DNA from: Kocuria rosea
GTDB taxonomy: Bacteria > Actinomycetota > Actinomycetes > Actinomycetales > Micrococcaceae
DNA length: 64,000 nt
Reading direction: 5' to 3'
Assembly: GCF_006094695.1 (NCBI RefSeq)
Contig: NZ_CP035103.1
Coordinates: 2,914,001 to 2,978,000, forward strand
Position numbers and translations under genes: made by a program. Positions 1 through 64,000 of the stretch are shown here, one piece after another; the stretch's first letter is position 1, and each line of letters opens with the position of its first letter. Under the pieces are notes generated by a model, which worked only from the letters and a program-made list of their open reading frames with translations, had not been told where the DNA came from and ran no database searches.

Positions 1-499
1 CCTGCAGCACCGAGAGGATGGCCTGGGCGAACATGCCGGCCCACTCGCGGGCCGCGTCGTCGTCGAGGCCCAGCTCCTCGACCGCCCACCGCCCGTAGCG
101 CTCCTCCACCCGGTCCCGCACCCGCCCCAGGTGCTCCCCGGCAAGCGCGGCCAGACCGGGGTCGCTCACCGCCCCGCCCCACGTGATGAGCAGCAGGCGG
201 GTGGTGGCGGGATCCGCGGCCAGCCGCTCCAGCAGTCCCACGACCCACGCCGCGGGGTCGGTGCCGGGCTCGTCCTCCGCGGCCGCGAGGACCCGGTCCA
301 GGGCCGCGCGGGCGGCCGCGGCCACGAGCTCCTGCTTGCTCGGGAAGTGGTTGTAGAGCGCCCCCGCGGACAGCCCCGTGGCGGCGATGATGCGGTGCAT
401 CGACGCCCCCTCGTAGCCGTGCTCGAGGAAGCACTCGCTGGCGGCCGCCACGATCTCGCGGCGGCGCTCGTCCTTGTACTGCTGGCTCACCCGGGGCAC
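1..499 (-). CDS. TetR-family transcriptional regulator (3' end cut off by the window)
   Basis: Reading the minus strand from GTG at 499 gives an N-terminal TetR helix-turn-helix: a helix with YKDERRREIVAAASECF, then GYEGASMHRIIAATGLSAGALYNHFPSKQEL, the classic recognition helix followed by the tyrosine-phenylalanine hinge. The rest is a helical ligand-binding region that runs off the window edge after about 166 residues. A second in-frame GTG at 490 is the alternative start; the upstream GAGGG suits either. It is divergent from the oxidoreductase at 584, and a perfect palindrome lies between them, so it probably represses that gene and itself. The ligand cannot be told. The family call is secure. 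Confidence 0.88.
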   Translation of the reverse strand, partial: MPRVSQQYKDERRREIVAAASECFLEHGYEGASMHRIIAATGLSAGALYNHFPSKQELVAAAARAALDRVLAAAEDEPGTDPAAWVVGLLERLAADPATTRLLLITWGGAVSDPGLAALAGEHLGRVRDRVEERYGRWAVEELGLDDDAAREWAGMFAQAILSVLQ

Positions 500-516
500 G
501 CCCTCAGCCTACGCCA

Positions 517-530
517 CGAACGGTCGTTCG
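517..530. promoter_or_regulatory. Palindromic operator between the TetR gene and the divergent oxidoreductase
   Basis: CGAACGGTCGTTCG is a perfect 6-bp inverted repeat around a GT centre. It lies 17 bp from the TetR start and about 40 bp upstream of a -10-like CAGAAT in front of the 584 start. TetR proteins usually bind such sites in the divergent spacer; that this one does so here is inference. Confidence 0.5.
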
Positions 531-583
531 ATCGGAGTCGGCGGACGGGGACCCGGCGCCGGGCGGCGTGGCAGAATGCGCCC

Positions 584-1678
584 ATGCCTGCCCAGACCCT
601 CAGCCCGTTCGTCGACGCCTCCCTCGACGCCGCCCACCTGGACGACCCCGGCACCGCGACCGGCCGCACGCTCGGATGGGGCGTGGTCAGCACCGCCGAC
701 ATCGCGGAGAAGGTGGTCCCGGACATCGCGGCGCTGCCCGACGCCCGGCTCGTGGCCGTGAGCTCGCGGGACCAGGACCGCGCCGAGGACTTCGCCCGCC
801 GGCACGGGGTGGAGCGGGCCTACGGCGGCACCGCCACGAGCACGGGACTGGACCGGCTCGCGGCCGACCCGGACGTGGAGATCGTCTACGTGGCCACCCC
901 GCACGGCTACCACCACCGGGACGTCTCGGCGCTGCTGCGGGCCGGCAAGCACGTGGTGTGCGAGAAGGCCCTCGCCATGACCGCGATGGAGGTCCGCGAC
1001 CTGTTCCGCCTGGCCCGCGAGCACGGCGTCTTCCTCATGGAGGCCGTCTGGACCCGCATGACCCCCGGCTTCCGCACCGCGATGCGCTGGGTCCGGGAGG
1101 GCCGGCTCGGCCGGGTCCGCTCGGTCGAAGGGTCCATCGGCACGCACCGGGCCCTGGACCCGGCCCACCGCCTGTTCCGCCGGGCCGACGGCGGCGGGGT
1201 GCTGCTGGACATGATGGTCTACCCCCTGACGTGGACCTCCGCGGTCCTGGGGGCCCCGGAGCGCTGGAGCGCCCGCGCGGAGCTCGGCGCCACGGACGTG
1301 GACCTGGACACCGCCCTGACCCTGGACTTCGGGCACGGCCGGGCGCACGTGAGCGGCACCCTGTCCGCCACGGTCCCCCACCAGGTGACGATCAGCGGCA
1401 CGGACGGCTGGCTGCGGGTGGACGGACGGATCAACTGCCCGACCACCCTGGTGCTGCAGACCGCCGAGGGCGCCCGCACGGGCGCCGCCCCCCTCGTGGA
1501 GCGCGTGGACGTGGCGGGCGCCGGATACGTGTTCGAGATGCGCGAGGCCACCCGCTGCGTGCAGCAGGGCCTGCTCGAGTCCCCCGTGATGCCGTGGGCC
1601 GACTCCCTCGAGCTCGTGGAGCTCTTCGACCGGGTGCGGGCGCAGATCGGCGTGCGGTATCCCCACGACGCCCGCTGA
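584..1678 (+). CDS. Gfo/Idh/MocA-family NAD(P)-dependent oxidoreductase
   Basis: This 364-residue protein has an N-terminal Rossmann domain (WGVVSTADIAEKVVPDI near residue 30) and the C-terminal alpha/beta substrate domain of the Gfo/Idh/MocA family. The stretch FLMEAVWTRMTPGF is typical of the dihydrodiol dehydrogenase-like branch. The usual EKP motif after the cofactor domain reads EKA (residues 127-129), so the proline is missing while the catalytic lysine remains. The start is the ATG at 584, since the open frame upstream of it overlaps the divergent TetR gene. The gene stands alone and is probably controlled by that TetR regulator. The substrate is unknown; a sugar or cyclic diol is likely from the family. 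Confidence 0.85.
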   Translation: MPAQTLSPFVDASLDAAHLDDPGTATGRTLGWGVVSTADIAEKVVPDIAALPDARLVAVSSRDQDRAEDFARRHGVERAYGGTATSTGLDRLAADPDVEIVYVATPHGYHHRDVSALLRAGKHVVCEKALAMTAMEVRDLFRLAREHGVFLMEAVWTRMTPGFRTAMRWVREGRLGRVRSVEGSIGTHRALDPAHRLFRRADGGGVLLDMMVYPLTWTSAVLGAPERWSARAELGATDVDLDTALTLDFGHGRAHVSGTLSATVPHQVTISGTDGWLRVDGRINCPTTLVLQTAEGARTGAAPLVERVDVAGAGYVFEMREATRCVQQGLLESPVMPWADSLELVELFDRVRAQIGVRYPHDAR

Positions 1679-1714
1679 GGGCGGTTCGCCCTGGGCGATG
1701 GGGGCCGGGACCCG

Positions 1715-1743
1715 TTGAAGACCGCGGGGAGCGGGATTATCAT
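1715..1743 (+). promoter_or_regulatory. Promoter of hsp20
   Basis: A -35 element TTGAAG (1715-1720) and a -10 element TATCAT (1738-1743) are separated by exactly 17 bp, a good fit to a vegetative sigma factor. Transcription would begin near 1750, at the edge of the HAIR-like operator. Confidence 0.6.
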
Positions 1744-1751
1744 GGTCAACA

Positions 1752-1772
1752 GTTGAGTTGATCGGACTCAAC
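1752..1772. promoter_or_regulatory. HAIR-like operator (HspR-associated inverted repeat)
   Basis: GTTGAGT, seven bases, ACTCAAC is a perfect 7-bp inverted repeat and matches the known actinobacterial HspR operator CTTGAGT-N7-ACTCAAG except for the outermost base pair. It covers the expected transcription start of hsp20. HspR with DnaK represses dnaK and clpB operons in Streptomyces and hsp20 (acr2) in Mycobacterium. No hspR gene lies in this window. Confidence 0.75.
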
Positions 1773-1816
1773 TAAATGTCGAAGACATTGCTCATATGGT
1801 TGAGGAGATGATTGAC

Positions 1817-2320
1817 GTGGCCACGATGTTCACCCCGTTCAACGATTTCGACCGGCTCGCCGCCTCGCTGTTCGCCCGGCAGGGCCTGCGCGAGATGCCC
1901 ATGGACCTGTACCGGGACGGCGACCAGTACATCCTCCGGGCGGACCTGCCCGGCATCGACCCGGAGAGCGTCGACGTCGACGTCGACGGCCAGCTGCTGA
2001 CGATCCGCGCGGAGCGGGAGCTGCCCGAGGTGCAGGACGTCCAGTGGATCACCCGGGAGCGGCAGAGCTCCTCGTTCGTCCGCCAGCTCAACCTGGGCCA
2101 GGGCATCGACATCCAGAACATCGCCGCGAACTACGACAACGGCGTGCTCACGGTCACGATCCCCGTCTCGGCGCAGGCCAAGCCGCGCAAGATCCAGGTG
2201 GTCTCCGGACAGGGCGAGCAGCAGGCCCTGGGCGAGGGCCGGGACGAGTCCGGCGACCGCGTGATCGGCGAGGGCGAGCTCGTCAACGGCGCCGGGTCCA
2301 CCCAGTCCACGGAGGGCTGA
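1817..2320 (+). CDS. hsp20: Hsp20/alpha-crystallin family small heat-shock protein
   Basis: An ATP-independent holdase chaperone of about 167 residues. It begins ATMFTPFNDFDRLAASLF and then carries the alpha-crystallin domain: PMDLYRDGDQYILRADLPG, VDVDVDGQLLTIRAER, and the closing beta strands with GVLTVTIPV. The acidic C-terminal tail is unusually long. GTG at 1817 is preferred because GAGGAG (1802-1807) lies nine bases before it; the ATGs at 1796 and 1808 sit before or directly against that ribosome-binding site. It is a single gene with its own promoter and a HAIR-type operator, so heat-inducible control by HspR is likely. Confidence 0.92.
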   Translation: MATMFTPFNDFDRLAASLFARQGLREMPMDLYRDGDQYILRADLPGIDPESVDVDVDGQLLTIRAERELPEVQDVQWITRERQSSSFVRQLNLGQGIDIQNIAANYDNGVLTVTIPVSAQAKPRKIQVVSGQGEQQALGEGRDESGDRVIGEGELVNGAGSTQSTEG

Positions 2321-2368
2321 GCCCGGCCCCCGGCACCGGCACGCCCCCGGGCGGGGCCCCACGGCCAC

Positions 2369-2396
2369 GGGCCCGTTCCCCGCGGGGAACGGGCCC
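2369..2396 (+). terminator. Terminator after hsp20
   Basis: A 13-bp perfect stem (GGGCCCGTTCCCC and its complement) with a two-base loop stands about 50 bp after the hsp20 stop. No T-run follows, which is usual for actinobacterial hairpin terminators. Confidence 0.65.
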
Positions 2397-2530
2397 GCCG
2401 CCGTGCCCGGGCCGCCCGCGGCCTCCGGCCGGACGGCGGGCCCGGCCAGCGGGCGGGGCGCCGCCTCGGGTATCTTGGCACCAGGAAGCACCACCACCGA
2501 TCCGACGACATCCTGGGAGACAGCCCGCAC

Positions 2531-4753
2531 ATGGCCAAGATCATCTACACCCGCACCGACGAGGCGCCCCTGCTCGCCACCTACTCCTTCAAGCCGATCA
2601 TCGAGGCCTACGCCTCGACCGCCGGCGTCGAGGTGGAGACCCGCGACATCTCCCTGGCCGGGCGCATCATCGCCGCGTTCGGCGACCGCCTCCCCGCGGA
2701 GCAGCGGGTGGACGACGCCCTCGCCGAGCTGGGCGAGCTGGCCAAGAAGCCCGAGGCCAACATCATCAAGCTGCCCAACATCTCCGCCTCCGTCCCGCAG
2801 CTGAAGGCCGCGGTCAAGGAGCTGCAGGAGCAGGGCGTCGCCCTCCCCGACTACCCGGACGAGCCCCGCACCGAGGAGGAGAAGGAGACCCGGGCCCGCT
2901 ACGACAAGATCAAGGGCTCCGCCGTCAACCCGGTGCTGCGCGAGGGCAACTCGGACCGCCGCGCCCCCGCCTCGGTCAAGAACTACGTCCGCAAGAACCC
3001 GCACCGCATGGGCGAGTGGACGGCGGAGTCGAGGACGAACGTCGCCACGATGGGCGCCGACGACTTCCGGGACAACGAGAAGTCCGTGGTCATGGACGGC
3101 GACGACACCCTGACGATCCGCCTGGTGGCCGAGGACGGGAGCACCACGGTGCTCAAGGAGTCCGTCCCCGTGCTGGCCGGCGAGGTCGTCGACGGCACCG
3201 TGATGCGGGCCGCCGCCCTGGACGCGTTCCTCGCGGAGCAGGTCGAGCGCGCCAAGCGGGAGGACGTCCTGCTCTCGGTGCACCTGAAGGCCACCATGAT
3301 GAAGGTCTCCGACCCGATCATCTTCGGCCACGTCATCGAGGCGTTCTTCCCGGAGCTCTTCGCCGCCCACGGCGCGGCCCTGGAGAAGGCGGGTCTCTCC
3401 CCCGCCAACGGGCTCGCGGCGATCCTCAACGGCCTCGACGCCCTGCCCGCCGACGTGCGCGACGACGTGCGGGCCGCGATCGACAAGGGCCTCGCCGAGG
3501 GCCCGAAGCTCGCCATGGTGAACTCCGACAAGGGCATCACGAACCTGCACGTGCCCTCCGACGTCATCGTCGACGCGTCGATGCCGGCCATGATCCGCAC
3601 CTCCGGGCACATGTGGGGTCCCGAGGGCGAGGAGGCGGACACCCTCGCGGTGCTGCCGGACAGCTCCTACGCCGGGGTCTACCAGGTGGTCATCGACGAC
3701 TGCCGCGCCCACGGCGCGTTCGATCCGACCACCATGGGCTCCGTGCCCAACGTCGGCCTCATGGCGATGAAGGCGGAGGAGTACGGCTCCCACGACAAGA
3801 CCTTCGAGATCCCCGTGCAGGGCACCGTCCAGGTCGTCGACTCCTCCGGCGCCGTGCTCATCGAGCACGAGGTCTCCCCCGGGGACATCTGGCGGGCGTG
3901 CCAGACGAAGGACGTCGCGATCCGCGACTGGGTCAAGCTCGCCGTGACCCGCGCGCGGGCCTCCGCGACGCCGGCCGTGTTCTGGCTGGACCGCACCCGC
4001 GCCCACGACACCAACCTCATCGCGAAGGTCGAGCAGTACCTGACCGAGCACGACACCGAGGGCCTGCAGATCGAGATCATGTCCCCCGAGGAGGCCACCG
4101 CGTTCTCGATCGAGCGGATCCGCCGCGGCGAGGACACCATCTCGGTCACCGGCAACGTGCTGCGCGACTACCTGACGGACCTGTTCCCGATTCTCGAGCT
4201 GGGCACCTCCGCGAAGATGCTCTCGGTGGTCCCGCTCATCAACGGCGGCGGGCTCTTCGAGACCGGCGCCGGCGGGTCCGCGCCGAAGCACGTCCAGCAG
4301 CTGGTGGAGGAGAACCACCTGCGCTGGGACAGCCTCGGGGAGTTCCTCGCCCTCGCCGCGAGCCTCGACCACCTGGCGACCACGGCCGACAACGAGCGCG
4401 CCCGGATCCTCGGTGAGACCCTCGACCGGGCCACGGGCACGTTCCTCGAGGAGAACAAGTCCCCGAGCCGGAAGGCCGGCGAGATCGACAACCGCGGCAG
4501 CCACTTCTACCTGGCCCTGTACTGGGCCCAGGAGCTGGCCCGCCAGGACGAGGACGCCGAGCTGGCGCAGGCCTTCGCCTCCGTGGCGGAGCAGCTGGCG
4601 GCCAACGAGGACGCGATCAACGAGGAGCTGCTCTCCGTGCAGGGCCGTCCCGCCGACATCGGCGGCTACTACCGCCCGGACGACGCCAAGACGTTCTCGG
4701 TGATGCGCCCCTCGGAGACCTTCAACCGGGTCCTCTCCTCGCTCAGCGCGTGA
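2531..4753 (+). CDS. icd: NADP-dependent isocitrate dehydrogenase, monomeric type
   Basis: TCA-cycle enzyme that oxidises isocitrate to 2-oxoglutarate with NADP. The 740-residue length and full-length character fit the monomeric IDH family (as in Corynebacterium and Azotobacter), not the shorter dimeric enzyme. It begins [20 protein letters not shown], and recognisable family blocks include [32 protein letters not shown] and the C-terminal [19 protein letters not shown]. The ATG at 2531 follows CTGGGAGA with good spacing. It is a single-gene unit, ending in GC-rich repeats and a large palindrome shared with the convergent purH. Confidence 0.97.
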
Positions 4754-4800
4754 GCTGAGCGCGTGAGCTGAGCGCCTGAGCGGAGCGCCTGAGCGGAGCG
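4748..4800. repeat. Short GC-rich tandem repeat at the 3' end of icd
   Basis: Four imperfect copies of a 13-base unit of the type GTGAGCTGAGCGC or CTGAGCGGAGCGC run from the last icd codons into the spacer. The copies differ by one or two bases each, which suggests local slippage. No function is evident. Confidence 0.6.
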
Positions 4801-4834
4801 CGCGGGCCGACCGCGCGCTCCGGCACGGGCAGCA

Positions 4835-4884
4835 CGCACGGCAGCGGCCGCACTCCCCGCGGGGAGTGCGGCCGCTGCCGTGCG
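4835..4884. terminator. Bidirectional terminator between icd and purH
   Basis: A perfect 24-bp arm on each side of a two-base centre makes a 50-bp palindrome between the convergent icd and purH genes. It starts CGCACGGCAGCGGCC and ends with the complement. One long stem could stop transcription from both sides. Confidence 0.75.
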
Positions 4885-4909
4885 CGGGGCATGCCGCCCG
4901 GGAGACGGC

Positions 4910-6520
4910 TCAGTGGAAGAAGTGCCGGGCCCCGGTGAAGTACATCGTCACGCCGGCGGCCTCGGCCGCGGCCACGACCTCCTCGTCCCGGATCGAGCCG
5001 CCGGGCTGGACCACGGCGCGCACGCCGGCGTCGAGGAGCACCTGGAGGCCGTCCGCGAACGGGAAGAACGCGTCCGAGGCCGCCACGGCGCCGCGCGCGC
5101 GCTCGGCGCCGTCCTCGCCCAGGGCGTTGGCCCGCTCCACGGAGAGCTTGCAGGAGTCCACCCGGTTGACCTGGCCCATGCCGATGCCCACGGACGCGCC
5201 GCGGTCGGCGAGCAGGATCGCGTTGGACTTCACCGCCCGCAGCGACGTCCACGCGAAGGCGAGGTCGGCGAGCGTCCGCTCGTCCGCCGGCTCCCCCGCG
5301 GCCAGCGTCCAGCCGGCGGGGTCGTCGCCCGCCGCGTCGAGCCGGTCCGAGACCTGCAGCAGCGCGCCGCCGGAGATCTGCCGGTACTCGAGGACGTCCC
5401 GCTCGAAGCCCTCGGGCAGCTCGAGCAGACGGATGTTCTTCTTGGCCTGCAGGATCTCCAGGGCCGCCGGCTCGAAGCCGGGGGCCACGACGACCTCGGT
5501 GAAGATGTCCTGCACGGTCTCGGCCATCGCCCGGGTCACGGTCCGGTTCGCGGCGATGACCCCGCCGTAGGCGGAGAGCGGGTCGCACGCGTGGGCCTTG
5601 CGGTGGGCGTCGGCGATCGGGTCCTCGGCGCGGGGGGTGGCCACGGCCAGCCCGCAGGGGTTGTTGTGCTTGACCACGGCCACGGCCGGCTCGTCGAAGT
5701 CGTAGGCGGCGCGCAGCGCGGCGTCGGCGTCCACGTAGTTGTTGTAGGACATCTCCTTGCCGTGCAGCTGGTCGGCCTGGGCGATGCCGGGGGACGCGGC
5801 CTCGTCCACGTAGAGCGCCCCCTTCTGGTGGGGGTTCTCGCCGTAGCGCAGGGAGGCCGAGCGCTGCAGGGCCAGGCCGGCGTAGGGCGGCCAGAAGTTG
5901 GCGTCCTCGTCCTGCTCGAACTGCTGGGCCGTCCAGGTGGCCACCGCGGTGTCGTAGGCGGCGGTGTGCGCGAACGCCGCGGCGGCCAGCCGGCGGCGTG
6001 CCCGCAGGTCGAAGCCGCCCGAGGCCGCCGCCTCCACGACCGCGTCGTAGGAGGACGGGTCCACGACCACGGACACGGCCGCGTGGTTCTTCGCAGCGGC
6101 CCGGACCATGGAGGGGCCGCCGATGTCGATCTGCTCGACGACCTCGTCCTGGCCCGCGCCGGAGCGCACGGTGTCCACGAACGGGTAGAGGTTCACGACC
6201 ACGAGGTCGAACGGCTCGATCTCCAGCTCGGCGAGCTGGTCCATGTGGTCCTGCTTCCGGCGGTCCGCGAGGATGCCCGCGTGCACCCGCGGGTGCAGGG
6301 TCTTGACCCGCCCCTCCAGGCACTCCTGGAACCCGGTGACCTCCGCGACCTCCGTCACCGGCACGCCCAGGTCGGCGATGCGCCGTGCGGTCGAACCGGT
6401 GGACACGATCGCGACGCCGGCCCGGTGCAGCCCCGTGGCGAGACCCTCCAGCCCGGTCTTGTCGTAGACGGACACCAGCGCCCTCTTGAGGGGCACGCGG
6501 TCAAGCTGGGTGGGGCTCAC
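4910..6520 (-). CDS. purH: Bifunctional AICAR formyltransferase / IMP cyclohydrolase
   Basis: Catalyses the last two steps of purine synthesis: formylation of AICAR with 10-formyl-THF and closure to IMP. The 536-residue protein has the N-terminal MGS-like cyclohydrolase domain ([41 protein letters not shown]) and the C-terminal transformylase domain. [11 protein letters not shown] carries the transformylase histidine, and MGQVNRVDS is also conserved. The C-terminus [10 protein letters not shown] is typical. It lies 79 bp downstream of purN on the same strand, so the two are probably cotranscribed; the order perM-purN-purH is widely conserved in actinobacteria. Confidence 0.98.
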
Positions 6521-6599
6521 AGGTTCTCCAAGCGTTCGAGGTCTGGGGTTGCCGGCGGGATCCGCCGGGAACCATTTTACGGACCCTCGCCGGGCCTGC

Positions 6600-7181
6600 T
6601 CACCGGGCGTCGTGCAGGGCTCCCTGCCGGGCCGCCGCGCCGAGCGTGCGCACGAGCAGCTCGCGCTCGGCGGCCTTGATCCGCTCGTGCAGCTGCGCCT
6701 CGGTGTCCCCCTCCTCCACGGGCACCGCCGCCTGCGCCAGGATCGGACCGGCGTCGACGTCGGCCACGACCTCGTGGACGGTGACGCCGGTGACCTTCAC
6801 CCCGTGCGCGAGGGCGTCCCGCACCGCGTGCGCCCCCGGGAAGGACGGCAGCAGCGAGGGGTGGGTGTTGACGATGCGCCCCGCGAACGCCTCGACGAAC
6901 TCGGCGTCCACGATCCGCATGAACCCCGCGAAGACGATCCGGTCGGGCTCCCGGGCGGCCACCGCCTCCTGCAGGGCACGGTTCCACCGCGTCCGGTCGG
7001 GGTGGTCGCCGGGCCGGACGAGGAACGTCTCGACGCCGGCCTCCCGGGCCCGCTCCAGGCCGGTGCAGGGCTTGTCCGCGCCCACGGCGGCGATCTCGAC
7101 GTCGATCCGGCCCTCCCGGACGGCGTCGAGGACCGCCTGCAGATTGGTGCCGGAGCCGGAGACCATGACCACGATGCGCAT
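6600..7181 (-). CDS. purN: Phosphoribosylglycinamide formyltransferase (GAR transformylase)
   Basis: Folate-dependent third step of purine synthesis: 10-formyl-THF donates a formyl group to GAR. The 193-residue protein starts [20 protein letters not shown], the phosphoribose-binding start of PurN. It keeps VFAGFMRIV, the catalytic block [18 protein letters not shown] (asparagine and histidine), and the late aspartate in [18 protein letters not shown]. The open frame extends far upstream, but the ATG at 7181 matches the family N-terminus. It sits upstream of purH and next to the divergent small membrane protein gene at 7242. Confidence 0.96.
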
Positions 7182-7241
7182 GCCCCCGAGTCTAGTCGGG
7201 CGGGCGGGGAGGGGCCCCCGGGGTGCCCTAGAGTGAAGGGC

Positions 7242-7748
7242 ATGACCCCTCCCCGCCCGACCCCCGAGGCAGCCCCCGCGGACGCACGACGCGCCGCCGC
7301 GACCCGCACGGCAGGGGGCGCGCTGGTGTGCGCGGCGGTCGCCCTGGTGCTCGTCGGCTCCGCCCTGTGGCCGACCGTGGCCGGGGTCGTGCTGGCCGTC
7401 CTCGGGATCGGGCTGGGCGTCGCGGCGCTCGTGCGCTCCCGCGGGACCGGCACGCGCCGGCTGCTGGTGCTGAGCGCGGTCGCCGCGATCGTGCTGGGCG
7501 CGCTGAGCCTGCTCACCGGCGGGGCCCGTCTGGCCCTGTGGCCGGTGGCCGAGGCCTACCAGGAGTGCGTCGCCGGCACCCTCACCCTCTCCGGGGCGGC
7601 GCAGTGCCAGCAGGAGCTCGAGGACGGGATCTGGAGCTATCTCTCCGGCGGCCCGGCGGCGCCGGCGTCGGAGGACGCCGCGGGTGCCTCGGCCGCGTCC
7701 ACGTCGAACGCCTCCGCGGACCCGGTCTCCGCCACGGCCGGCCCCTGA
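7242..7748 (+). CDS. Small membrane protein of unknown function
   Basis: A 168-residue protein with an ATG at 7242 behind GAAGGG. It has a proline-rich cytoplasmic start and about three hydrophobic helices (residues about 25-45, 47-65 and 77-95). A short extracytoplasmic part carries two cysteines (YQECVAGTLTLSGAAQCQQEL), and the tail is rich in alanine and serine. The cysteine pair may form a disulfide outside the membrane. It resembles the many short DUF4190-like actinobacterial membrane proteins, but I assign no family. Its last 112 bases overlap the 3' end of the convergent perM-like gene, so one of the two C-termini may be shorter in reality. Confidence 0.65.
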   Translation: MTPPRPTPEAAPADARRAAATRTAGGALVCAAVALVLVGSALWPTVAGVVLAVLGIGLGVAALVRSRGTGTRRLLVLSAVAAIVLGALSLLTGGARLALWPVAEAYQECVAGTLTLSGAAQCQQELEDGIWSYLSGGPAAPASEDAAGASAASTSNASADPVSATAGP

Positions 7749-9289
7749 GCCGCCCACGGGCCCGCGTCCCGGTGCCCGTCCGCGGTGCTGCGGCCGGTCC
7801 TGGGCCCGTCCGCGCCGTGCCCCTCGGTCCCGTGCTGGTCGGCCCCGTGCCCGCGTGCGGGCCGCGGCCTCCGCCGGCCGGCCGAGCGCATGGCGCGCCG
7901 GGCCGCGGTCTCCTCCCGGCGCCGCCGGCGCGCCGCCCGCCGGCCGGCCGGCGTCCGGTCCTCGCCGTCCTCGCCGCCGCGGGGCGGCGCGAACGGCGGC
8001 TCGTGCTCGAGCCACGGTCCCAGCACACAGCCGACCGCCGCCCCGACGGCCACCTCGGCGCCGAACAGCAGCAGCACGGCGGGACCGTCCGGTCCCACGT
8101 CCGTGAGCCGCCCGAGCCCCAGCGAGCCGTGCGCGAGCCAGCTCAGCAGCATCACCAGCACGCCGGCGACGGCGCCCACGAAGACCCCGGTCAGCAGCGT
8201 CGAGAGCGGGTACGTGATCCAGCGCGCGGGCAGCCGCAGCGCCATCCAGTCGTCCAGGTGGTTCTCCCCCTCGCGCAGGAACCACCAGCCGGCGAGGACG
8301 CCGGCCAGGACCGGCAGCACGACCACCACGAGCGCCCAGGCCGGGAGCTCGGCGGGCGGCAGCGCGGCGAGCGCCGGGAGCAGCGGCACGGGCCCGGCCT
8401 CGGTGCCCAGCGGAGAGGCGTGCGTGCCGGAGCCGAGCTCGAAGCCCGCGCCCGTGGCCCAGGCCAGGGCGTAGACCGCGAGGTTGGGCAGGTAGCCGAG
8501 CTGGAGTCCCGTCAGCGCGGTGTCCCCCGGCACGCCGGTGCCCAGCCGCTGGTAGACGCCCACCACGTCGTTCCAGTTCCAGAACAGGGCGGCGGCCAGC
8601 AGGGCGGCCCCGGCCCCGACCCCGGCCACGGCCGCGACGAAGCCGGCGCGCAGCACCGCCCACACGTAGGACCCGGCCCAGCGGGAGTACTGGCTCGTGC
8701 GCTCGACCCACGCGGCGGCGTTGACGCCGATCAGTCCCGGCAGCGACCGGGAGGCCCGGTACGCGCCCACGAAGCCGCCCAGGGCCACGGGGACGAGCGG
8801 GAAGACGGCGGCCGCGGCCGGGCTCGCCGAGACCTCCCCTCCGCTGAAGAGCAGCGCGGCGGCGGCGCCGAACGCGGAGTAGGCGGCCAGTCCGCTGAGG
8901 TACGGCTGCCAGAACTGGCCCTCCCAGCAGGCGCGGGCCAGCCGTCTCCCGGCGTGCCAGGAGAGGGCGAACGGCACCAGGGTGAGCCCGAGCGGGACGA
9001 GGTTGAGCGTCCCGGTGGTCGCGGGCAGCCCTGCGCCCGGGTCCAGGGCCACCTGGAGCGGGGTGAGGTGGGCGAGCAGCCACACGTGACCGGAGAGCAC
9101 GAACCCGCCGGTCAGGCCGAGGGTGTCGAAGCCGTCGGCGAGCCACACCATGAGGACGGTCAGCAGGACCAGCAGGTAGGACACCACGGCCACGGAGCCG
9201 AGTTCCAGCACGCCCTGCAGCCACAGCGGCATGGGCACACCCCGGCGGTCCGGGCGTGCAGCGGGGGAGGACAGGCCTTGGGAGTTCAT
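7637..9289 (-). CDS. perM: PerM-like multi-pass membrane protein (DUF6350)
   Basis: A roughly 550-residue integral membrane protein with about ten hydrophobic segments, for example VVSYLLVLLTVLMVWLADGF, PLGLTLVPFALSWHAGRRLA and AVAGVLVMLLSWLAHG. A charged arginine-rich tail follows from about residue 430. The region before LARACWEGQFW and the position next to purN and purH match the DUF6350 family. Its Mycobacterium tuberculosis member, PerM (Rv0955 beside purN Rv0956 and purH Rv0957), supports cell division under stress. The start is the ATG at 9289 (MNSQGLSS), behind GGGAGG with 10-base spacing. The disordered C-terminus overlaps the convergent gene at 7242-7748. Confidence 0.8.
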   Translation of the reverse strand: MNSQGLSSPAARPDRRGVPMPLWLQGVLELGSVAVVSYLLVLLTVLMVWLADGFDTLGLTGGFVLSGHVWLLAHLTPLQVALDPGAGLPATTGTLNLVPLGLTLVPFALSWHAGRRLARACWEGQFWQPYLSGLAAYSAFGAAAALLFSGGEVSASPAAAAVFPLVPVALGGFVGAYRASRSLPGLIGVNAAAWVERTSQYSRWAGSYVWAVLRAGFVAAVAGVGAGAALLAAALFWNWNDVVGVYQRLGTGVPGDTALTGLQLGYLPNLAVYALAWATGAGFELGSGTHASPLGTEAGPVPLLPALAALPPAELPAWALVVVVLPVLAGVLAGWWFLREGENHLDDWMALRLPARWITYPLSTLLTGVFVGAVAGVLVMLLSWLAHGSLGLGRLTDVGPDGPAVLLLFGAEVAVGAAVGCVLGPWLEHEPPFAPPRGGEDGEDRTPAGRRAARRRRREETAARRAMRSAGRRRPRPARGHGADQHGTEGHGADGPRTGRSTADGHRDAGPWAAQGPAVAETGSAEAFDVDAAEAPAASSDAGAAGPPER

Positions 9290-9404
9290 CACCGACCATC
9301 CTCCCACGCCCGGGCGGCACCCCGGCCGAGGCTTCACGGCGCCTTCACCGGCGGGCCACGCCCCGCTCGCCGTCCGGTCGCCCGGCCCCGGCAGGCTCGG
9401 GAGC

Positions 9405-10580
9405 ATGAGAGTCGCCGTGGTCGCCGAGCAGTTCCTCCCCCACCTCAACGGAGTCACCCACTCGGTGCTGCGGGTCGTCGAGCAGCTGGTCGCCGGCGGG
9501 CACGACGTCGTGGTCGTGGCGCCCTCCTACGAACCCGCGCCGCTCGGGCGCCCGGCGGAGCAGGTCGTCGAGGACCTCGACGGGGTGCCGGTGCACCGGC
9601 TGCCAGCCGTTCCGCTCACCGGCTACCCCGCCGTGCGGGTGGCCGGCGGGACCGTGGCCCGGGTGCGGCGGCAGCTGGAGCGCTTCCGGCCTGACGTGGT
9701 CCACGTGGCCTCCCCGTTCGTGCTGGGCCGCCGGGCGATCCTGGCGGCCCAGCAGCTCGGGGTGCCGTGCGTGGCGGTCTACCAGACCGACGTGCCCGGC
9801 TACGCGGCCAAGTACGGGGCCCCGTTCCTCGAGCAGCTCCTGTGGGGGCACGTGCGCTCCATGCACAACCTCGCCACGCTCACGCTCGCGCCGTCCACCG
9901 CGGCGGTCCGGCAGCTCACCGAGCACGGCGTCCAGGACGTGCACCTGTGGCGGCGCGGGGTGGACACCACCCGCTTCTCCCCCCGGCACCGCGACGAGCG
10001 GTGGCGGGAGGAGGTCGGCGGCGGCCGGCGGATCGTCGGCTACGTGGGCCGGATCGCCCCGGAGAAGCAGGTCGAGGACCTCTCCGCGGTCGCGGACCTG
10101 CCCGGCACCCGCCTGGTGGTCGTGGGCTCGGGCCCGGAGGAGGACGCCCTGCGCCGCCGGCTCCCGCAGGCCCACTTCACCGGGCGCCGCAGCGGTGCCG
10201 ACCTGGCGCGCATCATGGCGTCCTTCGACGTGTTCGTCCACCCCGGCGAGTTCGAGACGTTCTGCCAGACGATCCAGGAGGCCATGGCCTCGGGGGTGCC
10301 GGTGGTCGCGACCGGCCGGGGCGGTCCCCTCGACCTCGTGGACCGGTCCCGCACCGGCTGGCTCTATCCCCCGGGCGACCTCGGGGCGCTGCGCGGGTAC
10401 GTGGCGGATCTCCTGGGCGACGAGGCGAAGCGGGCCGCGTTCGGCGTCGCGGCGCACGCGGCGGTCCAGGGCCGGACGTGGGACGTGCTGGTCGGGCAGC
10501 TGCTCGAGCACTACGAGCGCGCCGTGGCGCTCTCGGCGCAGGGGCAGGGGCGCAGCCGCCGGCACCGCCGGGCCGTCTGA
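9405..10580 (+). CDS. GT4-family glycosyltransferase, likely GDP-mannose-dependent alpha-mannosyltransferase
   Basis: Transfers a sugar, probably mannose, to a lipid or glycan acceptor at the inner membrane face. The 391-residue protein has the GT-B fold. Its N-terminus is MRVAVVAEQFLPHLNGVTHS with the glycine-asparagine acceptor loop, and IVGYVGRIAPEKQVEDL opens the nucleotide-sugar domain. The retaining-GT signature E-x7-E occurs in FETFCQTIQEAMASG. The closest remembered relatives are MgtA and PimB-type mannosyltransferases of corynebacteria and mycobacteria, but donor and acceptor are inferred. The ATG at 9405 gives the expected N-terminus. The gene is divergent from perM. Confidence 0.9.
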   Translation: MRVAVVAEQFLPHLNGVTHSVLRVVEQLVAGGHDVVVVAPSYEPAPLGRPAEQVVEDLDGVPVHRLPAVPLTGYPAVRVAGGTVARVRRQLERFRPDVVHVASPFVLGRRAILAAQQLGVPCVAVYQTDVPGYAAKYGAPFLEQLLWGHVRSMHNLATLTLAPSTAAVRQLTEHGVQDVHLWRRGVDTTRFSPRHRDERWREEVGGGRRIVGYVGRIAPEKQVEDLSAVADLPGTRLVVVGSGPEEDALRRRLPQAHFTGRRSGADLARIMASFDVFVHPGEFETFCQTIQEAMASGVPVVATGRGGPLDLVDRSRTGWLYPPGDLGALRGYVADLLGDEAKRAAFGVAAHAAVQGRTWDVLVGQLLEHYERAVALSAQGQGRSRRHRRAV

Positions 10581-10583
10581 GGG

Positions 10584-10967
10584 CTACCGGCGGGCGGGGG
10601 ACGCGTCCAGCACGGGCGCCCCGGTGCCGGCGTACCGCCCCGGCTCCGCGGTCAGCACGGTCAGCCCGTGGACCAGGGCCGTGGCCGCGGTGAGCCCGGC
10701 GAGCGGATCGGCCGCCCCCGTCGCGGCCAGCGCTCCCCACGCCCGGGCCACGGCGGCGTCCGCGGGGAGGACCCGGCCCGGGAAGCGCAGCTCGAGCTGC
10801 TCCGCCCACAGCGTCTCGTCGGGCCGCTCGGCGAGCAGCTCCCCGAGCACCGTGGCGGGCAGGAACAGCCGCCGGTGTCCGTGCCGGCGCAGGACCTCGG
10901 CCAGCTCGGGGCAGCGCTCCGGGGTGCGCACCCCCAGCAGCACGGAACGGTCCAGGAGGAGGTCCAC
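10584..10967 (-). CDS. PIN-domain protein (VapC-like, possibly degenerate)
   Basis: A 127-residue protein that starts MDLLLDRSVLLG, the first PIN strand with aspartate 6, and continues with FLPATVLGELLAE carrying the expected glutamate. The closing block DPLAGLTAATALVHGLTVLT matches VapC-type ends, but the position that usually holds the third acidic residue reads alanine, with an aspartate a few residues earlier instead. Nuclease activity is therefore doubtful. It lies 11 bp downstream of a small gene on the same strand, as in a toxin-antitoxin pair, and is convergent with the mannosyltransferase gene, from which it is separated by only three bases. Confidence 0.7.
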   Translation of the reverse strand: MDLLLDRSVLLGVRTPERCPELAEVLRRHGHRRLFLPATVLGELLAERPDETLWAEQLELRFPGRVLPADAAVARAWGALAATGAADPLAGLTAATALVHGLTVLTAEPGRYAGTGAPVLDASPARR

Positions 10968-10978
10968 GGCGGCGGGCC

Positions 10979-11206
10979 TCAGGCCGCGGCGGCGAGCTCC
11001 CCGCGGGCCGGAGCCAGCAGGAAGTCCACGAACTCGGTGCGGACCTGCACCACGCGGGCGTAGTCCTCGACGCTCATGGCGGAGACGCTGATCGCCGGGA
11101 CGCTCGGCGCGGGGTCGCGGCGGGTCCCGTCCCCGGTGGCCGGGACGGCGTGGGAGGGCTGGGGGAACGCGCCCGTGCGGGCGGCGGAGTGGCGGAGGTC
11201 GGACAT
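10979..11206 (-). CDS. Small protein upstream of the PIN gene, possible antitoxin
   Basis: A 75-residue acidic, alanine-rich protein (MSDLRHSAARTGAF to ELAAAA). A central MSVEDYARVVQVRTEFVDFLLAPARGE could be an amphipathic toxin-binding helix. I recognise no DNA-binding domain, so antitoxin is inferred only from size and position just before the PIN gene. ATG at 11206 is preferred because GAAGGA stands eight bases before it. An in-frame ATG at 11296 would extend the protein by 30 residues beginning MFTGGSDDEAA; this extension matches a short ORF in front of the gene at 11763. Confidence 0.55.
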   Translation of the reverse strand: MSDLRHSAARTGAFPQPSHAVPATGDGTRRDPAPSVPAISVSAMSVEDYARVVQVRTEFVDFLLAPARGELAAAA

Positions 11207-11264
11207 GACCGGGATCCTTCGTGCGCTCTTGCTCGCACCGGGTACCGCTGCTGCGGCGATGCGA

Positions 11265-11323
11265 GCCGCTTCGTCATCCGAACCACCCGTGAACATGGGG
11301 TTGGTGCCCGGTCAAGTCGGAGC
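11265..11323 (-). repeat. Leader element, copy A (faces the gene at 11206)
   Basis: Read on the minus strand this runs from GCTCCGAC through CCAACCCCATGTTCACGGG to GATGACGAAGCGGC. The 40-base core matches copy B at all but about three positions. It can fold as a hairpin (CCAACCC with GGGTGG, one bulged A, ATG in the loop). It also opens a reading frame beginning MFTGGSDDEAA that continues in frame into the small gene at 11206. Confidence 0.7.
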
Positions 11324-11662
11324 TTGCCGACCGGGTCTCTTGAAGCTCTCCCCATTGAACCACATCGGCCGAACCGTGTCCGCGTGCGGCGACCCGGCCG
11401 GATCCGGTGCCCCCTCCTGTGCACAGGCCTTCCCCGGGGTGTCACCGCCCGGACATCTCGACGACACATCGTTGCGCTGGAATGGGTCCCGTAGTACCGG
11501 GGACGGCGCAGGCGACGGCCCCGCGCATTACGTTTCAGTGACACAACTCACGACTCGCTTGTCGAGGTGTCGGTGCCGCGGGGTAGCCTGAACCTGCTTC
11601 TCGAGATGCGGCGTCCACGCCCTCGGCCGGAGATCGACGATCCCCGGCGGAACCGTGGAGGG

Positions 11663-11720
11663 GCTCCGACCCGCTGCGCGCCAACCCGATGTTCCCGGGT
11701 GGATCGGATGACGAAGCGGC
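11663..11720 (+). repeat. Leader element, copy B (faces the gene at 11763)
   Basis: Plus-strand copy of the same element, from GCTCCGAC through CCAACCCGATGTTCCCGGG to GATGACGAAGCGGC, located 42 bp before the downstream start. It preserves the hairpin and the peptide start MFPGGSDDEAA. Two of the differences from copy A inside the reading frame are synonymous third-position changes. Confidence 0.7.
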
Positions 11721-11766
11721 GGGCAACGCCATCGGATGCCTGCAAGAACGTCAGGAGAAAACATGA
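11689..11766 (+). CDS. Possible 25-codon leader peptide
   Basis: ATG at 11689 opens a 25-codon frame, MFPGGSDDEAAGNAI and on, whose TGA (11764-11766) overlaps the ATG of the next gene at 11763. Such overlap would allow translational coupling. The same first residues occur in copy A upstream of the gene at 11206. No clear ribosome-binding site precedes it, so translation is uncertain; the conservation could instead reflect RNA structure. Confidence 0.35.
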   Translation: MFPGGSDDEAAGNAIGCLQERQEKT

Positions 11767-12059
11767 CCATGTCCGAAGAAAGAACAGCCATCACCACCGA
11801 CCAGCGCGAGGAGTGGATCGACGTGACCGTCACCGCCCTCCCCGATCTCCACCTCGTCCGTCTCACGTCGACCGACGGGGACGTGCAGGAGTACCTGAGC
11901 CCCGAGGCCGACGACCTGGCCGCCGCGGCGGAGCACACGGAGGGTACGGCGCAATGGTGCGCCAAGTACCGCCAGCTCCTCGTTCCCGGAGCCCTCGCGG
12001 CGACCGGACGGCACCCGTTCTTCAAGCTCCACCCCTCGTCCCTCCCGCTGTCGGCATAG
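11763..12059 (+). CDS. Hypothetical 98-residue protein
   Basis: Starts at ATG 11763 behind AGGAG (11753-11757); ATG 11769 is the alternative. The sequence begins MTMSEERTAITTDQREEWID, then shows alternating hydrophobic residues suggestive of two or three beta strands (VTVTALPDLHLVRLTSTDG and VQEYLSPEA). A helix-like region with one cysteine (TAQWCAKYRQLLV) follows. I do not recognise the family. It is small, acidic in its first half and probably cytoplasmic. A terminator follows 19 bp after the stop, so it is a single-gene transcript with a long leader. Confidence 0.7.
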   Translation: MTMSEERTAITTDQREEWIDVTVTALPDLHLVRLTSTDGDVQEYLSPEADDLAAAAEHTEGTAQWCAKYRQLLVPGALAATGRHPFFKLHPSSLPLSA

Positions 12060-12078
12060 CCGGCGGACAGGAGCGCAC

Positions 12079-12109
12079 GGAGGCCGCAGCCCGTCGGGCT
12101 GCGGCCTCC
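12079..12109 (+). terminator. Terminator after the 98-residue protein gene
   Basis: A perfect 14-bp stem (GGAGGCCGCAGCCC and its complement) closed by a GTC loop. Confidence 0.7.
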
Positions 12110-12161
12110 ATCGTGCGGGAGGACGGTGACGTCCGGAGCGCCGGTGGGACCCGCGGGGTGC

Positions 12162-12350
12162 TCACTCGAGGCCGTAGTCCCCCGCCGAGCCCCAGCCGCC
12201 GCCGGCCTCGTCGGCGGAGCCGTCGAATCCCCACTCGGAGGCCTCGACCTCGAACGGCACGGAGACGTCCAGCTCGGCGTCGGAGACCCGGTTCACCACG
12301 AAGGGGTCCTCCGGCTCCTCCGCGGCGGGGAGCGGATCGGGAATGGTCAC
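12162..12350 (-). CDS. Small acidic protein of unknown function
   Basis: A 62-residue protein starting at GTG 12350, with GGGAGGAAG seven bases upstream. It is strongly acidic, with few basic residues, and ends in a glycine-, serine- and tryptophan-rich tail (SADEAGGGWGSAGDYGLE). Low complexity suggests a disordered protein. It lies downstream of cspA on the same strand but behind the cspA hairpin, so it may be expressed by read-through. I recognise no family. Confidence 0.55.
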   Translation of the reverse strand: MTIPDPLPAAEEPEDPFVVNRVSDAELDVSVPFEVEASEWGFDGSADEAGGGWGSAGDYGLE

Positions 12351-12387
12351 GGCGCTTCCTCCCGGTGCTGCTCGGCGGGTACGACGA

Positions 12388-12424
12388 CAGAACCGCCGCC
12401 GGGCGCAGCCCGACGACGGTTCTG
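12388..12424 (-). terminator. Terminator after cspA
   Basis: CAGAACCG pairs with CGGTTCTG, and a nearly complete inner stem closes on a GCA loop, about 34 bp after the cspA stop. Confidence 0.6.
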
Positions 12425-12457
12425 GAGGATCAACGGGCCGGAGCCCGCGGAAGATCC

Positions 12458-12664
12458 TTAGGAGATGACGTTGATGTTCGCAGCCTGGGGGCCCTTGGGG
12501 CCGTCCTGGGTCTCGAACTCGACGCGGTCGTTCTCGTTCAGCGAGCGGAAGCCGTTCGAGTTGATCGCGGAGAAGTGGGCGAAGACGTCCTTGGAGCCGT
12601 CCTCGGGGGTGATAAAGCCGAAGCCCTTGTCAGCGTTGAACCACTTGACGATACCGGTAGTCAT
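12458..12664 (-). CDS. cspA: Cold-shock protein (CspA family)
   Basis: A 68-residue single-domain OB-fold protein that binds single-stranded RNA or DNA and melts RNA structure. Both nucleic-acid motifs are intact: KGFGFI (RNP1) and VFAHF (RNP2), after the start [19 protein letters not shown]. The acidic and polar loop [13 protein letters not shown] ends the protein. Length and sequence are typical of actinobacterial CspA. It has an unusually AT-rich leader of at least 150 bases, in keeping with cold control at mRNA level, and its own terminator. Confidence 0.96.
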
Positions 12665-12830
12665 GGGAGACCTGATCCTTCATGAGATGAACGTTTCCCG
12701 ACGTTCGAGAAACAAAACAGTTGTGATGCATGGAAAACGTCTTCTCAGAAAAACTGCTGCACCCGAGTGGGCCGAACTGCTTGAAAGACAAAAACGAACC
12801 TCAACAACTGCGGACTACTCTACACGAGAT
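12665..12830 (-). promoter_or_regulatory. Long AT-rich 5' leader of cspA
   Basis: This stretch is strikingly AT-rich against the very GC-rich surroundings, with runs such as TTTTTGTCTTTC and TTTTTCTGAG on the minus strand. A -10-like TAGAGT lies at about 12821-12826. Cold-shock genes commonly carry long structured leaders that switch translation on at low temperature; that role here is inferred from position and composition. Confidence 0.5.
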
Positions 12831-12886
12831 CCGGCGCCGCACCACCCGGGACGGGGCGCCGGACCCGGCCCGGCACCGGGGACCGC

Positions 12887-13210
12887 TCAGACCGGCGGGG
12901 CGCCGAGCTCGATGAGGAGCACTCCGCCGGCGATGAGGGCCACCCCGGCCGCCGTCACCCAGGTGAACGGCTCGCGGAACAGGACCCGGCCGGCCAGTGC
13001 CGTCAGCGCCACGCCGGAGGCCGACCAGATGCCGTAGGCGACGCCCAGCGCCATGCCCTCGGCCAGGACGAGGCTCAGGCAGGTGAACGCCACCAGGTAG
13101 CCGACGGCCACGGCGGCGTACCAGCGGCGGCGGCCCCGGGCGGCCATCCGCAGGGACAGGGTTCCAGCGACCTCGGTGAGGATCGAGACACTGAGGAAGA
13201 GCCAGGCCAT
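12887..13210 (-). CDS. Small multidrug resistance (SMR) transporter, second subunit
   Basis: A 107-residue, four-helix proton-coupled exporter of the EmrE/SMR family. It begins MAWLFLSVSILTEVAGTLSL, with the essential membrane glutamate in the first helix. GVAYGIWSASGVALTAL is the signature of helix 3, and LIAGGVLLIELG closes the fourth helix. Its start overlaps the stop of the upstream SMR gene by one base (TGATG). The pair probably forms a heterodimeric exporter of cations such as quaternary ammonium compounds or guanidinium, as in EbrAB-type systems; the substrate is not visible. Confidence 0.92.
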   Translation of the reverse strand: MAWLFLSVSILTEVAGTLSLRMAARGRRRWYAAVAVGYLVAFTCLSLVLAEGMALGVAYGIWSASGVALTALAGRVLFREPFTWVTAAGVALIAGGVLLIELGAPPV

Positions 13211-13557
13211 CAGGCCGCCTCCTCGGTCTCGCGGGCGGGGCGGCGGGAGCCGAGCTCCACGCAGAGCACGCCGGCCACGACCAGCACGATCCCGGCCAGC
13301 ACGGCCGGGCTCAGCCGCTCACCGTAGACCACGGCCGCCGCCAGAGCGGTGAGCATCACCCCGAGGGCGGCCCACACGCCGTAGGCGACCCCCACCGGCA
13401 TGCCGCGGCGCAGCACGGCCGCCAGGAGGGTGAACGCGGCGAGGTAGCCGGCGACGACGAGCGCGTACCAGGCGGGCTCGTCCAGAGCCGCCTTCAGCGA
13501 CAGCGTGGCCGCCACCTCGGCGAGCACGGCGGCGAGCAGCAGCAGCCGGCGCAGCAC
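13210..13557 (-). CDS. Small multidrug resistance (SMR) transporter, first subunit
   Basis: A 115-residue SMR protein with four predicted helices. The first, LLLLAAVLAEVAATLSLKAA, holds the conserved glutamate, and GVAYGVWAALGVMLTALAAAV is the helix 3 signature. The C-terminus is short and charged (RRPARETEEAA). It starts three bases after the TetR gene stop and overlaps the next SMR gene by one base, so TetR-SMR-SMR is one operon. Two tandem different subunits suggest a paired, possibly heterodimeric transporter. Confidence 0.92.
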   Translation of the reverse strand: MLRRLLLLAAVLAEVAATLSLKAALDEPAWYALVVAGYLAAFTLLAAVLRRGMPVGVAYGVWAALGVMLTALAAAVVYGERLSPAVLAGIVLVVAGVLCVELGSRRPARETEEAA

Positions 13558-13560
13558 GGC

Positions 13561-14091
13561 TCAGCCCTCCAGGAGCTCGTCGGCGACCGCCCTGACCCGG
13601 GCCCGTTCCTGCGGGTCGGGGGCGAAGACGCCCGCGGCGTCGGCGAACCACACGCCGTCGGCGAGCAGCCGCACGGCCAGCAGCCGGCTCCGGCGCTCGG
13701 CGGGCAGGTCCGCGGGCAGGTGCACCCACGGCTCCACCCGCGCGACCCAGCGCTCCTTGAGCGTGGCGCGCAGCCGCTGGTCGGTGAGCATCACGAGGTC
13801 GGTCTCGTCGACCTCCCCGGACAGGCACCAGTCGAGGTAGGCGCGCAGCCGTTCCGCCGCGGGCACCTGCTCCGGGGGGCCGGGCAGGCGGCGGGCCATC
13901 TGCGCGTCCCAGCCGTCCATCACCCGGTCCACCAGGGCGAGCATCAGCGCCTCCTTGGTGGGGAAGTGGTACATCACCCCGGGCTTGGTCAGACCCGCCT
14001 GCCGCGCGGCCGACGCCAGGGAGACCGTGCCGCCGCCCCGGATCAGCTCGAGGGCGCCGTCGAGGATGCGCTCGCGGGAGGAGGTGCTCAT
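13561..14091 (-). CDS. TetR-family regulator of the SMR operon
   Basis: A 176-residue repressor with the TetR helix-turn-helix at its start (SRERILDGALELI, VSLASAARQAGLTKPGVMYHFPTKEAL) and a helical ligand domain. ATG at 14091 (MSTSSRER) is chosen over the upstream ATG at 14139 because the family starts there, although no strong ribosome-binding site is seen. It is the first gene of the SMR operon, and an imperfect palindrome lies just upstream, so autoregulated, ligand-induced export is likely. It is also divergent from the betaine operon, so a role there cannot be excluded. Confidence 0.88.
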   Translation of the reverse strand: MSTSSRERILDGALELIRGGGTVSLASAARQAGLTKPGVMYHFPTKEALMLALVDRVMDGWDAQMARRLPGPPEQVPAAERLRAYLDWCLSGEVDETDLVMLTDQRLRATLKERWVARVEPWVHLPADLPAERRSRLLAVRLLADGVWFADAAGVFAPDPQERARVRAVADELLEG

Positions 14092-14104
14092 GAGAAAGAA
14101 CTTT

Positions 14105-14122
14105 ACCAACCGGAAGGGTGGT
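14105..14122. promoter_or_regulatory. Candidate TetR operator upstream of the SMR operon
   Basis: ACCAACCGGAAGGGTGGT is a 7-bp inverted repeat with one mismatch around GGAA, 13 bp from the TetR start codon. The position suits repression by the adjacent TetR protein. Confidence 0.4.
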
Positions 14123-14267
14123 GACACGATGTTGAGCATCCCCGGGGCGCGGGTTTCGGCCGCCGCACCGGTCCGCGGGCACGACGACGTCCCGCCCCTG
14201 CCCGGTCCGCGCTGGACCCGGCAGGTGCTCCCCGACCCGGATCACCACTTCCAGGAGGACTCGTCCC

Positions 14268-16409
14268 ATGACTTCCGCCCTGCACCAGTCACCGCCCGAG
14301 AGCGGCACCCCACCCGCCGGGCGCTCCCGGCCGGCCGTGAACCGGACGGTCTTCGCCGGCTCGGGCATCACCATCGTCCTGTTCTCCCTGTGGGCGATCC
14401 TCGCCCCCGACCAGGCCTCCGCGGTGATCAGCGCCGTGGTCGGCTGGATCGCGACCAACATGGGCTGGTTCTACGTCCTCACCGCCACGGTGGTGACGGT
14501 CTTCGTCCTGGTCGTGGCGTTCTCCCGCGAGGGGACCATCAAGATGGGCCCCGACCACTCGAAGCCGCAGTACAACCTGTTCACCTGGACCGCGATGCTC
14601 TTCGCCGCCGGCATCGGCATCGACCTGCTGTTCTTCTCCGTGGCCGAGCCCGTCACCCAGTACTACGGCCCGCCCGCCGGGGAGGGCGGGACGGCCGAGG
14701 CCACCCGCATGGCCGTGGTGTGGACGCTGTTCCACTACGGCGTCACGGGCTGGGCGATGTACGCGCTGATGGGCATGGCCTTCGGCTACTTCGCCTACCG
14801 GTGGAACATGCCCCTGAGCATCCGTTCGGCCCTCTACCCGCTGATCGGCAAGCGGGTGCAGGGGCGCACGGGGGACGTCGTGGACATCGCGGCGCTGCTC
14901 GGCACGATCTTCGGCGTGGCCACCTCGCTGGGCATCGGCGTGGTGCAGCTCAACTACGGCCTCTACCTGCTCTTCGGGATCGAGGAGGGGACCGCGGCGC
15001 AGATCGGGCTGATCGTCGTGGCCGTGGTGATGGCCACCGCCTCGTGCGTCTCGGGCGTGGACAAGGGCATCCGCAGGCTCTCCGAGCTCAACGTGCTCAT
15101 GGCCGTGGCGCTGATCGTCTGGGTGCTCGTGGCCGGCCGGACCTCGTTCCTGCTCGACGCCACGGTGCAGAACCTCGGCGACTACGTCTCCTCGCTGCCG
15201 GGGATGACCATGGAGACGTTCGCCTACACCGGTGCGGCGGAGTGGATGGCGGGGTGGACCCTCTTCTTCTGGGCCTGGTGGATCGCCTGGGCGCCGTTCG
15301 TCGGCCTGTTCCTGGCGCGGATCTCCCGGGGCCGCACCCTGCGCGAGTTCGTGATCGCGACCCTGACCGTGCCGTTCCTGTTCATCCTCATCCTGGTCTC
15401 GGTCTTCGGCAACAGCGCCCTGGCGATCGTCACGGGCGGCGACGACGCCTTCGGCCAGGCCGCCATGAACACCCCCGAGCGGGCGTTCTACTCGCTGCTC
15501 GAGCAGTACCCGGGCGCGCCGGTGCTCATCGCGCTCGCCTCGCTGGCCGGGCTGCTGTTCTACGTCACGAGCGCCGACTCGGGCGCGCTCGTGATGTCGA
15601 CGTTCACCTCGACGATCCAGGACCCCACCCAGGACGGGCCCAAGTGGCTGCGCATCTTCTGGGCCGCCGCCACCGGGCTGCTGACCCTGGCGATGCTGCT
15701 GGTGGGCGGGGTGCCGACCCTGCAGGCCGCCACGCTGATCATCGGCCTGCCCTTCTCGATCGTGATGTACCTGGTCATGATCGGGTTCTGGAAGGCCCTG
15801 CGCGCCGAGCGCTCCCAGCGCGAGGGGCGCAGCTCCACCCGCCGCTCCGCGGCCGCGTCCCGCATCCCCGGCCCGGACAGCCACTGGCGCCGGCGGCTCT
15901 CCCGGACCGGCTCGTTCCCGGGCCCGAAGGCCGTGCGCCGCTACGAGGACGAGGCGCTCGTCCCCGCCCTCGCGGAGGTCGTCGAGGAGTTCCGGGCCCA
16001 GGGCCTCGACGCCGAGCTCACCAGCTCGGTGGTCGGCTACCAGGACCTGTCCGAGCACACGCTGACCGTGCGGATGGGCGAGGACCGGGACTTCTGCTAC
16101 CAGATCTATCCGGTGGCCACACCCGTGCCGGCCTTCGGCGGGTTCCGCACCAACCCGGACTCCGACCTGTACTACCGCCTGGAGGTCTTCAACGAGACCG
16201 GCTCCCAGGGCACGGACGTCATGGACTGGAGCCACGAGCAGGTCATCAACGACGTCCTCGACAGCTGGGAGGCGCACCTGGCCTTCCTGAGCATCCACGA
16301 CGGGCCGTCCGTCATCCAGGACGGCGAGCAGGGCCACCCCGACTGGTCCACCGACATCCACGACGTGCCGACGGGGCAGATCCCCGCGGCGAAGGAGGCA
16401 CACCCGTGA
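14268..16409 (+). CDS. betT: BCCT-family choline/betaine transporter
   Basis: Sodium- or proton-coupled importer of choline or glycine betaine. The 713-residue protein has twelve membrane helices and BCCT landmarks: MLFAAGIGIDLLFFSVAEPV, and the helix 8 block FFWAWWIAWAPFVGLFLARISRG with its tryptophan-rich binding site. A long soluble C-terminal domain of about 190 residues follows helix 12, as in BetT of the choline type, where it senses osmotic state. ATG at 14268 has CAGGAGGA upstream. It overlaps the next gene by four bases. Beside choline oxidation genes, choline is the likely substrate. Confidence 0.94.
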   Translation: MTSALHQSPPESGTPPAGRSRPAVNRTVFAGSGITIVLFSLWAILAPDQASAVISAVVGWIATNMGWFYVLTATVVTVFVLVVAFSREGTIKMGPDHSKPQYNLFTWTAMLFAAGIGIDLLFFSVAEPVTQYYGPPAGEGGTAEATRMAVVWTLFHYGVTGWAMYALMGMAFGYFAYRWNMPLSIRSALYPLIGKRVQGRTGDVVDIAALLGTIFGVATSLGIGVVQLNYGLYLLFGIEEGTAAQIGLIVVAVVMATASCVSGVDKGIRRLSELNVLMAVALIVWVLVAGRTSFLLDATVQNLGDYVSSLPGMTMETFAYTGAAEWMAGWTLFFWAWWIAWAPFVGLFLARISRGRTLREFVIATLTVPFLFILILVSVFGNSALAIVTGGDDAFGQAAMNTPERAFYSLLEQYPGAPVLIALASLAGLLFYVTSADSGALVMSTFTSTIQDPTQDGPKWLRIFWAAATGLLTLAMLLVGGVPTLQAATLIIGLPFSIVMYLVMIGFWKALRAERSQREGRSSTRRSAAASRIPGPDSHWRRRLSRTGSFPGPKAVRRYEDEALVPALAEVVEEFRAQGLDAELTSSVVGYQDLSEHTLTVRMGEDRDFCYQIYPVATPVPAFGGFRTNPDSDLYYRLEVFNETGSQGTDVMDWSHEQVINDVLDSWEAHLAFLSIHDGPSVIQDGEQGHPDWSTDIHDVPTGQIPAAKEAHP

Positions 16410-17899
16410 GCAGCACCTTGTTCATCGACGGCCAGTGGCAGGCCGCCGCCGAGGGCGGCACCCGCACCATCGTCTGTCCCGCCGACGGCGCCGAGGTCGG
16501 CACCGTCGCCGAGGCGACCGCGCAGGACACCGAGCGCGCGATCGCCGCGGCCCGCCGCGCCTTCGACGACGGCCGCTGGTCGTCCGTGCCGGCGCCGGAG
16601 CGCGGGGACCTGCTGCTCCGGGTCGCCGCCCGGCTGCGCGAGCGCAAGGACGAGTTCGCCCGCGCCGAGTCCCTCGACACCGGCAAGCGGCTGGTCGAGT
16701 CCGAGATCGACATGGACGACATCGCCGCGTGCTTCACGTACTTCGGCAAGGCCGCCGCGGAGCAGGCCGGGCGCGTCGTCGACGCCGGGGACCCCACCGT
16801 GGTCTCGAAGGTCGTCACCGAGCCCGTGGGCGTGTGCGGGATGATCACGCCCTGGAACTACCCGCTGCTCCAGGCCGCGTGGAAGATCGCCCCGGCGATC
16901 GCCGCCGGGTGCACCTTCGTGCTCAAGCCCGCCGAGCTCACCCCTCACACGGCGATCCTGATGATGCAGGTCCTCCAGGAGGTCGGCCTGCCCGACGGCG
17001 TGGCCAACCTCGTGCTGGGCGCCGGCACCGAGGTGGGCGCGCCGCTGTCCTCCTCCCCCGACGTGGACCTCGTCTCCTTCACCGGCGGCGTGCTGACCGG
17101 CCGGCGGATCGCGGCCGCCGCCGCGCCCACCGTGAAGAAGGTCGCCCTGGAGCTCGGCGGCAAGAACCCCAACGTGGTCTTCGCGGACGCCGACTTCGAC
17201 GCCGCCGTGGACAACGCCCTCAACGCCGCGTTCGTGCACTCCGGGCAGGTCTGCTCGGCCGGGGCTCGCCTGGTGGTCGAGGAGCCGATCGCCGAGCGCT
17301 TCGTCGACGAGCTCGTCCGCCGGGCCGAGCGGATCCGCCTCGGCGGACCCTTCGACGAGCAGGCCGAGACCGGGCCCCTCATCTCGGCGGCCCAGCGCGA
17401 GAAGGTGCACGCGTACGTGGAGCGCGCCCGCGAGCAGGGTGCGCGCGTCCGCACCGGCGGCGAGCACTCCACCGGGACGTCCGCCGACGGGTCGCTGGAC
17501 CTCGGACGGGGCTTCTTCTACCCGCCCACCGTGATCGACCGCTGCACCCGCGAGATGGACTGCGTGCACGACGAGGCCTTCGGCCCCACCGTCACGGTCG
17601 AGACCTTCCGCACCGAGGACGAGGCCGTCGAGATCGGCAACGACACGATCTACGGCCTCGCCGGGGCCGTGTGGACCGCGGACGCCGGCCGCGCCCACCG
17701 CGTGGCGGGCCGGCTGCGCCACGGCACGATCTGGATCAACGACTTCCACCCCTACCTGCCGCAGGCGGAGTGGGGCGGGATGAAGCAGTCGGGCGTCGGG
17801 CGCGAGCTCGGCCCCACCGGCCTGGGCGAGTACCAGGAGCTCAAGCACGTCTACCAGAACACGGCCCCCGCCGTGACCGGCTGGTTCGCCGCATCCTGA
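16406..17899 (+). CDS. betB: Betaine-aldehyde dehydrogenase
   Basis: Oxidises betaine aldehyde to glycine betaine with NAD(P). The 497-residue aldehyde dehydrogenase has PWNYPLLQAAWKIAPA, the cofactor region FVLKPAELTP, the active-site glutamate in LELGGKNPNVV and the catalytic cysteine in HSGQVCSAGARLVV. The C-terminal GGMKQSGVGRELGPTGLGEY is typical of BADH. The start is GTG 16406 in a GTGA overlap with the transporter stop, behind AAGGAGG. An in-frame extension far upstream overlaps betT and is not real. It is translationally coupled to the transporter. Confidence 0.95.
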   Translation: MSSTLFIDGQWQAAAEGGTRTIVCPADGAEVGTVAEATAQDTERAIAAARRAFDDGRWSSVPAPERGDLLLRVAARLRERKDEFARAESLDTGKRLVESEIDMDDIAACFTYFGKAAAEQAGRVVDAGDPTVVSKVVTEPVGVCGMITPWNYPLLQAAWKIAPAIAAGCTFVLKPAELTPHTAILMMQVLQEVGLPDGVANLVLGAGTEVGAPLSSSPDVDLVSFTGGVLTGRRIAAAAAPTVKKVALELGGKNPNVVFADADFDAAVDNALNAAFVHSGQVCSAGARLVVEEPIAERFVDELVRRAERIRLGGPFDEQAETGPLISAAQREKVHAYVERAREQGARVRTGGEHSTGTSADGSLDLGRGFFYPPTVIDRCTREMDCVHDEAFGPTVTVETFRTEDEAVEIGNDTIYGLAGAVWTADAGRAHRVAGRLRHGTIWINDFHPYLPQAEWGGMKQSGVGRELGPTGLGEYQELKHVYQNTAPAVTGWFAAS

Positions 17900-18004
17900 C
17901 CCGTGCCCGCCCGCCCGGCGTCGTCGCCCGCACGACGACGACGCCGGCGCGCCCCTAGAACTGCCACGCCCCGAAAACTTCCCGAGACCTTCCCGAGGAG
18001 AGAC

Positions 18005-19591
18005 ATGACCACGCCCAGCACCACCCCAGCGCCAGAGACCCCGCAGGAGTTCGACTACCTGGTGGTCGGCGGCGGCTCCGCCGGCGCCGTCGTCGCCGCC
18101 CGCCTGTCCGAGGACCCGTCCGTGAGCGTCGGGCTGATCGAGGCCGGACCGCACGACCGGGACATCGACGAGGTGCTGACCCTCAGCCGGTGGATGGAGC
18201 TGCTGGAGTCCGGCTACGACTGGGACTACCCCGTCGAGGAGCAGGAGAACGGCAACTCGCACATGCGCATGGCCCGCGCCAAGGTGCTGGGCGGCTGCTC
18301 GTCGCACAACTCGTGCATCGCGTTCTGGGCCCCGGCCGAGGACCTGGACGAGTGGGAGGAGGTCCACGGCGCCGAGGGCTGGAACGCCGAGACCGCCTTC
18401 CGGCTCTACCAGAAGCTCGAGACCAACGACGACGAGGGCGCCCACCACGGCCACGACGGGCCCGTGCACCTGATGCAGATCCCGGACGACGACCCCTGCG
18501 GCGTCGCCCTGCTCGAGGCCTGCGAGCAGGCGGGGATCCCGCGCACCACCTTCAACACCGGCAAGACCGTGGTCAACGGCGCGAACTTCTTCCAGGTCAA
18601 CCGCCGCGCCGACGGCACCCGGGCGTCCTCGTCCGTGTCCTACCTGCACCCGGCCGCCGACCGGGACAACCTCACGGTCCTGCACTCGACCCAGGCCAAG
18701 CGCGTGGTCGTCGAGGACGGCCGGGCGACCGGCGTCGAGGTGGTGGACAACGCCTTCGGCACGTCCCGGACCGTGCGCGCCCGCCGCGAGGTGGTCGTCT
18801 CCGCCGGCGCCATCGACACCCCCAAGCTGCTGATGCTCTCCGGGATCGGACCCGCCGAGCACCTGCGCGAGGTCGGCGTGGACGTGCTCGTGGACGCCCC
18901 CGGCGTCGGCGAGCACCTGCAGGACCACCCCGAGGGCGTGCTCCAGTGGGAGGCCCGCCGGCCCATGGTCACCGAGTCCACCCAGTGGTGGGAGGCCGGG
19001 ATCTTCACCCAGGTGGACCCGGACACCGACCGGCCGGATCTGATGATGCACTACGGCTCGGTCAACTTCGACCTGCACACCTACCGGCAGGGCTACCCCA
19101 CCTCGGACAACGCCTTCTGCCTCACCCCGAACGTCACCCACGCGCGCTCCCGCGGCACGGTGCGCCTGCGCTCGCGGGACTTCCGGGACAAGCCCCGGGT
19201 CGACCCCCGCTACTTCACCGACCCCGAGGGCTACGACCTGCGCATCATGACCGCCGGGATCCGCAGGGCCCGGGAGATCGTCGCCCAGTCGGCGCTGGCC
19301 GAGTGGGCCGGTGCGGAGCTGTTCCCGGGCCCGGACGTGCAGACCGACGAGGAGATCGCCGACTACGTCCGGCGCACCCACAACACCGTCTACCACCCGG
19401 CCGGGTCCTGCCGGATGGGACCGGCCGACGACCCGATGTCCCCGCTGGACCCGCAGCTGCGGGTCAAGGGGGTGGCGGGCCTGCGCGTGGCCGACGCCTC
19501 GGTGATGCCGGAGCTGACCACGGTGAACCCCAACATCACCGTCTACATGATCGGGGAGCGCGCGGCGGAGCTGATCGCCGCGGACGCCTGA
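18005..19591 (+). CDS. betA: Choline dehydrogenase (GMC oxidoreductase)
   Basis: FAD enzyme that oxidises choline to betaine aldehyde and can carry it further to glycine betaine. The 528-residue protein has the FAD-binding start FDYLVVGGGSAGAVVAARLSE, the GMC signature regions KVLGGCSSHNSCIAFW and SAGAIDTPKLLMLSGIGP. The catalytic histidine region reads NTVYHPAGSCRMG. The C-terminal VVNPNITVYMIGE-type block is present as TTVNPNITVYMIGERAAELI. ATG 18005 follows GAGGAG. It is the third gene of the betT-betB-betA unit, 105 bp after betB, and is followed by a strong terminator. Confidence 0.94.
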   Translation: MTTPSTTPAPETPQEFDYLVVGGGSAGAVVAARLSEDPSVSVGLIEAGPHDRDIDEVLTLSRWMELLESGYDWDYPVEEQENGNSHMRMARAKVLGGCSSHNSCIAFWAPAEDLDEWEEVHGAEGWNAETAFRLYQKLETNDDEGAHHGHDGPVHLMQIPDDDPCGVALLEACEQAGIPRTTFNTGKTVVNGANFFQVNRRADGTRASSSVSYLHPAADRDNLTVLHSTQAKRVVVEDGRATGVEVVDNAFGTSRTVRARREVVVSAGAIDTPKLLMLSGIGPAEHLREVGVDVLVDAPGVGEHLQDHPEGVLQWEARRPMVTESTQWWEAGIFTQVDPDTDRPDLMMHYGSVNFDLHTYRQGYPTSDNAFCLTPNVTHARSRGTVRLRSRDFRDKPRVDPRYFTDPEGYDLRIMTAGIRRAREIVAQSALAEWAGAELFPGPDVQTDEEIADYVRRTHNTVYHPAGSCRMGPADDPMSPLDPQLRVKGVAGLRVADASVMPELTTVNPNITVYMIGERAAELIAADA

Positions 19592-19630
19592 GCGCCTCCC
19601 GCGCAGCACCCCCGCCGCCGGACCGGGCGC

Positions 19631-19669
19631 GGACGGGCCCCGGGTCGCACACCGACCCGGGGCCCGTCC
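19631..19669. terminator. Terminator after betA
   Basis: A perfect 17-bp stem (GGACGGGCCCCGGGTCG and its complement) with a CACAC loop lies between betA and the convergent 1041-residue protein gene. It could serve both strands. Confidence 0.75.
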
Positions 19670-19694
19670 GTCCCGGCCGCCCACTCAGCTCAGC

Positions 19695-22600
19695 TCAGCT
19701 CATGAGCTTGTCCACCAGGGCCTGGGCGAACTCGGGCGTGACGTCCCCGTAGTTGAGCGAGAAGTCCTCGTCCACCTTGGCGGGCAGCAGCCCGGAGCAC
19801 AGGACGGCGGCGCGGGCGTAGAGCCCGGCCAGCTCCGCGCCGATGGGCACGGACAGCAGCTCCAGCTCGGGGTCGTAGGAGACGATCGGCACCCCCGCCT
19901 GCCGGGCCGCGAAGTGCTTGCCGATGCCCGAGGCCACGAACCGGGCGTGGCCGGACTCGACGTCGGCCGGGGTGCGGAACGCGTACCGGGTCCGGTGGTG
20001 GTGGTTGATCCGGTACAGCCCCGGGCGGTTCCGGTCCTCGGTGAGCTCCCACGTGGCGTCCTCGGGGACGAAGCGCTCGGCCACCCCGTTGTACTGCATC
20101 TCCGCGCGCCGCAGCTGCTCCTCGACCTCGGACAGCGGGGGCAGGGTCTCCAGCATCGCGGGCCCGGCGTCGAAGACGACGTCGCACAGCCCCACCGGCA
20201 GCGCCTCCTGCAGCGTCCCGAGGTCCACGTCCTGCAGCAGGGTGGTCCCGTGGTCCTCCGGGGAGAGCACCACCACGGACGCCTCCTGGGCCGCGGCCGC
20301 CTCCGCGACCACGGCCTCCTTCTCCGGGGTCCAGCCGCCCGTGAGCAGCACGGAGCCGTCCACGAGCTGGGTGAGCGAGGGCCCGCAGACCTGCCAGCGC
20401 CGCACGGTCCAGTGCTCGTCGCGGACCACCTCGAGGAAGCCGAGGGCCTGCAGGTGGCCCACGAACCACTCCTCGAACCGCTCGGAGTCCTCGAGCTGGC
20501 GGGCCACGATGGACAGGCTCGAGCGCTTCCCGCCGCCCAGGAACGTGAGGGCGTCCCGGAACGGCGCCCAGGACGTCGGGTACTCCCCCTCGTCCGGGCC
20601 GATGAAGCGCAGCGCCTCCACGGAGCCGGTGGAGGTGAGCGCGGAGGGCTTCGTGAGCCGGCCCGGATAGCGCTTCTGCAGCCCGCACTGGGCGCACTGC
20701 CCGAAGATCCACGGCGCCTTCGCCTTGGGCTCCATGGCCGGCAGCACGATGCGGTGCCGGCCGGTGGCCAGGCAGGAGCGCCCCTCCGGCTCGGGCAGCG
20801 CGTTGGTGCGCTCGAGCAGCAGCTGCCCCTCCGAGGAGTGCCAGCCCGGGGCGCCGGGGACCTCGTGGTCCCCGGCGGCCTCCCGTGCGGGCAGGTTGTC
20901 GAAGGCGCCCTGCACGTACCGCTCGGGCAGCTCCGCCACGATGCCCGCGGTGACGGGCCACAGGGGCTCCTCCTCGACGTGCACCATCTCGCCCTCGTAG
21001 CCGAGGGAGCGCTGGGTCAGGTGGAAGGACGAGTCGCGGAGCTTGAACTCGCGGCGCTGCCGGACCGTGCGCCCCGCCTTGAGGACGAGGGTGTAGTCGT
21101 TGGGCTTGAGGGTCCGGTCCGCCCGCGCCATCGGCGTGCCGTGCAGCGAGATCTGGAACGGGGGCACACGCCCCTCCACGAGCTTGGCCTTCTCCAGCTT
21201 GAAGGAGTGCGGGTTGCGCCACTCGCACTCCACGGTGAGGGGCGCGTCCGTGTCCGAGGTGATGGTCACCTGCGGCGGGCGCAGCGCGGACCAGCGCACC
21301 ACGTCGCCGGGGATCCGCAGCCCGCCGGAGAGGGTCACGGCGGGCACGAGACGGGGCACCAGGCCGGAGAAGTTGTCGTTCGCGGTCAGCTCCGGGTTGC
21401 CCGCGCGCAGCACCTGCACGTCGTCGAACATCACCCACCCCTCGGCGAGGCCGTGGCTGCCGGCCTCCACGAAGCGGTAGTCCGGGGAGGCGGAGTCGTC
21501 GAGGATCCGCTTGATCTGGGCGATCCACTCCGGCTCGTCCCGGACCATGATCCGGCACGGCCAGGCCGCGGGGATGTGGTCCACGGAGATGAAGGTGTCC
21601 GAGAACCCGTCCTTCGCGAAGATGACGACGGGACGCGGGTGGCGCTCGAAGCGCACGTCCCCGGCGCTGAGCTGCAGGGTCCCGCCCAGCAGCGTCCCCG
21701 GGTCCATCCGCGCGGTGTAGGCGGAGACCCCCAGGAAGGCGTCCCCGATGAAGGACAGGAACACGGTGCGGGGCCCCGCCGTGGTCTCGAGCTCCACCTC
21801 CCGGCCGGAGAGGAAGCGCTTGGGCACCACGAAGCCGAGCTCGAACACGGGGTTGCCCACGTAGTCGGTGCTGTCCGTGAGGGACAGCGAGCAGGACTTC
21901 ACGGCGCTGCGGCCGGGCCCCCGGCCGTTCGCGCGGACCTCGGCGCGGGCCTGCTCGCGGGACTGCTCCCAGACCGCGAGCTCCGCGAGCGCGATCTCGA
22001 GACCGGGCTCGCGGGTGAGGGGGTTCGCCCAGACCTGCTTCATGGCCTTGGACGCCTTCGTCTCGGCCATGTCGAGCCAGAAGTCGAGGTAGACCCCGAG
22101 CTCGGCGGCGGAGAGCCCCTGCGCGGTGGTCATCCCCAGGTCCTCGAACATGCGGTGCAGCTGGCGCCGCTCGGCCTCGCCGAACATCGTCTGGGACAGC
22201 GCGAGCCCGACCGGCCGCTGGTTCACCGCGTACGCCGTGGGCAGCCCGATCTCGCCGTTGCGCAGCTCGAGCCAGTAGCGCAGCGCGTCCCAGTACGCCT
22301 CGGTGTCCTTCTTGAAGGAGGACTCGAGGGCCTTCGCGTTCTCCGGGCCGGCCTGCAGGAGCACGGTCAGGGGCAGGAAGAACGTGGAGACGGACTTGTT
22401 GCCCGTGCGCGCGGCCAGGGTCGACATGTGCCGCCCGGCGAGCGCGAACAGGGCGAGCAGGGCGACGACGGGCGGCGGCGGGATCTCCGCGATGGAGTCC
22501 AGGCTGCGGCGGGTGGCGCGGTACCACTGGCCGTTGAGCCGGTTGAAGACGTCGAACACCGAGCGCCGCCCGTCCTCGGTCACCAGCAGGGGCGTCACCG

Positions 22601-22820
22601 AGTCGGCGAGCGCCCGCAGGGTCGAGGGCCCGTCGAGGCCGCGCTCCTCGCCGATCGCGGCGAGCGTCTTGTCGTCGAGGTCGAGGTAGATCAGCTCTCC
22701 CGCCCGCTCCGGGCCGAAGAACGCCGCGCAGACCGCGTCGTTCCAGCGGAGGTAGGCGAGCTCCTCGGCACTGTCGGCAATGGCATGGTCTCCGAGGCGG
22801 AGCCCAGCAGTGTCGGGCAC
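19695..22820 (-). CDS. Large protein of unknown family, divergent partner of a SNF2 helicase
   Basis: About 1041 residues from GTG 22820, with GGAGG just upstream; the open frame extends further but would overlap the divergent helicase gene. The first 300 residues look helical (DHAIADSAEELAYLRWNDAV onward). Residues about 300-690 look rich in beta strands. A CxxC knuckle (GQCAQCGLQKRYPG) lies near residue 710, and a winged-helix-like segment (FEEWFVGHLQALGFLEVV) follows near 780. The last 200 residues end in FSLNYGDVTPEFAQALVDKL. I recognise no catalytic motif or named family. The 127-bp divergent spacer shared with the helicase suggests a joint role, possibly nucleic acid handling or phage defence, which is inference only. 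Confidence 0.75.
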   Translation of the reverse strand: MPDTAGLRLGDHAIADSAEELAYLRWNDAVCAAFFGPERAGELIYLDLDDKTLAAIGEERGLDGPSTLRALADSVTPLLVTEDGRRSVFDVFNRLNGQWYRATRRSLDSIAEIPPPPVVALLALFALAGRHMSTLAARTGNKSVSTFFLPLTVLLQAGPENAKALESSFKKDTEAYWDALRYWLELRNGEIGLPTAYAVNQRPVGLALSQTMFGEAERRQLHRMFEDLGMTTAQGLSAAELGVYLDFWLDMAETKASKAMKQVWANPLTREPGLEIALAELAVWEQSREQARAEVRANGRGPGRSAVKSCSLSLTDSTDYVGNPVFELGFVVPKRFLSGREVELETTAGPRTVFLSFIGDAFLGVSAYTARMDPGTLLGGTLQLSAGDVRFERHPRPVVIFAKDGFSDTFISVDHIPAAWPCRIMVRDEPEWIAQIKRILDDSASPDYRFVEAGSHGLAEGWVMFDDVQVLRAGNPELTANDNFSGLVPRLVPAVTLSGGLRIPGDVVRWSALRPPQVTITSDTDAPLTVECEWRNPHSFKLEKAKLVEGRVPPFQISLHGTPMARADRTLKPNDYTLVLKAGRTVRQRREFKLRDSSFHLTQRSLGYEGEMVHVEEEPLWPVTAGIVAELPERYVQGAFDNLPAREAAGDHEVPGAPGWHSSEGQLLLERTNALPEPEGRSCLATGRHRIVLPAMEPKAKAPWIFGQCAQCGLQKRYPGRLTKPSALTSTGSVEALRFIGPDEGEYPTSWAPFRDALTFLGGGKRSSLSIVARQLEDSERFEEWFVGHLQALGFLEVVRDEHWTVRRWQVCGPSLTQLVDGSVLLTGGWTPEKEAVVAEAAAAQEASVVVLSPEDHGTTLLQDVDLGTLQEALPVGLCDVVFDAGPAMLETLPPLSEVEEQLRRAEMQYNGVAERFVPEDATWELTEDRNRPGLYRINHHHRTRYAFRTPADVESGHARFVASGIGKHFAARQAGVPIVSYDPELELLSVPIGAELAGLYARAAVLCSGLLPAKVDEDFSLNYGDVTPEFAQALVDKLMS

Positions 22821-22878
22821 GAGTCCTCCGTCCGCGGCCGCACGTGGGGCCGCTGTCGTCGTTCGAGGGGTCGCCTCG

Positions 22879-22884
22879 ATTATA
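22879..22884 (-). promoter_or_regulatory. -10 element for the 1041-residue protein gene
   Basis: A perfect TATAAT on the minus strand, rare in this GC-rich sequence, lies 58 bases before the GTG start. No clear -35 is seen. The same AT-rich patch may also contain the plus-strand promoter for the helicase. Confidence 0.5.
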
Positions 22885-22947
22885 GAGAGCCCGCGGGGCC
22901 GCTCCGCACGCGCGGCGCCCGGCGCCCCGGCCCGATACGGTGGGACG

Positions 22948-25900
22948 ATGCACTCCCCTCCCGGTCCCCTCGTGGACTCCCGGCGGCTCGTCGCCGCCTC
23001 CGGGCCCGCCGTCTTCCGCCGCGGCCAGGAGTACTTCCGCACCGGACGTGTGCGCGCCGTGCGCTGGTCCCCGGGCGCCGAGGGGTCCGGCAGCCTCTCC
23101 GCCGAGGTCGAGGGCTCCGGGTCGGTGTACTCGGTCTCCGTGCGGGTCGGGGCCGGCGGCGCCCCGGGACCGGCCTGGTGCAGCTGCCCGGCCGGCGGGT
23201 TCTGCAAGCACGCCGTGGCCACCGTGCTGCGCCACAACTTCGAGACCGCGGTCCGGGCCCACCAGCAGGGCGGGACCGCGGCGCCGTCGTCCCCGGCCGG
23301 CGCCGCGGCCCCCGAGGGTGCCGCCCCCCGGGCGGGCACCGCGCCCGGGCGACGCGGCGGGGCGCCCGACTGGAAGGACGCCCTGACCGAGATACTGGGC
23401 GGGCCGGACGCCGCGGAACCGCCCGCGGAGGAGCCCGAGGGGGTGGCCCTGGAGTTCGACCTGCGCCGGGAGCCGTACCGCTACGTGCACGGCACGGGCC
23501 GGGCGGGCTCGCCGTGGCACCTCTACGTCCGCCCGGTGCGCCGGGGCCGGCGGGGCGGGTGGATCAAGGGCGGGCTGGACTGGGAGAGCGTCACCGCCGA
23601 CGCCGGCCGGTGGTCGCTGAGCCCCGCCCAGGTCGACTGGTTCGACGAGCTCCGGGCGCTGAGCGCCACCCGCTCCCCCTACGCGGTGCACGACCGGCAC
23701 TGGATCCGGCTCGACTCCTACGCCTCCCCCCTCCTGTGGGGCATCCTCGCCCGGGCGGAGACCGCCGGGATCACCCTGGTCGGCCGGGAGCACGGGCTGC
23801 CCGTGACGGTCGAGGAGCCCGGACGCTTCCACGTGGACGTGCTGCGCGGGCCCGGGAAGGACCTCGAGCTGCGGCCCACGGTGGACAGCGGCGGCCGCCG
23901 GATCGCCCTGGGCACCGCCCGGATCATCGGGGACCCCGGGCACGGGCTGTTCGCCCCGGACGGGGACCCGCAGGACGTCGCCGACACCGAGGACCTCAAC
24001 GTCTTCCCGCTGCGCCTCGTGCCCCTGGCCACCCGGCTCACCCGCGAGCAGCGGCGGTTCCTGGACACGGCGGGCGGTCTGCGGATCCCCGAGGACGAGG
24101 TCGAGGAGTTCTTCGACCGCTACTTCCCGCGCCTGCACCGCAGCATGGACGTGGACACCGGGGACGGGTCCATCGAGCTGCCGCAGGTCGCGGACCCGGA
24201 GCTGGTGCTCACCCTGGAGCACCAGGAGCTCACGATCCGCGCCCGCTGGGAGTGGGAGTACCAGAAGGGCCGCGACCGGATCCTGCTGCCCTTCCGCCCC
24301 GAGGACCCGCTCGCCGACGAGCCCGTGCACCGCGAGTCGTCCTGGGAGACGGCGGTCACCGCCGCCGTCCGGCACCGGGCGCCGGGGGTGGACTTCCGCC
24401 GCTCGAGCTACGTGGCGCAGGACGCGCTGGTGCTCGTGCGGGAGTGGCTGCCCGCCCTCGAGAAGGTCCCGGACCTGCGGATCGAGCACACCGGTGGGCG
24501 CATGGCCTACCAGCAGATCGCCGACCCGCCCACCATCACCGTCAGCACCGCCGCCACCGAGCGCCGCGACTGGTTCGACCTCGGGGTCACGGTCAAGGTG
24601 GGCGAGTTCTACATCTCCTTCGCCGACGTCTTCCGCGCCCTCGACCTCGGCCAGGACGTGATGCTGGCCCCGGACGGGTCCTGGTTCTCCCTGGACCGCC
24701 CCGAGTTCGACCGGCTGCGCGAGCTGATCGCCGAGGCCCGCTCGCTGCAGGAGACCCCCGAGGGACCGCTGCGCATCCACCGGCACCAGGCCGGGCTGTG
24801 GCAGGACTTCGAGGACGTCGCGACGGACACCGACCAGGCCGAGGCCTGGCGGGAGGGGGTGCGCTCCCTGCTCGAGCTCGGGACCCTCGAGGCGCCCCCC
24901 GTGCCCGCGACCCTGCACGCCGAGCTGCGGCCGTACCAGCGCGACGGCTACTCGTGGCTGAGCGTGCTGTGGGACCACGGCCTGGGCGGGATCCTCGCCG
25001 ACGACATGGGTCTGGGCAAGACCGTGCAGGCCATCGCCCTGATCTGCCGCGCCGTCGAGCGCGACCCGGACCTCCCCCCGTTCCTGGTGGTCGCCCCGAC
25101 CTCCGTGGTGCCCAACTGGACGGCGGAGATCCGCCGCTTCGCCCCGTCCCTGCCGGTCGTGGGCGTGACCGACACCCAGGCCAAGGCCGGCACCGATCTC
25201 GTGGACGCCGCCGCCGGCGCCCGTGTGGTGGTGACCTCCTACACCCTGTTGCGCCTGGACGAGGCCGCCTACCGGGGGATGTCCTGGGCGGGGGTGCTCC
25301 TCGACGAGGCGCAGTTCGTGAAGAACCCGCGGACCAAGGCGCACCGGGCCGCGAAGGACCTGGACGCCCCGTTCAAGCTGGCGATCACGGGCACCCCCCT
25401 CGAGAACAGCCTCGTGGAGCTGTGGGCGCTCCTGTCCCTGACGGCGCCCGGCCTGTTCCCGTCCCGGCGGAAGTTCACGGAGACCTACCAGCGCCCCATC
25501 GAGCGCGGGGAGGACGCCGCCGCCCTCGCCCGGCTGCGCCGCCGCGTCAAGCCCCTCATGCTCCGCCGCACCAAGGAGTCCGTGGACCTGGAGCTGCCCC
25601 CCAAGCTCGAGCAGACCATCGAGGTGGAGCTCTCCCCCGCGCACCGCCGCATCTACGACACGCGCCTGCAGCGCGAGCGGCAGAAGGTCCTGGGCCTGCT
25701 GCGCGACCTCGACCGCAACCGGTTCACGATCTTCCAGTCCCTGACCACCCTGCGCCTGCTCAGCCTCGACGCGTCCCTCGTGGACCCCACGGCGGACGTC
25801 TCCTCGAGCAAGCTCGACCTGCTCTTCGAGCACCTGCCCGAGATCGTGGCGGAGGGCCACCGGCCCCTGGTGTTCAGCCAGTTCACGAGCTTCCTCAAGA

Positions 25901-26310
25901 AGGCTGCGGCCCGCCTGGACGAGCTGCGGATCCCCTACGCCTACCTCGACGGCTCCACGACGGACCGGGCCAGGGTGCTCGAGCGGTTCACGTCCGGGCA
26001 GGTCCCCGTGTTCCTGGTCAGCCTCAAGGCCGGCGGCTTCGGGCTCAACCTCACCCAGGCGGACTACTGCTTCCTCCTGGACCCGTGGTGGAACCCCGCC
26101 ACCGAGGAGCAGGCCGTGGACCGGACCCACCGGATCGGTCAGCAGAAGAAGGTCATGGTCTACCGGCTCGTGGCCCGGGACACGATCGAGGAGAAGGTCA
26201 TGGAGCTCAAGGAGCGCAAGGCCAGGCTGTTCACCGCCGTGCTGGACGACGACAGGATGTTCTCCAGCGCCCTCACCGCCGAGGACATCCGGGGCCTGCT
26301 CACGCCGTGA
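22948..26310 (+). CDS. SWIM zinc finger plus SNF2-type DEAD/DEAH helicase
   Basis: A 1120-residue ATP-dependent DNA translocase. The N-terminus has a SWIM zinc finger (WCSCPAGGFCKHAV; C78, C80, C86, H88), thought to bind DNA or protein. A bacterial SNF2-associated region covers the middle. The motor starts near residue 650: GGILADDMGLGKTVQAI (Walker A, about 688-692), VLLDEAQFVKN (DEAQ box, about 786), ITGTPLENSLVELWALL, VFSQFTSFL, and AVDRTHRIGQQKKVMVYRL (motif VI, about 1061). All motor motifs are intact. ATG 22948 is 127 bp from the divergent start. The family occurs in repair and in defence systems; the partner is the unknown 1041-residue protein. Confidence 0.95.
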   Translation: MHSPPGPLVDSRRLVAASGPAVFRRGQEYFRTGRVRAVRWSPGAEGSGSLSAEVEGSGSVYSVSVRVGAGGAPGPAWCSCPAGGFCKHAVATVLRHNFETAVRAHQQGGTAAPSSPAGAAAPEGAAPRAGTAPGRRGGAPDWKDALTEILGGPDAAEPPAEEPEGVALEFDLRREPYRYVHGTGRAGSPWHLYVRPVRRGRRGGWIKGGLDWESVTADAGRWSLSPAQVDWFDELRALSATRSPYAVHDRHWIRLDSYASPLLWGILARAETAGITLVGREHGLPVTVEEPGRFHVDVLRGPGKDLELRPTVDSGGRRIALGTARIIGDPGHGLFAPDGDPQDVADTEDLNVFPLRLVPLATRLTREQRRFLDTAGGLRIPEDEVEEFFDRYFPRLHRSMDVDTGDGSIELPQVADPELVLTLEHQELTIRARWEWEYQKGRDRILLPFRPEDPLADEPVHRESSWETAVTAAVRHRAPGVDFRRSSYVAQDALVLVREWLPALEKVPDLRIEHTGGRMAYQQIADPPTITVSTAATERRDWFDLGVTVKVGEFYISFADVFRALDLGQDVMLAPDGSWFSLDRPEFDRLRELIAEARSLQETPEGPLRIHRHQAGLWQDFEDVATDTDQAEAWREGVRSLLELGTLEAPPVPATLHAELRPYQRDGYSWLSVLWDHGLGGILADDMGLGKTVQAIALICRAVERDPDLPPFLVVAPTSVVPNWTAEIRRFAPSLPVVGVTDTQAKAGTDLVDAAAGARVVVTSYTLLRLDEAAYRGMSWAGVLLDEAQFVKNPRTKAHRAAKDLDAPFKLAITGTPLENSLVELWALLSLTAPGLFPSRRKFTETYQRPIERGEDAAALARLRRRVKPLMLRRTKESVDLELPPKLEQTIEVELSPAHRRIYDTRLQRERQKVLGLLRDLDRNRFTIFQSLTTLRLLSLDASLVDPTADVSSSKLDLLFEHLPEIVAEGHRPLVFSQFTSFLKKAAARLDELRIPYAYLDGSTTDRARVLERFTSGQVPVFLVSLKAGGFGLNLTQADYCFLLDPWWNPATEEQAVDRTHRIGQQKKVMVYRLVARDTIEEKVMELKERKARLFTAVLDDDRMFSSALTAEDIRGLLTP

Positions 26311-26396
26311 CCTGCGGGTTCGTCCACCGGCCGTTGCTGGACGCGTCATCAGGGGGTCACATTCCCCCGCACGCGCGACGACCGGGGAGCAGGCAC

Positions 26397-26402
26397 TAGC
26401 AT
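26397..26402 (+). promoter_or_regulatory. Possible -10 element before the 470-residue protein gene
   Basis: TAGCAT about 117 bases before the ATG. The 208-bp gap after the helicase gene and this hexamer suggest the third gene of the module may have its own promoter. Confidence 0.3.
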
Positions 26403-26410
26403 CGGAAGTG

Positions 26411-26446
26411 CGTGGTGTCGTGCGGCGGCGTGGTGTCGTACGGCGG
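26411..26446. repeat. 18-bp tandem repeat in the leader of the 470-residue protein gene
   Basis: Two adjacent copies of CGTGGTGTCGTGCGGCGG differ at one base (TGC against TAC). They lie directly downstream of the TAGCAT hexamer and could be a regulator site or a simple slippage product. Confidence 0.6.
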
Positions 26447-26518
26447 CGCGGCCCCCTCGGCCCGGGCGCCTTCCCCGAGCCGATCCGACCATCTGACCAT
26501 CCGACCGGAGGATCCTCC

Positions 26519-27931
26519 ATGCCTCATGCCGTGGCGGGTCTCGCAGCCTTCGTGCAGCGCTATGGCTCCCTGATCCACGCGATGGCCGACCGCGGGATGA
26601 CCCGCGGCCAGGTGCGGATGCGCTTCCAGCTGCTGTTCCCCGAGGAGTCGACCGCCCTGCTGGACGCGGCGATCGCCCACCTGGGCGAGCGCTTCCCGCG
26701 GGACGCCTCCGCCCCGGACCTCAACGACGGCGCGGTCGGCGCCGGCGTGTGGCTGGTCATGGCCCAGCACCTCGGCCTGGCCCCGGCCCCCGACTACGCG
26801 GCGCTGAACCTGAGCACTGCCCTGGTCCGCGACGTCACGGGGCTGCTCGCGGCGTCCGACGCCGACGGCTCGCTCACCCGGCGGACTCTGGGGCTGATCG
26901 GGGCCGCCCAGCAGCACTGCGCCGAGAAGGCCTCCTGCCCCCCGCTCAGCGCGCACAGCTACGAGATCGCACGGCTGGGCCTGTGCACGGAGTCCGACTT
27001 CCTGTGCGTGCTCGCCCACCACTGGCCCGTTCCCGAGCGCACCGTCTCCCAGCGCCTGGGCGGCGGGCGGTGGGACGTGGCGCTCGAGCGGATCGGGCTG
27101 CAGGCCGGCGCGGAGCCCGCCCTCGAGCACGTCTTCACGGAGGAGGAGTACGCGACCGCCGTGACGGCGTTCCTCTCCCACTGCCGCAGCACCGGCCACC
27201 ACCCGACCACCGCCCGCTACGGCCGGTGGGTCGTCGAGCAGGAGGCGGGCAGCACCCGCCGCCCCTACTTCGACGGCGTCCGCCGCTTCTTCGGCTCATG
27301 GGAGGAGGCCATGCGCTTCGCCTCCGCCCGCCAGCCGGCCGGGGAGCCCGCGGGGGACGGCTTCGCCGACACGAGGACCTGGTCCGACCTGGCCACCCCG
27401 GAGGCCCAGGAGATGCTGGGCCGCGCCGGCATCGGCGTGGTCCTGCCGGACGCGGCGGCCCCGGTGGCCGGCGAGGACGTGTGGGAGGACCTGCGCCGGC
27501 TCATCGCCACGGTGCTCGCCCGGCTGCCCTGGAACGACTTCCTCGTCGTGGAGTACGAGCGCGACGACGACCGGTCGGAGGCGCCCGTCGCGTGGGCCGG
27601 GGTCGGCCCGCACGGCGTGGAGTGCGCCGTGCTCTCGGGCGGCCAGCTCGCGCACGCGGCCTGGCCCGTGGACGCCACCTTCTTCCACGAGGACGAGTGG
27701 AACGAGCCCACGGGCTGGGACCAGCCGTGGACCACGGCCCCGCTTGACTTCCCGGAGGCGGCGCAGAAGCTCGTCGAGGGCCTGCGCTTCGGCTGGGGCT
27801 GCGCCGATCCGTACCGCTTCCACTGGGGCGTGGGCTCCTTCCCCGCGGAGACCCGCGACGAGGCCTCGGTCATCGCCCCCGAGCGCCGGCAGTGGCGCAC
27901 CCCGGCGGCCCCGGACACCGTCGACTCCTGA
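26519..27931 (+). CDS. Hypothetical 470-residue protein beside the SNF2 helicase
   Basis: Starts at ATG 26519 behind CCGGAGGA. The first 190 residues are mostly helical. Residues about 200-262 (TAFLSHCRSTGHHPTTARYG, then FFGSWEEAMRFA) resemble the helix-turn-helix repeats associated with homing endonucleases, which bind DNA. Residues about 310-465 form a separate domain with DDRSEAPVAWAGVGPHGVEC and FGWGCADPYRFHWGVGSFP, reminiscent of the TY-Chap/YbjN-like fold common in Streptomyces; both assignments are tentative. No nuclease motif is visible. It follows the SNF2 gene on the same strand and may belong to the same functional module. Confidence 0.65.
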   Translation: MPHAVAGLAAFVQRYGSLIHAMADRGMTRGQVRMRFQLLFPEESTALLDAAIAHLGERFPRDASAPDLNDGAVGAGVWLVMAQHLGLAPAPDYAALNLSTALVRDVTGLLAASDADGSLTRRTLGLIGAAQQHCAEKASCPPLSAHSYEIARLGLCTESDFLCVLAHHWPVPERTVSQRLGGGRWDVALERIGLQAGAEPALEHVFTEEEYATAVTAFLSHCRSTGHHPTTARYGRWVVEQEAGSTRRPYFDGVRRFFGSWEEAMRFASARQPAGEPAGDGFADTRTWSDLATPEAQEMLGRAGIGVVLPDAAAPVAGEDVWEDLRRLIATVLARLPWNDFLVVEYERDDDRSEAPVAWAGVGPHGVECAVLSGGQLAHAAWPVDATFFHEDEWNEPTGWDQPWTTAPLDFPEAAQKLVEGLRFGWGCADPYRFHWGVGSFPAETRDEASVIAPERRQWRTPAAPDTVDS

Positions 27932-28119
27932 GCCCCGCCCGCCCACTCATATGCCGGGGGCGGAGAATCATGCAGGATCGATATTTATCCCCGGGTGAGC
28001 GGCGTCCTAGGCTGGCACGGTCCGCTGTTCCGCCACCGGGTGGCGCCGTCCGGTCCTGACGCCGCCGTCCGGTCCTGCGGCCGGACGCCGTCACCCGACC
28101 CCGCCCCCAGGAGCACCCC

Positions 28120-29358
28120 ATGAGCCGCCACGTGCCGAGCACCACCCGGCAGGACGGGCAGCCTGCCCGCGGCCTCCGGCGGGACTGGTCGGCGTCGGCG
28201 GCCCTGGCGGGCTTCGTGGCCGTCGTCGTCTCCTACTCGGGGCCCGTGCTCGTGGTCCTCGAGGCCGCCCGGGCGGGCGGGCTCAGCCCGGAGCTCACCT
28301 CCTCCTGGCTGTGGGCCGTCTCGGTCGGCTCCGGCGTCACCTGCGCCCTCATGAGCCTGTGGACGCGCCAGCCCGTCATGGTGGCGTGGTCCATCCCGGG
28401 GGCTGCGCTGCTCATCACCTCGCTCGGCAGCTACTCCTTCTCCGACGCCGTGGGCGCCTACGTGGTCACGGGCGTCCTGGGCCTGGTCCTGGGCGTGACG
28501 GGGCTGATCGGCCGGATCCTGGCCGCCGTGCCGAAGCCCATCACCGCCGCCGTCCTGGCCGGCGTGCTCTTCCCCTTCGCCATCAAGGTGGCGGCGGCCG
28601 TCGTCGAGAACCCGTGGGTGGCGGGCGCCCTCGTCCTCGGCTACCTCCTGGGCCGGCGGTTCTTCCCCCGCTACGCCGTCTTCGCCGCGCTGGGCCTGGG
28701 CGTGCTGGCGGCTCTCTTCCGAGGCCGGATCGAGCCCGTGGCCCTGGACCTGTCCCTCAGCCAGCCGGTGCTGACCGTGCCCACGTTCTCGTGGGAGGCG
28801 ATCGCCGGGATCAGCATCCCGCTGCTGATCGTGACCGCGGCCGGGCAGAACGCCCCGGGCCTGGCCATGATGCACACGGCGGGCTACGCCGCCCGCGACC
28901 GCCTGCTGCTCGGCGCCTCGGGCGTCGCGTCGGTCGCCTTCGCGCCCTTCGGCAGCCACGCCCTGAACCTCGCGGCCGTCACCGCGGGCATCGCGACCAG
29001 CCCCGAGTCCCACCCGGACCTCGGCCGCCGCTACGTGGCCGGCATCTCGTGCGGGGTCTTCTACGTCCTCTTCGGCCTGTTCGCGGACACCCTCGTCGCC
29101 GCGTTCGCCGCGATCCCCCCGGGGATGATCACGGCCCTCGCGGGGGTGGCCCTGCTGGGCGCCCTGCAGGGGTCCTTCTTCGACAGCATGCACCCCGGCC
29201 GGCACCAGCCGGCGGTCATCGAGGCGGCGCTCATCACCCTGGTGGTCACGGTCTCCGGCATCGCCCCCTACGGCATCGTCTCCCCGTTCTGGGGCATGCT
29301 CGCGGGCATCGGGTCGTACGCGATCCTGCGCCGCCCCGCGGCGGCCGCCACCCGCTGA
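28120..29358 (+). CDS. benE: Benzoate/H+ symporter family transporter (BenE)
   Basis: A 412-residue membrane protein of the BenE family, which imports benzoate in Acinetobacter and relatives. It has about twelve helices, with the family start DWSASAALAGFVAVVVSYSG, the block QPVMVAWSIPGAALLITSLG, and GQNAPGLAMMHTAGY in the middle. FAPFGSHALNLAAVTAGIA is another conserved segment. ATG 28120 follows the CAGGAG at 28109-28114. No benzoate-degrading genes are nearby, so the substrate may be another aromatic acid. The 180-base leader is partly AT-rich (GATATTTATCC) with a possible -10 TAGGCT at 28008-28013. Confidence 0.9.
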   Translation: MSRHVPSTTRQDGQPARGLRRDWSASAALAGFVAVVVSYSGPVLVVLEAARAGGLSPELTSSWLWAVSVGSGVTCALMSLWTRQPVMVAWSIPGAALLITSLGSYSFSDAVGAYVVTGVLGLVLGVTGLIGRILAAVPKPITAAVLAGVLFPFAIKVAAAVVENPWVAGALVLGYLLGRRFFPRYAVFAALGLGVLAALFRGRIEPVALDLSLSQPVLTVPTFSWEAIAGISIPLLIVTAAGQNAPGLAMMHTAGYAARDRLLLGASGVASVAFAPFGSHALNLAAVTAGIATSPESHPDLGRRYVAGISCGVFYVLFGLFADTLVAAFAAIPPGMITALAGVALLGALQGSFFDSMHPGRHQPAVIEAALITLVVTVSGIAPYGIVSPFWGMLAGIGSYAILRRPAAAATR

Positions 29359-29410
29359 GCACTCCCGCGCGGCTTCGGCGCACCGAATCCCGGGGCCGGC
29401 GCCCCGGGTC

Positions 29411-29416
29411 TACACT
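29411..29416 (+). promoter_or_regulatory. -10 element of the riboswitch-controlled transporter
   Basis: TACACT stands about seven bases before the expected 5' end of the yybP-ykoY element, so transcription would start directly at the riboswitch. No clear -35 is visible. Confidence 0.45.
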
Positions 29417-29423
29417 CGTCGGG

Positions 29424-29537
29424 AAGCGAAGGGGAGTAGTTCCCGGGTGCCGTGCACCCGTCGGTCTGTCGCCATCCCGGTCTCGACGAGGAGTCCCGGC
29501 AGCCCACCCGTGCCCGCGGGCGAACGAGACCTTCCGG
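29424..29537 (+). ncRNA. yybP-ykoY (manganese-sensing) riboswitch
   Basis: The conserved parts of this Mn2+ riboswitch are present in order: AAGGGGAGTAG at 29429-29439, a first hairpin (CGGGTGCCGTGCACCCG at 29444-29460), a second conserved strand around GTCGCCATCCCGG, and the closing block GAACGAGACCTTCC at 29522-29535. In known members the two conserved loops dock and bind Mn2+, turning on manganese or metal-ion transporters. It sits 75 bases before the start of a VIT-type transporter, a known target class. The call is by eye against remembered consensus. Confidence 0.75.
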
Positions 29538-29610
29538 ACGACACCGCACCCCGGTCGGACCCCGCGCGCCCCGTGCCGCCCCGGGCCGCGCCGGGCCCGA
29601 GGAAGGCCGC

Positions 29611-30756
29611 ATGACACCCGCACCCGACGCCCACGCCCCCACGCCCCGGGGAGACCCCGCCCGCCCGGCCCGGCCCGAGCGCGGACAGATCCGCCGCTGG
29701 CGCAAGTACCTCGCGGAGGAGCGCGCCGAGGCGCGGATCTACAGCCTCCTCGCCGCCCGCAGCACCGGCCGGGAGCAGGAGATCCTGCACCAGGTCGCCG
29801 AGGCCGAGCAGCGCCACGCCGAGCACTGGGTCCGGCTGCTCGGCCCCCACGCGGAGGCCGAGGCCCGGCCGTCCCTGTACTCCCGGCTGCTGATCTTCCT
29901 CGCCACGCACTTCGGCTCCGTCTTCGTCCTGGCCCTGATCCAGCGCGCCGAGAGCCGCTCCCCCTACGACCGGGAGGAGGACGCGTCCGACGCCATGGCG
30001 GCCGACGAGGCGGTGCACGAGGAGATCATCCGCGCCCTCGCCACCGAGGGCCGGCACAAGCTCTCCGGCAACTTCCGGGCAGCGGTCTTCGGCGCCAACG
30101 ACGGCCTCGTGTCCAACCTCGCGCTGGTCATGGGCGTGGGCGCCACCGGCACCTCCCCCGGGATGGTGCTCTTCGCGGGCATCGCCGGCCTGCTCGCGGG
30201 GGCGCTGTCCATGGGGGCCGGGGAGTTCGTGTCCGTGCGCTCGCAGCGCGAGCTGCTCGACGCCTCCCAGCCGACCCAGGTGACGCTGCACGTGGCGCCG
30301 AACCTGGACCTGGACGCCAACGAGCTCGTGCTGATCTACCGGGCGAGGGGCATGAGCGAGGAGGCCGCCGAGCACCGTGCGGCGGAGCGGCTGGGCTTCT
30401 TCGAGTGCGACTGCGATCCCTCCCGGTCGTTCCGCGACACCGTCGAGGACGAGCCGGCGCCGCACTCCACCGTGGCCCTCGGCACCGACCTGGGGGCCGC
30501 GGCGTCGAGCTTCTGCTTCTTCGCCTCCGGCGCGATCATCCCGATCCTGCCGTACCTGGCGGGCCTCACCGGGGTCCCCGCGATGCTCGTGGCCCTCGTC
30601 CTCGTGGGGCTCGCCCTGCTGGTGACGGGCGGCCTGGTCGGGCTGCTCTCCGGGGCCTCACCCTGGAAGCGCGGGCTGCGCCAGCTGGCCATCGGCTACG
30701 GCGCCGCCCTGGCCACGTATCTCCTCGGCCTGCTCTTCAACACGAGCGTCGCCTGA
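29611..30756 (+). CDS. Rubrerythrin-VIT1 fusion metal transporter (MbfA-like)
   Basis: A 381-residue fusion. The N-terminal part, about residues 25-150, is an erythrin-type four-helix diiron domain with metal-ligand glutamates and histidines (AEERAEARIYSLLAA, AEAEQRHAEHWVRLL, ADEAVHEEIIRALA). The C-terminal part is a VIT1/CCC1-type membrane transporter starting FRAAVFGANDGLVSNLALVM and continuing GALSMGAGEFVSVRSQREL. Relatives such as MbfA of rhizobia export iron; VIT proteins carry Fe2+ or Mn2+. ATG 29611 has GAGGAAGG upstream. Control by a Mn2+ riboswitch points to manganese efflux or detoxification. Confidence 0.9.
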   Translation: MTPAPDAHAPTPRGDPARPARPERGQIRRWRKYLAEERAEARIYSLLAARSTGREQEILHQVAEAEQRHAEHWVRLLGPHAEAEARPSLYSRLLIFLATHFGSVFVLALIQRAESRSPYDREEDASDAMAADEAVHEEIIRALATEGRHKLSGNFRAAVFGANDGLVSNLALVMGVGATGTSPGMVLFAGIAGLLAGALSMGAGEFVSVRSQRELLDASQPTQVTLHVAPNLDLDANELVLIYRARGMSEEAAEHRAAERLGFFECDCDPSRSFRDTVEDEPAPHSTVALGTDLGAAASSFCFFASGAIIPILPYLAGLTGVPAMLVALVLVGLALLVTGGLVGLLSGASPWKRGLRQLAIGYGAALATYLLGLLFNTSVA

Positions 30757-30816
30757 CCGGTCGTCACGAAGGCAAACCGAGGCTGTCCTCACTTGAGGGG
30801 ACATCCCGGGCGGCCG

Positions 30817-30835
30817 GCGGAGCCCCCGGCTCCGC
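30817..30835 (+). terminator. Possible terminator after the VIT-type transporter
   Basis: GCGGAGCC pairs perfectly with GGCTCCGC across a CCC loop, about 60 bp after the stop codon. Confidence 0.45.
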
Positions 30836-31375
30836 AGCCGTCCGCGAAACCCCTGGTCGGAGCGGATTCCCTGCCGATTCCGCCGCCCCCGCGCCCCGCC
30901 GACGGGCCCACGTTCCGGGGGCGGCCGGCGGCTCAGGGCCCGCCCCGCGAATTCCCCGCGGAAACCGGGTGCGGACGCGGCACCGCGTCGGATAAGGTTG
31001 CGATCGTGGTGAGAACCACAGCAATGGGGGAAATTGCACGGATCGGACCGATTCGGACGCACTGGGGGGTGCACCGTCTGCGGCATCCGTGTTCTGAAAG
31101 CCGCTCAGCCCACGGCTCTCCTCTGTTGAGGCGTTCAACGCCTGCCGATGGCCGCGGGTCCTCCATGGGAGGCGCATCTCTCCCCGCGCCGGGCGGACTC
31201 CTACCGCCCGTTCCCGCGGCCATCGGTCTACACCGCACCACCTCCGCCCCGGTCGTCCCGCTCCGCACGCCGTCCCGGCGCCCTGCCCGCTGGGGCTAGG
31301 ATCGTAGGGCCGCGCCCGCCGTCGTCGAGACCGGACCGCGCGGCGCACCCGTCATCAGCGCCGAGGAGCCCGCCC
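30836..31375. other. Gene-poor stretch before purU
   Basis: About 540 bases with no gene I can support. Several open frames cross it, but none shows family resemblance or a good ribosome-binding site. A -10-like TAAGGT near 30992 is followed by a small hairpin, GTGGTGAGAACCAC (31006-31019), and a short AT-richer patch. A second -10-like TAGGAT at 31297-31302 probably serves purU. The 31030-31140 part is less GC-rich than its surroundings and may be decayed coding sequence or an unrecognised RNA. Confidence 0.4.
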
Positions 31376-32242
31376 ATGCCCGCCCAGGGGACCGTCGAAC
31401 ACGTCCTGACCGTCCACTGCCCCGAGGCCCACGGGCTCGTGAGCGCCATCACGTCCAACCTGACGCAGCAGGGCTGCGACATCTTCGACGTGAAGCACTT
31501 CTCGGACCGTTTCACCGACGAGTTCTTCATCCGCTGCCACACCGTCAGCGAGGCCGGCACCGCCACCGTGGAGTCCCTGACCGAGGGCTTCGCCCCGGTC
31601 GCGGAGCAGCACGACATGCGGTTCCGGCTGGTCTCCGTGCAGCGCCGAACCCGGGTGCTCGTCATGGTGTCCCGCTTCTCCCACTGCCTCACGGACCTGC
31701 TGCACCGCACCAGGATCGGCGAGCTGCCCATCGAGATCGTGGCCGTGGTCTCCAACCACCTCGACCACAAGAGCCTCGTGGAGTGGCACGAGGTCCCCTT
31801 CCACCACATCCCCGTCACGGCAGCGACCAAGCCGCAGGCCGAGGGCCGGCTGCTCGAGCTCGTGGACCGCTACGACGTCGAGCTGGTCGTGCTGGCCCGC
31901 TACATGCAGGTGCTCTCCGACGAGCTGACGCGGGAGCTGTCGGGGAAGTGCATCAACATCCACCACTCCTTCCTGCCCTCGTTCAAGGGCGCCAAGCCCT
32001 ACCACCAGGCCTACGCCCGGGGCGTGAAGATGGTGGGGGCCACCGCCCACTACGTGACGGCGGACCTCGACGAGGGCCCGATCATCGCCCAGCGCGTCAT
32101 GCCCGTGGACCACGCCCACACCCCGGCGGACCTCGTGGCGGTGGGCCGCGACGCCGAGATGCAGGCGCTGTCCCGCGCCGTGAAGTGGCACGCCGAGGGC
32201 CGCGTGGTGCTCTCCGGCAACCGCACCATCGTCCTGGTCTGA
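31376..32242 (+). CDS. purU: Formyltetrahydrofolate deformylase
   Basis: Hydrolyses 10-formyl-THF to THF and formate, balancing one-carbon pools and feeding formate to purine synthesis. The 288-residue protein has an N-terminal ACT domain (HVLTVHCPEAHGLVSAITSN) and a formyltransferase domain. That domain carries FHHIPVTAATKPQAE, the catalytic-type INIHHSFLPSFKGAKPYHQA, and VGATAHYVTADLDEGPII. ATG 31376 lies behind GAGGAG. It is monocistronic and convergent with iolG. Confidence 0.96.
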   Translation: MPAQGTVEHVLTVHCPEAHGLVSAITSNLTQQGCDIFDVKHFSDRFTDEFFIRCHTVSEAGTATVESLTEGFAPVAEQHDMRFRLVSVQRRTRVLVMVSRFSHCLTDLLHRTRIGELPIEIVAVVSNHLDHKSLVEWHEVPFHHIPVTAATKPQAEGRLLELVDRYDVELVVLARYMQVLSDELTRELSGKCINIHHSFLPSFKGAKPYHQAYARGVKMVGATAHYVTADLDEGPIIAQRVMPVDHAHTPADLVAVGRDAEMQALSRAVKWHAEGRVVLSGNRTIVLV

Positions 32243-32276
32243 CCCGGCCCCCGCGCCCCGGGGCGGCCGGGCGCGC

Positions 32277-33341
32277 TCATGCGCGGGCGGGCCGGCGGAC
32301 CGGCGGCGCCGAGCCGTCGGACGCCCCGAGAGGCTCCACCCGGACCGGGGCGCCCGTCTCGAGCGAGTGCTGCGCGGCGTCGGCCACCCGGGAGGCGGCC
32401 ACGGCGTCGCGGGCCGTGCAGGGGCTGGCGATCTCCCCGCGCACCACCCGCACGAAGGCCGTCATCTCGCGGCGGTAGGCCTCGGCGAAGCGCTCGTGGA
32501 ACGTGGTGTGCGGGGGCCCGGCCGGGAACCCGACCCCGGGCTCGGCCGAGCGCATCGCCATGTGCTCGTCCATCCCCACGGCCACCGAGCCCTTCGAGCC
32601 CTGCAGCTCGAGCCGCACGTCGTGGCCCGCGCCGTTGTAGCGGGTCGCGGCCACGGTGGCCACCGTGCCGTCGTCGAGGGTGAGCACGGCCAGCGCGGTG
32701 TCGACGTCGCCCACCTCGCCGATCCGGGGGTCCCCGCGGTTGGACCCGCGGGCGTACACCTCGACGACCTCGCGGCCGGTGATCCAGCGGAGGACGTCGA
32801 CGTCGTGCACGGAGCAGTCCCGGAACAGCCCGCCCGAGGTCGCGAGGAACTCGACCGGCGGCGGGGTCATGTCACCGGTCATCGCGCGCACGGTGTGCAG
32901 CCAGCCCAACTCGCCCGCGGCGTACAGCTCCCGGGCCCGGACGTAGCCGGGGTCGAAGCGGCGCTGGTGACCGATCTGGACCACGCCCTGCACGCGCTCG
33001 ATCTCGTCGAGCAGGGGCAGCGCCTCCGCCACGGACAGCGCCACCGGCTTCTCGCAGAAGACCGGCAGCCCCGCGGCCAGACCCGTCCGGATCAGCTCCG
33101 GGTGCGTGGCCGTGCCGGTCGCCACGACGAGGCCGTCCACCCCGTCCTCGAGCAGCGACTCGACCGTGGGCTGCGGCACCGCCCCCGTCCGGCCGGCCAC
33201 GGCGGCCGCCTGCTCGGGCACGGCGTCCACGATGCTCAGCCGCACCGCCGGCTCACCCCCGGGACCGCGCAGGGCGGCGAGGTGGGCGGCGTGCATGGCG
33301 CCGATGCGGCCGGCGCCGATCAGTCCGATCCGGACGGTCAT
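32277..33341 (-). CDS. iolG: Inositol 2-dehydrogenase-like oxidoreductase (Gfo/Idh/MocA)
   Basis: Oxidises myo-inositol (or a related cyclitol or sugar) to 2-keto-myo-inositol with NAD. The 354-residue protein begins VRIGLIGAGRIGAMHAAHLA, has the EKP motif in VFCEKPVALSV, and the catalytic-region block GGLFRDCSVHDVDVLRWITG, which carries the aspartate and histidine of this family. It is the last gene of the ABC importer operon (binding protein, permease, ATPase, dehydrogenase), 85 bp after the ATPase gene. That arrangement supports inositol use, but two further Gfo/Idh genes in the island make exact substrates uncertain. Confidence 0.88.
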   Translation of the reverse strand: MTVRIGLIGAGRIGAMHAAHLAALRGPGGEPAVRLSIVDAVPEQAAAVAGRTGAVPQPTVESLLEDGVDGLVVATGTATHPELIRTGLAAGLPVFCEKPVALSVAEALPLLDEIERVQGVVQIGHQRRFDPGYVRARELYAAGELGWLHTVRAMTGDMTPPPVEFLATSGGLFRDCSVHDVDVLRWITGREVVEVYARGSNRGDPRIGEVGDVDTALAVLTLDDGTVATVAATRYNGAGHDVRLELQGSKGSVAVGMDEHMAMRSAEPGVGFPAGPPHTTFHERFAEAYRREMTAFVRVVRGEIASPCTARDAVAASRVADAAQHSLETGAPVRVEPLGASDGSAPPVRRPARA

Positions 33342-33426
33342 GGCGGGGAGTCCTTTCGACGGGGAGGGGTGCGGTGGGACCGACCCCGCGCCCGGAGTTC
33401 TCCGGGGGCGCGGGGCCGGGGTCCGG

Positions 33427-34320
33427 TCAGGCGCGGGGGCGGGCCTGAGACTCGGCCATGTCGGCCTGGACCTGCTGCATCTGCGAGGTGTGCCCGCCGA
33501 GCTGCTCGAGCTCGTGGGTGAGCTCCTCCAGCTCGGCGCCGCCGGCCATCTGGGCGGTGAGGTCCCCGAGCAGGATGTCCTTCTTCTCGTAGTAGCCGAT
33601 GGACCGCCCGCGCTTGAGCAGCAGGAACCGGTCCCCCACGGGGTAGGCGTGGTGCGGGTTGTGGGTGATGAACACCACGCCCAGGCCGCGTTCCTTGGCC
33701 TGGAGGATGTAGCGCAGCACCACCCCGGACTGCTTCACGCCCAGGGCCGCGGTGGGCTCGTCCAGGATCAGCACCTTCGCCCCGAAGTGCACCGCGCGGG
33801 CGATGGCCACGCACTGGCGCTCCCCACCCGAGAGGGTGCCGATGGGCTGGTCCACGTCGCGCAGGTCGATGCCCATGTCGGCGAGCTCCTGCTTGGTGGT
33901 CTCCTTCATCCTCGCCACGTCCAGGCGCTTGAACGGCCCGAACCCGGTGGTGAGCTCGGAGCCCAGGAAGAAGTTGCGCCACACCGGCATCAGCGGGACC
34001 ACGGCGAGGTCCTGGTACACGGTGGCGATCCCGGCGTCGAGGGCCTGCCGGGGCGAGGTGAAGGTGGTCTCCTCCCCGCCGACCCGCAGGGTCCCGTCGG
34101 TGTGCTGGTGCAGTCCGGCGATGATCTTGATCAGGGTGGACTTGCCGGCCCCGTTGTCGCCGAGCACGCAGGTGACCTTCCCGGCGTCGACGGTCATGGT
34201 GACCTCGCGCAGGGCGATGATGTTGCCGTAGCGCTTGCCGACGTCCGCGAGCTCCACCAGGGGCGCGGCGGTGTCGGTGGTGGTGCCCGTGGGCGTGTTC
34301 TGCGTCGACACGGTGGTCAC
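33427..34320 (-). CDS. Sugar/inositol ABC transporter ATP-binding protein
   Basis: The 297-residue ATPase of a CUT2-type importer. Walker A is [15 protein letters not shown], the signature [14 protein letters not shown], and Walker [13 protein letters not shown]. Unlike most CUT2 ATPases it has a single nucleotide-binding domain, like FrcA and some inositol systems. The GTG start directly follows the permease stop codon, so the two are coupled. The C-terminal tail is glutamine-rich. It powers uptake by the permease at 34321-35421. Confidence 0.93.
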
Positions 34321-35421
34321 CTACTTCCTCTCGACGCGCTTGCGCACGTACATGTTCACGATGGTGGCCAGCAGCAGCATCAGGCCCAGGAAGAACTTGA
34401 ACCAGTCCGGGTTCCACTCGGCGTAGACGATGCCGCGGGAGGCGATGCCGAAGATCAGCGCGCCCAGAGCGCCGCCGATCGCGGAGCCGAAGCCGCCGGT
34501 GAGCAGGCACCCGCCGATCACGGCGCCGATGATGTAGAGGAACTCGTTGCCGACGCCCTCCCCGGACTGCACGGAGTCGAAGGCGAAGAGGTTGTGCATG
34601 CCCAGCAGCCAGCCGCACAGGCCCACGCCCATGAACAGACCGATCTTGGTCTTCGCCACCGGCACGCCCACGGCGCGGGCGGCGTTCTCGTCCCCGCCCA
34701 CCGCGAAGATCCAGTTGCCGATCCTCGTCTTGAGCAGGATGAACGTGGCGACCGCCACCAGGGCGATCCAGTAGAACACCGTGATCCGCACGTTCACCCC
34801 GGCGATGGTCACCGAGGAGGCGAAGATCGCCTTGGCGGAGTCGAAGCCGTCCATGGTGCTGATCGAGGGCGAGGAGACCGAGCCGCCGATGAGCCGGGTC
34901 AGAGCCAGGTTGAGCCCGGTGAGCATGAGGAACGTCGACAGGGTCACGATGAAGGAGGGCAGCTTGGTGCGCATCAGCAGCCAGCCGTTGATCAGCCCGA
35001 TCGCCAGCGAGGTCAGCAGGGCGATGCCCACCCCGACCCAGACGTTGACGGCGAAGAACCAGCTGAACATCGAGGCGGCCAGCGCGGAGGTGATCACGGC
35101 CACCCCGGTGGAGAGGTCGAACTCCCCGCCGATCATCAGCAGGGACACCCCCACCACCATGATCCCGATGGTCGAGGCCCCGTACAGCACGGTGGAGATG
35201 GACTGGGCCTGGGTGATCGAGGGGGCGGCGACGGCGAAGAACAGCGCCACCACGATCGCCCCGACCAGCGCCCCGATCTCGGGGCGGGCCAGGAAGGTGC
35301 CCAGCAGGCCCTTGGTCTGGATGCGCTCGTCGGCCGGAGCCGCGGCGGTGGGCGTGGAGGGGGCTCCGGAGGAGCCGCGGTCCGGCGCCGGTGCGGCGGC
35401 CGGTGTACGGGTGGAGGTCAT
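34321..35421 (-). CDS. Sugar/inositol ABC transporter permease
   Basis: A 366-residue BPD_transp_2-family permease of CUT2 importers. After an alanine- and proline-rich cytoplasmic start it has about nine or ten membrane helices, including VSLLMIGGEFDLSTGVAVIT, the cytoplasmic-loop signature region, and VIGGCLLTGGFGSAIGGALG near the end. ATG 35421 (MTSTRTPAAA) is followed by a disordered stretch, as is frequent in actinobacteria. It sits between the binding protein (29 bp upstream) and the ATPase. Confidence 0.93.
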   Translation of the reverse strand: MTSTRTPAAAPAPDRGSSGAPSTPTAAAPADERIQTKGLLGTFLARPEIGALVGAIVVALFFAVAAPSITQAQSISTVLYGASTIGIMVVGVSLLMIGGEFDLSTGVAVITSALAASMFSWFFAVNVWVGVGIALLTSLAIGLINGWLLMRTKLPSFIVTLSTFLMLTGLNLALTRLIGGSVSSPSISTMDGFDSAKAIFASSVTIAGVNVRITVFYWIALVAVATFILLKTRIGNWIFAVGGDENAARAVGVPVAKTKIGLFMGVGLCGWLLGMHNLFAFDSVQSGEGVGNEFLYIIGAVIGGCLLTGGFGSAIGGALGALIFGIASRGIVYAEWNPDWFKFFLGLMLLLATIVNMYVRKRVERK

Positions 35422-35450
35422 GGTCTTCTGCTCCTGGTTCCCGGGCCCGC

Positions 35451-36479
35451 TCAGCGGATGCCCTCGTTCGCGTACTCGAGGACGTCCTCGGCGTTCGACG
35501 AGTCCACGACGGCGGGACCCGTGAGCGTCGCCTGGCCGCCGCCGATCTTGAAGGCGCCCCGGTGGTTCTGCCACAGGGAGTCCACGGACAGGTAGCCCTG
35601 CAGCCACGGCTGCTGGTCGATGGTGAACAGCACGTCGCCGTCGACGACGGCCTGGGCGAGGTCGCCGTTCATGTCGAAGGACGCGACGGTCGCGTCGCTG
35701 CCGGCCGACTCCTTCGCCTCGAGCAGGGTCATCGTGTAGGGCGCGCCGAGCCCGATGATCGAGTCGGCCTCCGTCGAGGCCTGCAGCTTGGCCGTGGCGG
35801 TCGAGGACACCTGGGTCATGTCCGTGCCCTGCACGTAGAGGATCTCCGTCTCCGGCAGCGCCTCCTTGACGCCGGCGCACCGGGCCTCGAGGCCCACGTG
35901 GCCCTGCTCCTGGATCACGCAGATCGGGTGCTGCAGGCCCTCCTCCTTGAGCCGCTCCCCCGCCGTCTGCCCGGCCAGCTGCTCGTCGGACCCGAAGTGC
36001 GCGAACGCGCCGAGGTCCTCGAACTCGTTCTCGCCGGCGTTGAGGGTCACCACCGGGATGCCGGCCTCCTCGGCCTGGGCCAGCACGTCCCGCAGGGCGT
36101 CGGGCTTGGCCAGGGTCACGGCGATCCCGTCGACGCCCTGGTCGATGTACTGCTGCACGAGCTGGGCCTGGCGCCCGCCCTCGGGATCGGAGGCGTAGAG
36201 GAACTCCACGTTGTCCTTCGCCGAGGCCTCCTCGGCGCCCGCGCGGATCCGGTCCCAGAACGTGTCGCCCGGGGCGGCGTGCGTGATCATGGCGATCTTG
36301 ATCTGCTCGGTCTGGGCCGCCTGGCCGCCGCCGCCCTCGCCCGCGGCGGTGGTCTCCCGGCCGCCCTCGGACGAGCAGCCGGCGAGCGCCATGGCGGGGA
36401 CCAGCAGGGCGGCGGCCGCCAGGAGACGCCGGGGTGCCCTGGGCCGCAGGTTCTCGGGGGAAGGACGTCGTGCAGTCAT
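35451..36479 (-). CDS. Sugar/inositol ABC transporter substrate-binding lipoprotein
   Basis: A 342-residue periplasmic-binding-protein-like lipoprotein. The signal peptide ends in the lipobox LAGC near residue 35, so it is anchored outside the membrane. The mature part has the Peripla_BP_4 fold: IKIAMITHAAPGDTFWDRIR, QQYIDQGVDGIAVTLAKPDA, and the hinge region IDQQPWLQGYLSVDSLW. It is the first gene of the importer operon and is divergent from the GntR regulator, with a candidate operator between them. Inositol is the likely ligand from context. Confidence 0.92.
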   Translation of the reverse strand: MTARRPSPENLRPRAPRRLLAAAALLVPAMALAGCSSEGGRETTAAGEGGGGQAAQTEQIKIAMITHAAPGDTFWDRIRAGAEEASAKDNVEFLYASDPEGGRQAQLVQQYIDQGVDGIAVTLAKPDALRDVLAQAEEAGIPVVTLNAGENEFEDLGAFAHFGSDEQLAGQTAGERLKEEGLQHPICVIQEQGHVGLEARCAGVKEALPETEILYVQGTDMTQVSSTATAKLQASTEADSIIGLGAPYTMTLLEAKESAGSDATVASFDMNGDLAQAVVDGDVLFTIDQQPWLQGYLSVDSLWQNHRGAFKIGGGQATLTGPAVVDSSNAEDVLEYANEGIR

Positions 36480-36550
36480 GGGATGTTCTCCTCGTGTCGA
36501 TGCGGGGCCTCGCGCCTCCGGGCGCCGCCTCGGCCGTCCGCTTGGGGATC

Positions 36551-36580
36551 ATCCTGGGTGACCCGGATCACAGATGTCAA
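36551..36580 (-). promoter_or_regulatory. Promoter of the ABC importer-iolG operon
   Basis: On the minus strand a perfect -35 TTGACA (36575-36580) is followed after 18 bases by CAGGAT (36551-36556) as -10. A plus-strand -10 TAGAAT (36581-36586) for the gntR gene lies back to back with it. Confidence 0.6.
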
Positions 36581-36583
36581 TAG

Positions 36584-36597
36584 AATGTATGGACATA
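36584..36597. promoter_or_regulatory. TGT-N4-ACA operator, site 1 (gntR / ABC importer)
   Basis: AATGTATGGACATA contains TGT and ACA half-sites four bases apart with AT flanks. It lies between the divergent promoters of gntR and the importer operon and overlaps the gntR -10 region. Similar sites stand before four other transcription units of the inositol island. Confidence 0.5.
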
Positions 36598-36670
36598 TTC
36601 ACATCTCGCCCTTCACAATGGAGGAAGTCGGCGGTCCCGCCCGCTCGGTTCCACTCCTTGGAGGTCCACC

Positions 36671-37411
36671 ATGTCCGGCCCACTCCGTCTCACGGTCGAC
36701 AAGACCTCCCCCGTGCCCCTCTACCACCAGGTGGCGCAGGGGCTCGAGGACGCGATCCGCAGCGGTGAGCTGCCCCCGGGAACCAAGCTGGACAACGAGA
36801 TCGACCTCGCCAACCGGCTCAACCTGTCCCGGCCCACCATGCGCAAGGCCATGGACCAGCTCGTGCGCGCCGGGCTGCTGGTGCGCAAGCGCGGTGTGGG
36901 CACCCAGGTGGTGGGCAGCCAGGTGCGCCGCTCGCTCGAGCTGACCAGCCTGCACGAGGACCTCCAGCGCAGCGGGGGCAGTCCCAGCACGGACGTGCTG
37001 GACTTCGCGCGGATCCCTGCCGACGACGAGGTGGCGCTGCTGCTGGGCATCGCGCCGGGCGACGAGGTCTACCACCTCGTGCGCCTGCGCGGCACGGACG
37101 GCGAGCCGCTGGCCCTCATGGAGAACTGGATCCCCTGCGCGCTGTGCAAGCTCACGCGCGAGCAGCTCGAGCAGGAAGGGCTGTACTCCCTGATGCGCGG
37201 CCAGGGCGTCAACTTCCAGCTGGCCCACCAGCGGGTGGGCGCCGTCTCGGCCGACGCGTTCCAGGCGGAGCAGCTGGGCGTCGAGCCCGGCGCCGCGCTG
37301 GTCAGCATGCACCGCACCGCCATGGACGACCTCGGCCGGCAGGTGGAGACCGGCCGGCACGTGTACCGGGCCGACAAGTACACCTTCGAGCTGACTCTCG
37401 TCCAGCGCTGA
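36671..37411 (+). CDS. GntR-family regulator, HutC/UTRA type
   Basis: A 246-residue repressor with an N-terminal winged helix (PLYHQVAQGLEDAIRSGELP, NLSRPTMRKAMDQLVRAGLL) and a C-terminal UTRA ligand domain beginning near residue 95, with VYHLVRLRGTDGEPLALMEN and YRADKYTFELTLVQR at the end. UTRA domains bind sugars or similar small molecules. ATG 36671 follows CTTGGAGG. It is the first gene of a unit with iolB and divergent from the ABC importer, so it is the best candidate for the regulator of the inositol island, with an inositol breakdown intermediate as inducer. Confidence 0.9.
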   Translation: MSGPLRLTVDKTSPVPLYHQVAQGLEDAIRSGELPPGTKLDNEIDLANRLNLSRPTMRKAMDQLVRAGLLVRKRGVGTQVVGSQVRRSLELTSLHEDLQRSGGSPSTDVLDFARIPADDEVALLLGIAPGDEVYHLVRLRGTDGEPLALMENWIPCALCKLTREQLEQEGLYSLMRGQGVNFQLAHQRVGAVSADAFQAEQLGVEPGAALVSMHRTAMDDLGRQVETGRHVYRADKYTFELTLVQR

Positions 37412-37476
37412 GCGCCGGACCACCGCCGCGGCCCGAGACCACCGCACGACGACGACACCGGAAGGCACACCGACCC

Positions 37477-38394
37477 ATGCACACCGACAGTTCCCGCCCC
37501 GAATGGGTCCACCCCAAGGACTCCGCCGCCCAGGACGGCTGGTTCGTCTCCCTGGGCGGCCACGACTCCGCCGCCGAGGTCCCCGGCTGGGCCCACACGG
37601 GCCTGCGCGTGGCCGACCTCTGCCCGGGCGGACGGATCCGCCTGGACGCCGCCGAGGAGGAGCGAATCGTGGTGCCCCTGGCGGGGAGCTTCACCGCCGA
37701 GACGAATGGTGAGAGCTACGACCTCGCCGGCCGGCCGTCGGTCTTCGCCGGCCCCACCGACGTCCTCTACACCGGGATCCGCCGGGACCTGACCGTGTCC
37801 ACCGCCACCGGCGGCCGGGTGGCCGTGGCCTCGGCGCCCGCCCGCGCGGAGCACCCGACGCGGCTCGTGACCCGCGAGGAGATCCCGGTGGAGCTGCGCG
37901 GGGCGGGGAACTGCTCGCGCCAGGTGCACAACTTCGGCACGCCCGCCGCGCTGGAGGCCGACCGGTTCATCGTGTGCGAGGTGCTCACCCCGGCCGGCAA
38001 CTGGTCCTCCTACCCGCCGCACAAGCACGACGAGGAGAAGGACGGGGAGACCGCCCTGGAGGAGATCTACTACTTCGAGACGCAGCTCGCCGAGGGCATG
38101 CCCGCCCCGGAGTCCGGCGGCACCGACCCGATGGGCTACCAGCGGGTCTACGCCTCGGACGACCGCCCCATCGACGTCAGCGCCGAGGTGCGCTCCGGCG
38201 ACGTCGTCCTGGTGCCCTACGGCTGGCACGGGCCCGCCATGGCGACCCCCGGCTACGACCTGTACTACCTCAACGTCATGGCCGGGCCGGGCCGGGTGCG
38301 GGAGTGGCTGATCAGCGACGACCCCCACCACGGCTGGATCCGCCGGACCTGGGACGAGTCGGCCGTCGACCCCCGGCTGCCCTTCGGCCGCTGA
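37477..38394 (+). CDS. iolB: 5-deoxy-glucuronate isomerase
   Basis: Converts 5-deoxy-D-glucuronate to 5-dehydro-2-deoxy-D-gluconate, the step after ring opening in inositol breakdown. The 305-residue bicupin starts MHTDSSRPEWVHPKDSAA. It carries the metal-binding cupin block SSYPPHKHDEEKDGETALEE, with histidines and glutamate, and continues EEIYYFETQLAEG. A conserved end LYYLNVMAGPGRVREWLISD is present. It lies 65 bp downstream of gntR on the same strand and eight bases before the MFS gene, so it is part of that operon. Confidence 0.95.
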   Translation: MHTDSSRPEWVHPKDSAAQDGWFVSLGGHDSAAEVPGWAHTGLRVADLCPGGRIRLDAAEEERIVVPLAGSFTAETNGESYDLAGRPSVFAGPTDVLYTGIRRDLTVSTATGGRVAVASAPARAEHPTRLVTREEIPVELRGAGNCSRQVHNFGTPAALEADRFIVCEVLTPAGNWSSYPPHKHDEEKDGETALEEIYYFETQLAEGMPAPESGGTDPMGYQRVYASDDRPIDVSAEVRSGDVVLVPYGWHGPAMATPGYDLYYLNVMAGPGRVREWLISDDPHHGWIRRTWDESAVDPRLPFGR

Positions 38395-38402
38395 CCGGTT
38401 CC

Positions 38403-39890
38403 GTGCCGATCCGTCCGGGCGACCGCACCCGGACTCGTCCCCCGGACGACGGGACCGCCCGCACATGGAGCCGCCGGCTCGCGCTGCTCGTGTCCACCGT
38501 GCTGTTCATGGAGCACCTCGACGGCACGATCCTCGTCACCGCGGCGCCGAGCATCGCGGCCGATCTCGGCGTCGGCAGCGCCGAGATCGGCCTCGCGATG
38601 ACCGTCTACCTCGTCACGGTGGCCACGTTCATCCCCGTGGGCGGCTGGCTCGCCGGCCGATTCGGGCCCCGGTGGGTGTTCTGCGCATCCATTGTCGTCT
38701 TCACGCTCGCCTCCCTCCTGTGCGCTGCCGGCAGCAGCCTCCCGGCACTGGTGGCGGCGCGGGTCCTTCAGGGCCTCGGCGGGGCCATGATGGTCCCGGT
38801 CGGGCAGCTCATCGTCCTGCGCGCCACGGACCGGCGCGATCTGCTGCGGGCCATCGCATGGATCACGTGGCCGGCGCTGCTCGCGCCCGTGCTGGCCCCG
38901 CTCGTGGGCGGGCTGCTGACCTCCTGGGCGAGCTGGCACTGGATCTTCCTGATCAACGTCCCGGTGGGCGCGGCGGCCCTCGTCGCGGCGCTGCGGCTCG
39001 TCCGCGACACGGAGACCGAACGCCGGTCCCTCGACGTGCCGGGGCTGCTGTGGTGCACGGTCGCCGTGTTCGGCCTGGTCGCCGGTCTGCAGCTCGTCCC
39101 GCACGCCGGATGGGCCGGCGCCGCGGTCGGGCTGCTGTGCGTCGCGGCCCTCAGCGGAGCCGTCGCCGTGCGCTGGCTGCTGCGCGCCGCGAACCCCCTG
39201 CTGGACCTGCGGGTCTACCGGATCGCCGGCTACCGGGCGGCGAACTCGGGCGGCTTCGTCTACCGGGCGGTCGTCAGCTCGGTCCCGTTCCTGCTGCCGC
39301 TGCTGCTCCAGGACGGATTCGGCCGGTCGCCCGTGGAGTCCGGTCTGCTCGTCACCGCCGTGTTCCTCGGCAACGTGGGCGTCAAGCCGGCCACCACCCC
39401 GCTGCTGCGCCGGTTCGGGTTCCGCACCGTCCTCATCGCCTCCGTGTCCGGCGGTGCGGTCTGCATCGCGACGTTCCTGCTCCTGGCTCCGGGCACGCCC
39501 CTGTGGCTCGTCACCCTGCTGCTGCTGGCCAGCGGGGCGCTGCGCTCGATCGGATTCACCGCCTACAACTCCCTGCAGTTCGCCGACGTGGAACCGGCGC
39601 AGATCTCTTCGGCGAACACCCTGTCCGCCACCAGCGCGCAACTGGCCACCGGGCTGGGGATCGCCGTGGGAGCCCTCGTCCTGCAGCTGGCCTCGGCCGC
39701 TGCCGGAATTCTCCCCGAGGCCGGAGACCTGCTCCCGTACCGGGCGGCCTTCGCCGTCATGGCAACCCTGCTCCTGCTGCCCCTGGTCAGTGCGCTGCGG
39801 CTCCCACCCTCGGTGGCCGAGCACGTCAGCGGGCACGCCACCACCGTCCCGGCGCCACCCCGCACCCCTTCAGGAAAGAGGACACCATGA
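38403..39890 (+). CDS. MFS transporter, DHA2 (14-helix) type
   Basis: A roughly 495-residue major facilitator of the EmrB/QacA type. After a charged start it has LLVSTVLFMEHLDGTILVTA, the motif A-like GGWLAGRFGPRWVF, and motif C-like PVLAPLVGGLLTSWASWHWIF, the pattern of antiporters. The GTG at 38403, eight bases after iolB, is the likely start, but no strong ribosome-binding site is seen. DHA2 proteins usually export drugs or metabolites, so it may export a by-product instead of importing inositol. It overlaps the following aldo/keto reductase remnant by four bases (ATGA). Confidence 0.82.
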   Translation: MPIRPGDRTRTRPPDDGTARTWSRRLALLVSTVLFMEHLDGTILVTAAPSIAADLGVGSAEIGLAMTVYLVTVATFIPVGGWLAGRFGPRWVFCASIVVFTLASLLCAAGSSLPALVAARVLQGLGGAMMVPVGQLIVLRATDRRDLLRAIAWITWPALLAPVLAPLVGGLLTSWASWHWIFLINVPVGAAALVAALRLVRDTETERRSLDVPGLLWCTVAVFGLVAGLQLVPHAGWAGAAVGLLCVAALSGAVAVRWLLRAANPLLDLRVYRIAGYRAANSGGFVYRAVVSSVPFLLPLLLQDGFGRSPVESGLLVTAVFLGNVGVKPATTPLLRRFGFRTVLIASVSGGAVCIATFLLLAPGTPLWLVTLLLLASGALRSIGFTAYNSLQFADVEPAQISSANTLSATSAQLATGLGIAVGALVLQLASAAAGILPEAGDLLPYRAAFAVMATLLLLPLVSALRLPPSVAEHVSGHATTVPAPPRTPSGKRTP

Positions 39891-40417
39891 CCGCTCTTCC
39901 CGAACGCCCGCTCAGCGACGCCACGACCCTGCCGGCCCTCGGCTTCGGCACCTTCCCGCACGAAGAGGCGGACTCCGCCGCAGTCACCGAGCACGCCCTG
40001 GACCTGGGCTACCGGCTGCTGGACACCGCCCTGAGCTAGGAGGCCACCGGGGTGACTCCGGTGGTGAACCAGATCGAGATGCACCCCTATTTCGGACAGC
40101 GCCCGCAGCGACAGTTCCACGCCGAGCACGGCATCCTCACACAGAGCTGGAGCCCGCTCGGGCGGGGCGGGGCCCTGCTGGCCGAACCGGCGCTGGAGGA
40201 GATCGCCCGCGCCCACGGCGTCGGGACCGGTCAGGTCGTGCTGCGCTGGCACGTCCAGCAGGGGGTCGTCCCGATCCGCACCTCCGCGAACCCGGAGCGA
40301 CGCCGCGTCAACCGGGAACTGGATTTCGAGCTCAGTCCCGAGCAGATGGCCGCCGTCGACAGGTTGGAGCAGGGTCGCATCTGGGGCCAGGACCCCGAGG
40401 AGTACGAGGAGTTCTGA
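39887..40417 (+). pseudogene. Aldo/keto reductase, broken by internal deletion and an amber stop
   Basis: ATG 39887 overlaps the MFS stop. The first 50 codons match the family start (LPALGFGTFPHEEADSAAVT, GYRLLDTA), then TAG at 40037-40039. The same frame continues at TGVTPVVNQIEMHPYFGQRP and runs to a normal aldo/keto reductase end. Family members have about 100 more residues between DTA and TGV, including the catalytic tyrosine and lysine and the active-site histidine. So an in-frame deletion removed the active site and left a stop at the junction. A functional product is very unlikely. Confidence 0.85.
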
Positions 40418-40443
40418 GCCCCCGCTCCACCGGCCCAGGTGCG

Positions 40444-40479
40444 CGACAGGGCCCCCTCCACCCGGAGGGGGCCCTGTCG
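40444..40479. terminator. Bidirectional terminator after the gntR-iolB operon
   Basis: A perfect 16-bp stem (CGACAGGGCCCCCTCC and its complement) with an ACCC loop lies between the convergent aldo/keto reductase remnant and the TIM-barrel isomerase gene. Confidence 0.75.
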
Positions 40480-40495
40480 TCGTCCGTGGACGGTG

Positions 40496-41503
40496 TCAGC
40501 GCAGGGCGCCGACGGACGCGGCGGCGTCCTTCAGGACGCCGGCGGCGATCTCGAGGCCCTCGATCCGGCCCAGGGAGACGTCCTCGTGCTCGATGTTGAC
40601 GGCCATGTCCGGGTCGACCTCGTGCAGCGCGGTGAGGAACTCGGCCCAGTAGGCGGTGTCGTGGCCGCGGCCCAGTGCCACGAAGTCCCACGCGGAGTCC
40701 TTCGGCCACTCGTTGGCCCACTCGTCCCCGCCGAGGTTGGTGCGGTCCTCCTCGGCGGAGAGGCGGCGGAAGCTGTTGTCCAGCACACCGTAGAGCGCGG
40801 CGTTGTCCTGGTTGATCCGCACGTCCTTCGCGGCCGCGTGGAGGATCAGCGGGCCGAGCTCGCGGACCACGGCGACCGGGTCCATCTGCTGCCAGAACAG
40901 GTGCGAGGCGTCGAGCTCCACGCCCACGTGGGTGGCACCGGTCAGCTCGACGAGCTTGTAGACGTCGGCGGTGTTGAAGACGACGTTCTGCGGGTGCAGC
41001 TCCAGGGCCACCTTCACGCCGTGGTCGGCGGCCATCCGGTCGGTCTCCCGCCAGAAATCGGCGACGAGACCCCACTGGTAGTCCAGCACGTCCAGGGAGG
41101 CGGAGTTCCAGGCGTTGACGACCCAGTTGGGCACGGTGGCCCCGGGCTCCCCGCCGGGCAGCCCGGACATGGTGACCACCCGGGTCTGGCCCAGCCGCTC
41201 GGCCAGCCGGATGGAGCGGCGGATGTCCTCGGCGTGCTTCTCCCCGATGGCACGCTTGGGGTGCAGCGGGTTGCCGTTGCAGTTCAGCCCGGCCATCGAC
41301 ACGCCGGTGCCCTCGAAGACGCCCAGGTAGTCGTCGCGGGCGGCGTCGCTCTCGAGGATCTGGTCCATGTCCGGGACGTGGACGGCCGGCAGGAATCCAC
41401 CGGTGTTGATCTCGATGCCGGTCAGGCCGAGGTCGGCGATGACCTTCAGGGCCTCCGGGAGCGGGCGGTCGTGCAGGATCGCGTTGTAGACGCCGAGCTT
41501 CAC
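40496..41503 (-). CDS. Sugar phosphate isomerase/epimerase (xylose isomerase-like TIM barrel)
   Basis: A 335-residue AP_endonuc_2/xylose isomerase-like barrel. It starts KLGVYNAILHDRPLPEALKV and has the metal-ligand strands typical of this group: VKVALELHPQNVVF (glutamate), VGVELDASHLFWQQMD (aspartate, histidine) and a late AVNIEHEDVSL (glutamate). It uses GTG 41503 in a GTGA overlap with the upstream dehydrogenase, so the two are coupled. Dehydrogenase-isomerase pairs of this type act on inositols or keto-sugars. It is the end of the LacI-controlled unit. Confidence 0.88.
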   Translation of the reverse strand: MKLGVYNAILHDRPLPEALKVIADLGLTGIEINTGGFLPAVHVPDMDQILESDAARDDYLGVFEGTGVSMAGLNCNGNPLHPKRAIGEKHAEDIRRSIRLAERLGQTRVVTMSGLPGGEPGATVPNWVVNAWNSASLDVLDYQWGLVADFWRETDRMAADHGVKVALELHPQNVVFNTADVYKLVELTGATHVGVELDASHLFWQQMDPVAVVRELGPLILHAAAKDVRINQDNAALYGVLDNSFRRLSAEEDRTNLGGDEWANEWPKDSAWDFVALGRGHDTAYWAEFLTALHEVDPDMAVNIEHEDVSLGRIEGLEIAAGVLKDAAASVGALR

Positions 41504-42678
41504 AGGACGACCTTCTTTCCGTGGTGGGTGGCCGACTCCACGGCCGCCTGCAGGATCTCCATGTTGTGCACGCCGTCCGCGAAGGAGGCGTTGCGCGGCA
41601 GTGAAACGGACTCGTCGAGACCTGCGACCTCCTCGAGGAAGGCGCGGGCCTGGTAGCCGAAGGCGTCGTTCTGGCCGAAGCCGACGCCGGGGGCGTCCAT
41701 GGCCAGTCCCTGCGACAGGTAGGGGTGGCCGGGGCCGAGGTTGACGGTGCGGTAGCCGTTGGTGGCCTCGGGCCCCTCGCGGAGGAACAGCTCGATCTCG
41801 GCCGGGCGCAGCTGGTTGAACCGGGCCGCACCCTTCTCGCAGAACACCTCGAAGGTCAGCGTGTTGGGGTGCCCGGCCGCCACCCGGGAGACCTCGAGGC
41901 TGCCGGCGCCGGAGGCGAACTCCGCGGAGTAGGCGGCGTAGTCGTCGTTCTCGACCGGCTCGTGGACGTCGCTGACCTCCACCAGGTGGTGGCCGGTCAC
42001 CGCGCCCAGGGGCAGGGGGCGTTCGGTGATGGTGGTGGCCAGGCGTCCGCCGGACACGGAGGCGATGTCGCCGCAGAGGAATTCCGCGACGTAGGCCAGG
42101 TGGCTGCCGACATCGGCCAGCGCACCGGAGCCGGGGCCGCCCTTGTAGCGCCAGCTCATCGGGGCCTTGGGGTTGAACCCGTAGTCGGTCCAGTACCGGC
42201 CGCTGAAGTGCAGGACCTTGCCCAGGGTGCCGTCCTGGATCAGGTCGCGGATCGCGGCGATGCCGGGGGTGCGCCGGAAGGTGAAGCCGATCCGGGCGAC
42301 GGACTCCGCCTGCTCGGCGGCGGCGGCCATGGCGCGGGCGTCCTCGAGGGTGTCGCTGAGCGGCTTCTCGCACAGCACGTGCTTGCCCGCCTCCAGCAGG
42401 CCCTCGACCGCCCGGCGGTGGAAGCGGTTCGCGATGACGACGCTGACCACGTCGATCTCCGGGTCCTCCGCGACCGCCTCCCAGGAGCCGACGGCCTTCT
42501 CATAGCCGTAGCGGCGGGCCACGTGGCCACCGAGGGTCTCGTTGACGTCGCCGATGGCGACGTAGCGCAGCGGGGGCAGGACGGGGTCGTAGAGCGTGGG
42601 GGCCACGCGGTAGGCGGCCGCGTGGGCCTGGCCTGCCATGCCGGCGCCGATGACGGCGATGCCGATGCTGTCGGTCAT
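41500..42678 (-). CDS. Gfo/Idh/MocA-family dehydrogenase
   Basis: A 392-residue NAD(P)-dependent sugar or cyclitol dehydrogenase. The Rossmann start is IGIAVIGAGMAGQAHAAAYR, the EKP motif HVLCEKPLSDTLEDA, and the substrate domain has GSGALADVGSHLAYVAEFLC with the family aspartate and histidine. ATG 42678 follows CAGGAG. It is longer than the inositol dehydrogenases nearby and may act on scyllo-inositol or a related sugar. It is first in a two-gene unit whose promoter carries a LacI-type operator. Confidence 0.88.
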   Translation of the reverse strand: MTDSIGIAVIGAGMAGQAHAAAYRVAPTLYDPVLPPLRYVAIGDVNETLGGHVARRYGYEKAVGSWEAVAEDPEIDVVSVVIANRFHRRAVEGLLEAGKHVLCEKPLSDTLEDARAMAAAAEQAESVARIGFTFRRTPGIAAIRDLIQDGTLGKVLHFSGRYWTDYGFNPKAPMSWRYKGGPGSGALADVGSHLAYVAEFLCGDIASVSGGRLATTITERPLPLGAVTGHHLVEVSDVHEPVENDDYAAYSAEFASGAGSLEVSRVAAGHPNTLTFEVFCEKGAARFNQLRPAEIELFLREGPEATNGYRTVNLGPGHPYLSQGLAMDAPGVGFGQNDAFGYQARAFLEEVAGLDESVSLPRNASFADGVHNMEILQAAVESATHHGKKVVL

Positions 42679-42780
42679 GTTTCTCTCCTGGACTGGGGAC
42701 GGGACGGGGACGGTTCGGGAAAGGGGACGAACACGCACGAAGAGCGGCCGTCGCTCCGGGCCCTGTGGCACCGGTCACGA

Positions 42781-42794
42781 TTGGAGCGCTCCAA
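42781..42794. promoter_or_regulatory. LacI-family operator
   Basis: TTGGAGCGCTCCAA is a perfect 14-bp palindrome with the central CG typical of LacI-family sites. It lies at the expected transcription start of the minus-strand dehydrogenase unit, next to the divergent lacI-type gene. Confidence 0.75.
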
Positions 42795-42796
42795 CG

Positions 42797-42825
42797 AGCG
42801 TAGGATCTTCTGCGGACCGGGTCAA
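42797..42825 (-). promoter_or_regulatory. Promoter of the dehydrogenase-isomerase unit
   Basis: On the minus strand TTGACC (42820-42825) and TACGCT (42797-42802) are separated by 17 bp, followed at once by the LacI-type operator. Confidence 0.6.
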
Positions 42826-42828
42826 GAG

Positions 42829-42844
42829 ATTTGTCAGGACAAAT
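42829..42844. promoter_or_regulatory. TGT-N4-ACA operator, site 4 (lacI-type gene)
   Basis: ATTTGTCAGGACAAAT is a perfect 7-bp inverted repeat around AG and contains TGT and ACA four bases apart. It lies 30 bp before the lacI-type start and just upstream of the divergent promoter, so the global inositol regulator may act here too. Confidence 0.5.
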
Positions 42845-42873
42845 TCGGGAGAGCGATCGGGGACAATGCTGTG

Positions 42874-43878
42874 GTGAACACTCGACCGCCCACCATCTAC
42901 GACGTCGCCCGGAGCGCGGGCGTCTCCAAGTCCTTGGTGTCCCTCGTCCTGCGCGGCTCCCCCAGCGTCTCCGAGGCCCGGCGGACCGCCGTCCTGGAGG
43001 CGGTGGAGCGGCTGGGCTATCGCCCCAGCCAGGCCGCCGCGGCGCTGGCCGGGGCGACGACGCGCACCATCGGGGTGGTCATCGACGACTGGCGGAACCT
43101 GTGGTTCGTGGAGCTGCTGCGCGGTCTGCAGGAGGGCCTGGCGCCGCACGGACTGCGGATCGCGGTCGCCGACCACACGCTCAACGCGCACGTGGAGGCG
43201 CACCCGCTGGACGGCTTCCTGTCGATGCGCGTCGACGGGCTGGTGATCGCCACCGAGCCGACCGGGGCCATGCGCGTGCCCGAGGGACTGCCCGTCGTGG
43301 TGGCCGGCCACCGGGAGGGCGTGGTGCCGGGTGCCGAGGTCGTCGCCAACGACGACCGGCTCGGCGCGCGCCTGGCGACGGAGCACCTGATCGGCCTCGG
43401 CCACCGCGGCATCGGCCACCTCACGGGCGGCGGCGGAGCGGCCCGGCTGCGGGCGGAGGGCTTCGCGGCGGCGATGGCCGCGGCCGGCCTCGAGCCCCGC
43501 ACCGTCGCCGGGCACGGTGCCACCACGGAGGAGGACGGCTACGCCGCCGCGGTGCGCCTGCTCGACGCCGCTCCGGAGACCACGGCGGTCTTCGCCGCCA
43601 ACGACACCATGGCCATGGGGGCGCTCGCGGCGGCCGGTGAGCGCGGGCTGCGCGTGCCGCATGAGCTCTCGGTGGTCGGCTACGACGACTCCCCCATCGC
43701 CTCCACCCATCTCCTGCGGCTGACCACCGTCGACAGCCGCAACGCGGAGATTGGCGCGGTCGCCGCCGAGCGGCTGGTGGCCCGGATCGGCGGGGGCCCG
43801 GACACGGGGGCGGCGGTCCTGCTCGAGCCGGAGCTGGTCGTCCGCGGCTCCACGGCGGCACCCCGCGCGACCGGGTGA
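42874..43878 (+). CDS. LacI-family transcriptional regulator
   Basis: A 334-residue repressor. The N-terminal helix-turn-helix is PPTIYDVARSAGVSKSLVSL, with the hinge RPSQAAAALAGATTRTIGVV, and the rest is a sugar-binding periplasmic-binding-protein-like domain ending in VVGYDDSPIASTHLLRLTTV. Two adjacent GTGs (42871, 42874) can start it; no strong ribosome-binding site is seen. It is divergent from the dehydrogenase-isomerase unit, whose promoter has a perfect LacI palindrome, so it represses that unit until its sugar ligand appears. Confidence 0.92.
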   Translation: MNTRPPTIYDVARSAGVSKSLVSLVLRGSPSVSEARRTAVLEAVERLGYRPSQAAAALAGATTRTIGVVIDDWRNLWFVELLRGLQEGLAPHGLRIAVADHTLNAHVEAHPLDGFLSMRVDGLVIATEPTGAMRVPEGLPVVVAGHREGVVPGAEVVANDDRLGARLATEHLIGLGHRGIGHLTGGGGAARLRAEGFAAAMAAAGLEPRTVAGHGATTEEDGYAAAVRLLDAAPETTAVFAANDTMAMGALAAAGERGLRVPHELSVVGYDDSPIASTHLLRLTTVDSRNAEIGAVAAERLVARIGGGPDTGAAVLLEPELVVRGSTAAPRATG

Positions 43879-43922
43879 CGGCGGGGCCCCGCGAGCGCCC
43901 CGCCGCCGCGCCGGGGAAACGG

Positions 43923-43962
43923 GTCAGGGCGCGGCGGGGCCCTCGCCCCGCCGCGCCCTGAC
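43923..43962. terminator. Bidirectional terminator after the LacI-type gene
   Basis: A perfect 18-bp stem (GTCAGGGCGCGGCGGGGC and its complement) with a CCTC loop lies between the convergent regulator and inositol dehydrogenase genes. Confidence 0.75.
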
Positions 43963-43980
43963 GCCGGCCCCCGCTGCCAC

Positions 43981-45018
43981 TCAGGCGCGGGCGGCCACCG
44001 GTGCCGTGCTGTAGAGCTCCGGCTTCGGCTGCATCCGCACGGGCACGATCTCCCCGCTGGCCTGCGCCCGGACGCCGGCCTCGCAGCACGCGGCCGTGGC
44101 GTAGCCGTCCCATGCGGAGGGCCCGCCGATCTGCCCGCGCGCGGCGGCGTCGACCCACGCCTGGATCTCGCGGTCGTAGGCCTCGACGAAGCGCTCCTCG
44201 AAGCCCGGGGTGACGCTGCCGCCCCAGGTGCCGGCCGTGCGGACGTAGGGTTCGGTGTCGCCGCCGATGCCCACCACACCGGTCTCGAAGGACGCCTGCG
44301 TGGCGACCTGGTAGCCGAACTGCGCGTTGACGTAGGCCTCGACCTGGGCGAGGATCCCGGACTCGGTCTCCATGAGCACCAGCTGCGGGTCCTTCTGGCC
44401 CTCCGGGGCGTTGCGGGTGGAGCGCCCGATCCGGACCTGGACCGAGGTGATCTCCTCCCCGGTGAAGAAGCGCACGGCGTCGAACTCGTGCACCACGGAG
44501 TCGTTGATGATCATCTCGTTGGTGAACCCGGGCGGGGTGGTCGGGTTGCGGTGCTGGTGGTGCAGGGTCAGCAGCTCCCCGTAGGTCTGCTCCTCGATCA
44601 TCCGGCGCAGGGCGAGATAGCCCGCGTCGAAGCGGCGCATGAAGCCGACCTGGATCAGCTGCCGGCCGGCGGCGACCTCGGCCTCGACCACGCGCCAGGA
44701 GGACTCCGCGTCCGGGGTCAGCGGCTTCTCGCACAGCGTGGGCAGCCCGTGCTCGATCGCGGACAGCAGCACCTGCTCGTGCAGGAACCCGGGGGTGGCG
44801 ATGAGGGCGGCGTCGATGTCGTCCCGGTCGAGCACCTCCTGGAAGTCGGTGTGGGCCACCGCGCCGGGGATGTGGGCGATGGCGGCCTCGGCCCGGGCCC
44901 GGTCGATGTCGACGACGGCGGCGATCTCGGCGCCGTTGATCCGGCGGTGGATGCGCTCGATGTGGTCGGCGCCCATGCGGCCGGCTCCGACGACGGCTAC
45001 GCGCAGCGGGGTGTTCAT
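43981..45018 (-). CDS. iolG: Inositol 2-dehydrogenase (Gfo/Idh/MocA)
   Basis: A 345-residue NAD-dependent dehydrogenase, the likely first enzyme of myo-inositol breakdown. It begins LRVAVVGAGRMGADHIERIH, with EKP in LPTLCEKPLTPDAESS. The substrate domain contains GFMRRFDAGYLALRRMIEEQ and NDSVVHEFDAVRFFTGEE, where the aspartate-histidine pattern of family members reads with asparagine-aspartate and histidine. ATG 45018 follows GGAAGGAG. It lies behind the iolA terminator on the same strand, so it may be read through or separately promoted. A second IolG-like protein is encoded with the ABC importer. Confidence 0.9.
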   Translation of the reverse strand: MNTPLRVAVVGAGRMGADHIERIHRRINGAEIAAVVDIDRARAEAAIAHIPGAVAHTDFQEVLDRDDIDAALIATPGFLHEQVLLSAIEHGLPTLCEKPLTPDAESSWRVVEAEVAAGRQLIQVGFMRRFDAGYLALRRMIEEQTYGELLTLHHQHRNPTTPPGFTNEMIINDSVVHEFDAVRFFTGEEITSVQVRIGRSTRNAPEGQKDPQLVLMETESGILAQVEAYVNAQFGYQVATQASFETGVVGIGGDTEPYVRTAGTWGGSVTPGFEERFVEAYDREIQAWVDAAARGQIGGPSAWDGYATAACCEAGVRAQASGEIVPVRMQPKPELYSTAPVAARA

Positions 45019-45061
45019 GGTGTTCTCCTTCCGCCGCCCCTGCGGGGCGGGATGTGCGGGG

Positions 45062-45093
45062 CGCTCCCGCCGGTCCGGGGACCGGCGGGAGCG
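45062..45093 (-). terminator. Terminator after iolA
   Basis: A perfect 15-bp stem (CGCTCCCGCCGGTCC and its complement) with a two-base loop, 14 bp after the iolA stop and before the next dehydrogenase gene. Confidence 0.65.
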
Positions 45094-45106
45094 GGTGGCG
45101 TGCGGG

Positions 45107-46642
45107 TCAGTGGTCGGACGAGGACGGGAAGGCGAAGGACGCCCCCGAGGCGTGGTGCGGCTCGGGCCAGCGCTCGGTGATGGCCTTGCCGCGGGTGTAG
45201 AAGCGCACGCCGTCGGGCCCGTAGATGTGGTGGTCGCCGAACAGGGAGGCCTTCCAGCCGCCGAAGGAGTGCCAGGCGACGGGCACGGGGATCGGGACGT
45301 TGACGCCGATCATGCCCACGGTCACCTGCCGCTTGAACTGGCGGGCGTAGGCGCCGGAGGAGGTGAAGATCGCGGTGCCGTTGCCGTACGGGTTGGCGTT
45401 GATGACCTCGATGCCCTCCTCCAGGGTGTCCACGCGCAGCACCACGAGGACGGGCCCGAAGATCTCCTCCTCGTAGGCCTGCATGTCCTTCCGAACCCGG
45501 TCCAGGACGGTGGGGCCCACGAAGAAGCCGTCCTCGTGGTCCTTCACGATCAGGTCGCGGCCGTCCACGACGACGGCGGCGCCGTCCTGCTCGGCGGCGG
45601 TGACGATTCGGCGCACCCGGTCCCGGGACGCGGGGGTGATGACGGGGCCCATGTCGGAGGAGGCGTCCATGCCGTTGCCCACGGTGATGTCCTTGGCGCG
45701 GGCGGCCAGCTTGTCCACGAGCAGGTCCGCGGCCTCGCCGACGGCCACGGCCACGGACACGGCCATGCAGCGCTCCCCGGCGGAGCCGAAGGCGGCCGCC
45801 GTGAGGTTGTCGGCCGCGGAGTCCATGTCCGCGTCCGGCAGCACGATCGCGTGGTTCTTCGCCCCGCCGAGGGCCTGGACGCGCTTGCCGTGCTTGGTCG
45901 CGGTCTCGTGCACGTACTGCGCGATCGGGGTGGAGCCCACGAACGAGATGCCGTCCACGTCCGGGTGGGTCAGCAGCCCGTCCACGGCCTCCTTGCCGCC
46001 GTGCAGCACCTGGAACACCCCGTCCGGCAGTCCGGCCCGCTGCCACAGCTCGGCGATCAGCAGGGCCGGGGAGGGGTCCCGCTCGGAAGGCTTGAGGATG
46101 AAGGCGTTGCCGGTGGCGATCGCCACCGGCGCCATCCACAGCGGCACCATGACGGGGAAGTTGAACGGGGTGATGCCCGCGACCACGCCGAGGGGCTGGC
46201 GGAAGGAGTAGACGTCGATGCCGGTGGAGAACTGGTCGGAGTACTCCCCCTTGAGCTGCTCGGCGATCCCGCAGGCGAACTCGACGACCTCGAGGCCGCG
46301 GCCCACCTCGCCCTTGGCGTCTGAGAGCACCTTGCCGTGCTCGGCGGTGATCAGGGCGGCGAGGTCGTCGGTGTGGGCGGCCACGAGCTCGCGGAACTTG
46401 AACAGCACGGCGGTGCGCTTGGCCAGGGACACGTCGCCCCACGAGTCGGCGGCCGCCCGGGCCGCGGCCACCGTGGTCTGCAGGTCCTCGTCGGTGGCCA
46501 GGTGCAGGATGCCGGACACCTGCCCGGTGGCGGGGTTGTAGATCTCCTGGGTGCGGTCACCGGTGCCGGGCGTGCGGGCCCCGGCGATGAAGTGCTCGAC
46601 GTGCTGGATCTGCTGGTCGGTCCTGTCGATCTGCTGGGTCAT
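45107..46642 (-). CDS. iolA: Methylmalonate/malonate-semialdehyde dehydrogenase (CoA-acylating)
   Basis: Oxidises malonate semialdehyde, the aldol product of inositol breakdown, to acetyl-CoA and CO2 using NAD and CoA. The 511-residue aldehyde dehydrogenase shows the MMSDH pattern: GVVAGITPFNFPVMVPLWMA, a cofactor region FILKPSERDPSPALLI, and the catalytic cysteine in GSAGERCMAVSVAV; the usual active-site glutamate region reads ALGGAKNHAIV, as in MMSDH. It lies 12 bp after iolD, with AGGAGGAG before ATG 46642, and ends the operon. Confidence 0.95.
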   Translation of the reverse strand: MTQQIDRTDQQIQHVEHFIAGARTPGTGDRTQEIYNPATGQVSGILHLATDEDLQTTVAAARAAADSWGDVSLAKRTAVLFKFRELVAAHTDDLAALITAEHGKVLSDAKGEVGRGLEVVEFACGIAEQLKGEYSDQFSTGIDVYSFRQPLGVVAGITPFNFPVMVPLWMAPVAIATGNAFILKPSERDPSPALLIAELWQRAGLPDGVFQVLHGGKEAVDGLLTHPDVDGISFVGSTPIAQYVHETATKHGKRVQALGGAKNHAIVLPDADMDSAADNLTAAAFGSAGERCMAVSVAVAVGEAADLLVDKLAARAKDITVGNGMDASSDMGPVITPASRDRVRRIVTAAEQDGAAVVVDGRDLIVKDHEDGFFVGPTVLDRVRKDMQAYEEEIFGPVLVVLRVDTLEEGIEVINANPYGNGTAIFTSSGAYARQFKRQVTVGMIGVNVPIPVPVAWHSFGGWKASLFGDHHIYGPDGVRFYTRGKAITERWPEPHHASGASFAFPSSSDH

Positions 46643-46654
46643 GGGACTCCTCCT

Positions 46655-48610
46655 TCAGTTCCCCAGCAGCGGACGCTGCCGGGCCTTGTGCTGCTGGTAG
46701 GCCTCGTAGGCCTCGTTCGTGGACTCGAGGGTGGCGGTGCCCGTGACGGGCACGTCCCACCAGGACTCGGAGCTGGGCGCGTCGATCAGCGGGTCCGACT
46801 CCACGTGCACGAGCACGGGACCGGAGCCCTCGGGCACGGCCTTGGCCTCGGCCACGCACCGCTGCAGCCGGTCGATCACGCCCTCGCCGGGCTCGACCCG
46901 CAGCACGCGCACGCCGAGGGACTCGGCGTTCGTGGCGAGGTCGATCGGCAGCGTCGAGCCGTCGTCGAAGCTGTGCCGGGCCCCGTCGAGGTAGCGGTAC
47001 TTCGTGCCGAAGCGCTGGGACCCCAGCTGCTCCGAGAGCGCGCCGATCGAGGCGTAGCCGTGGTTCTGGATCAGCACCACCACGAGCTTGAGCCCCTCGG
47101 CCACGGCCGTGACGAGCTCGGTGTGCATCATCAGGTAGGAGCCGTCCCCGACCATGACGACGACGTCGCGCGCGTCCTGCGGCGTCCCGGCCCGCTGGGC
47201 CTCGGCCACGGCGGCCCGCTTGACCCCGAGCCCGCCGGCGATCTCGTAGCCCATGCAGGAGAACGCGTACTCGACGTGGTAGCCGAAGGCGTCCTTGACC
47301 CGCCACATCTTGTGCAGGTCACCGGGCAGCGAGCCCGCCGCGCACACGACGACGTCGCGGTCGTCCATGGCCTCGTTGACGGCCCCGATGATCTCGTTCT
47401 GGCTGGGCAGCGGCAGGTGCCGCTCGGAGAACGCCGCGTCCACGGTCGCGTCCCAGCGCTGCTTCTCGGCTTCGACGGTCGCCGCGAGGTCCGCACCGAC
47501 CCGGTACCCGCCCAGCGCCTGCGTCAGTTCGACGAGCGTCTTGCGGGCGTCGGCGACGACCGGCACGGCGGTGCCCTGCTTGTAGGCGTCGAACGCCGCG
47601 ACGTTGATGTTGACGAAGCGCACGTCCGGGTGCTGGAACGCGGTGCGGGACGCGGTGGTGAAGTCCTCGTACCGGGTGCCGATGCCGATCACCAGGTCGG
47701 CGTCGGCGACCACGGCGTTGGAGGCCGTGGAGCCGGTGGAGCCGACGGCCCCGAGGCACAGCGGGTGGTCCCAGTCCATGACCCCCACGCCCGCCTGGGT
47801 GTAGGTCACGGGGATCCCGGTGGTCTCGGCGAACTCGGCCAGCGCCTCGGTGGCGAAGGAGTAGTGCACCCCGCCGCCGGCGATGACCACGGGCCGCTCG
47901 GCCGCACGGATCGCCGCGACGGCCGCGCGGACGTCCTCCTCCTCGGGCGCCGGCCGGCGGATCCGCCACTCCCGGGGGGCGAGGAACTCCTCGGGCACCT
48001 CCAGCGGCTCGGCCTGCACGTCCTGCGGGAGCGCGATCGTCACGGCGCCGGTCTCGGCCGGGTCCGTGAGCACCCGCATGCCGTTGAGCAGCGCCGAGAA
48101 GAGCTGCTCCGGCCGCCAGACGCGGTCGAAGTAGCGGGACACCGGCCGGAAGACGTCGTTGACGGTGATGTCGTTGGCGTCGGGGCGCTCGAGCTGCTGG
48201 AGCACCGGGTCCGGGCGCCGGGAGGCGAACTGGTCCGAGGGGAACAGCAGCGCGGGCAGCCGGTTCGTGGTGGCCAGGGCGGCGCCGGTCACCATGTTGG
48301 TGGCGCCGGGGCCGATCGAGGTGGACACCGCGAAGGTGGCCCGGCGCCGGGTGTGCCGGGCGTAGCCGACGGCCTGGTGCACCTGGGCCTGCTCGTTGCG
48401 GCCCTGGTAGTAGGGCATCAGGGCGGGGTCCTGGGCCTGGTACTGCTTCAGGGCCTGCCCCACCCCGGCCACGTTGCCGTGGCCGAAGATGCCGAACATG
48501 CCCGGGATCGTGCGCTGCCGGTACTCCTCGGCACCGATCCGGTCGACGGTCCACTGGTTGGCCAGGAACTCCACGAGCGCCTGGGAGACGGAGAGGGTGC
48601 GGGTGCTCAT
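46655..48610 (-). CDS. iolD: 3D-(3,5/4)-trihydroxycyclohexane-1,2-dione hydrolase
   Basis: Thiamine-diphosphate enzyme that opens the inositol ring to 5-deoxy-glucuronate. The 651-residue protein has the three ThDP domains. The N-terminal part includes TIPGMFGIFGHGNVAGVGQA, with the glutamate before it expected to activate ThDP. The C-terminal cofactor-binding region has VVVMVGDGSYLMMHTELVTA, the GDG motif, followed by the asparagine in IQNHGYASIGALSEQ. Sequence and length fit IolD closely. It overlaps the aldolase gene by four bases (ATGA), and iolA follows. Confidence 0.97.
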   Translation of the reverse strand: MSTRTLSVSQALVEFLANQWTVDRIGAEEYRQRTIPGMFGIFGHGNVAGVGQALKQYQAQDPALMPYYQGRNEQAQVHQAVGYARHTRRRATFAVSTSIGPGATNMVTGAALATTNRLPALLFPSDQFASRRPDPVLQQLERPDANDITVNDVFRPVSRYFDRVWRPEQLFSALLNGMRVLTDPAETGAVTIALPQDVQAEPLEVPEEFLAPREWRIRRPAPEEEDVRAAVAAIRAAERPVVIAGGGVHYSFATEALAEFAETTGIPVTYTQAGVGVMDWDHPLCLGAVGSTGSTASNAVVADADLVIGIGTRYEDFTTASRTAFQHPDVRFVNINVAAFDAYKQGTAVPVVADARKTLVELTQALGGYRVGADLAATVEAEKQRWDATVDAAFSERHLPLPSQNEIIGAVNEAMDDRDVVVCAAGSLPGDLHKMWRVKDAFGYHVEYAFSCMGYEIAGGLGVKRAAVAEAQRAGTPQDARDVVVMVGDGSYLMMHTELVTAVAEGLKLVVVLIQNHGYASIGALSEQLGSQRFGTKYRYLDGARHSFDDGSTLPIDLATNAESLGVRVLRVEPGEGVIDRLQRCVAEAKAVPEGSGPVLVHVESDPLIDAPSSESWWDVPVTGTATLESTNEAYEAYQQHKARQRPLLGN

Positions 48611-49545
48611 CGGGCGGCTCCTTCCTCGACGGTGTGCCCCTTGAGCAGGGACGCGGCGGTGGCCACGGCGCCGGCGACGTCGCCGTCCTCGGGGTAGAGG
48701 AGGGTGCGGCCGACGGTCAGGCCCTGCACGCCGGGCAGCGCGAGGGCGGCCTCCCAGGTCGCGAAGACCTCGTCGGGCCGGCCGCTCGGGTCACCGCCCA
48801 GCAGGACCGTGGGCAGGGTGGTGGCCGCCATGACGCGCTCCATGTCCTCGACCACGGGAAGCTTCATCCACGTGTGCGCGGAGGTTCCCCCGAGCCCCTG
48901 GGCGATCGCCACGGACTGGATCACGGCGTCGGCGGAGAGGTCGTTGACGATGCCGGTGCCGGTGATCCGGGAGATGAACGGCTCCACCATCGCGATGAGG
49001 CCGAGGGCGGCGAGGGAGTCCACCGCCCTGGCGGTGTTCTCCAGGACGGAGGTGGTGTGCGGGTCCTCGAAGCAGATGCGGGTGAGCATCTTGCCGCCGT
49101 CGGCGCCGATCCGGTCCAGGGCCTCGGCGGTGTGCCCCGTGAAGCGGTCGTCGATCTCGTTGACGAGGCCCGGCAGTCCGCCGCGGTTCATGGAGCCGAA
49201 GACGAGCTTGCCCTCGAGCGCCCCGAGCAGCAGCAGGTCGTCCAGCACGTCCGGGGAGGCGAGCACGCCGTCCACCTGGGGGTCCGCCAGGGCGATCTGC
49301 AGCCGGTCGAGCAGGCTGCGCCGGTCGGCCATGGCGTCGGCCTCGCCGCGCACCCGCAGGGCGCCGCGGGCCGCGTGGTCGGCGGCGACGACGAAGTTCT
49401 GCCGCCCGTGCACGGGTCCGGGGTGACGACGGCGGGAGTCCGCGGCGCGCTGGACGGCGCGCGGGTCCTCCAGCCGGACCCGGGTCAGGTGCTCGTAGCG
49501 GCGGGGGTCCGCCGTGTCGAGCTCGAGGGGGGTGGTCGTGGTCAT
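48607..49545 (-). CDS. Cgl0159-type class I aldolase-like protein of the inositol pathway
   Basis: A 312-residue (beta/alpha)8 protein of the family named after Cgl0159 of the Corynebacterium glutamicum inositol cluster. It has FVVAADHAARGALRVRGEAD near the start, GLIAMVEPFISRITGTGIVN, and TWMKLPVVEDMERVMAATTL, a lysine-bearing strand that fits Schiff-base aldolases. It most likely cleaves 2-deoxy-5-keto-gluconate 6-phosphate into dihydroxyacetone phosphate and malonate semialdehyde, the IolJ step, for which no other candidate is present in this island. It is coupled to iolC (ATGA overlap upstream) and iolD. Confidence 0.85.
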   Translation of the reverse strand: MTTTTPLELDTADPRRYEHLTRVRLEDPRAVQRAADSRRRHPGPVHGRQNFVVAADHAARGALRVRGEADAMADRRSLLDRLQIALADPQVDGVLASPDVLDDLLLLGALEGKLVFGSMNRGGLPGLVNEIDDRFTGHTAEALDRIGADGGKMLTRICFEDPHTTSVLENTARAVDSLAALGLIAMVEPFISRITGTGIVNDLSADAVIQSVAIAQGLGGTSAHTWMKLPVVEDMERVMAATTLPTVLLGGDPSGRPDEVFATWEAALALPGVQGLTVGRTLLYPEDGDVAGAVATAASLLKGHTVEEGAAR

Positions 49546-50528
49546 CGGGTGGCTCCTTCGGGTACGGCGCGGCCGCGCTCGCGCAGCAGCTGGAAGACCT
49601 CGGCGGGGGTGGGCATGGCGTCGGAGCAGGAGATCTTCGAGGCCACGATCGCGCCTGAGGCGTTGGCGTAGTCGAGGACCTGCTCGAGGCTCCAGCCCTG
49701 GTTGATGCCGTGGCAGAAGGCCCCGCCGAAGGAGTCGCCGGCGCCGAGGCCGTTGACGGTCTCCACCGGGACGGGGGCCGAGACCACGCGCTCGTCGCGG
49801 GTCTTGGCCATGACCCCCTCGGGGCCGAGCTTGACGACGGCGATCCGCACGCCGGCCTCCAGCAGCCGGTCGGCCTGCTCGTCGGGGGTGCCCTCCCCCA
49901 CGGCCACCGCGCACTCCTTGTCGTTGCCGATGGCGATGGTCACGTGGCCGAGCAGCTCGTGGACCTGCGCGCGGGCGTCCTCCTCGGACTCCCAGAACAT
50001 GGGCCGGTAGTCGAGGTCCAGGATCGTGTGCTGGTCGGCCCGCAGCTGCTCGCGGGGACGGGCCTCGTGGGCGGCGAAGTGGGCCGCCCGGGACGGCTCC
50101 TGGCACAGGCCCGTGACGGTGGACCACAGGATCCGCGTGTCGGCCACGACCTCGGTGTCGATCTCCTCGGGCCGGATCTGCAGGTCCGGGGCCGTGGGGA
50201 AGCGTCCGTAGAAGTACAGCGGGAAGTCCTCGGGCGGGCGGATCGCGCAGAACGTGGCGGGGGTCTGCAGCCCCGGCACGGCGCTCACGAACCGGTCGTC
50301 CACGCCGTAGCGGGTGAGCTCGCGGTGCAGGAAGGTGGCGAACGGGTCGTCGCCGGTGCGGGTGATCACCGCGGTGGACTCGCCGTGGCGGGCCGCGGCG
50401 ACCGCCACGTTCGACGGCGATCCGCCGAGGTACTTGCGGAACGTGGTCACGTCCTCGAGTCCGACGCCGATGTCGTCGGGGTAGATGTCGACGCTGATGC
50501 GTCCCAGGGTCACGACGTCGTAGCTCAC
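49542..50528 (-). CDS. iolC: 5-dehydro-2-deoxygluconokinase
   Basis: Phosphorylates 2-deoxy-5-keto-gluconate with ATP. The 328-residue PfkB-family kinase begins SYDVVTLGRISVDIYPDDIG, shows the substrate block FRKYLGGSPSNVAVAAARHG, and ends with the catalytic signature VETVNGLGAGDSFGGAFCHG containing the base aspartate. GTG 50528 overlaps the stop of the upstream isomerase gene (GTGA), and its own stop overlaps the next start. Length and motifs are those of IolC without a fused aldolase domain. Confidence 0.95.
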   Translation of the reverse strand: MSYDVVTLGRISVDIYPDDIGVGLEDVTTFRKYLGGSPSNVAVAAARHGESTAVITRTGDDPFATFLHRELTRYGVDDRFVSAVPGLQTPATFCAIRPPEDFPLYFYGRFPTAPDLQIRPEEIDTEVVADTRILWSTVTGLCQEPSRAAHFAAHEARPREQLRADQHTILDLDYRPMFWESEEDARAQVHELLGHVTIAIGNDKECAVAVGEGTPDEQADRLLEAGVRIAVVKLGPEGVMAKTRDERVVSAPVPVETVNGLGAGDSFGGAFCHGINQGWSLEQVLDYANASGAIVASKISCSDAMPTPAEVFQLLRERGRAVPEGATR

Positions 50529-51451
50529 GCGTGGGCCTCCGTCCTCTGCTCGGTGTGCTGCGGGGTGCCGGCGGCGGCCTTCCGGGCCGCCTCGGCGCGC
50601 TCGGTCATCTGCTCCAGCTGGTAGCGGGAGACCTCCATCGCGCTCTCGTCCTCGGCGAAGACCGAGGAGACCATCACGGAGTCCGCCCGGTCGAGGAAGC
50701 CGTTGGTGGCGAGGCCGCCGAAGAACTCGTCCCAGTCGACGTCGCCGTCGCCGATCTTCAGGTGCTGGTGCACCCGGGCGGCGTTGCCCGGGGGGTTGGT
50801 GATGTAGCGCAGCCCGTGCGAGCGGTGGTGGTCCATCGTGTCCGCCACGTGCACCACGCGCAGGCGGTCGCCCACCGCGGCCATGATCTCCAGGGGTGCG
50901 TCCTCCATGTGGAAGGTGTGCGGGGCCACGTAGGCGAAGCCGAGGTTCGGGGAGTTCACGCCCCGGATCACCCGCCACGCCGCCAGGCCCTGCTCCACGA
51001 AGTCGTCGGGGTGCGGGTCGATGGCGATGTGCACGCCCTCCGCCTCGATGAGGGGCAGGAGCTCCTCCATGGAGCGGTAGAACGCGCGCTCGGACTCCTC
51101 GGAGAGCTCGGGCCGGCCCGAGAACTCGGTGTTCATCTGCTGCACCCCGAGGTCCACGGTCATCCGGACGGCGCGCTTCCAGTACCGCACGGCGGCCTCA
51201 CGGGCGTCGGGGTCCGGGGAGGACCAGCGCAGCACGGGCAGCACGGAGGCGATCTGCACCCCGGCGGCACGGCAGGCCGCCCGCAGGTCCGCGACGAGCC
51301 GGTCGTCGGCCTTGGGGTGGCCGAAGAAGGGCAGGAAGTCGGCGTGCGGCGTGAGCTGCAGGTGGTCGTAGCCCAGGTCCGCGGCGAGCTGCGGGAACTC
51401 GAGCAGGGAGTGGGTGGAATGGAACGGGGTGGGATCGAGGGCGATCTTCAT
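50525..51451 (-). CDS. Sugar phosphate isomerase/epimerase of the iol operon (IolH-like)
   Basis: A 308-residue xylose isomerase-like TIM barrel, MKIALDPTPFHSTHSLLEFP to the end. Metal-ligand positions are visible in VQQMNTEFSGRPE (glutamate), VHIAIDPHPDDFVE (aspartate, histidine) and VVHVADTMDHHRSHG. IolH proteins of other inositol clusters are of this type and may epimerise inositol intermediates; the exact reaction is not known. It lies 34 bp after iolE, with GGAGA before ATG 51451, and is coupled to iolC. Confidence 0.88.
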   Translation of the reverse strand: MKIALDPTPFHSTHSLLEFPQLAADLGYDHLQLTPHADFLPFFGHPKADDRLVADLRAACRAAGVQIASVLPVLRWSSPDPDAREAAVRYWKRAVRMTVDLGVQQMNTEFSGRPELSEESERAFYRSMEELLPLIEAEGVHIAIDPHPDDFVEQGLAAWRVIRGVNSPNLGFAYVAPHTFHMEDAPLEIMAAVGDRLRVVHVADTMDHHRSHGLRYITNPPGNAARVHQHLKIGDGDVDWDEFFGGLATNGFLDRADSVMVSSVFAEDESAMEVSRYQLEQMTERAEAARKAAAGTPQHTEQRTEAHA

Positions 51452-51485
51452 GGGCGGATCTCCAGGTCTGTGGTGCGCGGACGGG

Positions 51486-52445
51486 TCAGCGGACGCGGGT
51501 GCGGGAGCCGCAGCCCAGCAGGTAGGAGCGCGTGCGGGTGGCGATGGGCAGCGGGACGTCGAAGGAGGAGACGGGGTACATGTCCTGCTCGACGATGCCG
51601 AAGACCGGTCGCTCCAGCTTCTCCACCTCCGCGATGACCTCCGCGAGGTCCGGCAGGCCGGCGGGCGGCTCGACCATGACACCGGCGAGGTTGGCCGCGG
51701 CCCAGGTCAGGTTCTCCCGGCGCACGCGTTCGAGGACCACGGGGTCGATCTGCTTCAGGTGCAGGTAGCCGATCCGCTCGGGGTAGCGGCGGATGAGGTC
51801 CACGGAGGACGCTCCCCCGTACTCGGCGTGGCCGGTGTCCAGGCAGAGGGTTACCAGCTCGGGGTCGGTGCGCTGCAGGAAGGTCTCGATGTCGGGCTGG
51901 CCGCACACGTGGGAGTCGGCGTGGGAGTGGAACTGCTGCTGCAGACCGAAGTCCTCGCGCAGCACCTTCCCCAGCCGGTCGTGGCCCTCGCACAGCGCGT
52001 TCCACTGCTCGGTGCTCAGGTGCTCGTTCTCGAGCGCCTGGCCCGTCACGTCGTCCCGCCACATGGCCGGGATCACCACGATGTGCTCGCCACCCATGGC
52101 GGCGGTCAGCTCAGCGACCTTCCGCGCGGGCTCCCACGCCTCCTGCCACTGGCCGGCGCCGCGATGGAACGCCGTGAAGACGGTGCCCGCCGAGACCTTC
52201 AGGCTGCGCTGGGCGAGCTCGTCGGCGAGCCGGGCGGGGTCCGTGGGCAGGTAGCCGTAGGGACCCAGCTCGATCCAGGAGTAGCCCGCCTCGGCGACCT
52301 CGTCGAGGAAGCGCTCCCAGGGGGTCTGCTTCGGGTCGTCGGCGAACCACACGCCCCAGGAGTCGGGGGCGGTGCCGATGAGGACGGGGTTCTGCTGCTG
52401 TGCCGCCGCGCCGGCGGTCGTGGAGGTCGCGCTCTGCTGCGCCAT
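51486..52445 (-). CDS. iolE: Inosose dehydratase (2-keto-myo-inositol dehydratase)
   Basis: Removes water from 2-keto-myo-inositol to give the trihydroxycyclohexane dione used by IolD. The 319-residue TIM barrel opens with the IolE signature LIGTAPDSWGVWFADDPKQT. It carries metal-ligand strands VSAGTVFTAFH, FHSHADSHVCGQPDIE, TLCLDTGHAEYGG and the late FGIVEQDMYPV. It is the first gene of the minus-strand iol operon (iolE, isomerase, iolC, aldolase, iolD, iolA) and its promoter overlaps a candidate operator. A glutamine- and alanine-rich N-terminal tail precedes the fold. Confidence 0.96.
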   Translation of the reverse strand: MAQQSATSTTAGAAAQQQNPVLIGTAPDSWGVWFADDPKQTPWERFLDEVAEAGYSWIELGPYGYLPTDPARLADELAQRSLKVSAGTVFTAFHRGAGQWQEAWEPARKVAELTAAMGGEHIVVIPAMWRDDVTGQALENEHLSTEQWNALCEGHDRLGKVLREDFGLQQQFHSHADSHVCGQPDIETFLQRTDPELVTLCLDTGHAEYGGASSVDLIRRYPERIGYLHLKQIDPVVLERVRRENLTWAAANLAGVMVEPPAGLPDLAEVIAEVEKLERPVFGIVEQDMYPVSSFDVPLPIATRTRSYLLGCGSRTRVR

Positions 52446-52526
52446 GGTGCCCTGCTTTCTGGTGCTGGACCGGCGTCACGGTGCGGATCCCGTGCGCCCG
52501 GCCGATCAGTGGTCCGGATCACAACC

Positions 52527-52554
52527 AGAATACGACATCAGGTCAGTTTGTAAA
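52527..52554 (-). promoter_or_regulatory. Promoter of the iolE operon
   Basis: On the minus strand TTTACA (52549-52554) and TATTCT (52527-52532) are spaced by 16 bp. This AT-rich promoter stands out from the GC-rich background and its -35 overlaps operator site 2. Confidence 0.6.
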
Positions 52555-52560
52555 GACATA
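52547..52560. promoter_or_regulatory. TGT-N4-ACA operator, site 2 (iolE operon)
   Basis: TTTGTAAAGACATA contains TGT and ACA four bases apart and covers the -35 of the iolE promoter, a position expected for repression. Confidence 0.5.
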
Positions 52561-52650
52561 CGGTCTAACTGCGCGCCCGGCGATCCCCGAGACCCGATTC
52601 GTGGCCACCGGAGGGGGCAAGGGACGCCCATCAGGTCTTTTCTTTGTCGT

Positions 52651-52664
52651 AATGTGTTGACATA
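52651..52664. promoter_or_regulatory. TGT-N4-ACA operator, site 3 (tautomerase gene)
   Basis: AATGTGTTGACATA contains the same half-sites and includes a perfect -35 TTGACA (52657-52662) for the plus-strand tautomerase gene. Confidence 0.5.
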
Positions 52665-52722
52665 CTTTCGAGCATGGTGGAACAGTCGTCCACCACGTGC
52701 CATCCACCGGAAGGACCCACCC

Positions 52723-53115
52723 GTGCCCCTCGTGCGCATCGACGTCATCGAAGACCGTCGAACCCCCGAACAGCTCCGCGAGCTCGCCGACACCGTCCAG
52801 GACGTCATGCTCGACACCTTCGCGGCCCCGCCCCGCGACCGCTACCAGATCATCACCGAGCACCGGCCCGGCCAGATCATCGCCGAGGACACCGGCCTCG
52901 GCTTCACCCGCACCGACGACCTCGTCATCGTCCAGGTGGTCCAGCAGGGCCGCAGCGAGGCCCAGAAGCAGGCCATGTACCGGGCCCTGGCCGACCGCCT
53001 CCGCGCCCGCACCGGGCTGGACCCGCAGGACCTCATCGTCTCCGTCACCGAGAACACCCGCGAGGACTGGTCCTTCGGCGAGGGCGTCGCGCAGTTCCTC
53101 GAAGGCCGGCTCTGA
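52723..53115 (+). CDS. Tautomerase family protein
   Basis: A 130-residue tautomerase-superfamily protein. The mature N-terminus would be proline 1 (PLVRIDVIEDRRTPEQLREL), the catalytic base of this family after removal of methionine. It continues YQIITEHRPGQIIAEDTGLG and ends VSVTENTREDWSFGEGVAQF, as in YusQ-like and malonate semialdehyde decarboxylase-like members. GTG 52723 is required to expose this proline and follows GGAAGG. Malonate semialdehyde is an inositol breakdown product, so a role in handling it is attractive but unproven. It is divergent from iolE. Confidence 0.88.
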   Translation: MPLVRIDVIEDRRTPEQLRELADTVQDVMLDTFAAPPRDRYQIITEHRPGQIIAEDTGLGFTRTDDLVIVQVVQQGRSEAQKQAMYRALADRLRARTGLDPQDLIVSVTENTREDWSFGEGVAQFLEGRL

Positions 53116-53141
53116 CTCCTCGGCCGGCTCGGCGCACGGGA

Positions 53142-53176
53142 AAGGCCCCGTCCACGGTGTTCGCGGACGGGGCCTT
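53142..53176. terminator. Terminator between the tautomerase gene and sucD
   Basis: AAGGCCCCGTCC pairs with GGACGGGGCCTT across an 11-base loop, between two convergent genes. Confidence 0.6.
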
Positions 53177-53213
53177 CCCCGGGTGCTGGGTCGACGGGCC
53201 GGAGCCCGCCGGA

Positions 53214-54131
53214 TCACTTCGTCTCGAAGATCTCCCGCATCAGCTGGGCGGTCTCGGACGGGGTCTTGCCGACCTTCACGCCCGCGGCCTCGAGGGCCTC
53301 CTTCTTGGCCTGCGCCGTGCCCGAGGAGCCGGAGACGATGGCGCCGGCGTGGCCCATGGTCTTGCCCTCGGGAGCGGTGAAGCCGGCGACGTAGCCGACG
53401 ACCGGCTTGGAGACGTTCGCCTTGATGAAGTCCGCGGCGCGCTCCTCGGCGTCGCCGCCGATCTCGCCGATCATCACGATGGCCTCGGTCTCGGGGTCCG
53501 CCTCGAACGCCTCGAGGGCGTCGATGTGGGTGGTGCCGATGACCGGGTCGCCGCCGATGCCGATGGCGGTGGTGAAGCCGATGTCGCGCAGCTCGTACAT
53601 CATCTGGTAGGTCAGGGTGCCCGACTTGGAGACCAGGCCGATCTTGCCCTTGCCGGTGATGTTCGCCGGGGTGATGCCGACGAGCGACTCGCCCGGGGTG
53701 ATGATGCCGGGGCAGTTCGGGCCGATGATGCGGGTGGTCTGCTTGCCGTCCGCACCGGTCCTCGACTTCGCGTAGGCCCAGAACTCGGCGGAGTCCTGCA
53801 CCGGGATGCCCTCGGTGATGACGACCACCAGCGGGACCGAGGCGTCGATGGCCTCGATCACGGCGTCCTTCGTGAAGGCCGGCGGCACGAAGACGATCGA
53901 CACGTCCGCGCCGGTCTTCTCGACGGCCTCGGCGACGGTGCCGAAGACCGGCAGCTCGACGCTGTTGCCGTCCTTGTCCTGGTGGGCCACGGTGGTGCCG
54001 GCCTTGCGGGCGTTGACGCCGCCCATGACCTGCGTCCCCGCCGCGAGCATGCGGCCGGTGTGCTTGGTGCCCTCGCCGCCGGTGATGCCCTGAACGATGA
54101 CCTTGGAGTCCTTGTTCAAAAAGATTGACAT
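53214..54131 (-). CDS. sucD: Succinyl-CoA ligase (ADP-forming), alpha subunit
   Basis: TCA-cycle enzyme subunit that binds CoA and carries the phosphohistidine. The 305-residue protein begins [20 protein letters not shown], binds CoA with the Rossmann part, and has [19 protein letters not shown]. The active histidine lies in [20 protein letters not shown]. It lies 39 bp after sucC, the usual order. Inositol breakdown by this pathway yields acetyl-CoA, so a TCA enzyme next door is sensible but the two may be linked by chance. Confidence 0.97.
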
Positions 54132-54170
54132 TGCTGTTCGTTCCTTAGAAGTGTTCGTCCGGTCGGCGGA

Positions 54171-55340
54171 TCAGTTGGCGGCGTGGGCGAGCTCGGCGGC
54201 CTTGTCCGCGCCCTCGTCCATGGTCTCGGCGAGGGTGACGAGCGGGTGGTTGGCGCCGGCCAGGATGCGCCGGCCCTCCTCGACGTTGTTGCCGTCCAGG
54301 CGGACCACGAGCGGCTTGTCCTCCTCGTCCCCGAGGATCTCGAGGGCCTTCACGATGCCGTTGGCCACGGCGTCGCACGCGGTGATGCCGCCGAAGACGT
54401 TGACGAACACGGACTTCACCTGCGGGTCGTTGAGGATCACGTCCAGGCCCGCGGCCATGACCTCGGCCGAGGCCCCGCCGCCGATGTCCAGGAAGTTGGC
54501 CGGCTTGACGTTGCCGTGCTTCTCGCCGGCGTAGGCGACGACGTCCAGGGTGGACATCACCAGGCCCGCGCCGTTGCCGATGATGCCGACCTCGCCGTCG
54601 AGCTTGACGTAGTTGAGGTCGTGCTCCTTGGCCTTCTCCTCGAGGGGGTCGGCGCTGGACTTGTCGGCGAGGGAGGCGTGCTCCGGCTGGCGGAACTCCG
54701 CGTTCTCGTCGAGGGTGACCTTGCCGTCGAGAGCGATGACCTGCCCGTCGCCGGTCTTCACCAGCGGGTTGACCTCGACGAGCGTGGCGTCCTCCTTCTT
54801 GAAGACGTCCCACAGCTTCACGAGCACGGGGACCACCTTCGCGGCGGTCTCGTCGTCGAACTTCGCCTCGCGGACGATCTCCTGGGCCTTGGCCTCGGTG
54901 ATGCCCTCGGTCGGGACGACCTCGACGCGGGCGAGGGCCTCGGGCCGCTCGACGGCGAGCTGCTCGATCTCCACGCCGCCCTCGACGGAGCACATGGCCA
55001 GGTAGGAGCGGTTGGCACGGTCCAGCAGGATCGAGAAGTAGTACTCCTCCGCGATGTCCGCGCCCTGGGCGATCATGACGCGGTGGACGGTGTGGCCCTT
55101 GATGTCCATGCCGAGGATCTGCTGGGCGTACTCGTAGGCCTCGTCGGCGGTCTTGGCGACCTTGACGCCGCCGGCCTTGCCGCGGCCTCCGACCTTGACC
55201 TGCGCCTTCACGACGGTGACCCCGCCGATCTTCTCGGCGGCGGCCCTTGCTTCTTCGGGGGTGGTCGCGACGATGCCCTGGAGCACGGGGACGCCGTGCT
55301 TCTCGAACAGGTCGCGTGCCTGGTATTCGAACAGGTCCAC
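54171..55340 (-). CDS. sucC: Succinyl-CoA ligase (ADP-forming), beta subunit
   Basis: The nucleotide-binding ATP-grasp subunit, 389 residues. It starts [20 protein letters not shown] and has [20 protein letters not shown] in the ATP-grasp region, [20 protein letters not shown] with metal ligands, and the C-terminal domain [20 protein letters not shown], which contacts the alpha subunit. GTG 55340 gives the family N-terminus; the open frame upstream is not needed. It is followed by sucD. A weak minus-strand -10 TACAGT occurs near 55525-55530 in the 262-base upstream spacer. Confidence 0.97.
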
Positions 55341-55602
55341 GGGTGAATGCCCTTCTTCGTCGAAGTCGTGGGCGGCGGCGACCCGGGCAGTGTGCGGGTC
55401 GTCCTCCGACCTGGTGGTGAACGGAGCACTGCGCATCCTCCCGGCCGGGGCCGGCAGGATGCGTCCGGGCCGTTCCGCGGAGCCGTTCCGGGCGCGGGAC
55501 GTACCGGTGCACTCCCTGTACGAGACTGTAGTGCATGCTGAAACTGCGGCCACAACCGGGGGCGCGCGCGTGCGGCCCGGCGATTCTTGATTGACTGGCC
55601 CC

Positions 55603-56352
55603 ATGAGCTCTGTCGACTCCCCCGAGAACCGGGCGTTCGCCCCTGCCGATGCCGGCTTCCTCGTCTCGATCGCGACCTTCGCGTTCGTGGCCCTCGGACT
55701 GGAGGCCGTGGTCGACGGCACGGTGCTCACCTTCACCGGCGGGATCCCCGACGTCTACCCGCTGGGCTGGCAGGTCGTCACCTGGCTGACCCTCGGCGCG
55801 GCGTGGCTCGCGATCCAGCGGGGCCTCGTGGCGTGGCTGCGCCACCGGGCGGCGGACCCCGCGGTCCCTGCGCCCTCGGACCCCGCCCCCTCCTCCGCGG
55901 TCGACCACCGGCGGACCACCACGGCCCTCGTCGTCTTCGTGCTGGCCGTCCTGCTCGGGGTGATCCTGCCCGTCTTCCTCGTGGGCGAGTGGCGCGTGCA
56001 GCCGATCCAGCTCTACCTGGACCTCTACGCGGAGTACGGCGCGGGCGCGTGGCTCGGCATGGTGGGCTTCGCCGCCTACCACGTGGGGCGGGCCCTGCTC
56101 CTCGCACTGGTCCTGACGTGCGTGCAGCGGGCCGCGGAGCTGCGCCGGCCGGCCCCCTGGGCACGGGTCGCCCCGGTGGGCGGGCTCGTCCTCGGGCTCC
56201 TGCTCGCCCTGCCCGGGCTGGTCCTGGGCGGCTGGGCCTCCGTCGCCACGGCCGTGGTCTGCTGCACGCTGCTGGGCGTGGTGCACAACCTCACCGGCAG
56301 GTCGCTGCGCTGGACGGCCCCCGCGGCCGTGGCGGTGCTGCTGTTCGTCTAG
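55603..56352 (+). CDS. Membrane protein of unknown function
   Basis: A 249-residue protein with about six hydrophobic helices (for example [58 protein letters not shown]) and a short charged loop rich in proline and alanine between the second and third. ATG 55603 is used; a TTG at 55591 is in frame upstream. It resembles small actinobacterial membrane proteins described only as hypothetical. It is divergent from sucC and lies before iolT, but nothing in it suggests a link to inositol. Confidence 0.75.
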
Positions 56353-56472
56353 CGGCGTCGGCCGGGGCCCCTGTCGCCGTGCGCCCCTCCGGCTCCGACC
56401 CGGGCAGGACCGTGGCGGAGAAATGTTGCGGCGATCACAAGAATCTGCCCGCCGGGGTTCCCCACCCCGGCC

Positions 56473-56488
56473 ATATGTCCTAACATAA
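56473..56488. promoter_or_regulatory. TGT-N4-ACA operator, site 5 (iolT)
   Basis: ATATGTCCTAACATAA contains TGT and ACA half-sites four bases apart with AT flanks, about 110 bp before the iolT start, in a short AT-rich island. A -10-like CATAAT (56484-56489) overlaps it. Confidence 0.5.
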
Positions 56489-56591
56489 TGACATCAGGAC
56501 CACTGAGACGTGCGTCACGCACGGAGTGACCCGTCCGACCCGTCAGCACCGTGCAGAGCGCACCGGTTGCGTCCGAGCAAAGGAACTCCCG

Positions 56592-58040
56592 ATGGCCACC
56601 TCCTCACCCCGGGAAGCAGCAGCCACGCTGCCTCCCCTCACGTCCGGGCCGCATCGCAAGCGCCTCGGTCTCATCTCCGTCGTCGCCTGCTTCGGCGGCC
56701 TGCTCTTCGGCTACGACACCGGCGTGATCAACGGCGCGCTCCGCCCGATGTCGGAGGAGCTCGGCCTCACCCCGTTCACCGAGGGCGTGGTCACCAGCTC
56801 GCTCGTCTTCGCCGCCGCCGTCGGCGCGCTGTCCGGCGGACGCCTCTCGGACGCCTGGGGGCGCCGGAAGACCATCCTCCTGCTGGCCGTCCTGTTCTTC
56901 GTCGGGACCCTGGTCGTCGTGCTCACCCCCAACTACGAGATCCTCGTGCTCGGGCGCGTCCTGCTCGGCCTGGCCGTGGGCGGCGCCTCGGCGGTGGTGC
57001 CCGTCTTCCTCGCGGAGATGGCCCCGTACGAGATCCGCGGCTCGATCGCGGGACGCAACGAGGTGGCCATCGTGATCGGCCAGCTCTCCGCGTTCGTGAT
57101 CAACGCGATCATCGGCAACGTCTTCAGCGACGTCACCGGCGTCTGGCGGATCATGTTCGCGATCTGCGCGCTGCCGGCCGTGGCGCTGTTCATCGGCATG
57201 CTCCGGATGCCGGAGTCCCCGCGCTGGCTCGTCGAGAAGGGCCGGCACGCGGAGGCCCTCGAGGTGCTCAAGACGGTGCGCTCCGAGGACCGTGCGATCG
57301 CCGAGCTCGGCGAGGTCGAGCACATCACCGAGGAGGAGCGCGCCGAGAACCGGATCGGGCTGGGCGCGATCCTGACCAACAAGCACCTGCTCCGCATCCT
57401 GCTCGTCGGCATCGGCCTCGGCATCGTCCAGCAGTTCACCGGCATCAACTCGATCATGTACTACGGGCAGATCGTGCTGATCGAATCGGGCTTCGAGGCC
57501 GGCGCGGCCCTCATCGCCAACATCGCCCCCGGGGTGATCGCCGTGGTCGGCGGCTTCATCGCGCTGTACATGATGGACCGGCTCGACCGGCGCAAGACCT
57601 TCATGATCGGTCTGAGCCTCACCACCACGTGCCACCTGCTGATCGGGATCGCCGCGATGACGATGACGGTGGACAACCCGCTGCGGCCCTGGGTGATCCT
57701 GGCCCTCGTGGTGGCCTTCGTCGGCTCCATGCAGACCTTCCTCAACGTCGCGGTCTGGGTGTACCTCTCCGAGGTGTTCCCCCTGCACATGCGCGGCTTC
57801 GGGATCGGCGTGTCCGTCTTCATGCTCTGGGTGGCCAACGGCGTCCTCGCGCTCTACTTCCCCTCCCTGGTCGACGCGGTCGGGATCACCGGGACGTTCT
57901 TCCTCTTCGCCGGGTTCGGCGTGCTGTCCCTGATCTTCGTCTACACCCAGGTCCCGGAGACGCGGGGACGCACCCTCGAGGCGCTCGAGGAGGACGTCTC
58001 GACCGGCGCGATCTACACGGTGAAGGCGAAGTCCTCCTAG
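56592..58040 (+). CDS. iolT: Sugar porter family symporter, likely myo-inositol/H+ (IolT-like)
   Basis: A 482-residue, twelve-helix sugar porter of the major facilitator superfamily. It has VACFGGLLFGYDTGVINGAL in helix 1, the motif GGRLSDAWGRRKTILL after helix 2, MPESPRWLVEKGR at the end of the first half, and GIVQQFTGINSIMYY, whose QQFTGIN is the sugar-binding signature. The end VPETRGRTLEALEE is the classic PETKG-like motif. It closely resembles IolT1 of Corynebacterium. ATG 56592 is preferred. With a shared operator upstream it is a second inositol uptake route beside the ABC importer. Confidence 0.92.
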   Translation: MATSSPREAAATLPPLTSGPHRKRLGLISVVACFGGLLFGYDTGVINGALRPMSEELGLTPFTEGVVTSSLVFAAAVGALSGGRLSDAWGRRKTILLLAVLFFVGTLVVVLTPNYEILVLGRVLLGLAVGGASAVVPVFLAEMAPYEIRGSIAGRNEVAIVIGQLSAFVINAIIGNVFSDVTGVWRIMFAICALPAVALFIGMLRMPESPRWLVEKGRHAEALEVLKTVRSEDRAIAELGEVEHITEEERAENRIGLGAILTNKHLLRILLVGIGLGIVQQFTGINSIMYYGQIVLIESGFEAGAALIANIAPGVIAVVGGFIALYMMDRLDRRKTFMIGLSLTTTCHLLIGIAAMTMTVDNPLRPWVILALVVAFVGSMQTFLNVAVWVYLSEVFPLHMRGFGIGVSVFMLWVANGVLALYFPSLVDAVGITGTFFLFAGFGVLSLIFVYTQVPETRGRTLEALEEDVSTGAIYTVKAKSS

Positions 58041-58085
58041 GGAACAAGCCCGAGAGGTCAGCGGCGGGGACGCCCTGACCCGAGG

Positions 58086-58135
58086 AGAGCCTCCGGCCGG
58101 ACGTGGTCCCTGACCACGCTCCGGCCGGAGGCTCT
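58086..58135. terminator. Terminator between iolT and pcrA
   Basis: AGAGCCTCCGGCCGG pairs with CCGGCCGGAGGCTCT, and the stem continues with CGTGGT and ACCACG around a CCCTG loop. It stands between the convergent iolT and pcrA genes and could serve both. Confidence 0.7.
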
Positions 58136-58221
58136 TCGCACGTCCCGCCCCCGCTCCGGCACGGGACCGGAGGCGGGACCACCGGTACGACCACCGCGGG
58201 GGCGGGCGGAACCGGGTCGGC

Positions 58222-60690
58222 TCAGCCGACCTTCGTCAGCGGCGCGTAGCGCAGCAGCAGCCGCTTCTCGTCGGCCCCGAAGCGCACCTTCGCCACGGTC
58301 TTGTCGCCGGCGCCCTCGAGGGACACCACGGTGCCCTTCCCGAACGCCGTGTGGTCCACGGTGTCGCCGACCGCGAGACTGGGAATCTCCTTGTTGGGCT
58401 GGACCCGTCCGGCCGTGGTGGCCCGGGACGGTGCCATCCGCTCGAAGGCCGCGTTCGACGCCGCGGCGGCGCCCCAGTAGGACCCCCGCATCGGGTCCCG
58501 CTGCCCGGAGCCGCCGTGCAGCGAGGAACCCCAGGACGCCGGGGCCGAGGACCCCTCGCGCTTCCAGTCGAGGAGCTCCGCCGGGATCTCGTCGAGGAAC
58601 GGGCTGGCCGGGTTGTACTGGGACTGCCCCCACATGGAGCGGAACTCGGAGCGGGTGAGGTAGAGGCGCTCGCGGGCCCGGGTGAGCCCCACGTAGGCGA
58701 GCCGCCGCTCCTCCTCCATCTCCTTCTCGTCCGTGAGGGAGCGCTGGTGCGGGAACAGCCCGTGCTCCATGCCGGTCAGGAAGACCACGGGGAACTCGAG
58801 GCCCTTGGCGGTGTGCAGGGTCATGAGCGTGACCACGCCCTGGGCGCGGGCCTCGGCGACCTCCGCCGCGATCTGTTCGGCGCTCGGTCCGCCCTCGGTG
58901 CCGGCGGCGGGCCGGTTCGGGATCTGGTCGGCGTCGGCCACGAGGGAGACGTGCTCGAGGAACTCGGGCAGCCCGGCCTCGGGGTGGTCCCGCTCGAACT
59001 CGCGGACCACGGCCACGAGCTCCGCGAGGTTCTCGACCCGGGACTCGTCCTGGGGGTCCTGCGACTGGCGCAGCGCGGCGAGGTATCCGGACTGCTCCAG
59101 GACGGCCTCGAGGACCGTGGCGGCCCCCGAGCCCTCGGCGACCGAGGCGAGGTCGTCCATGAGCTGGACGAAGGCCTTGACCGCGTTCAGGGAGCGGGTG
59201 GCCATGCCGGGCGCCTCGTCGGCGCGGCGCAGCGCGGCCATGAAGGAGACCCGCTCGCGCTCGGCGAGGGCCGCGGCGGCGCCCTCCGCGCGGTCGCCGA
59301 TGCCGCGCTTGGGCTCGTTGACGATCCGGCGGACGTTGATGTCGTCGTCCGGGTTCACGATCGCGCGCAGGTAGGACAGGGCGTCCTTGATCTCCTTGCG
59401 CTCGTAGAAGCGGGTGCCGCCCACCACCTTGTAGGGCAGGCCCACGCGCATGAGGATCTCCTCGAGAGAGCGGGACTGCGCGTTGGTGCGGTAGAACACG
59501 GCGACGTCGCCGGGGCGGTACCCGTCCTCGTCCTGGAGACGGTCGATCTCCTCGGCGATGAAGCGGGCCTCCTCGTGCTCGTTCTCGGCGGCGTAGCCGG
59601 TGATCTTCTCGCCGCTGCCGGAGGCCGTCCACAGCCGCTTGTCCCGGCGGCCCTTGTTCTTGGCGATCACCGCGTTGGCCGCGGTGAGGATGTTCTGGGT
59701 GGACCGGTAGTTCTGCTCCAGCAGGATGGTGCGGGCCTGGGGGTAGTCCTGCTCGAAGTCGACGATGTTGCGGATGTCGGCCCCGCGGAACGCGTAGATC
59801 GACTGGTCCGAGTCCCCCACGACGGTCAGCTCGGCGGGCGGCACGGGGCTCGCCCCCGGCCCGGTCCCGGCGTCCGCCCCCGTCCCGACGAGCTCCCGGA
59901 CCAGCGCGTACTGCGCGTGGTTGGTGTCCTGGTACTCGTCGATGAGCACGTGCCGGTACCGCCGCCGGTAGTACTCGGCGACCTGCGGGAACGCCCGGAG
60001 CATGTGCACGGTCTGGGCGATGAGGTCGTCGAAGTCCATGGCGTTGGCCGCGCGCAGCCGCTCCGTGTAGCCGCGGTAGACCTGGGCCACGGCGCTCTCG
60101 AAGGGGTCGGTCTCGGAGACCCGGGACAGGTACGTCTCGTCGTCGACGAGCTCGTTCTTCAGCGCGGAGATCCGGTGCTGGATGCTCTTGGGGGCGAAGC
60201 GCTTCGGATCGAGGTCGTGCTGCTTGGCCACGAGGGTGAGCAGCCGCAGGGAGTCGGCGGAGTCGTAGATGGAGAAGGTCGACTTCAGGCCCACGCTGGC
60301 GGCCTCCCGCCGCAGCACGCGCACGCAGAAGGAGTGGAAGGTGGAGATCGACATCGACCTCGCGGAGTCCCCCACCAGCTCCACCACGCGCTCGCGCATC
60401 TCGGCGGCGGCCTTGTTCGTGAACGTGATCGCCAGGATCTCGCCCTGGTGGGCGCGCCCGGTGGCCAGCAGGTGCGCGATCCGGTGGGTCAGCACCCGGG
60501 TCTTTCCGGAGCCGGCGCCGGCGACGATCAGCAGCGGTGAGCCGGAGTGCTCCACGGCTGCCCGCTGCGGGTCGTTGAGCCCCTCCACCAGGGCCTCGGC
60601 GGAGACGGTGCCCCGCCTCGGACGGGCGTCGGTGCCGGGGCGGGCCACGGAGGCGGAGGGCAGGAGCGGGTTGTCGAAGAGGTAGTCCAT
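58222..60690 (-). CDS. pcrA: ATP-dependent DNA helicase PcrA/UvrD
   Basis: A 3'-to-5' superfamily 1 helicase for nucleotide excision repair, replication and clearing of stalled RNA polymerase. The 822-residue protein has LNDPQRAAVEHSGSPLLIVA (Q motif), AGAGSGKTRVLTHRIAHLLA (Walker A), VLIDEYQDTNHAQYALVREL (motif II), ILLEQNYRSTQNILTAANAV (motif IV) and VTLMTLHTAKGLEFPVVFLT (motif V). The C-terminal VGDTVDHTAFGKGTVVSLEG is the Tudor-like RNA polymerase-binding domain of PcrA. ATG 60690. It is a single gene. Confidence 0.97.
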   Translation of the reverse strand: MDYLFDNPLLPSASVARPGTDARPRRGTVSAEALVEGLNDPQRAAVEHSGSPLLIVAGAGSGKTRVLTHRIAHLLATGRAHQGEILAITFTNKAAAEMRERVVELVGDSARSMSISTFHSFCVRVLRREAASVGLKSTFSIYDSADSLRLLTLVAKQHDLDPKRFAPKSIQHRISALKNELVDDETYLSRVSETDPFESAVAQVYRGYTERLRAANAMDFDDLIAQTVHMLRAFPQVAEYYRRRYRHVLIDEYQDTNHAQYALVRELVGTGADAGTGPGASPVPPAELTVVGDSDQSIYAFRGADIRNIVDFEQDYPQARTILLEQNYRSTQNILTAANAVIAKNKGRRDKRLWTASGSGEKITGYAAENEHEEARFIAEEIDRLQDEDGYRPGDVAVFYRTNAQSRSLEEILMRVGLPYKVVGGTRFYERKEIKDALSYLRAIVNPDDDINVRRIVNEPKRGIGDRAEGAAAALAERERVSFMAALRRADEAPGMATRSLNAVKAFVQLMDDLASVAEGSGAATVLEAVLEQSGYLAALRQSQDPQDESRVENLAELVAVVREFERDHPEAGLPEFLEHVSLVADADQIPNRPAAGTEGGPSAEQIAAEVAEARAQGVVTLMTLHTAKGLEFPVVFLTGMEHGLFPHQRSLTDEKEMEEERRLAYVGLTRARERLYLTRSEFRSMWGQSQYNPASPFLDEIPAELLDWKREGSSAPASWGSSLHGGSGQRDPMRGSYWGAAAASNAAFERMAPSRATTAGRVQPNKEIPSLAVGDTVDHTAFGKGTVVSLEGAGDKTVAKVRFGADEKRLLLRYAPLTKVG

Positions 60691-60745
60691 CGTGGACCCA
60701 GTCTACCGAGGCCCGGTGACAGCCGGGCCGGCCGGGGAACGGCCC

Positions 60746-61474
60746 TCAGACGAAGTGCAGTTCGAGCCGGTGCCGGCCGTTGTCGTCCTCGACCCACAGC
60801 TCCGAGTCGGCGACCGTGACCCGGACGGGCCGCTTCAGCTCGATGTCGTCGTCGAACTCGACGGAGCCCTCGGTCCCTCCGCCGTAGACGGTGTCGAGCT
60901 CCCGGCTGGCCGGGTCGAGGTGCCGGATGGCGTCGTTGCCGGTGTCGGCGATCACGATGGAGCCGTCGTAGAGGATCTGCAGGTCCTCGGGGTGGTCCAG
61001 CTGGGCCACGTCCGCGGGCCCGTCCGCGAACCCCGCGCCCGCCCGGCCGACCACGGTGCAGACCTGCGGGGAGCCGTCGGGCTTGTCGGTGTCGATCTCG
61101 ATGCAGCGCAGGGACGAGGAGTCCCGGTCGATGAGCCACAGCGTGCCGTTGCCGTCCTCGGTGATGGAGACGGTCGCGGCGAACTTCGCCTGCGCCGCCT
61201 TCCCGTCCCGCCGCCCGGACTCGCCCGTGCCGGCGAACTCGTACAGCACGTCGGTGTACGGGTCCCAGCGGAAGAGCCGGTGCAGGGAGGGCACCGCCAC
61301 GATCACGGCCGAGAGCTTGTGCGACCACACCATGTCGGCGATGGGGGCGCCTCCGAGGACGGAGCAGTCCACCGTGCGGCGCACCGTCTCGTGGTCCTTC
61401 TCGAACAGCGTCAGCACGTTGCCCTCGGTCAGCCGCATGAGCAGGCCGTCCGGGAGTCCGATGGACAGTTCCAT
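60746..61474 (-). CDS. Beta-propeller (NHL-repeat-like) protein of unknown function
   Basis: A 242-residue protein with repeated blade-like segments: FRWDPYTDVLYEFAGTGESG, GNGTLWLIDRDSSSLRCIEI, ILYDGSIVIADTGNDAIRHL, and SELWVEDDNGRHRLELHFV. The pattern of glycine-aspartate turns followed by four strands fits NHL-type propellers, but only about four blades are present, so it may be incomplete or form a dimer. No signal peptide is seen. ATG 61474 follows GGAGGTG seven bases upstream. Function is unknown; it stands alone between pcrA and a divergent membrane protein. Confidence 0.75.
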   Translation of the reverse strand: MELSIGLPDGLLMRLTEGNVLTLFEKDHETVRRTVDCSVLGGAPIADMVWSHKLSAVIVAVPSLHRLFRWDPYTDVLYEFAGTGESGRRDGKAAQAKFAATVSITEDGNGTLWLIDRDSSSLRCIEIDTDKPDGSPQVCTVVGRAGAGFADGPADVAQLDHPEDLQILYDGSIVIADTGNDAIRHLDPASRELDTVYGGGTEGSVEFDDDIELKRPVRVTVADSELWVEDDNGRHRLELHFV

Positions 61475-61625
61475 GACCGGCACCTCCGTGTCGTCCTCGT
61501 CGAGCGCCCGGTCGTCGTCGGCCGGTCCGCCCCCCGTGCGGCCCGTCAGGGCCGGTGCGGGTGGCCCCAGCCTACCCCGCGGTCCCGGCGTTGGGCGGCG
61601 GGCGCGCGCGCCGGATAATGGGGGC

Positions 61626-62300
61626 ATGGGACTGACACGCGCACAGAAGGCACGCAAGCACGGCGGCACCGCGGCACCCCCGGGACCGGCCCGGGGCACC
61701 CGCCTGCACGAGGCGGCTCCCGGTGAGCTCCGCCCCGAGCCCACGAGGTCGAGCTCGGGCCTCGTGGTGGGCGTGGCCATGTCCGTCTCGGCGCTCCTGT
61801 GGCTCTGGGTGCACGCCGGGGTCCTCCCCCGGTTCGGCGCCGCCGCGGCCGGCGGGCTGACCCTGCCCGAGTGGATGCCGGGCGGTTTCGACCAGGCGCA
61901 CGCCCAGCGGCTCGCCGCGGCGCTGGGCGAGGAGGGACTCGCCCAGTACGAGGCGGTGCACGGCTCCTCCGGGCTGCTGGCGCCGCTGTTCGTGGGGCTG
62001 GCGTGGCTGCTGTTCGTGGCGGTCAACACGCAGTCCCGAGCCCGGCGGTGGCTGCGCTCGGCGGTGGTGCTCGGCTTCGCGTCCGTGTCCCTGGCCGGCA
62101 ACGCGGCCATCGACGCCGCTCTCGCGGACCCCGGGGACGGCGCCGCCGTGACCACGGCGTCCGTGCTGGTGATCGCCCGCTGGGTGCTGCTCGTGCTGCT
62201 GCTCGCCGTGACCGGGGCCGTGGCCGTGGAGGCCCTGCGGCGCCGGTCGAGGACCGCCGGCGCCCCGCGGCAGGACCCGCGTTCCGGACAGCGGGGGTGA
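61626..62300 (+). CDS. Hypothetical membrane protein
   Basis: A 224-residue protein with a basic N-terminus (MGLTRAQKARKHGG) and about four hydrophobic helices: residues about 49-68, 112-130, 138-160 and 178-200. An extracytoplasmic loop (LPEWMPGGFDQAHAQRLAAA) lies between the first two. The C-terminus is arginine-rich. I recognise no named family. ATG 61626 gives the short basic start; the open frame upstream overlaps the divergent gene. It is followed by a terminator and tRNA-Arg. Confidence 0.72.
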   Translation: MGLTRAQKARKHGGTAAPPGPARGTRLHEAAPGELRPEPTRSSSGLVVGVAMSVSALLWLWVHAGVLPRFGAAAAGGLTLPEWMPGGFDQAHAQRLAAALGEEGLAQYEAVHGSSGLLAPLFVGLAWLLFVAVNTQSRARRWLRSAVVLGFASVSLAGNAAIDAALADPGDGAAVTTASVLVIARWVLLVLLLAVTGAVAVEALRRRSRTAGAPRQDPRSGQRG

Positions 62301-62358
62301 GCCCGGCTCCCGGTCGCGCGGAGGCCGCCCGGCCCCGCCGGTTCCGTTCCGGACAGAA

Positions 62359-62390
62359 GGACGCCCCGGACCGTGCGGTCCGGGGCGTCC
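62359..62390. terminator. Terminator between the membrane protein gene and tRNA-Arg
   Basis: A perfect 14-bp stem (GGACGCCCCGGACC and its complement) with a GTGC loop. It lies downstream of both convergent genes. Confidence 0.75.
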
Positions 62391-62395
62391 GTGCG

Positions 62396-62468
62396 TGCCC
62401 CCGATTGGATTCGAACCAACGACACCGGCTTTAGGAGAGCCGTGCTCTATCCCCTGAGCTACGAGGGC
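62396..62468 (-). tRNA. tRNA-Arg (anticodon CCT)
   Basis: Reading the minus strand from 62468, the acceptor stem is GCCCTCG paired with CGGGGGC. The D arm has GTAGCTCAGGGGATAGAGC. The anticodon stem-loop is CGGCT, CTCCTAA, AGCCG, giving anticodon CCT for AGG codons. The T arm has GTTGGTTCGAATCCAAT. The discriminator is A and no CCA is encoded. It reads the rare AGG arginine codon and is 73 bases long with a normal cloverleaf. Confidence 0.97.
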
Positions 62469-62530
62469 GACGCGAACAGTCTAGGGGGTCCCCCGGACCC
62501 CCGCTAACCGGCCCCGTTAGGATCGGTCGC

Positions 62531-63922
62531 ATGCCCGTCTACATCGATCCGCCGCTCTGGCCCGCCCACGGGACGCACTTCTCGCACCTGGTCTCCGACA
62601 CCTCCTACGAGGAGCTGCACGACTTCGCGGACCGGCTGGGCGTGGCCCGGCGCGCCTTCGACCGGGACCACTACGACGTGCCGGAGAGCCTGTACCGGCG
62701 GGCGGTGGCCGCGGGCGCGGTGCCGGTCGACGGGCGGCAGCTCACGCGCCTGCTCGTGCGCAGCGGGCTGCGCGTCCCGGCGCGGGCGCGCCCGGACCGG
62801 ATCGCCCGGGTCCTGCTGCGGCGGTGGGCCGCCCGCTTCCCGGGGCACCCGGCGCTGGGCGAGGAGCTCGTGGACCGGTGGAGCGAGCCGCACCGGCACT
62901 ACCACGGTCCCGCCCACCTGCTGGCGGTGCTCGAGGCCGTCGACCTGCTGCGGCCCGGCGTCGACCTCGATCCCGACCGGTCCGCCGCCCTGGTCCTCGC
63001 CGCCTGGTTCCACGACGCCGTCTACCGGGGCCGCCCCGGAGCGGACGAGCGGGCGTCGGCGGAGCTGGCCCGCACCCGGCTGGGCGCCGCCGGCTTCGCC
63101 GCGCCGCTCGTGGCGGAGGTCGAGCGGCTCGTCCTGCTCACCCTCGGGCACCGGGTCCCCGAGGGGGACGCCGCCGGACGGGTGCTCCTGGACGCCGACC
63201 TCTCCGTGCTCGGCGCGGACCCGGACGGGTACGCCGCCTACACGACGGGCGTGCGGAAGGAGTACGCGCACGTGCCCGGACCGGAGTTCGCCCGGGCCCG
63301 GCTGGAGGTGCTGGAGGACCTCCGGGGCCGGCAGCCGCTGTTCCGGACCGACACGGCCCAGCGCCGGTGGGGTCCGGCGGCGGCCCGCAACCTCGACGAG
63401 GAGATCGACCGGCTGCGCGCGGCCGCCGAGGAGTCCCCGGCCGCTCCCCCGGCGGACGCCGAGGTGCTGACCATCACCGCCGTGTGCCTGCAGGACGACG
63501 ACGGGGCGCTGCTGACGGTGCGCAAGCGGGGCACGGAGCGCTTCATGCTGGTGGGCGGCAAGCTCGACCCGGGCGAGTCCCCGGCGGCCGCCGCCGTGCG
63601 GGAGACCGCGGAGGAGGTCGGGCTGCGGCTGGACGCCGCCCAGCTGCGCCCGCTCGGGGTGTTCGTGGCGCCGGCCGCGAACGAGGCGGGCACGTGGGTG
63701 CGGTGCACCGTGTTCACGGCACCTCTCACGGGGCGGCCGGTGCCGCTCGCGGAGATCGAGGAGCTGCGCTGGCAGCCCGTCGACGAGGACTCCCCCGGCG
63801 CGCTGCCCGCGGACCTGGCCCCGCTGCTGCGGGAGCACGTCATTCCGGCGCTGCGCCGCGCTCCCGGCGGTCCTCGGTCACGGCCGCAGCGTGCCGCCTC
63901 CGGTGGAGCAGGATCCCGGTGA
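62531..63922 (+). CDS. DUF4031-HD-NUDIX three-domain protein
   Basis: A 463-residue fusion. The N-terminal 80 residues are DUF4031 (MPVYIDPPLWPAHGTHFSHL, SYEELHDFADRLG). Residues about 85-290 look like an HD-type metal-dependent phosphohydrolase (HRHYHGPAHLLAVLEAVDLL and AAWFHDAVYRG with the HD pair). Residues about 310-440 are a NUDIX hydrolase, with box GKLDPGESPAAAAVRETAEE followed by VGL, which fits the signature except a threonine at one hydrophobic position. The combination suggests house-cleaning of nucleotides or phosphorylated metabolites. ATG 62531. Its 3' end overlaps the convergent partial gene at 63840-64000. Confidence 0.88.
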   Translation: MPVYIDPPLWPAHGTHFSHLVSDTSYEELHDFADRLGVARRAFDRDHYDVPESLYRRAVAAGAVPVDGRQLTRLLVRSGLRVPARARPDRIARVLLRRWAARFPGHPALGEELVDRWSEPHRHYHGPAHLLAVLEAVDLLRPGVDLDPDRSAALVLAAWFHDAVYRGRPGADERASAELARTRLGAAGFAAPLVAEVERLVLLTLGHRVPEGDAAGRVLLDADLSVLGADPDGYAAYTTGVRKEYAHVPGPEFARARLEVLEDLRGRQPLFRTDTAQRRWGPAAARNLDEEIDRLRAAAEESPAAPPADAEVLTITAVCLQDDDGALLTVRKRGTERFMLVGGKLDPGESPAAAAVRETAEEVGLRLDAAQLRPLGVFVAPAANEAGTWVRCTVFTAPLTGRPVPLAEIEELRWQPVDEDSPGALPADLAPLLREHVIPALRRAPGGPRSRPQRAASGGAGSR

Positions 63923-64000
63923 TCAGGCCGAGCACGATCCCGATGCCCCCGAACACCGAGAGCCACATCGCGGCGTGCCCCACGAACGCGGCGACGACGA
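63840..64000 (-). CDS. C-terminal end of a membrane protein gene (5' part outside the window)
   Basis: The minus strand carries 53 codons to TGA at 63840-63842. They encode a hydrophobic helix, SVFGGIGIVLGLITGILL, followed by a basic tail (HRRRHAAAV) and a polar end. This fits the last transmembrane helix of a multi-pass or short membrane protein. It overlaps the last 83 bases of the NUDIX fusion gene, so one of the two ends may be misplaced. Family unknown. Confidence 0.5.
   Translation of the reverse strand, partial: VVAAFVGHAAMWLSVFGGIGIVLGLITGILLHRRRHAAAVTEDRRERGAAPE

Follow-up and report, generated by a model that had tools for sequence, protein, structure and literature searches.

In Kocuria, a full-length DruF is a core-genome feature: it lies at one syntenic place in the 24 relatives that were fetched, and its DruE-linked ancestor lost the association with DruE on the stem of the genus. 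In the window (the whole 64,000-nucleotide stretch of Kocuria rosea DNA that was analyzed), this orphan DruF is encoded at 19695..22820 on the minus strand, starts with GTG, and has 1041 residues. The earlier note had placed the protein in no recognizable family and had allowed that it might prove to be a known housekeeping protein; the profile search returned instead a known defense family, DruF of Druantia types II/IV (PADLOC, DruF2 profile, E 3e-163). The match is full length, as membership in the DruF family requires: residues 195-1212 of the long frame align to positions 8-1009 of the profile, which covers 1002 of its 1011 positions. A DruL-like part is fused to the C-terminus (PADLOC PDLC00057, 2e-15).

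AlphaFold models and structure comparison divide DruF into a helical N-terminal region (about residues 1-300), a beta-rich Ig/FN3-like region (about residues 305-600), and a C-terminal domain with a winged helix at its start (about residues 746-1040). A zinc-like site, Cys-x5-His ... Cys-x2-Cys, is formed by C682, H688, C708, and C711 (numbered without the first residue), all four identical across 28 of 28 aligned DruFs. The helical start, beta-rich middle, CxxC, and winged helix that had been read earlier from the letters correspond to these regions and to C708 and C711. We also examined positions that are conserved in 13 comparison DruFs, which are DruE-linked or unplaced (5 of the 13 are metagenomic proteins whose gene neighborhood is unplaced). 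In the Kocuria proteins, none of 35 such positions was altered in the zinc region and C-terminus, compared with 13 of 54 in the Ig-like and N-terminal parts, where several of the replacements alter the charge (Fisher p 0.001, for a contrast drawn post hoc with domain limits taken from the predicted model). The altered positions include model residues 129, 213, 411, 414, 446, and 505. The confinement of changed sites to the N-terminal and Ig-like parts is as a switch of partner would predict.

DruE is described as the sole component common to every Druantia type (PMC13192584). No full-length DruE was found in the genome of the window with the DruE2 profile, whose best match was an 827-aa frame (E 5e-7), hence the locus belongs to no type of Druantia. 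Type II has DruM and DruG beside DruF and DruE (PMC8565338), neither of which was recognizable among the locus neighbors; type IV is given there as DruE, DruF, and DruL (PMC8565338), and here the DruL-like part is fused to DruF and DruE is absent. Kocuria DruF resembles its type II/IV counterparts in homology over the full length, in a C-terminus like DruL, and in the zinc-site residues that 28 DruFs have in common, but differs from them in lacking a full-length DruE and in being syntenic and universal in the genus rather than patchy. In large size and in its helical and Ig-like regions it is also like DruH of type III, a large DruE partner with helical regions and Ig-like domains that has been proposed as a phage sensor, and in which several of the positively selected sites fall inside Ig-like domains (both from PMC13192584). 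By contrast, the Ig-like parts of Kocuria DruF show low dN/dS in five close pairs, and DruH was not among the PADLOC matches of Kocuria DruF at E up to 1. In the literature searched, with most subscription papers outside it, we found no paper on Druantia and Kocuria together, one that names Druantia and DruF, and seven that name Druantia and DruE; the accessible part of PMC13388538 names neither Druantia nor SNF2.

Outside the genus, DruF keeps the company of DruE. DruE was adjacent in 10 of 10 long DruF loci examined (once split over two frames), and 15 of the 16 DruF loci fetched from other Micrococcaceae had it either next to DruF or in the vicinity, as did L025, L026, and L151. At short DruFs the two genes are not immediate neighbors but lie as much as about 2 kb apart. 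No DruE was found near the DruF fragment of genome G390 (L072, open frame of 206 aa), and the DruF match of G148 (25 residues) was left out of the fetched loci. Within the genus, full-length DruE occurs in 1 of 27 genomes (that of the window excluded), there with a second DruF copy that is non-syntenic and has DruE adjacent.

All 27 genomes of the genus searched contain a DruF match, and in 25 the frame is open without inner stops across the whole match; the remaining two matches, which are broken, come from assemblies that are 76-79% complete (G302 and G308) and were excluded from the set of 24 relatives. Because loci L003-L024 and L074-L093/L161-L164 are largely the same assemblies, counts were taken from the second set only. 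DruF and the SNF2 gene are adjacent and divergent in 24 of 24 fetched relatives with an intact locus, as in the window. Together with the occurrence in 27 of 27 genomes, this argues that DruF is not part of an accessory module, as had been supposed. The divergent pairing that the earlier note predicted to be conserved is so within Kocuria, but no close divergent DruF-SNF2 pair was seen in the DruF loci fetched outside the genus; in L065 and L066, a short DruF has within a few kilobases a stretch that shares 25% identity with the SNF2 protein. All 24 fetched Kocuria loci have only the DruF-SNF2 junction in common. TY-Chap and benE, between SNF2 and VIT, are present in some loci only (benE was found in 8 of the 24, VIT in 23), and rearrangements mark the opposite flank of DruF, with a betaine cassette adjoining DruF in 16 of 24 relatives in two orientations. 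VIT lies downstream of SNF2 in Kocuria but upstream in other genera, where it was recognized near SNF2 in just 6 of 26 loci. In the window, the neighbors are BCCT, aldehyde dehydrogenase, GMC oxidoreductase, TY-Chap3, BenE, and VIT genes; the pair sits among metabolic and transport genes, outside any island.

In the tree of DruFs, the Kocuria proteins form one group (support 100/100) that is nested among DruE-linked DruFs (95/97), which makes the loss of DruE derived. Because two long branches, L026 and P0031, meet in this tree, a second tree was rooted on short DruFs as outgroup, with 5 of 28 long rows dropped; the nesting was recovered at 97/97. The stem of the Kocuria clade is long in both (1.42 and 1.13). 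The Kocuria rows of both trees and of the site alignment include P0019, a metagenomic protein of unplaced neighborhood. DruF is under purifying selection, with dN/dS of 0.02-0.18 in six close pairs, the lowest among local genes in five of the six (VIT was lower in the pair with L075), and 0.01-0.32 by domain in five pairs, the Ig-like parts being low too. These values cover 6 of the 24 relatives (5 for domains), all close to the window, since synonymous saturation is expected in the others. Mirror-tree partial correlations were 0.889 for DruF-SNF2 given VIT and 0.413 for DruF-VIT given SNF2, a weak test of coupling given that long proteins are less noisy, and one that leaves partners and other co-inherited genes unseparated.

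The divergent gene at 22948..26310 on the plus strand encodes a SWIM-SNF2 translocase of 1120 aa (Pfam SWIM, SNF2-rel_dom, and Helicase_C), which confirms the SNF2 motor with a SWIM zinc finger that had been reported; the protein carries CxCx(n)CxH together with the motor (PF04434, 23.1 bits). By motif search, 18 of the 24 Kocuria relatives that were fetched lack SWIM in their SNF2 proteins, whereas 23 of 26 SNF2 proteins from other genera have it, and the finger was rejected as an essential part. All 32 Micrococcaceae genomes searched, of which 31 belong to other genera, contain a homologue of the SNF2 protein; such homologues stand elsewhere in the family without DruF alongside, and the conserved positions of the protein are nearly unaltered in Kocuria (5 of 219 changed). 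Both observations speak against a partnership, and the motor therefore has a life of its own. The adjacency could also be hitch-hiking, as VIT too stays in 23 of 24 loci.

The SNF2 motor resembles those of the SCO1167/SCO6262 helicases of Actinobacteria (NCBIfam NF058637), but its 394.8 bits are far under the equivalog cut-off of 1200. It also scores strongly in PADLOC against the SNF2-type motors DrmD of DISARM, DpdE of Dpd, and ZorD of Zorya, the best match being the DpdE model PDLC02851 (4e-204, residues 146-1122); however, none of the curated NCBIfam cut-offs for ZorD, DrmD, and DpdE is reached, and no other DISARM, Dpd, or Zorya genes were recognizable among the neighbors of the pair. DISARM combines DrmA/DrmB/DrmC and a methylase with the SNF2-type DrmD, and Zorya type I has ZorA/ZorB channel genes together with ZorD. 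The former was rejected since no DrmA/DrmB/DrmC or methylase is recognizable beside the pair, the latter since ZorD reaches 248.5 of 1500 bits and no ZorA/B was identified among the neighbors, and BREX was assessed from the neighboring genes alone. DrmB and DrmC models do match a distant locus (L002) of the same genome.

The gene at 26519..27931 on the plus strand (470 aa) encodes a TY-Chap3 (YbjN-like) protein (PF22552, E 1e-8). All three genes of the divergent module proposed earlier are real, but tblastn detected this one in only 18 of the 24 relatives, leaving 6 loci where it was not found, and in 4 of the 6 pairs no other local gene has a dN/dS as high. It was thus rejected as a third component and is probably a variable neighbor outside the DruF-SNF2 pair.

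The 127 bp between druF and the SNF2 gene (22821..22947) were compared over 25 Kocuria loci. Judged by eye, candidate promoters are a TATAAT -10-like box for druF (22879-22884, minus strand) and TACGGT a few bases upstream of the SNF2 ATG, whose transcript is perhaps leaderless. In the druF 5' UTR, a predicted hairpin (22824..22853, minus strand) lies immediately 5' of the conserved GACGGAGGA ribosome-binding site. A stem of at least 5 bp was present here in 24 of 25 loci, whereas positions drawn at random from these regions gave one in 25% of cases, with six different arm pairs among the 25 loci, which are related and hence non-independent.

Collectively, these results suggest that DruF is an exapted defense component, and we infer both its partnership with SNF2 and its function. 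Probably, a defense protein was captured once, parted from DruE, and was retained in the core genome, where it works with the SNF2 motor. The DruE helicase of Druantia would have DruF as its recognition or regulatory partner. Kocuria DruF, which retains the overall fold, the predicted zinc-like site, and the C-terminal domain with its winged helix, may bind DNA in an aberrant or infection-like state, or a protein on such DNA, while the neighboring SNF2 motor would most likely supply ATP-driven translocation or remodeling in place of DruE. We see an about even chance that the outcome is a resident DNA-surveillance or genome-maintenance complex of exapted DruF and SNF2, not a mobile phage-defense island. 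The fuller account, a change of motor in which DruF left DruE and was captured beside a resident SWIM-SNF2 in the Kocuria ancestor, the pair being a fixed DNA-surveillance/repair complex, we hold tentatively, at somewhat below an even chance.

The stability of the region in Kocuria, VIT included, and the occurrence of SNF2 homologues elsewhere without DruF would also fit a host function of DruF's own, untied to SNF2, with adjacency kept by a shared short promoter region. We regard this as rather doubtful, as only the DruF-SNF2 junction is common to all 24 loci while TY-Chap, benE, and the other flank of DruF vary. Alternatively, the orphan DruF might still be an anti-phage or anti-plasmid sensor whose partner in trans is a YprA/MrfA-type housekeeping helicase related to DruE, SNF2 being a mere neighbor. 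In each of the 27 genomes, the DruE search weakly hits a helicase frame, in most cases 760-940 aa long, and that of the window's own genome (L001) carries an MZB domain; moreover, DruE is assigned to the YprA-like family (PMC13192584) and mycobacterial homologues can replace the DruE of type III Druantia (PMC13316683). Nevertheless, the MZB helicase aligns to DruE models only over pieces, the other defense genes tested are patchy (DrmB in 2 of 27 genomes, DruE in 1 of 27) where DruF is universal, and selection is tight even in the Ig-like parts, hence we consider a sensor in trans unlikely.

A complete, unrecognized two-gene phage defense, with SNF2 replacing DruE, appears quite improbable to us: DruF does derive from a defense system, and Dpd, Zorya, and DISARM all employ SNF2-type motors (going by the PADLOC names of the SNF2 matches), but the pair is present in all genus genomes searched, amid metabolic and transport genes, and dN/dS in close pairs bears no sign of an arms race. 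The link to phage defense made in the earlier note holds for where the large protein came from; that it still acts in defense would be conjecture. That the locus is a decaying Druantia remnant, as the missing DruE might suggest, is scarcely credible and already contradicted by the low dN/dS of DruF and by its open frame in 25 of 27 genomes (both exceptions are incomplete assemblies).

Few Druantia proteins have been described as little as DruF, which a single paper in the literature searched names together with Druantia, and its retention without DruE in every Kocuria genome searched offers a simple route to learning its own role. In bacteria, the locus may exemplify the exaptation of an immune system whose earlier state, the DruE-linked relatives, and later state, an orphan in the core genome, are both clear. 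It also calls for caution, as a lone DruF match in Kocuria is a core gene and not a defense system. If the change of motor together with the SNF2 translocase is true, a mobile anti-phage system would have become part of the core machinery in the genome of a bacterial genus.

The window lies in a 3.95-Mb, single-contig genome and carries three genes whose frames were confirmed: druF (19695–22820, minus strand, 1041 aa), a SWIM-SNF2 translocase gene, here the SNF2 gene (22948–26310, plus strand, 1120 aa), and the gene for a TY-Chap3 protein (26519–27931, plus strand, 470 aa). The first two are divergent with 127 bp between them, and the three-gene anatomy of the earlier note stands. A choline/betaine cassette (BCCT, aldehyde dehydrogenase, and GMC oxidoreductase) lies on one flank, and the BenE and VIT transporters on the other. 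The TY-Chap3 protein of the window's group has an additional middle segment that is missing in shorter relatives from other Kocuria, and a SAM-IV riboswitch (67.3 bits) was noted at 11220–11345 on the minus strand. The large protein, previously assigned to no recognizable family, is the Druantia protein DruF with a fused DruL-like C-terminus.

The window DruF is an orphan. In recent work, the helicase DruE is the sole component common to all Druantia types (PMC13192584); type IV is defined by DruE, DruF, and DruL (PMC8565338). Full-length DruE was not found in the window's genome, where the best match to the DruE2 model (E = 5 × 10–7) falls in a frame of 827 aa that carries an MZB domain. A DruE model search of the 27 Kocuria genomes returned a full-length protein in one (G225), adjoining a second, non-syntenic DruF (L063, contig C4); the orphan DruF is also present there at its usual place. 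Frames of 2,129–2,261 aa with weaker, partial DruE matches occur in seven genomes of the genus (G185, G061, G267, G259, G174, G196, and G225) and are possibly type III-like Druantia. Our family search covered 395 genomes, and 17 of the 368 outside the genus had a DruF match. DruE lay beside or near DruF in 15 of the 16 non-Kocuria loci fetched, the sole exception being a 206-aa DruF fragment, and it adjoined DruF at all seven loci with a long DruF (one split over two frames). DruE is also next door in Mycobacterium sp. IS-1496 (L025), in Rhodobacteraceae (L026), and at locus L151. In the Mycobacterium locus, DruF–DruE is followed by a DruK nuclease model match and preceded by matches to the TerY and STK_OB models. 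At two loci with a short DruF, and DruE nearby too, a stretch 25% identical to the window SNF2 protein (L065, 13696–14973; L066, 5860–7137; both plus strand) lies ~2.5–3.6 kb from DruF, in an orientation relative to DruF that differs between the loci.

The module was earlier described as accessory, a view that does not hold: DruF is fixed in the genus. Its profile matched 27 of 27 genomes, with a long open frame in 25, whereas the DISARM protein DrmB was found in two. Homologues of DrmB and DrmC were noted in the window's own genome ~0.8 Mb from the window (L002, contig C1, ~3770400). Searching the named genome collection with the large protein yielded 24 loci, 22 from Kocuria at 58–100% identity and two others at 29–30%. 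Of the relatives fetched, 24 have an intact locus, and in all 24 druF and the SNF2 gene are adjacent and divergent; the retrieved stretch contains VIT at 23 loci, TY-Chap at 18 (the search found no such gene at the other six), and BenE at eight. At 16 loci DruF borders betaine-cassette genes or remnants, which lie in either of two orientations. Overall, an orphan, genus-fixed Druantia protein is the better supported outcome.

The divergent pairing, which the earlier note had suggested might be conserved, holds throughout these Kocuria relatives and was not seen at the DruF loci fetched from outside the genus. SNF2 homologues were present in all 32 Micrococcaceae genomes searched (31 from other genera), and DruF was labelled near none of 26 fetched SNF2 loci of other genera. 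Six of these loci, each from another genus (L136, L140, L142, L143, L146, and L157), have a VIT homologue at most two genes from SNF2, upstream rather than downstream as in Kocuria. The simplest reading is that the SNF2 gene was resident first and that DruF arrived later. The SNF2 protein has retained the conserved positions of its family, the Kocuria majority residue differing at 5 of 219. By motif, the SWIM finger is carried by 23 of 26 SNF2s of other genera but by seven of 25 Kocuria loci, the window's close relatives only, and is missing from 18 of the 24 Kocuria relatives (L074–L093 and L161–L164); therefore, most Kocuria seem to have lost it, in a lineage-specific manner, while DruF was retained. 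Mirror-tree values were high but not discriminating.

The direction of change was read from two trees. The first, built from 28 long DruFs, groups all 13 Kocuria rows (12 loci plus the unplaced metagenomic protein P0019) in one clade (support 100/100, stem 1.42 changes per site) that is sister to DruE-linked DruFs of Micrococcaceae (95/97). The second, made from the N-terminal part and rooted with eight short DruFs (two are unplaced; the other six were fetched and have DruE nearby), gave the same nesting (97/97, stem 1.13). The simplest history is that the link to DruE was lost once, on the stem of Kocuria, with rapid change and then conservation following.

DruF is under purifying selection: in six close pairs of Kocuria its dN/dS was 0.02–0.18, the lowest of the measured local genes in five, and by domain 0.01–0.32 (five pairs). 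We scored positions conserved at ≥85% in 13 DruFs, eight of them DruE-linked and five unplaced proteins from metagenomes. In Kocuria the majority residue is unchanged at all 35 such positions of the zinc region and C-terminal domain, whereas it differs at 13 of the 54 in the N-terminal and Ig-like parts (Fisher p = 0.001, a post-hoc contrast); the changes include E129R, R213G, E411S, R414H, G446D, and R505D, each fixed in all 13 Kocuria rows. This post-hoc pattern would fit a nucleic-acid-facing end that was kept and a partner face that changed.

Upstream of druF, a TATAAT box found by eye is a candidate promoter element, and a hairpin (22824–22853, minus strand) lies directly 5' of the conserved GACGGAGGA ribosome-binding site. 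Hairpins of at least 5 bp occur in 24 of 25 Kocuria loci, compared with 25% at random positions, and their arms vary yet pair (for example GCGGCC/GGCCGC, GCGCC/GGCGC, and GTCGTG/CACGGC). Rfam at gathering scores returned no family here. Plausibly, druF is controlled at the level of translation.

In type III Druantia, DruH is the likely phage-sensing partner with Ig-like domains, coupled to the DNA helicase-nuclease DruE (PMC13192584). By analogy, DruF may act as the recognition or regulatory side of types II and IV. The analysis establishes the identity of the protein, its orphan state, its fixation in the genus, the direction of change, and the constraint on it; its function and a partnership with the SNF2 protein are proposals. 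A resident DruF–SNF2 complex working on host or incoming DNA is the likeliest mechanism, with about an even chance of being correct. It is doubtful that DruF acts alone, and less probable that it works in trans with a YprA-type (MZB) helicase; that DruF and SNF2 are a still-active two-gene phage defence is the least probable. These readings overlap in part, so their estimates are not meant to sum to one. Kocuria has kept the DruF side of a Druantia system without DruE, under purifying selection and with its gene adjoining that of a translocase throughout the intact loci fetched.
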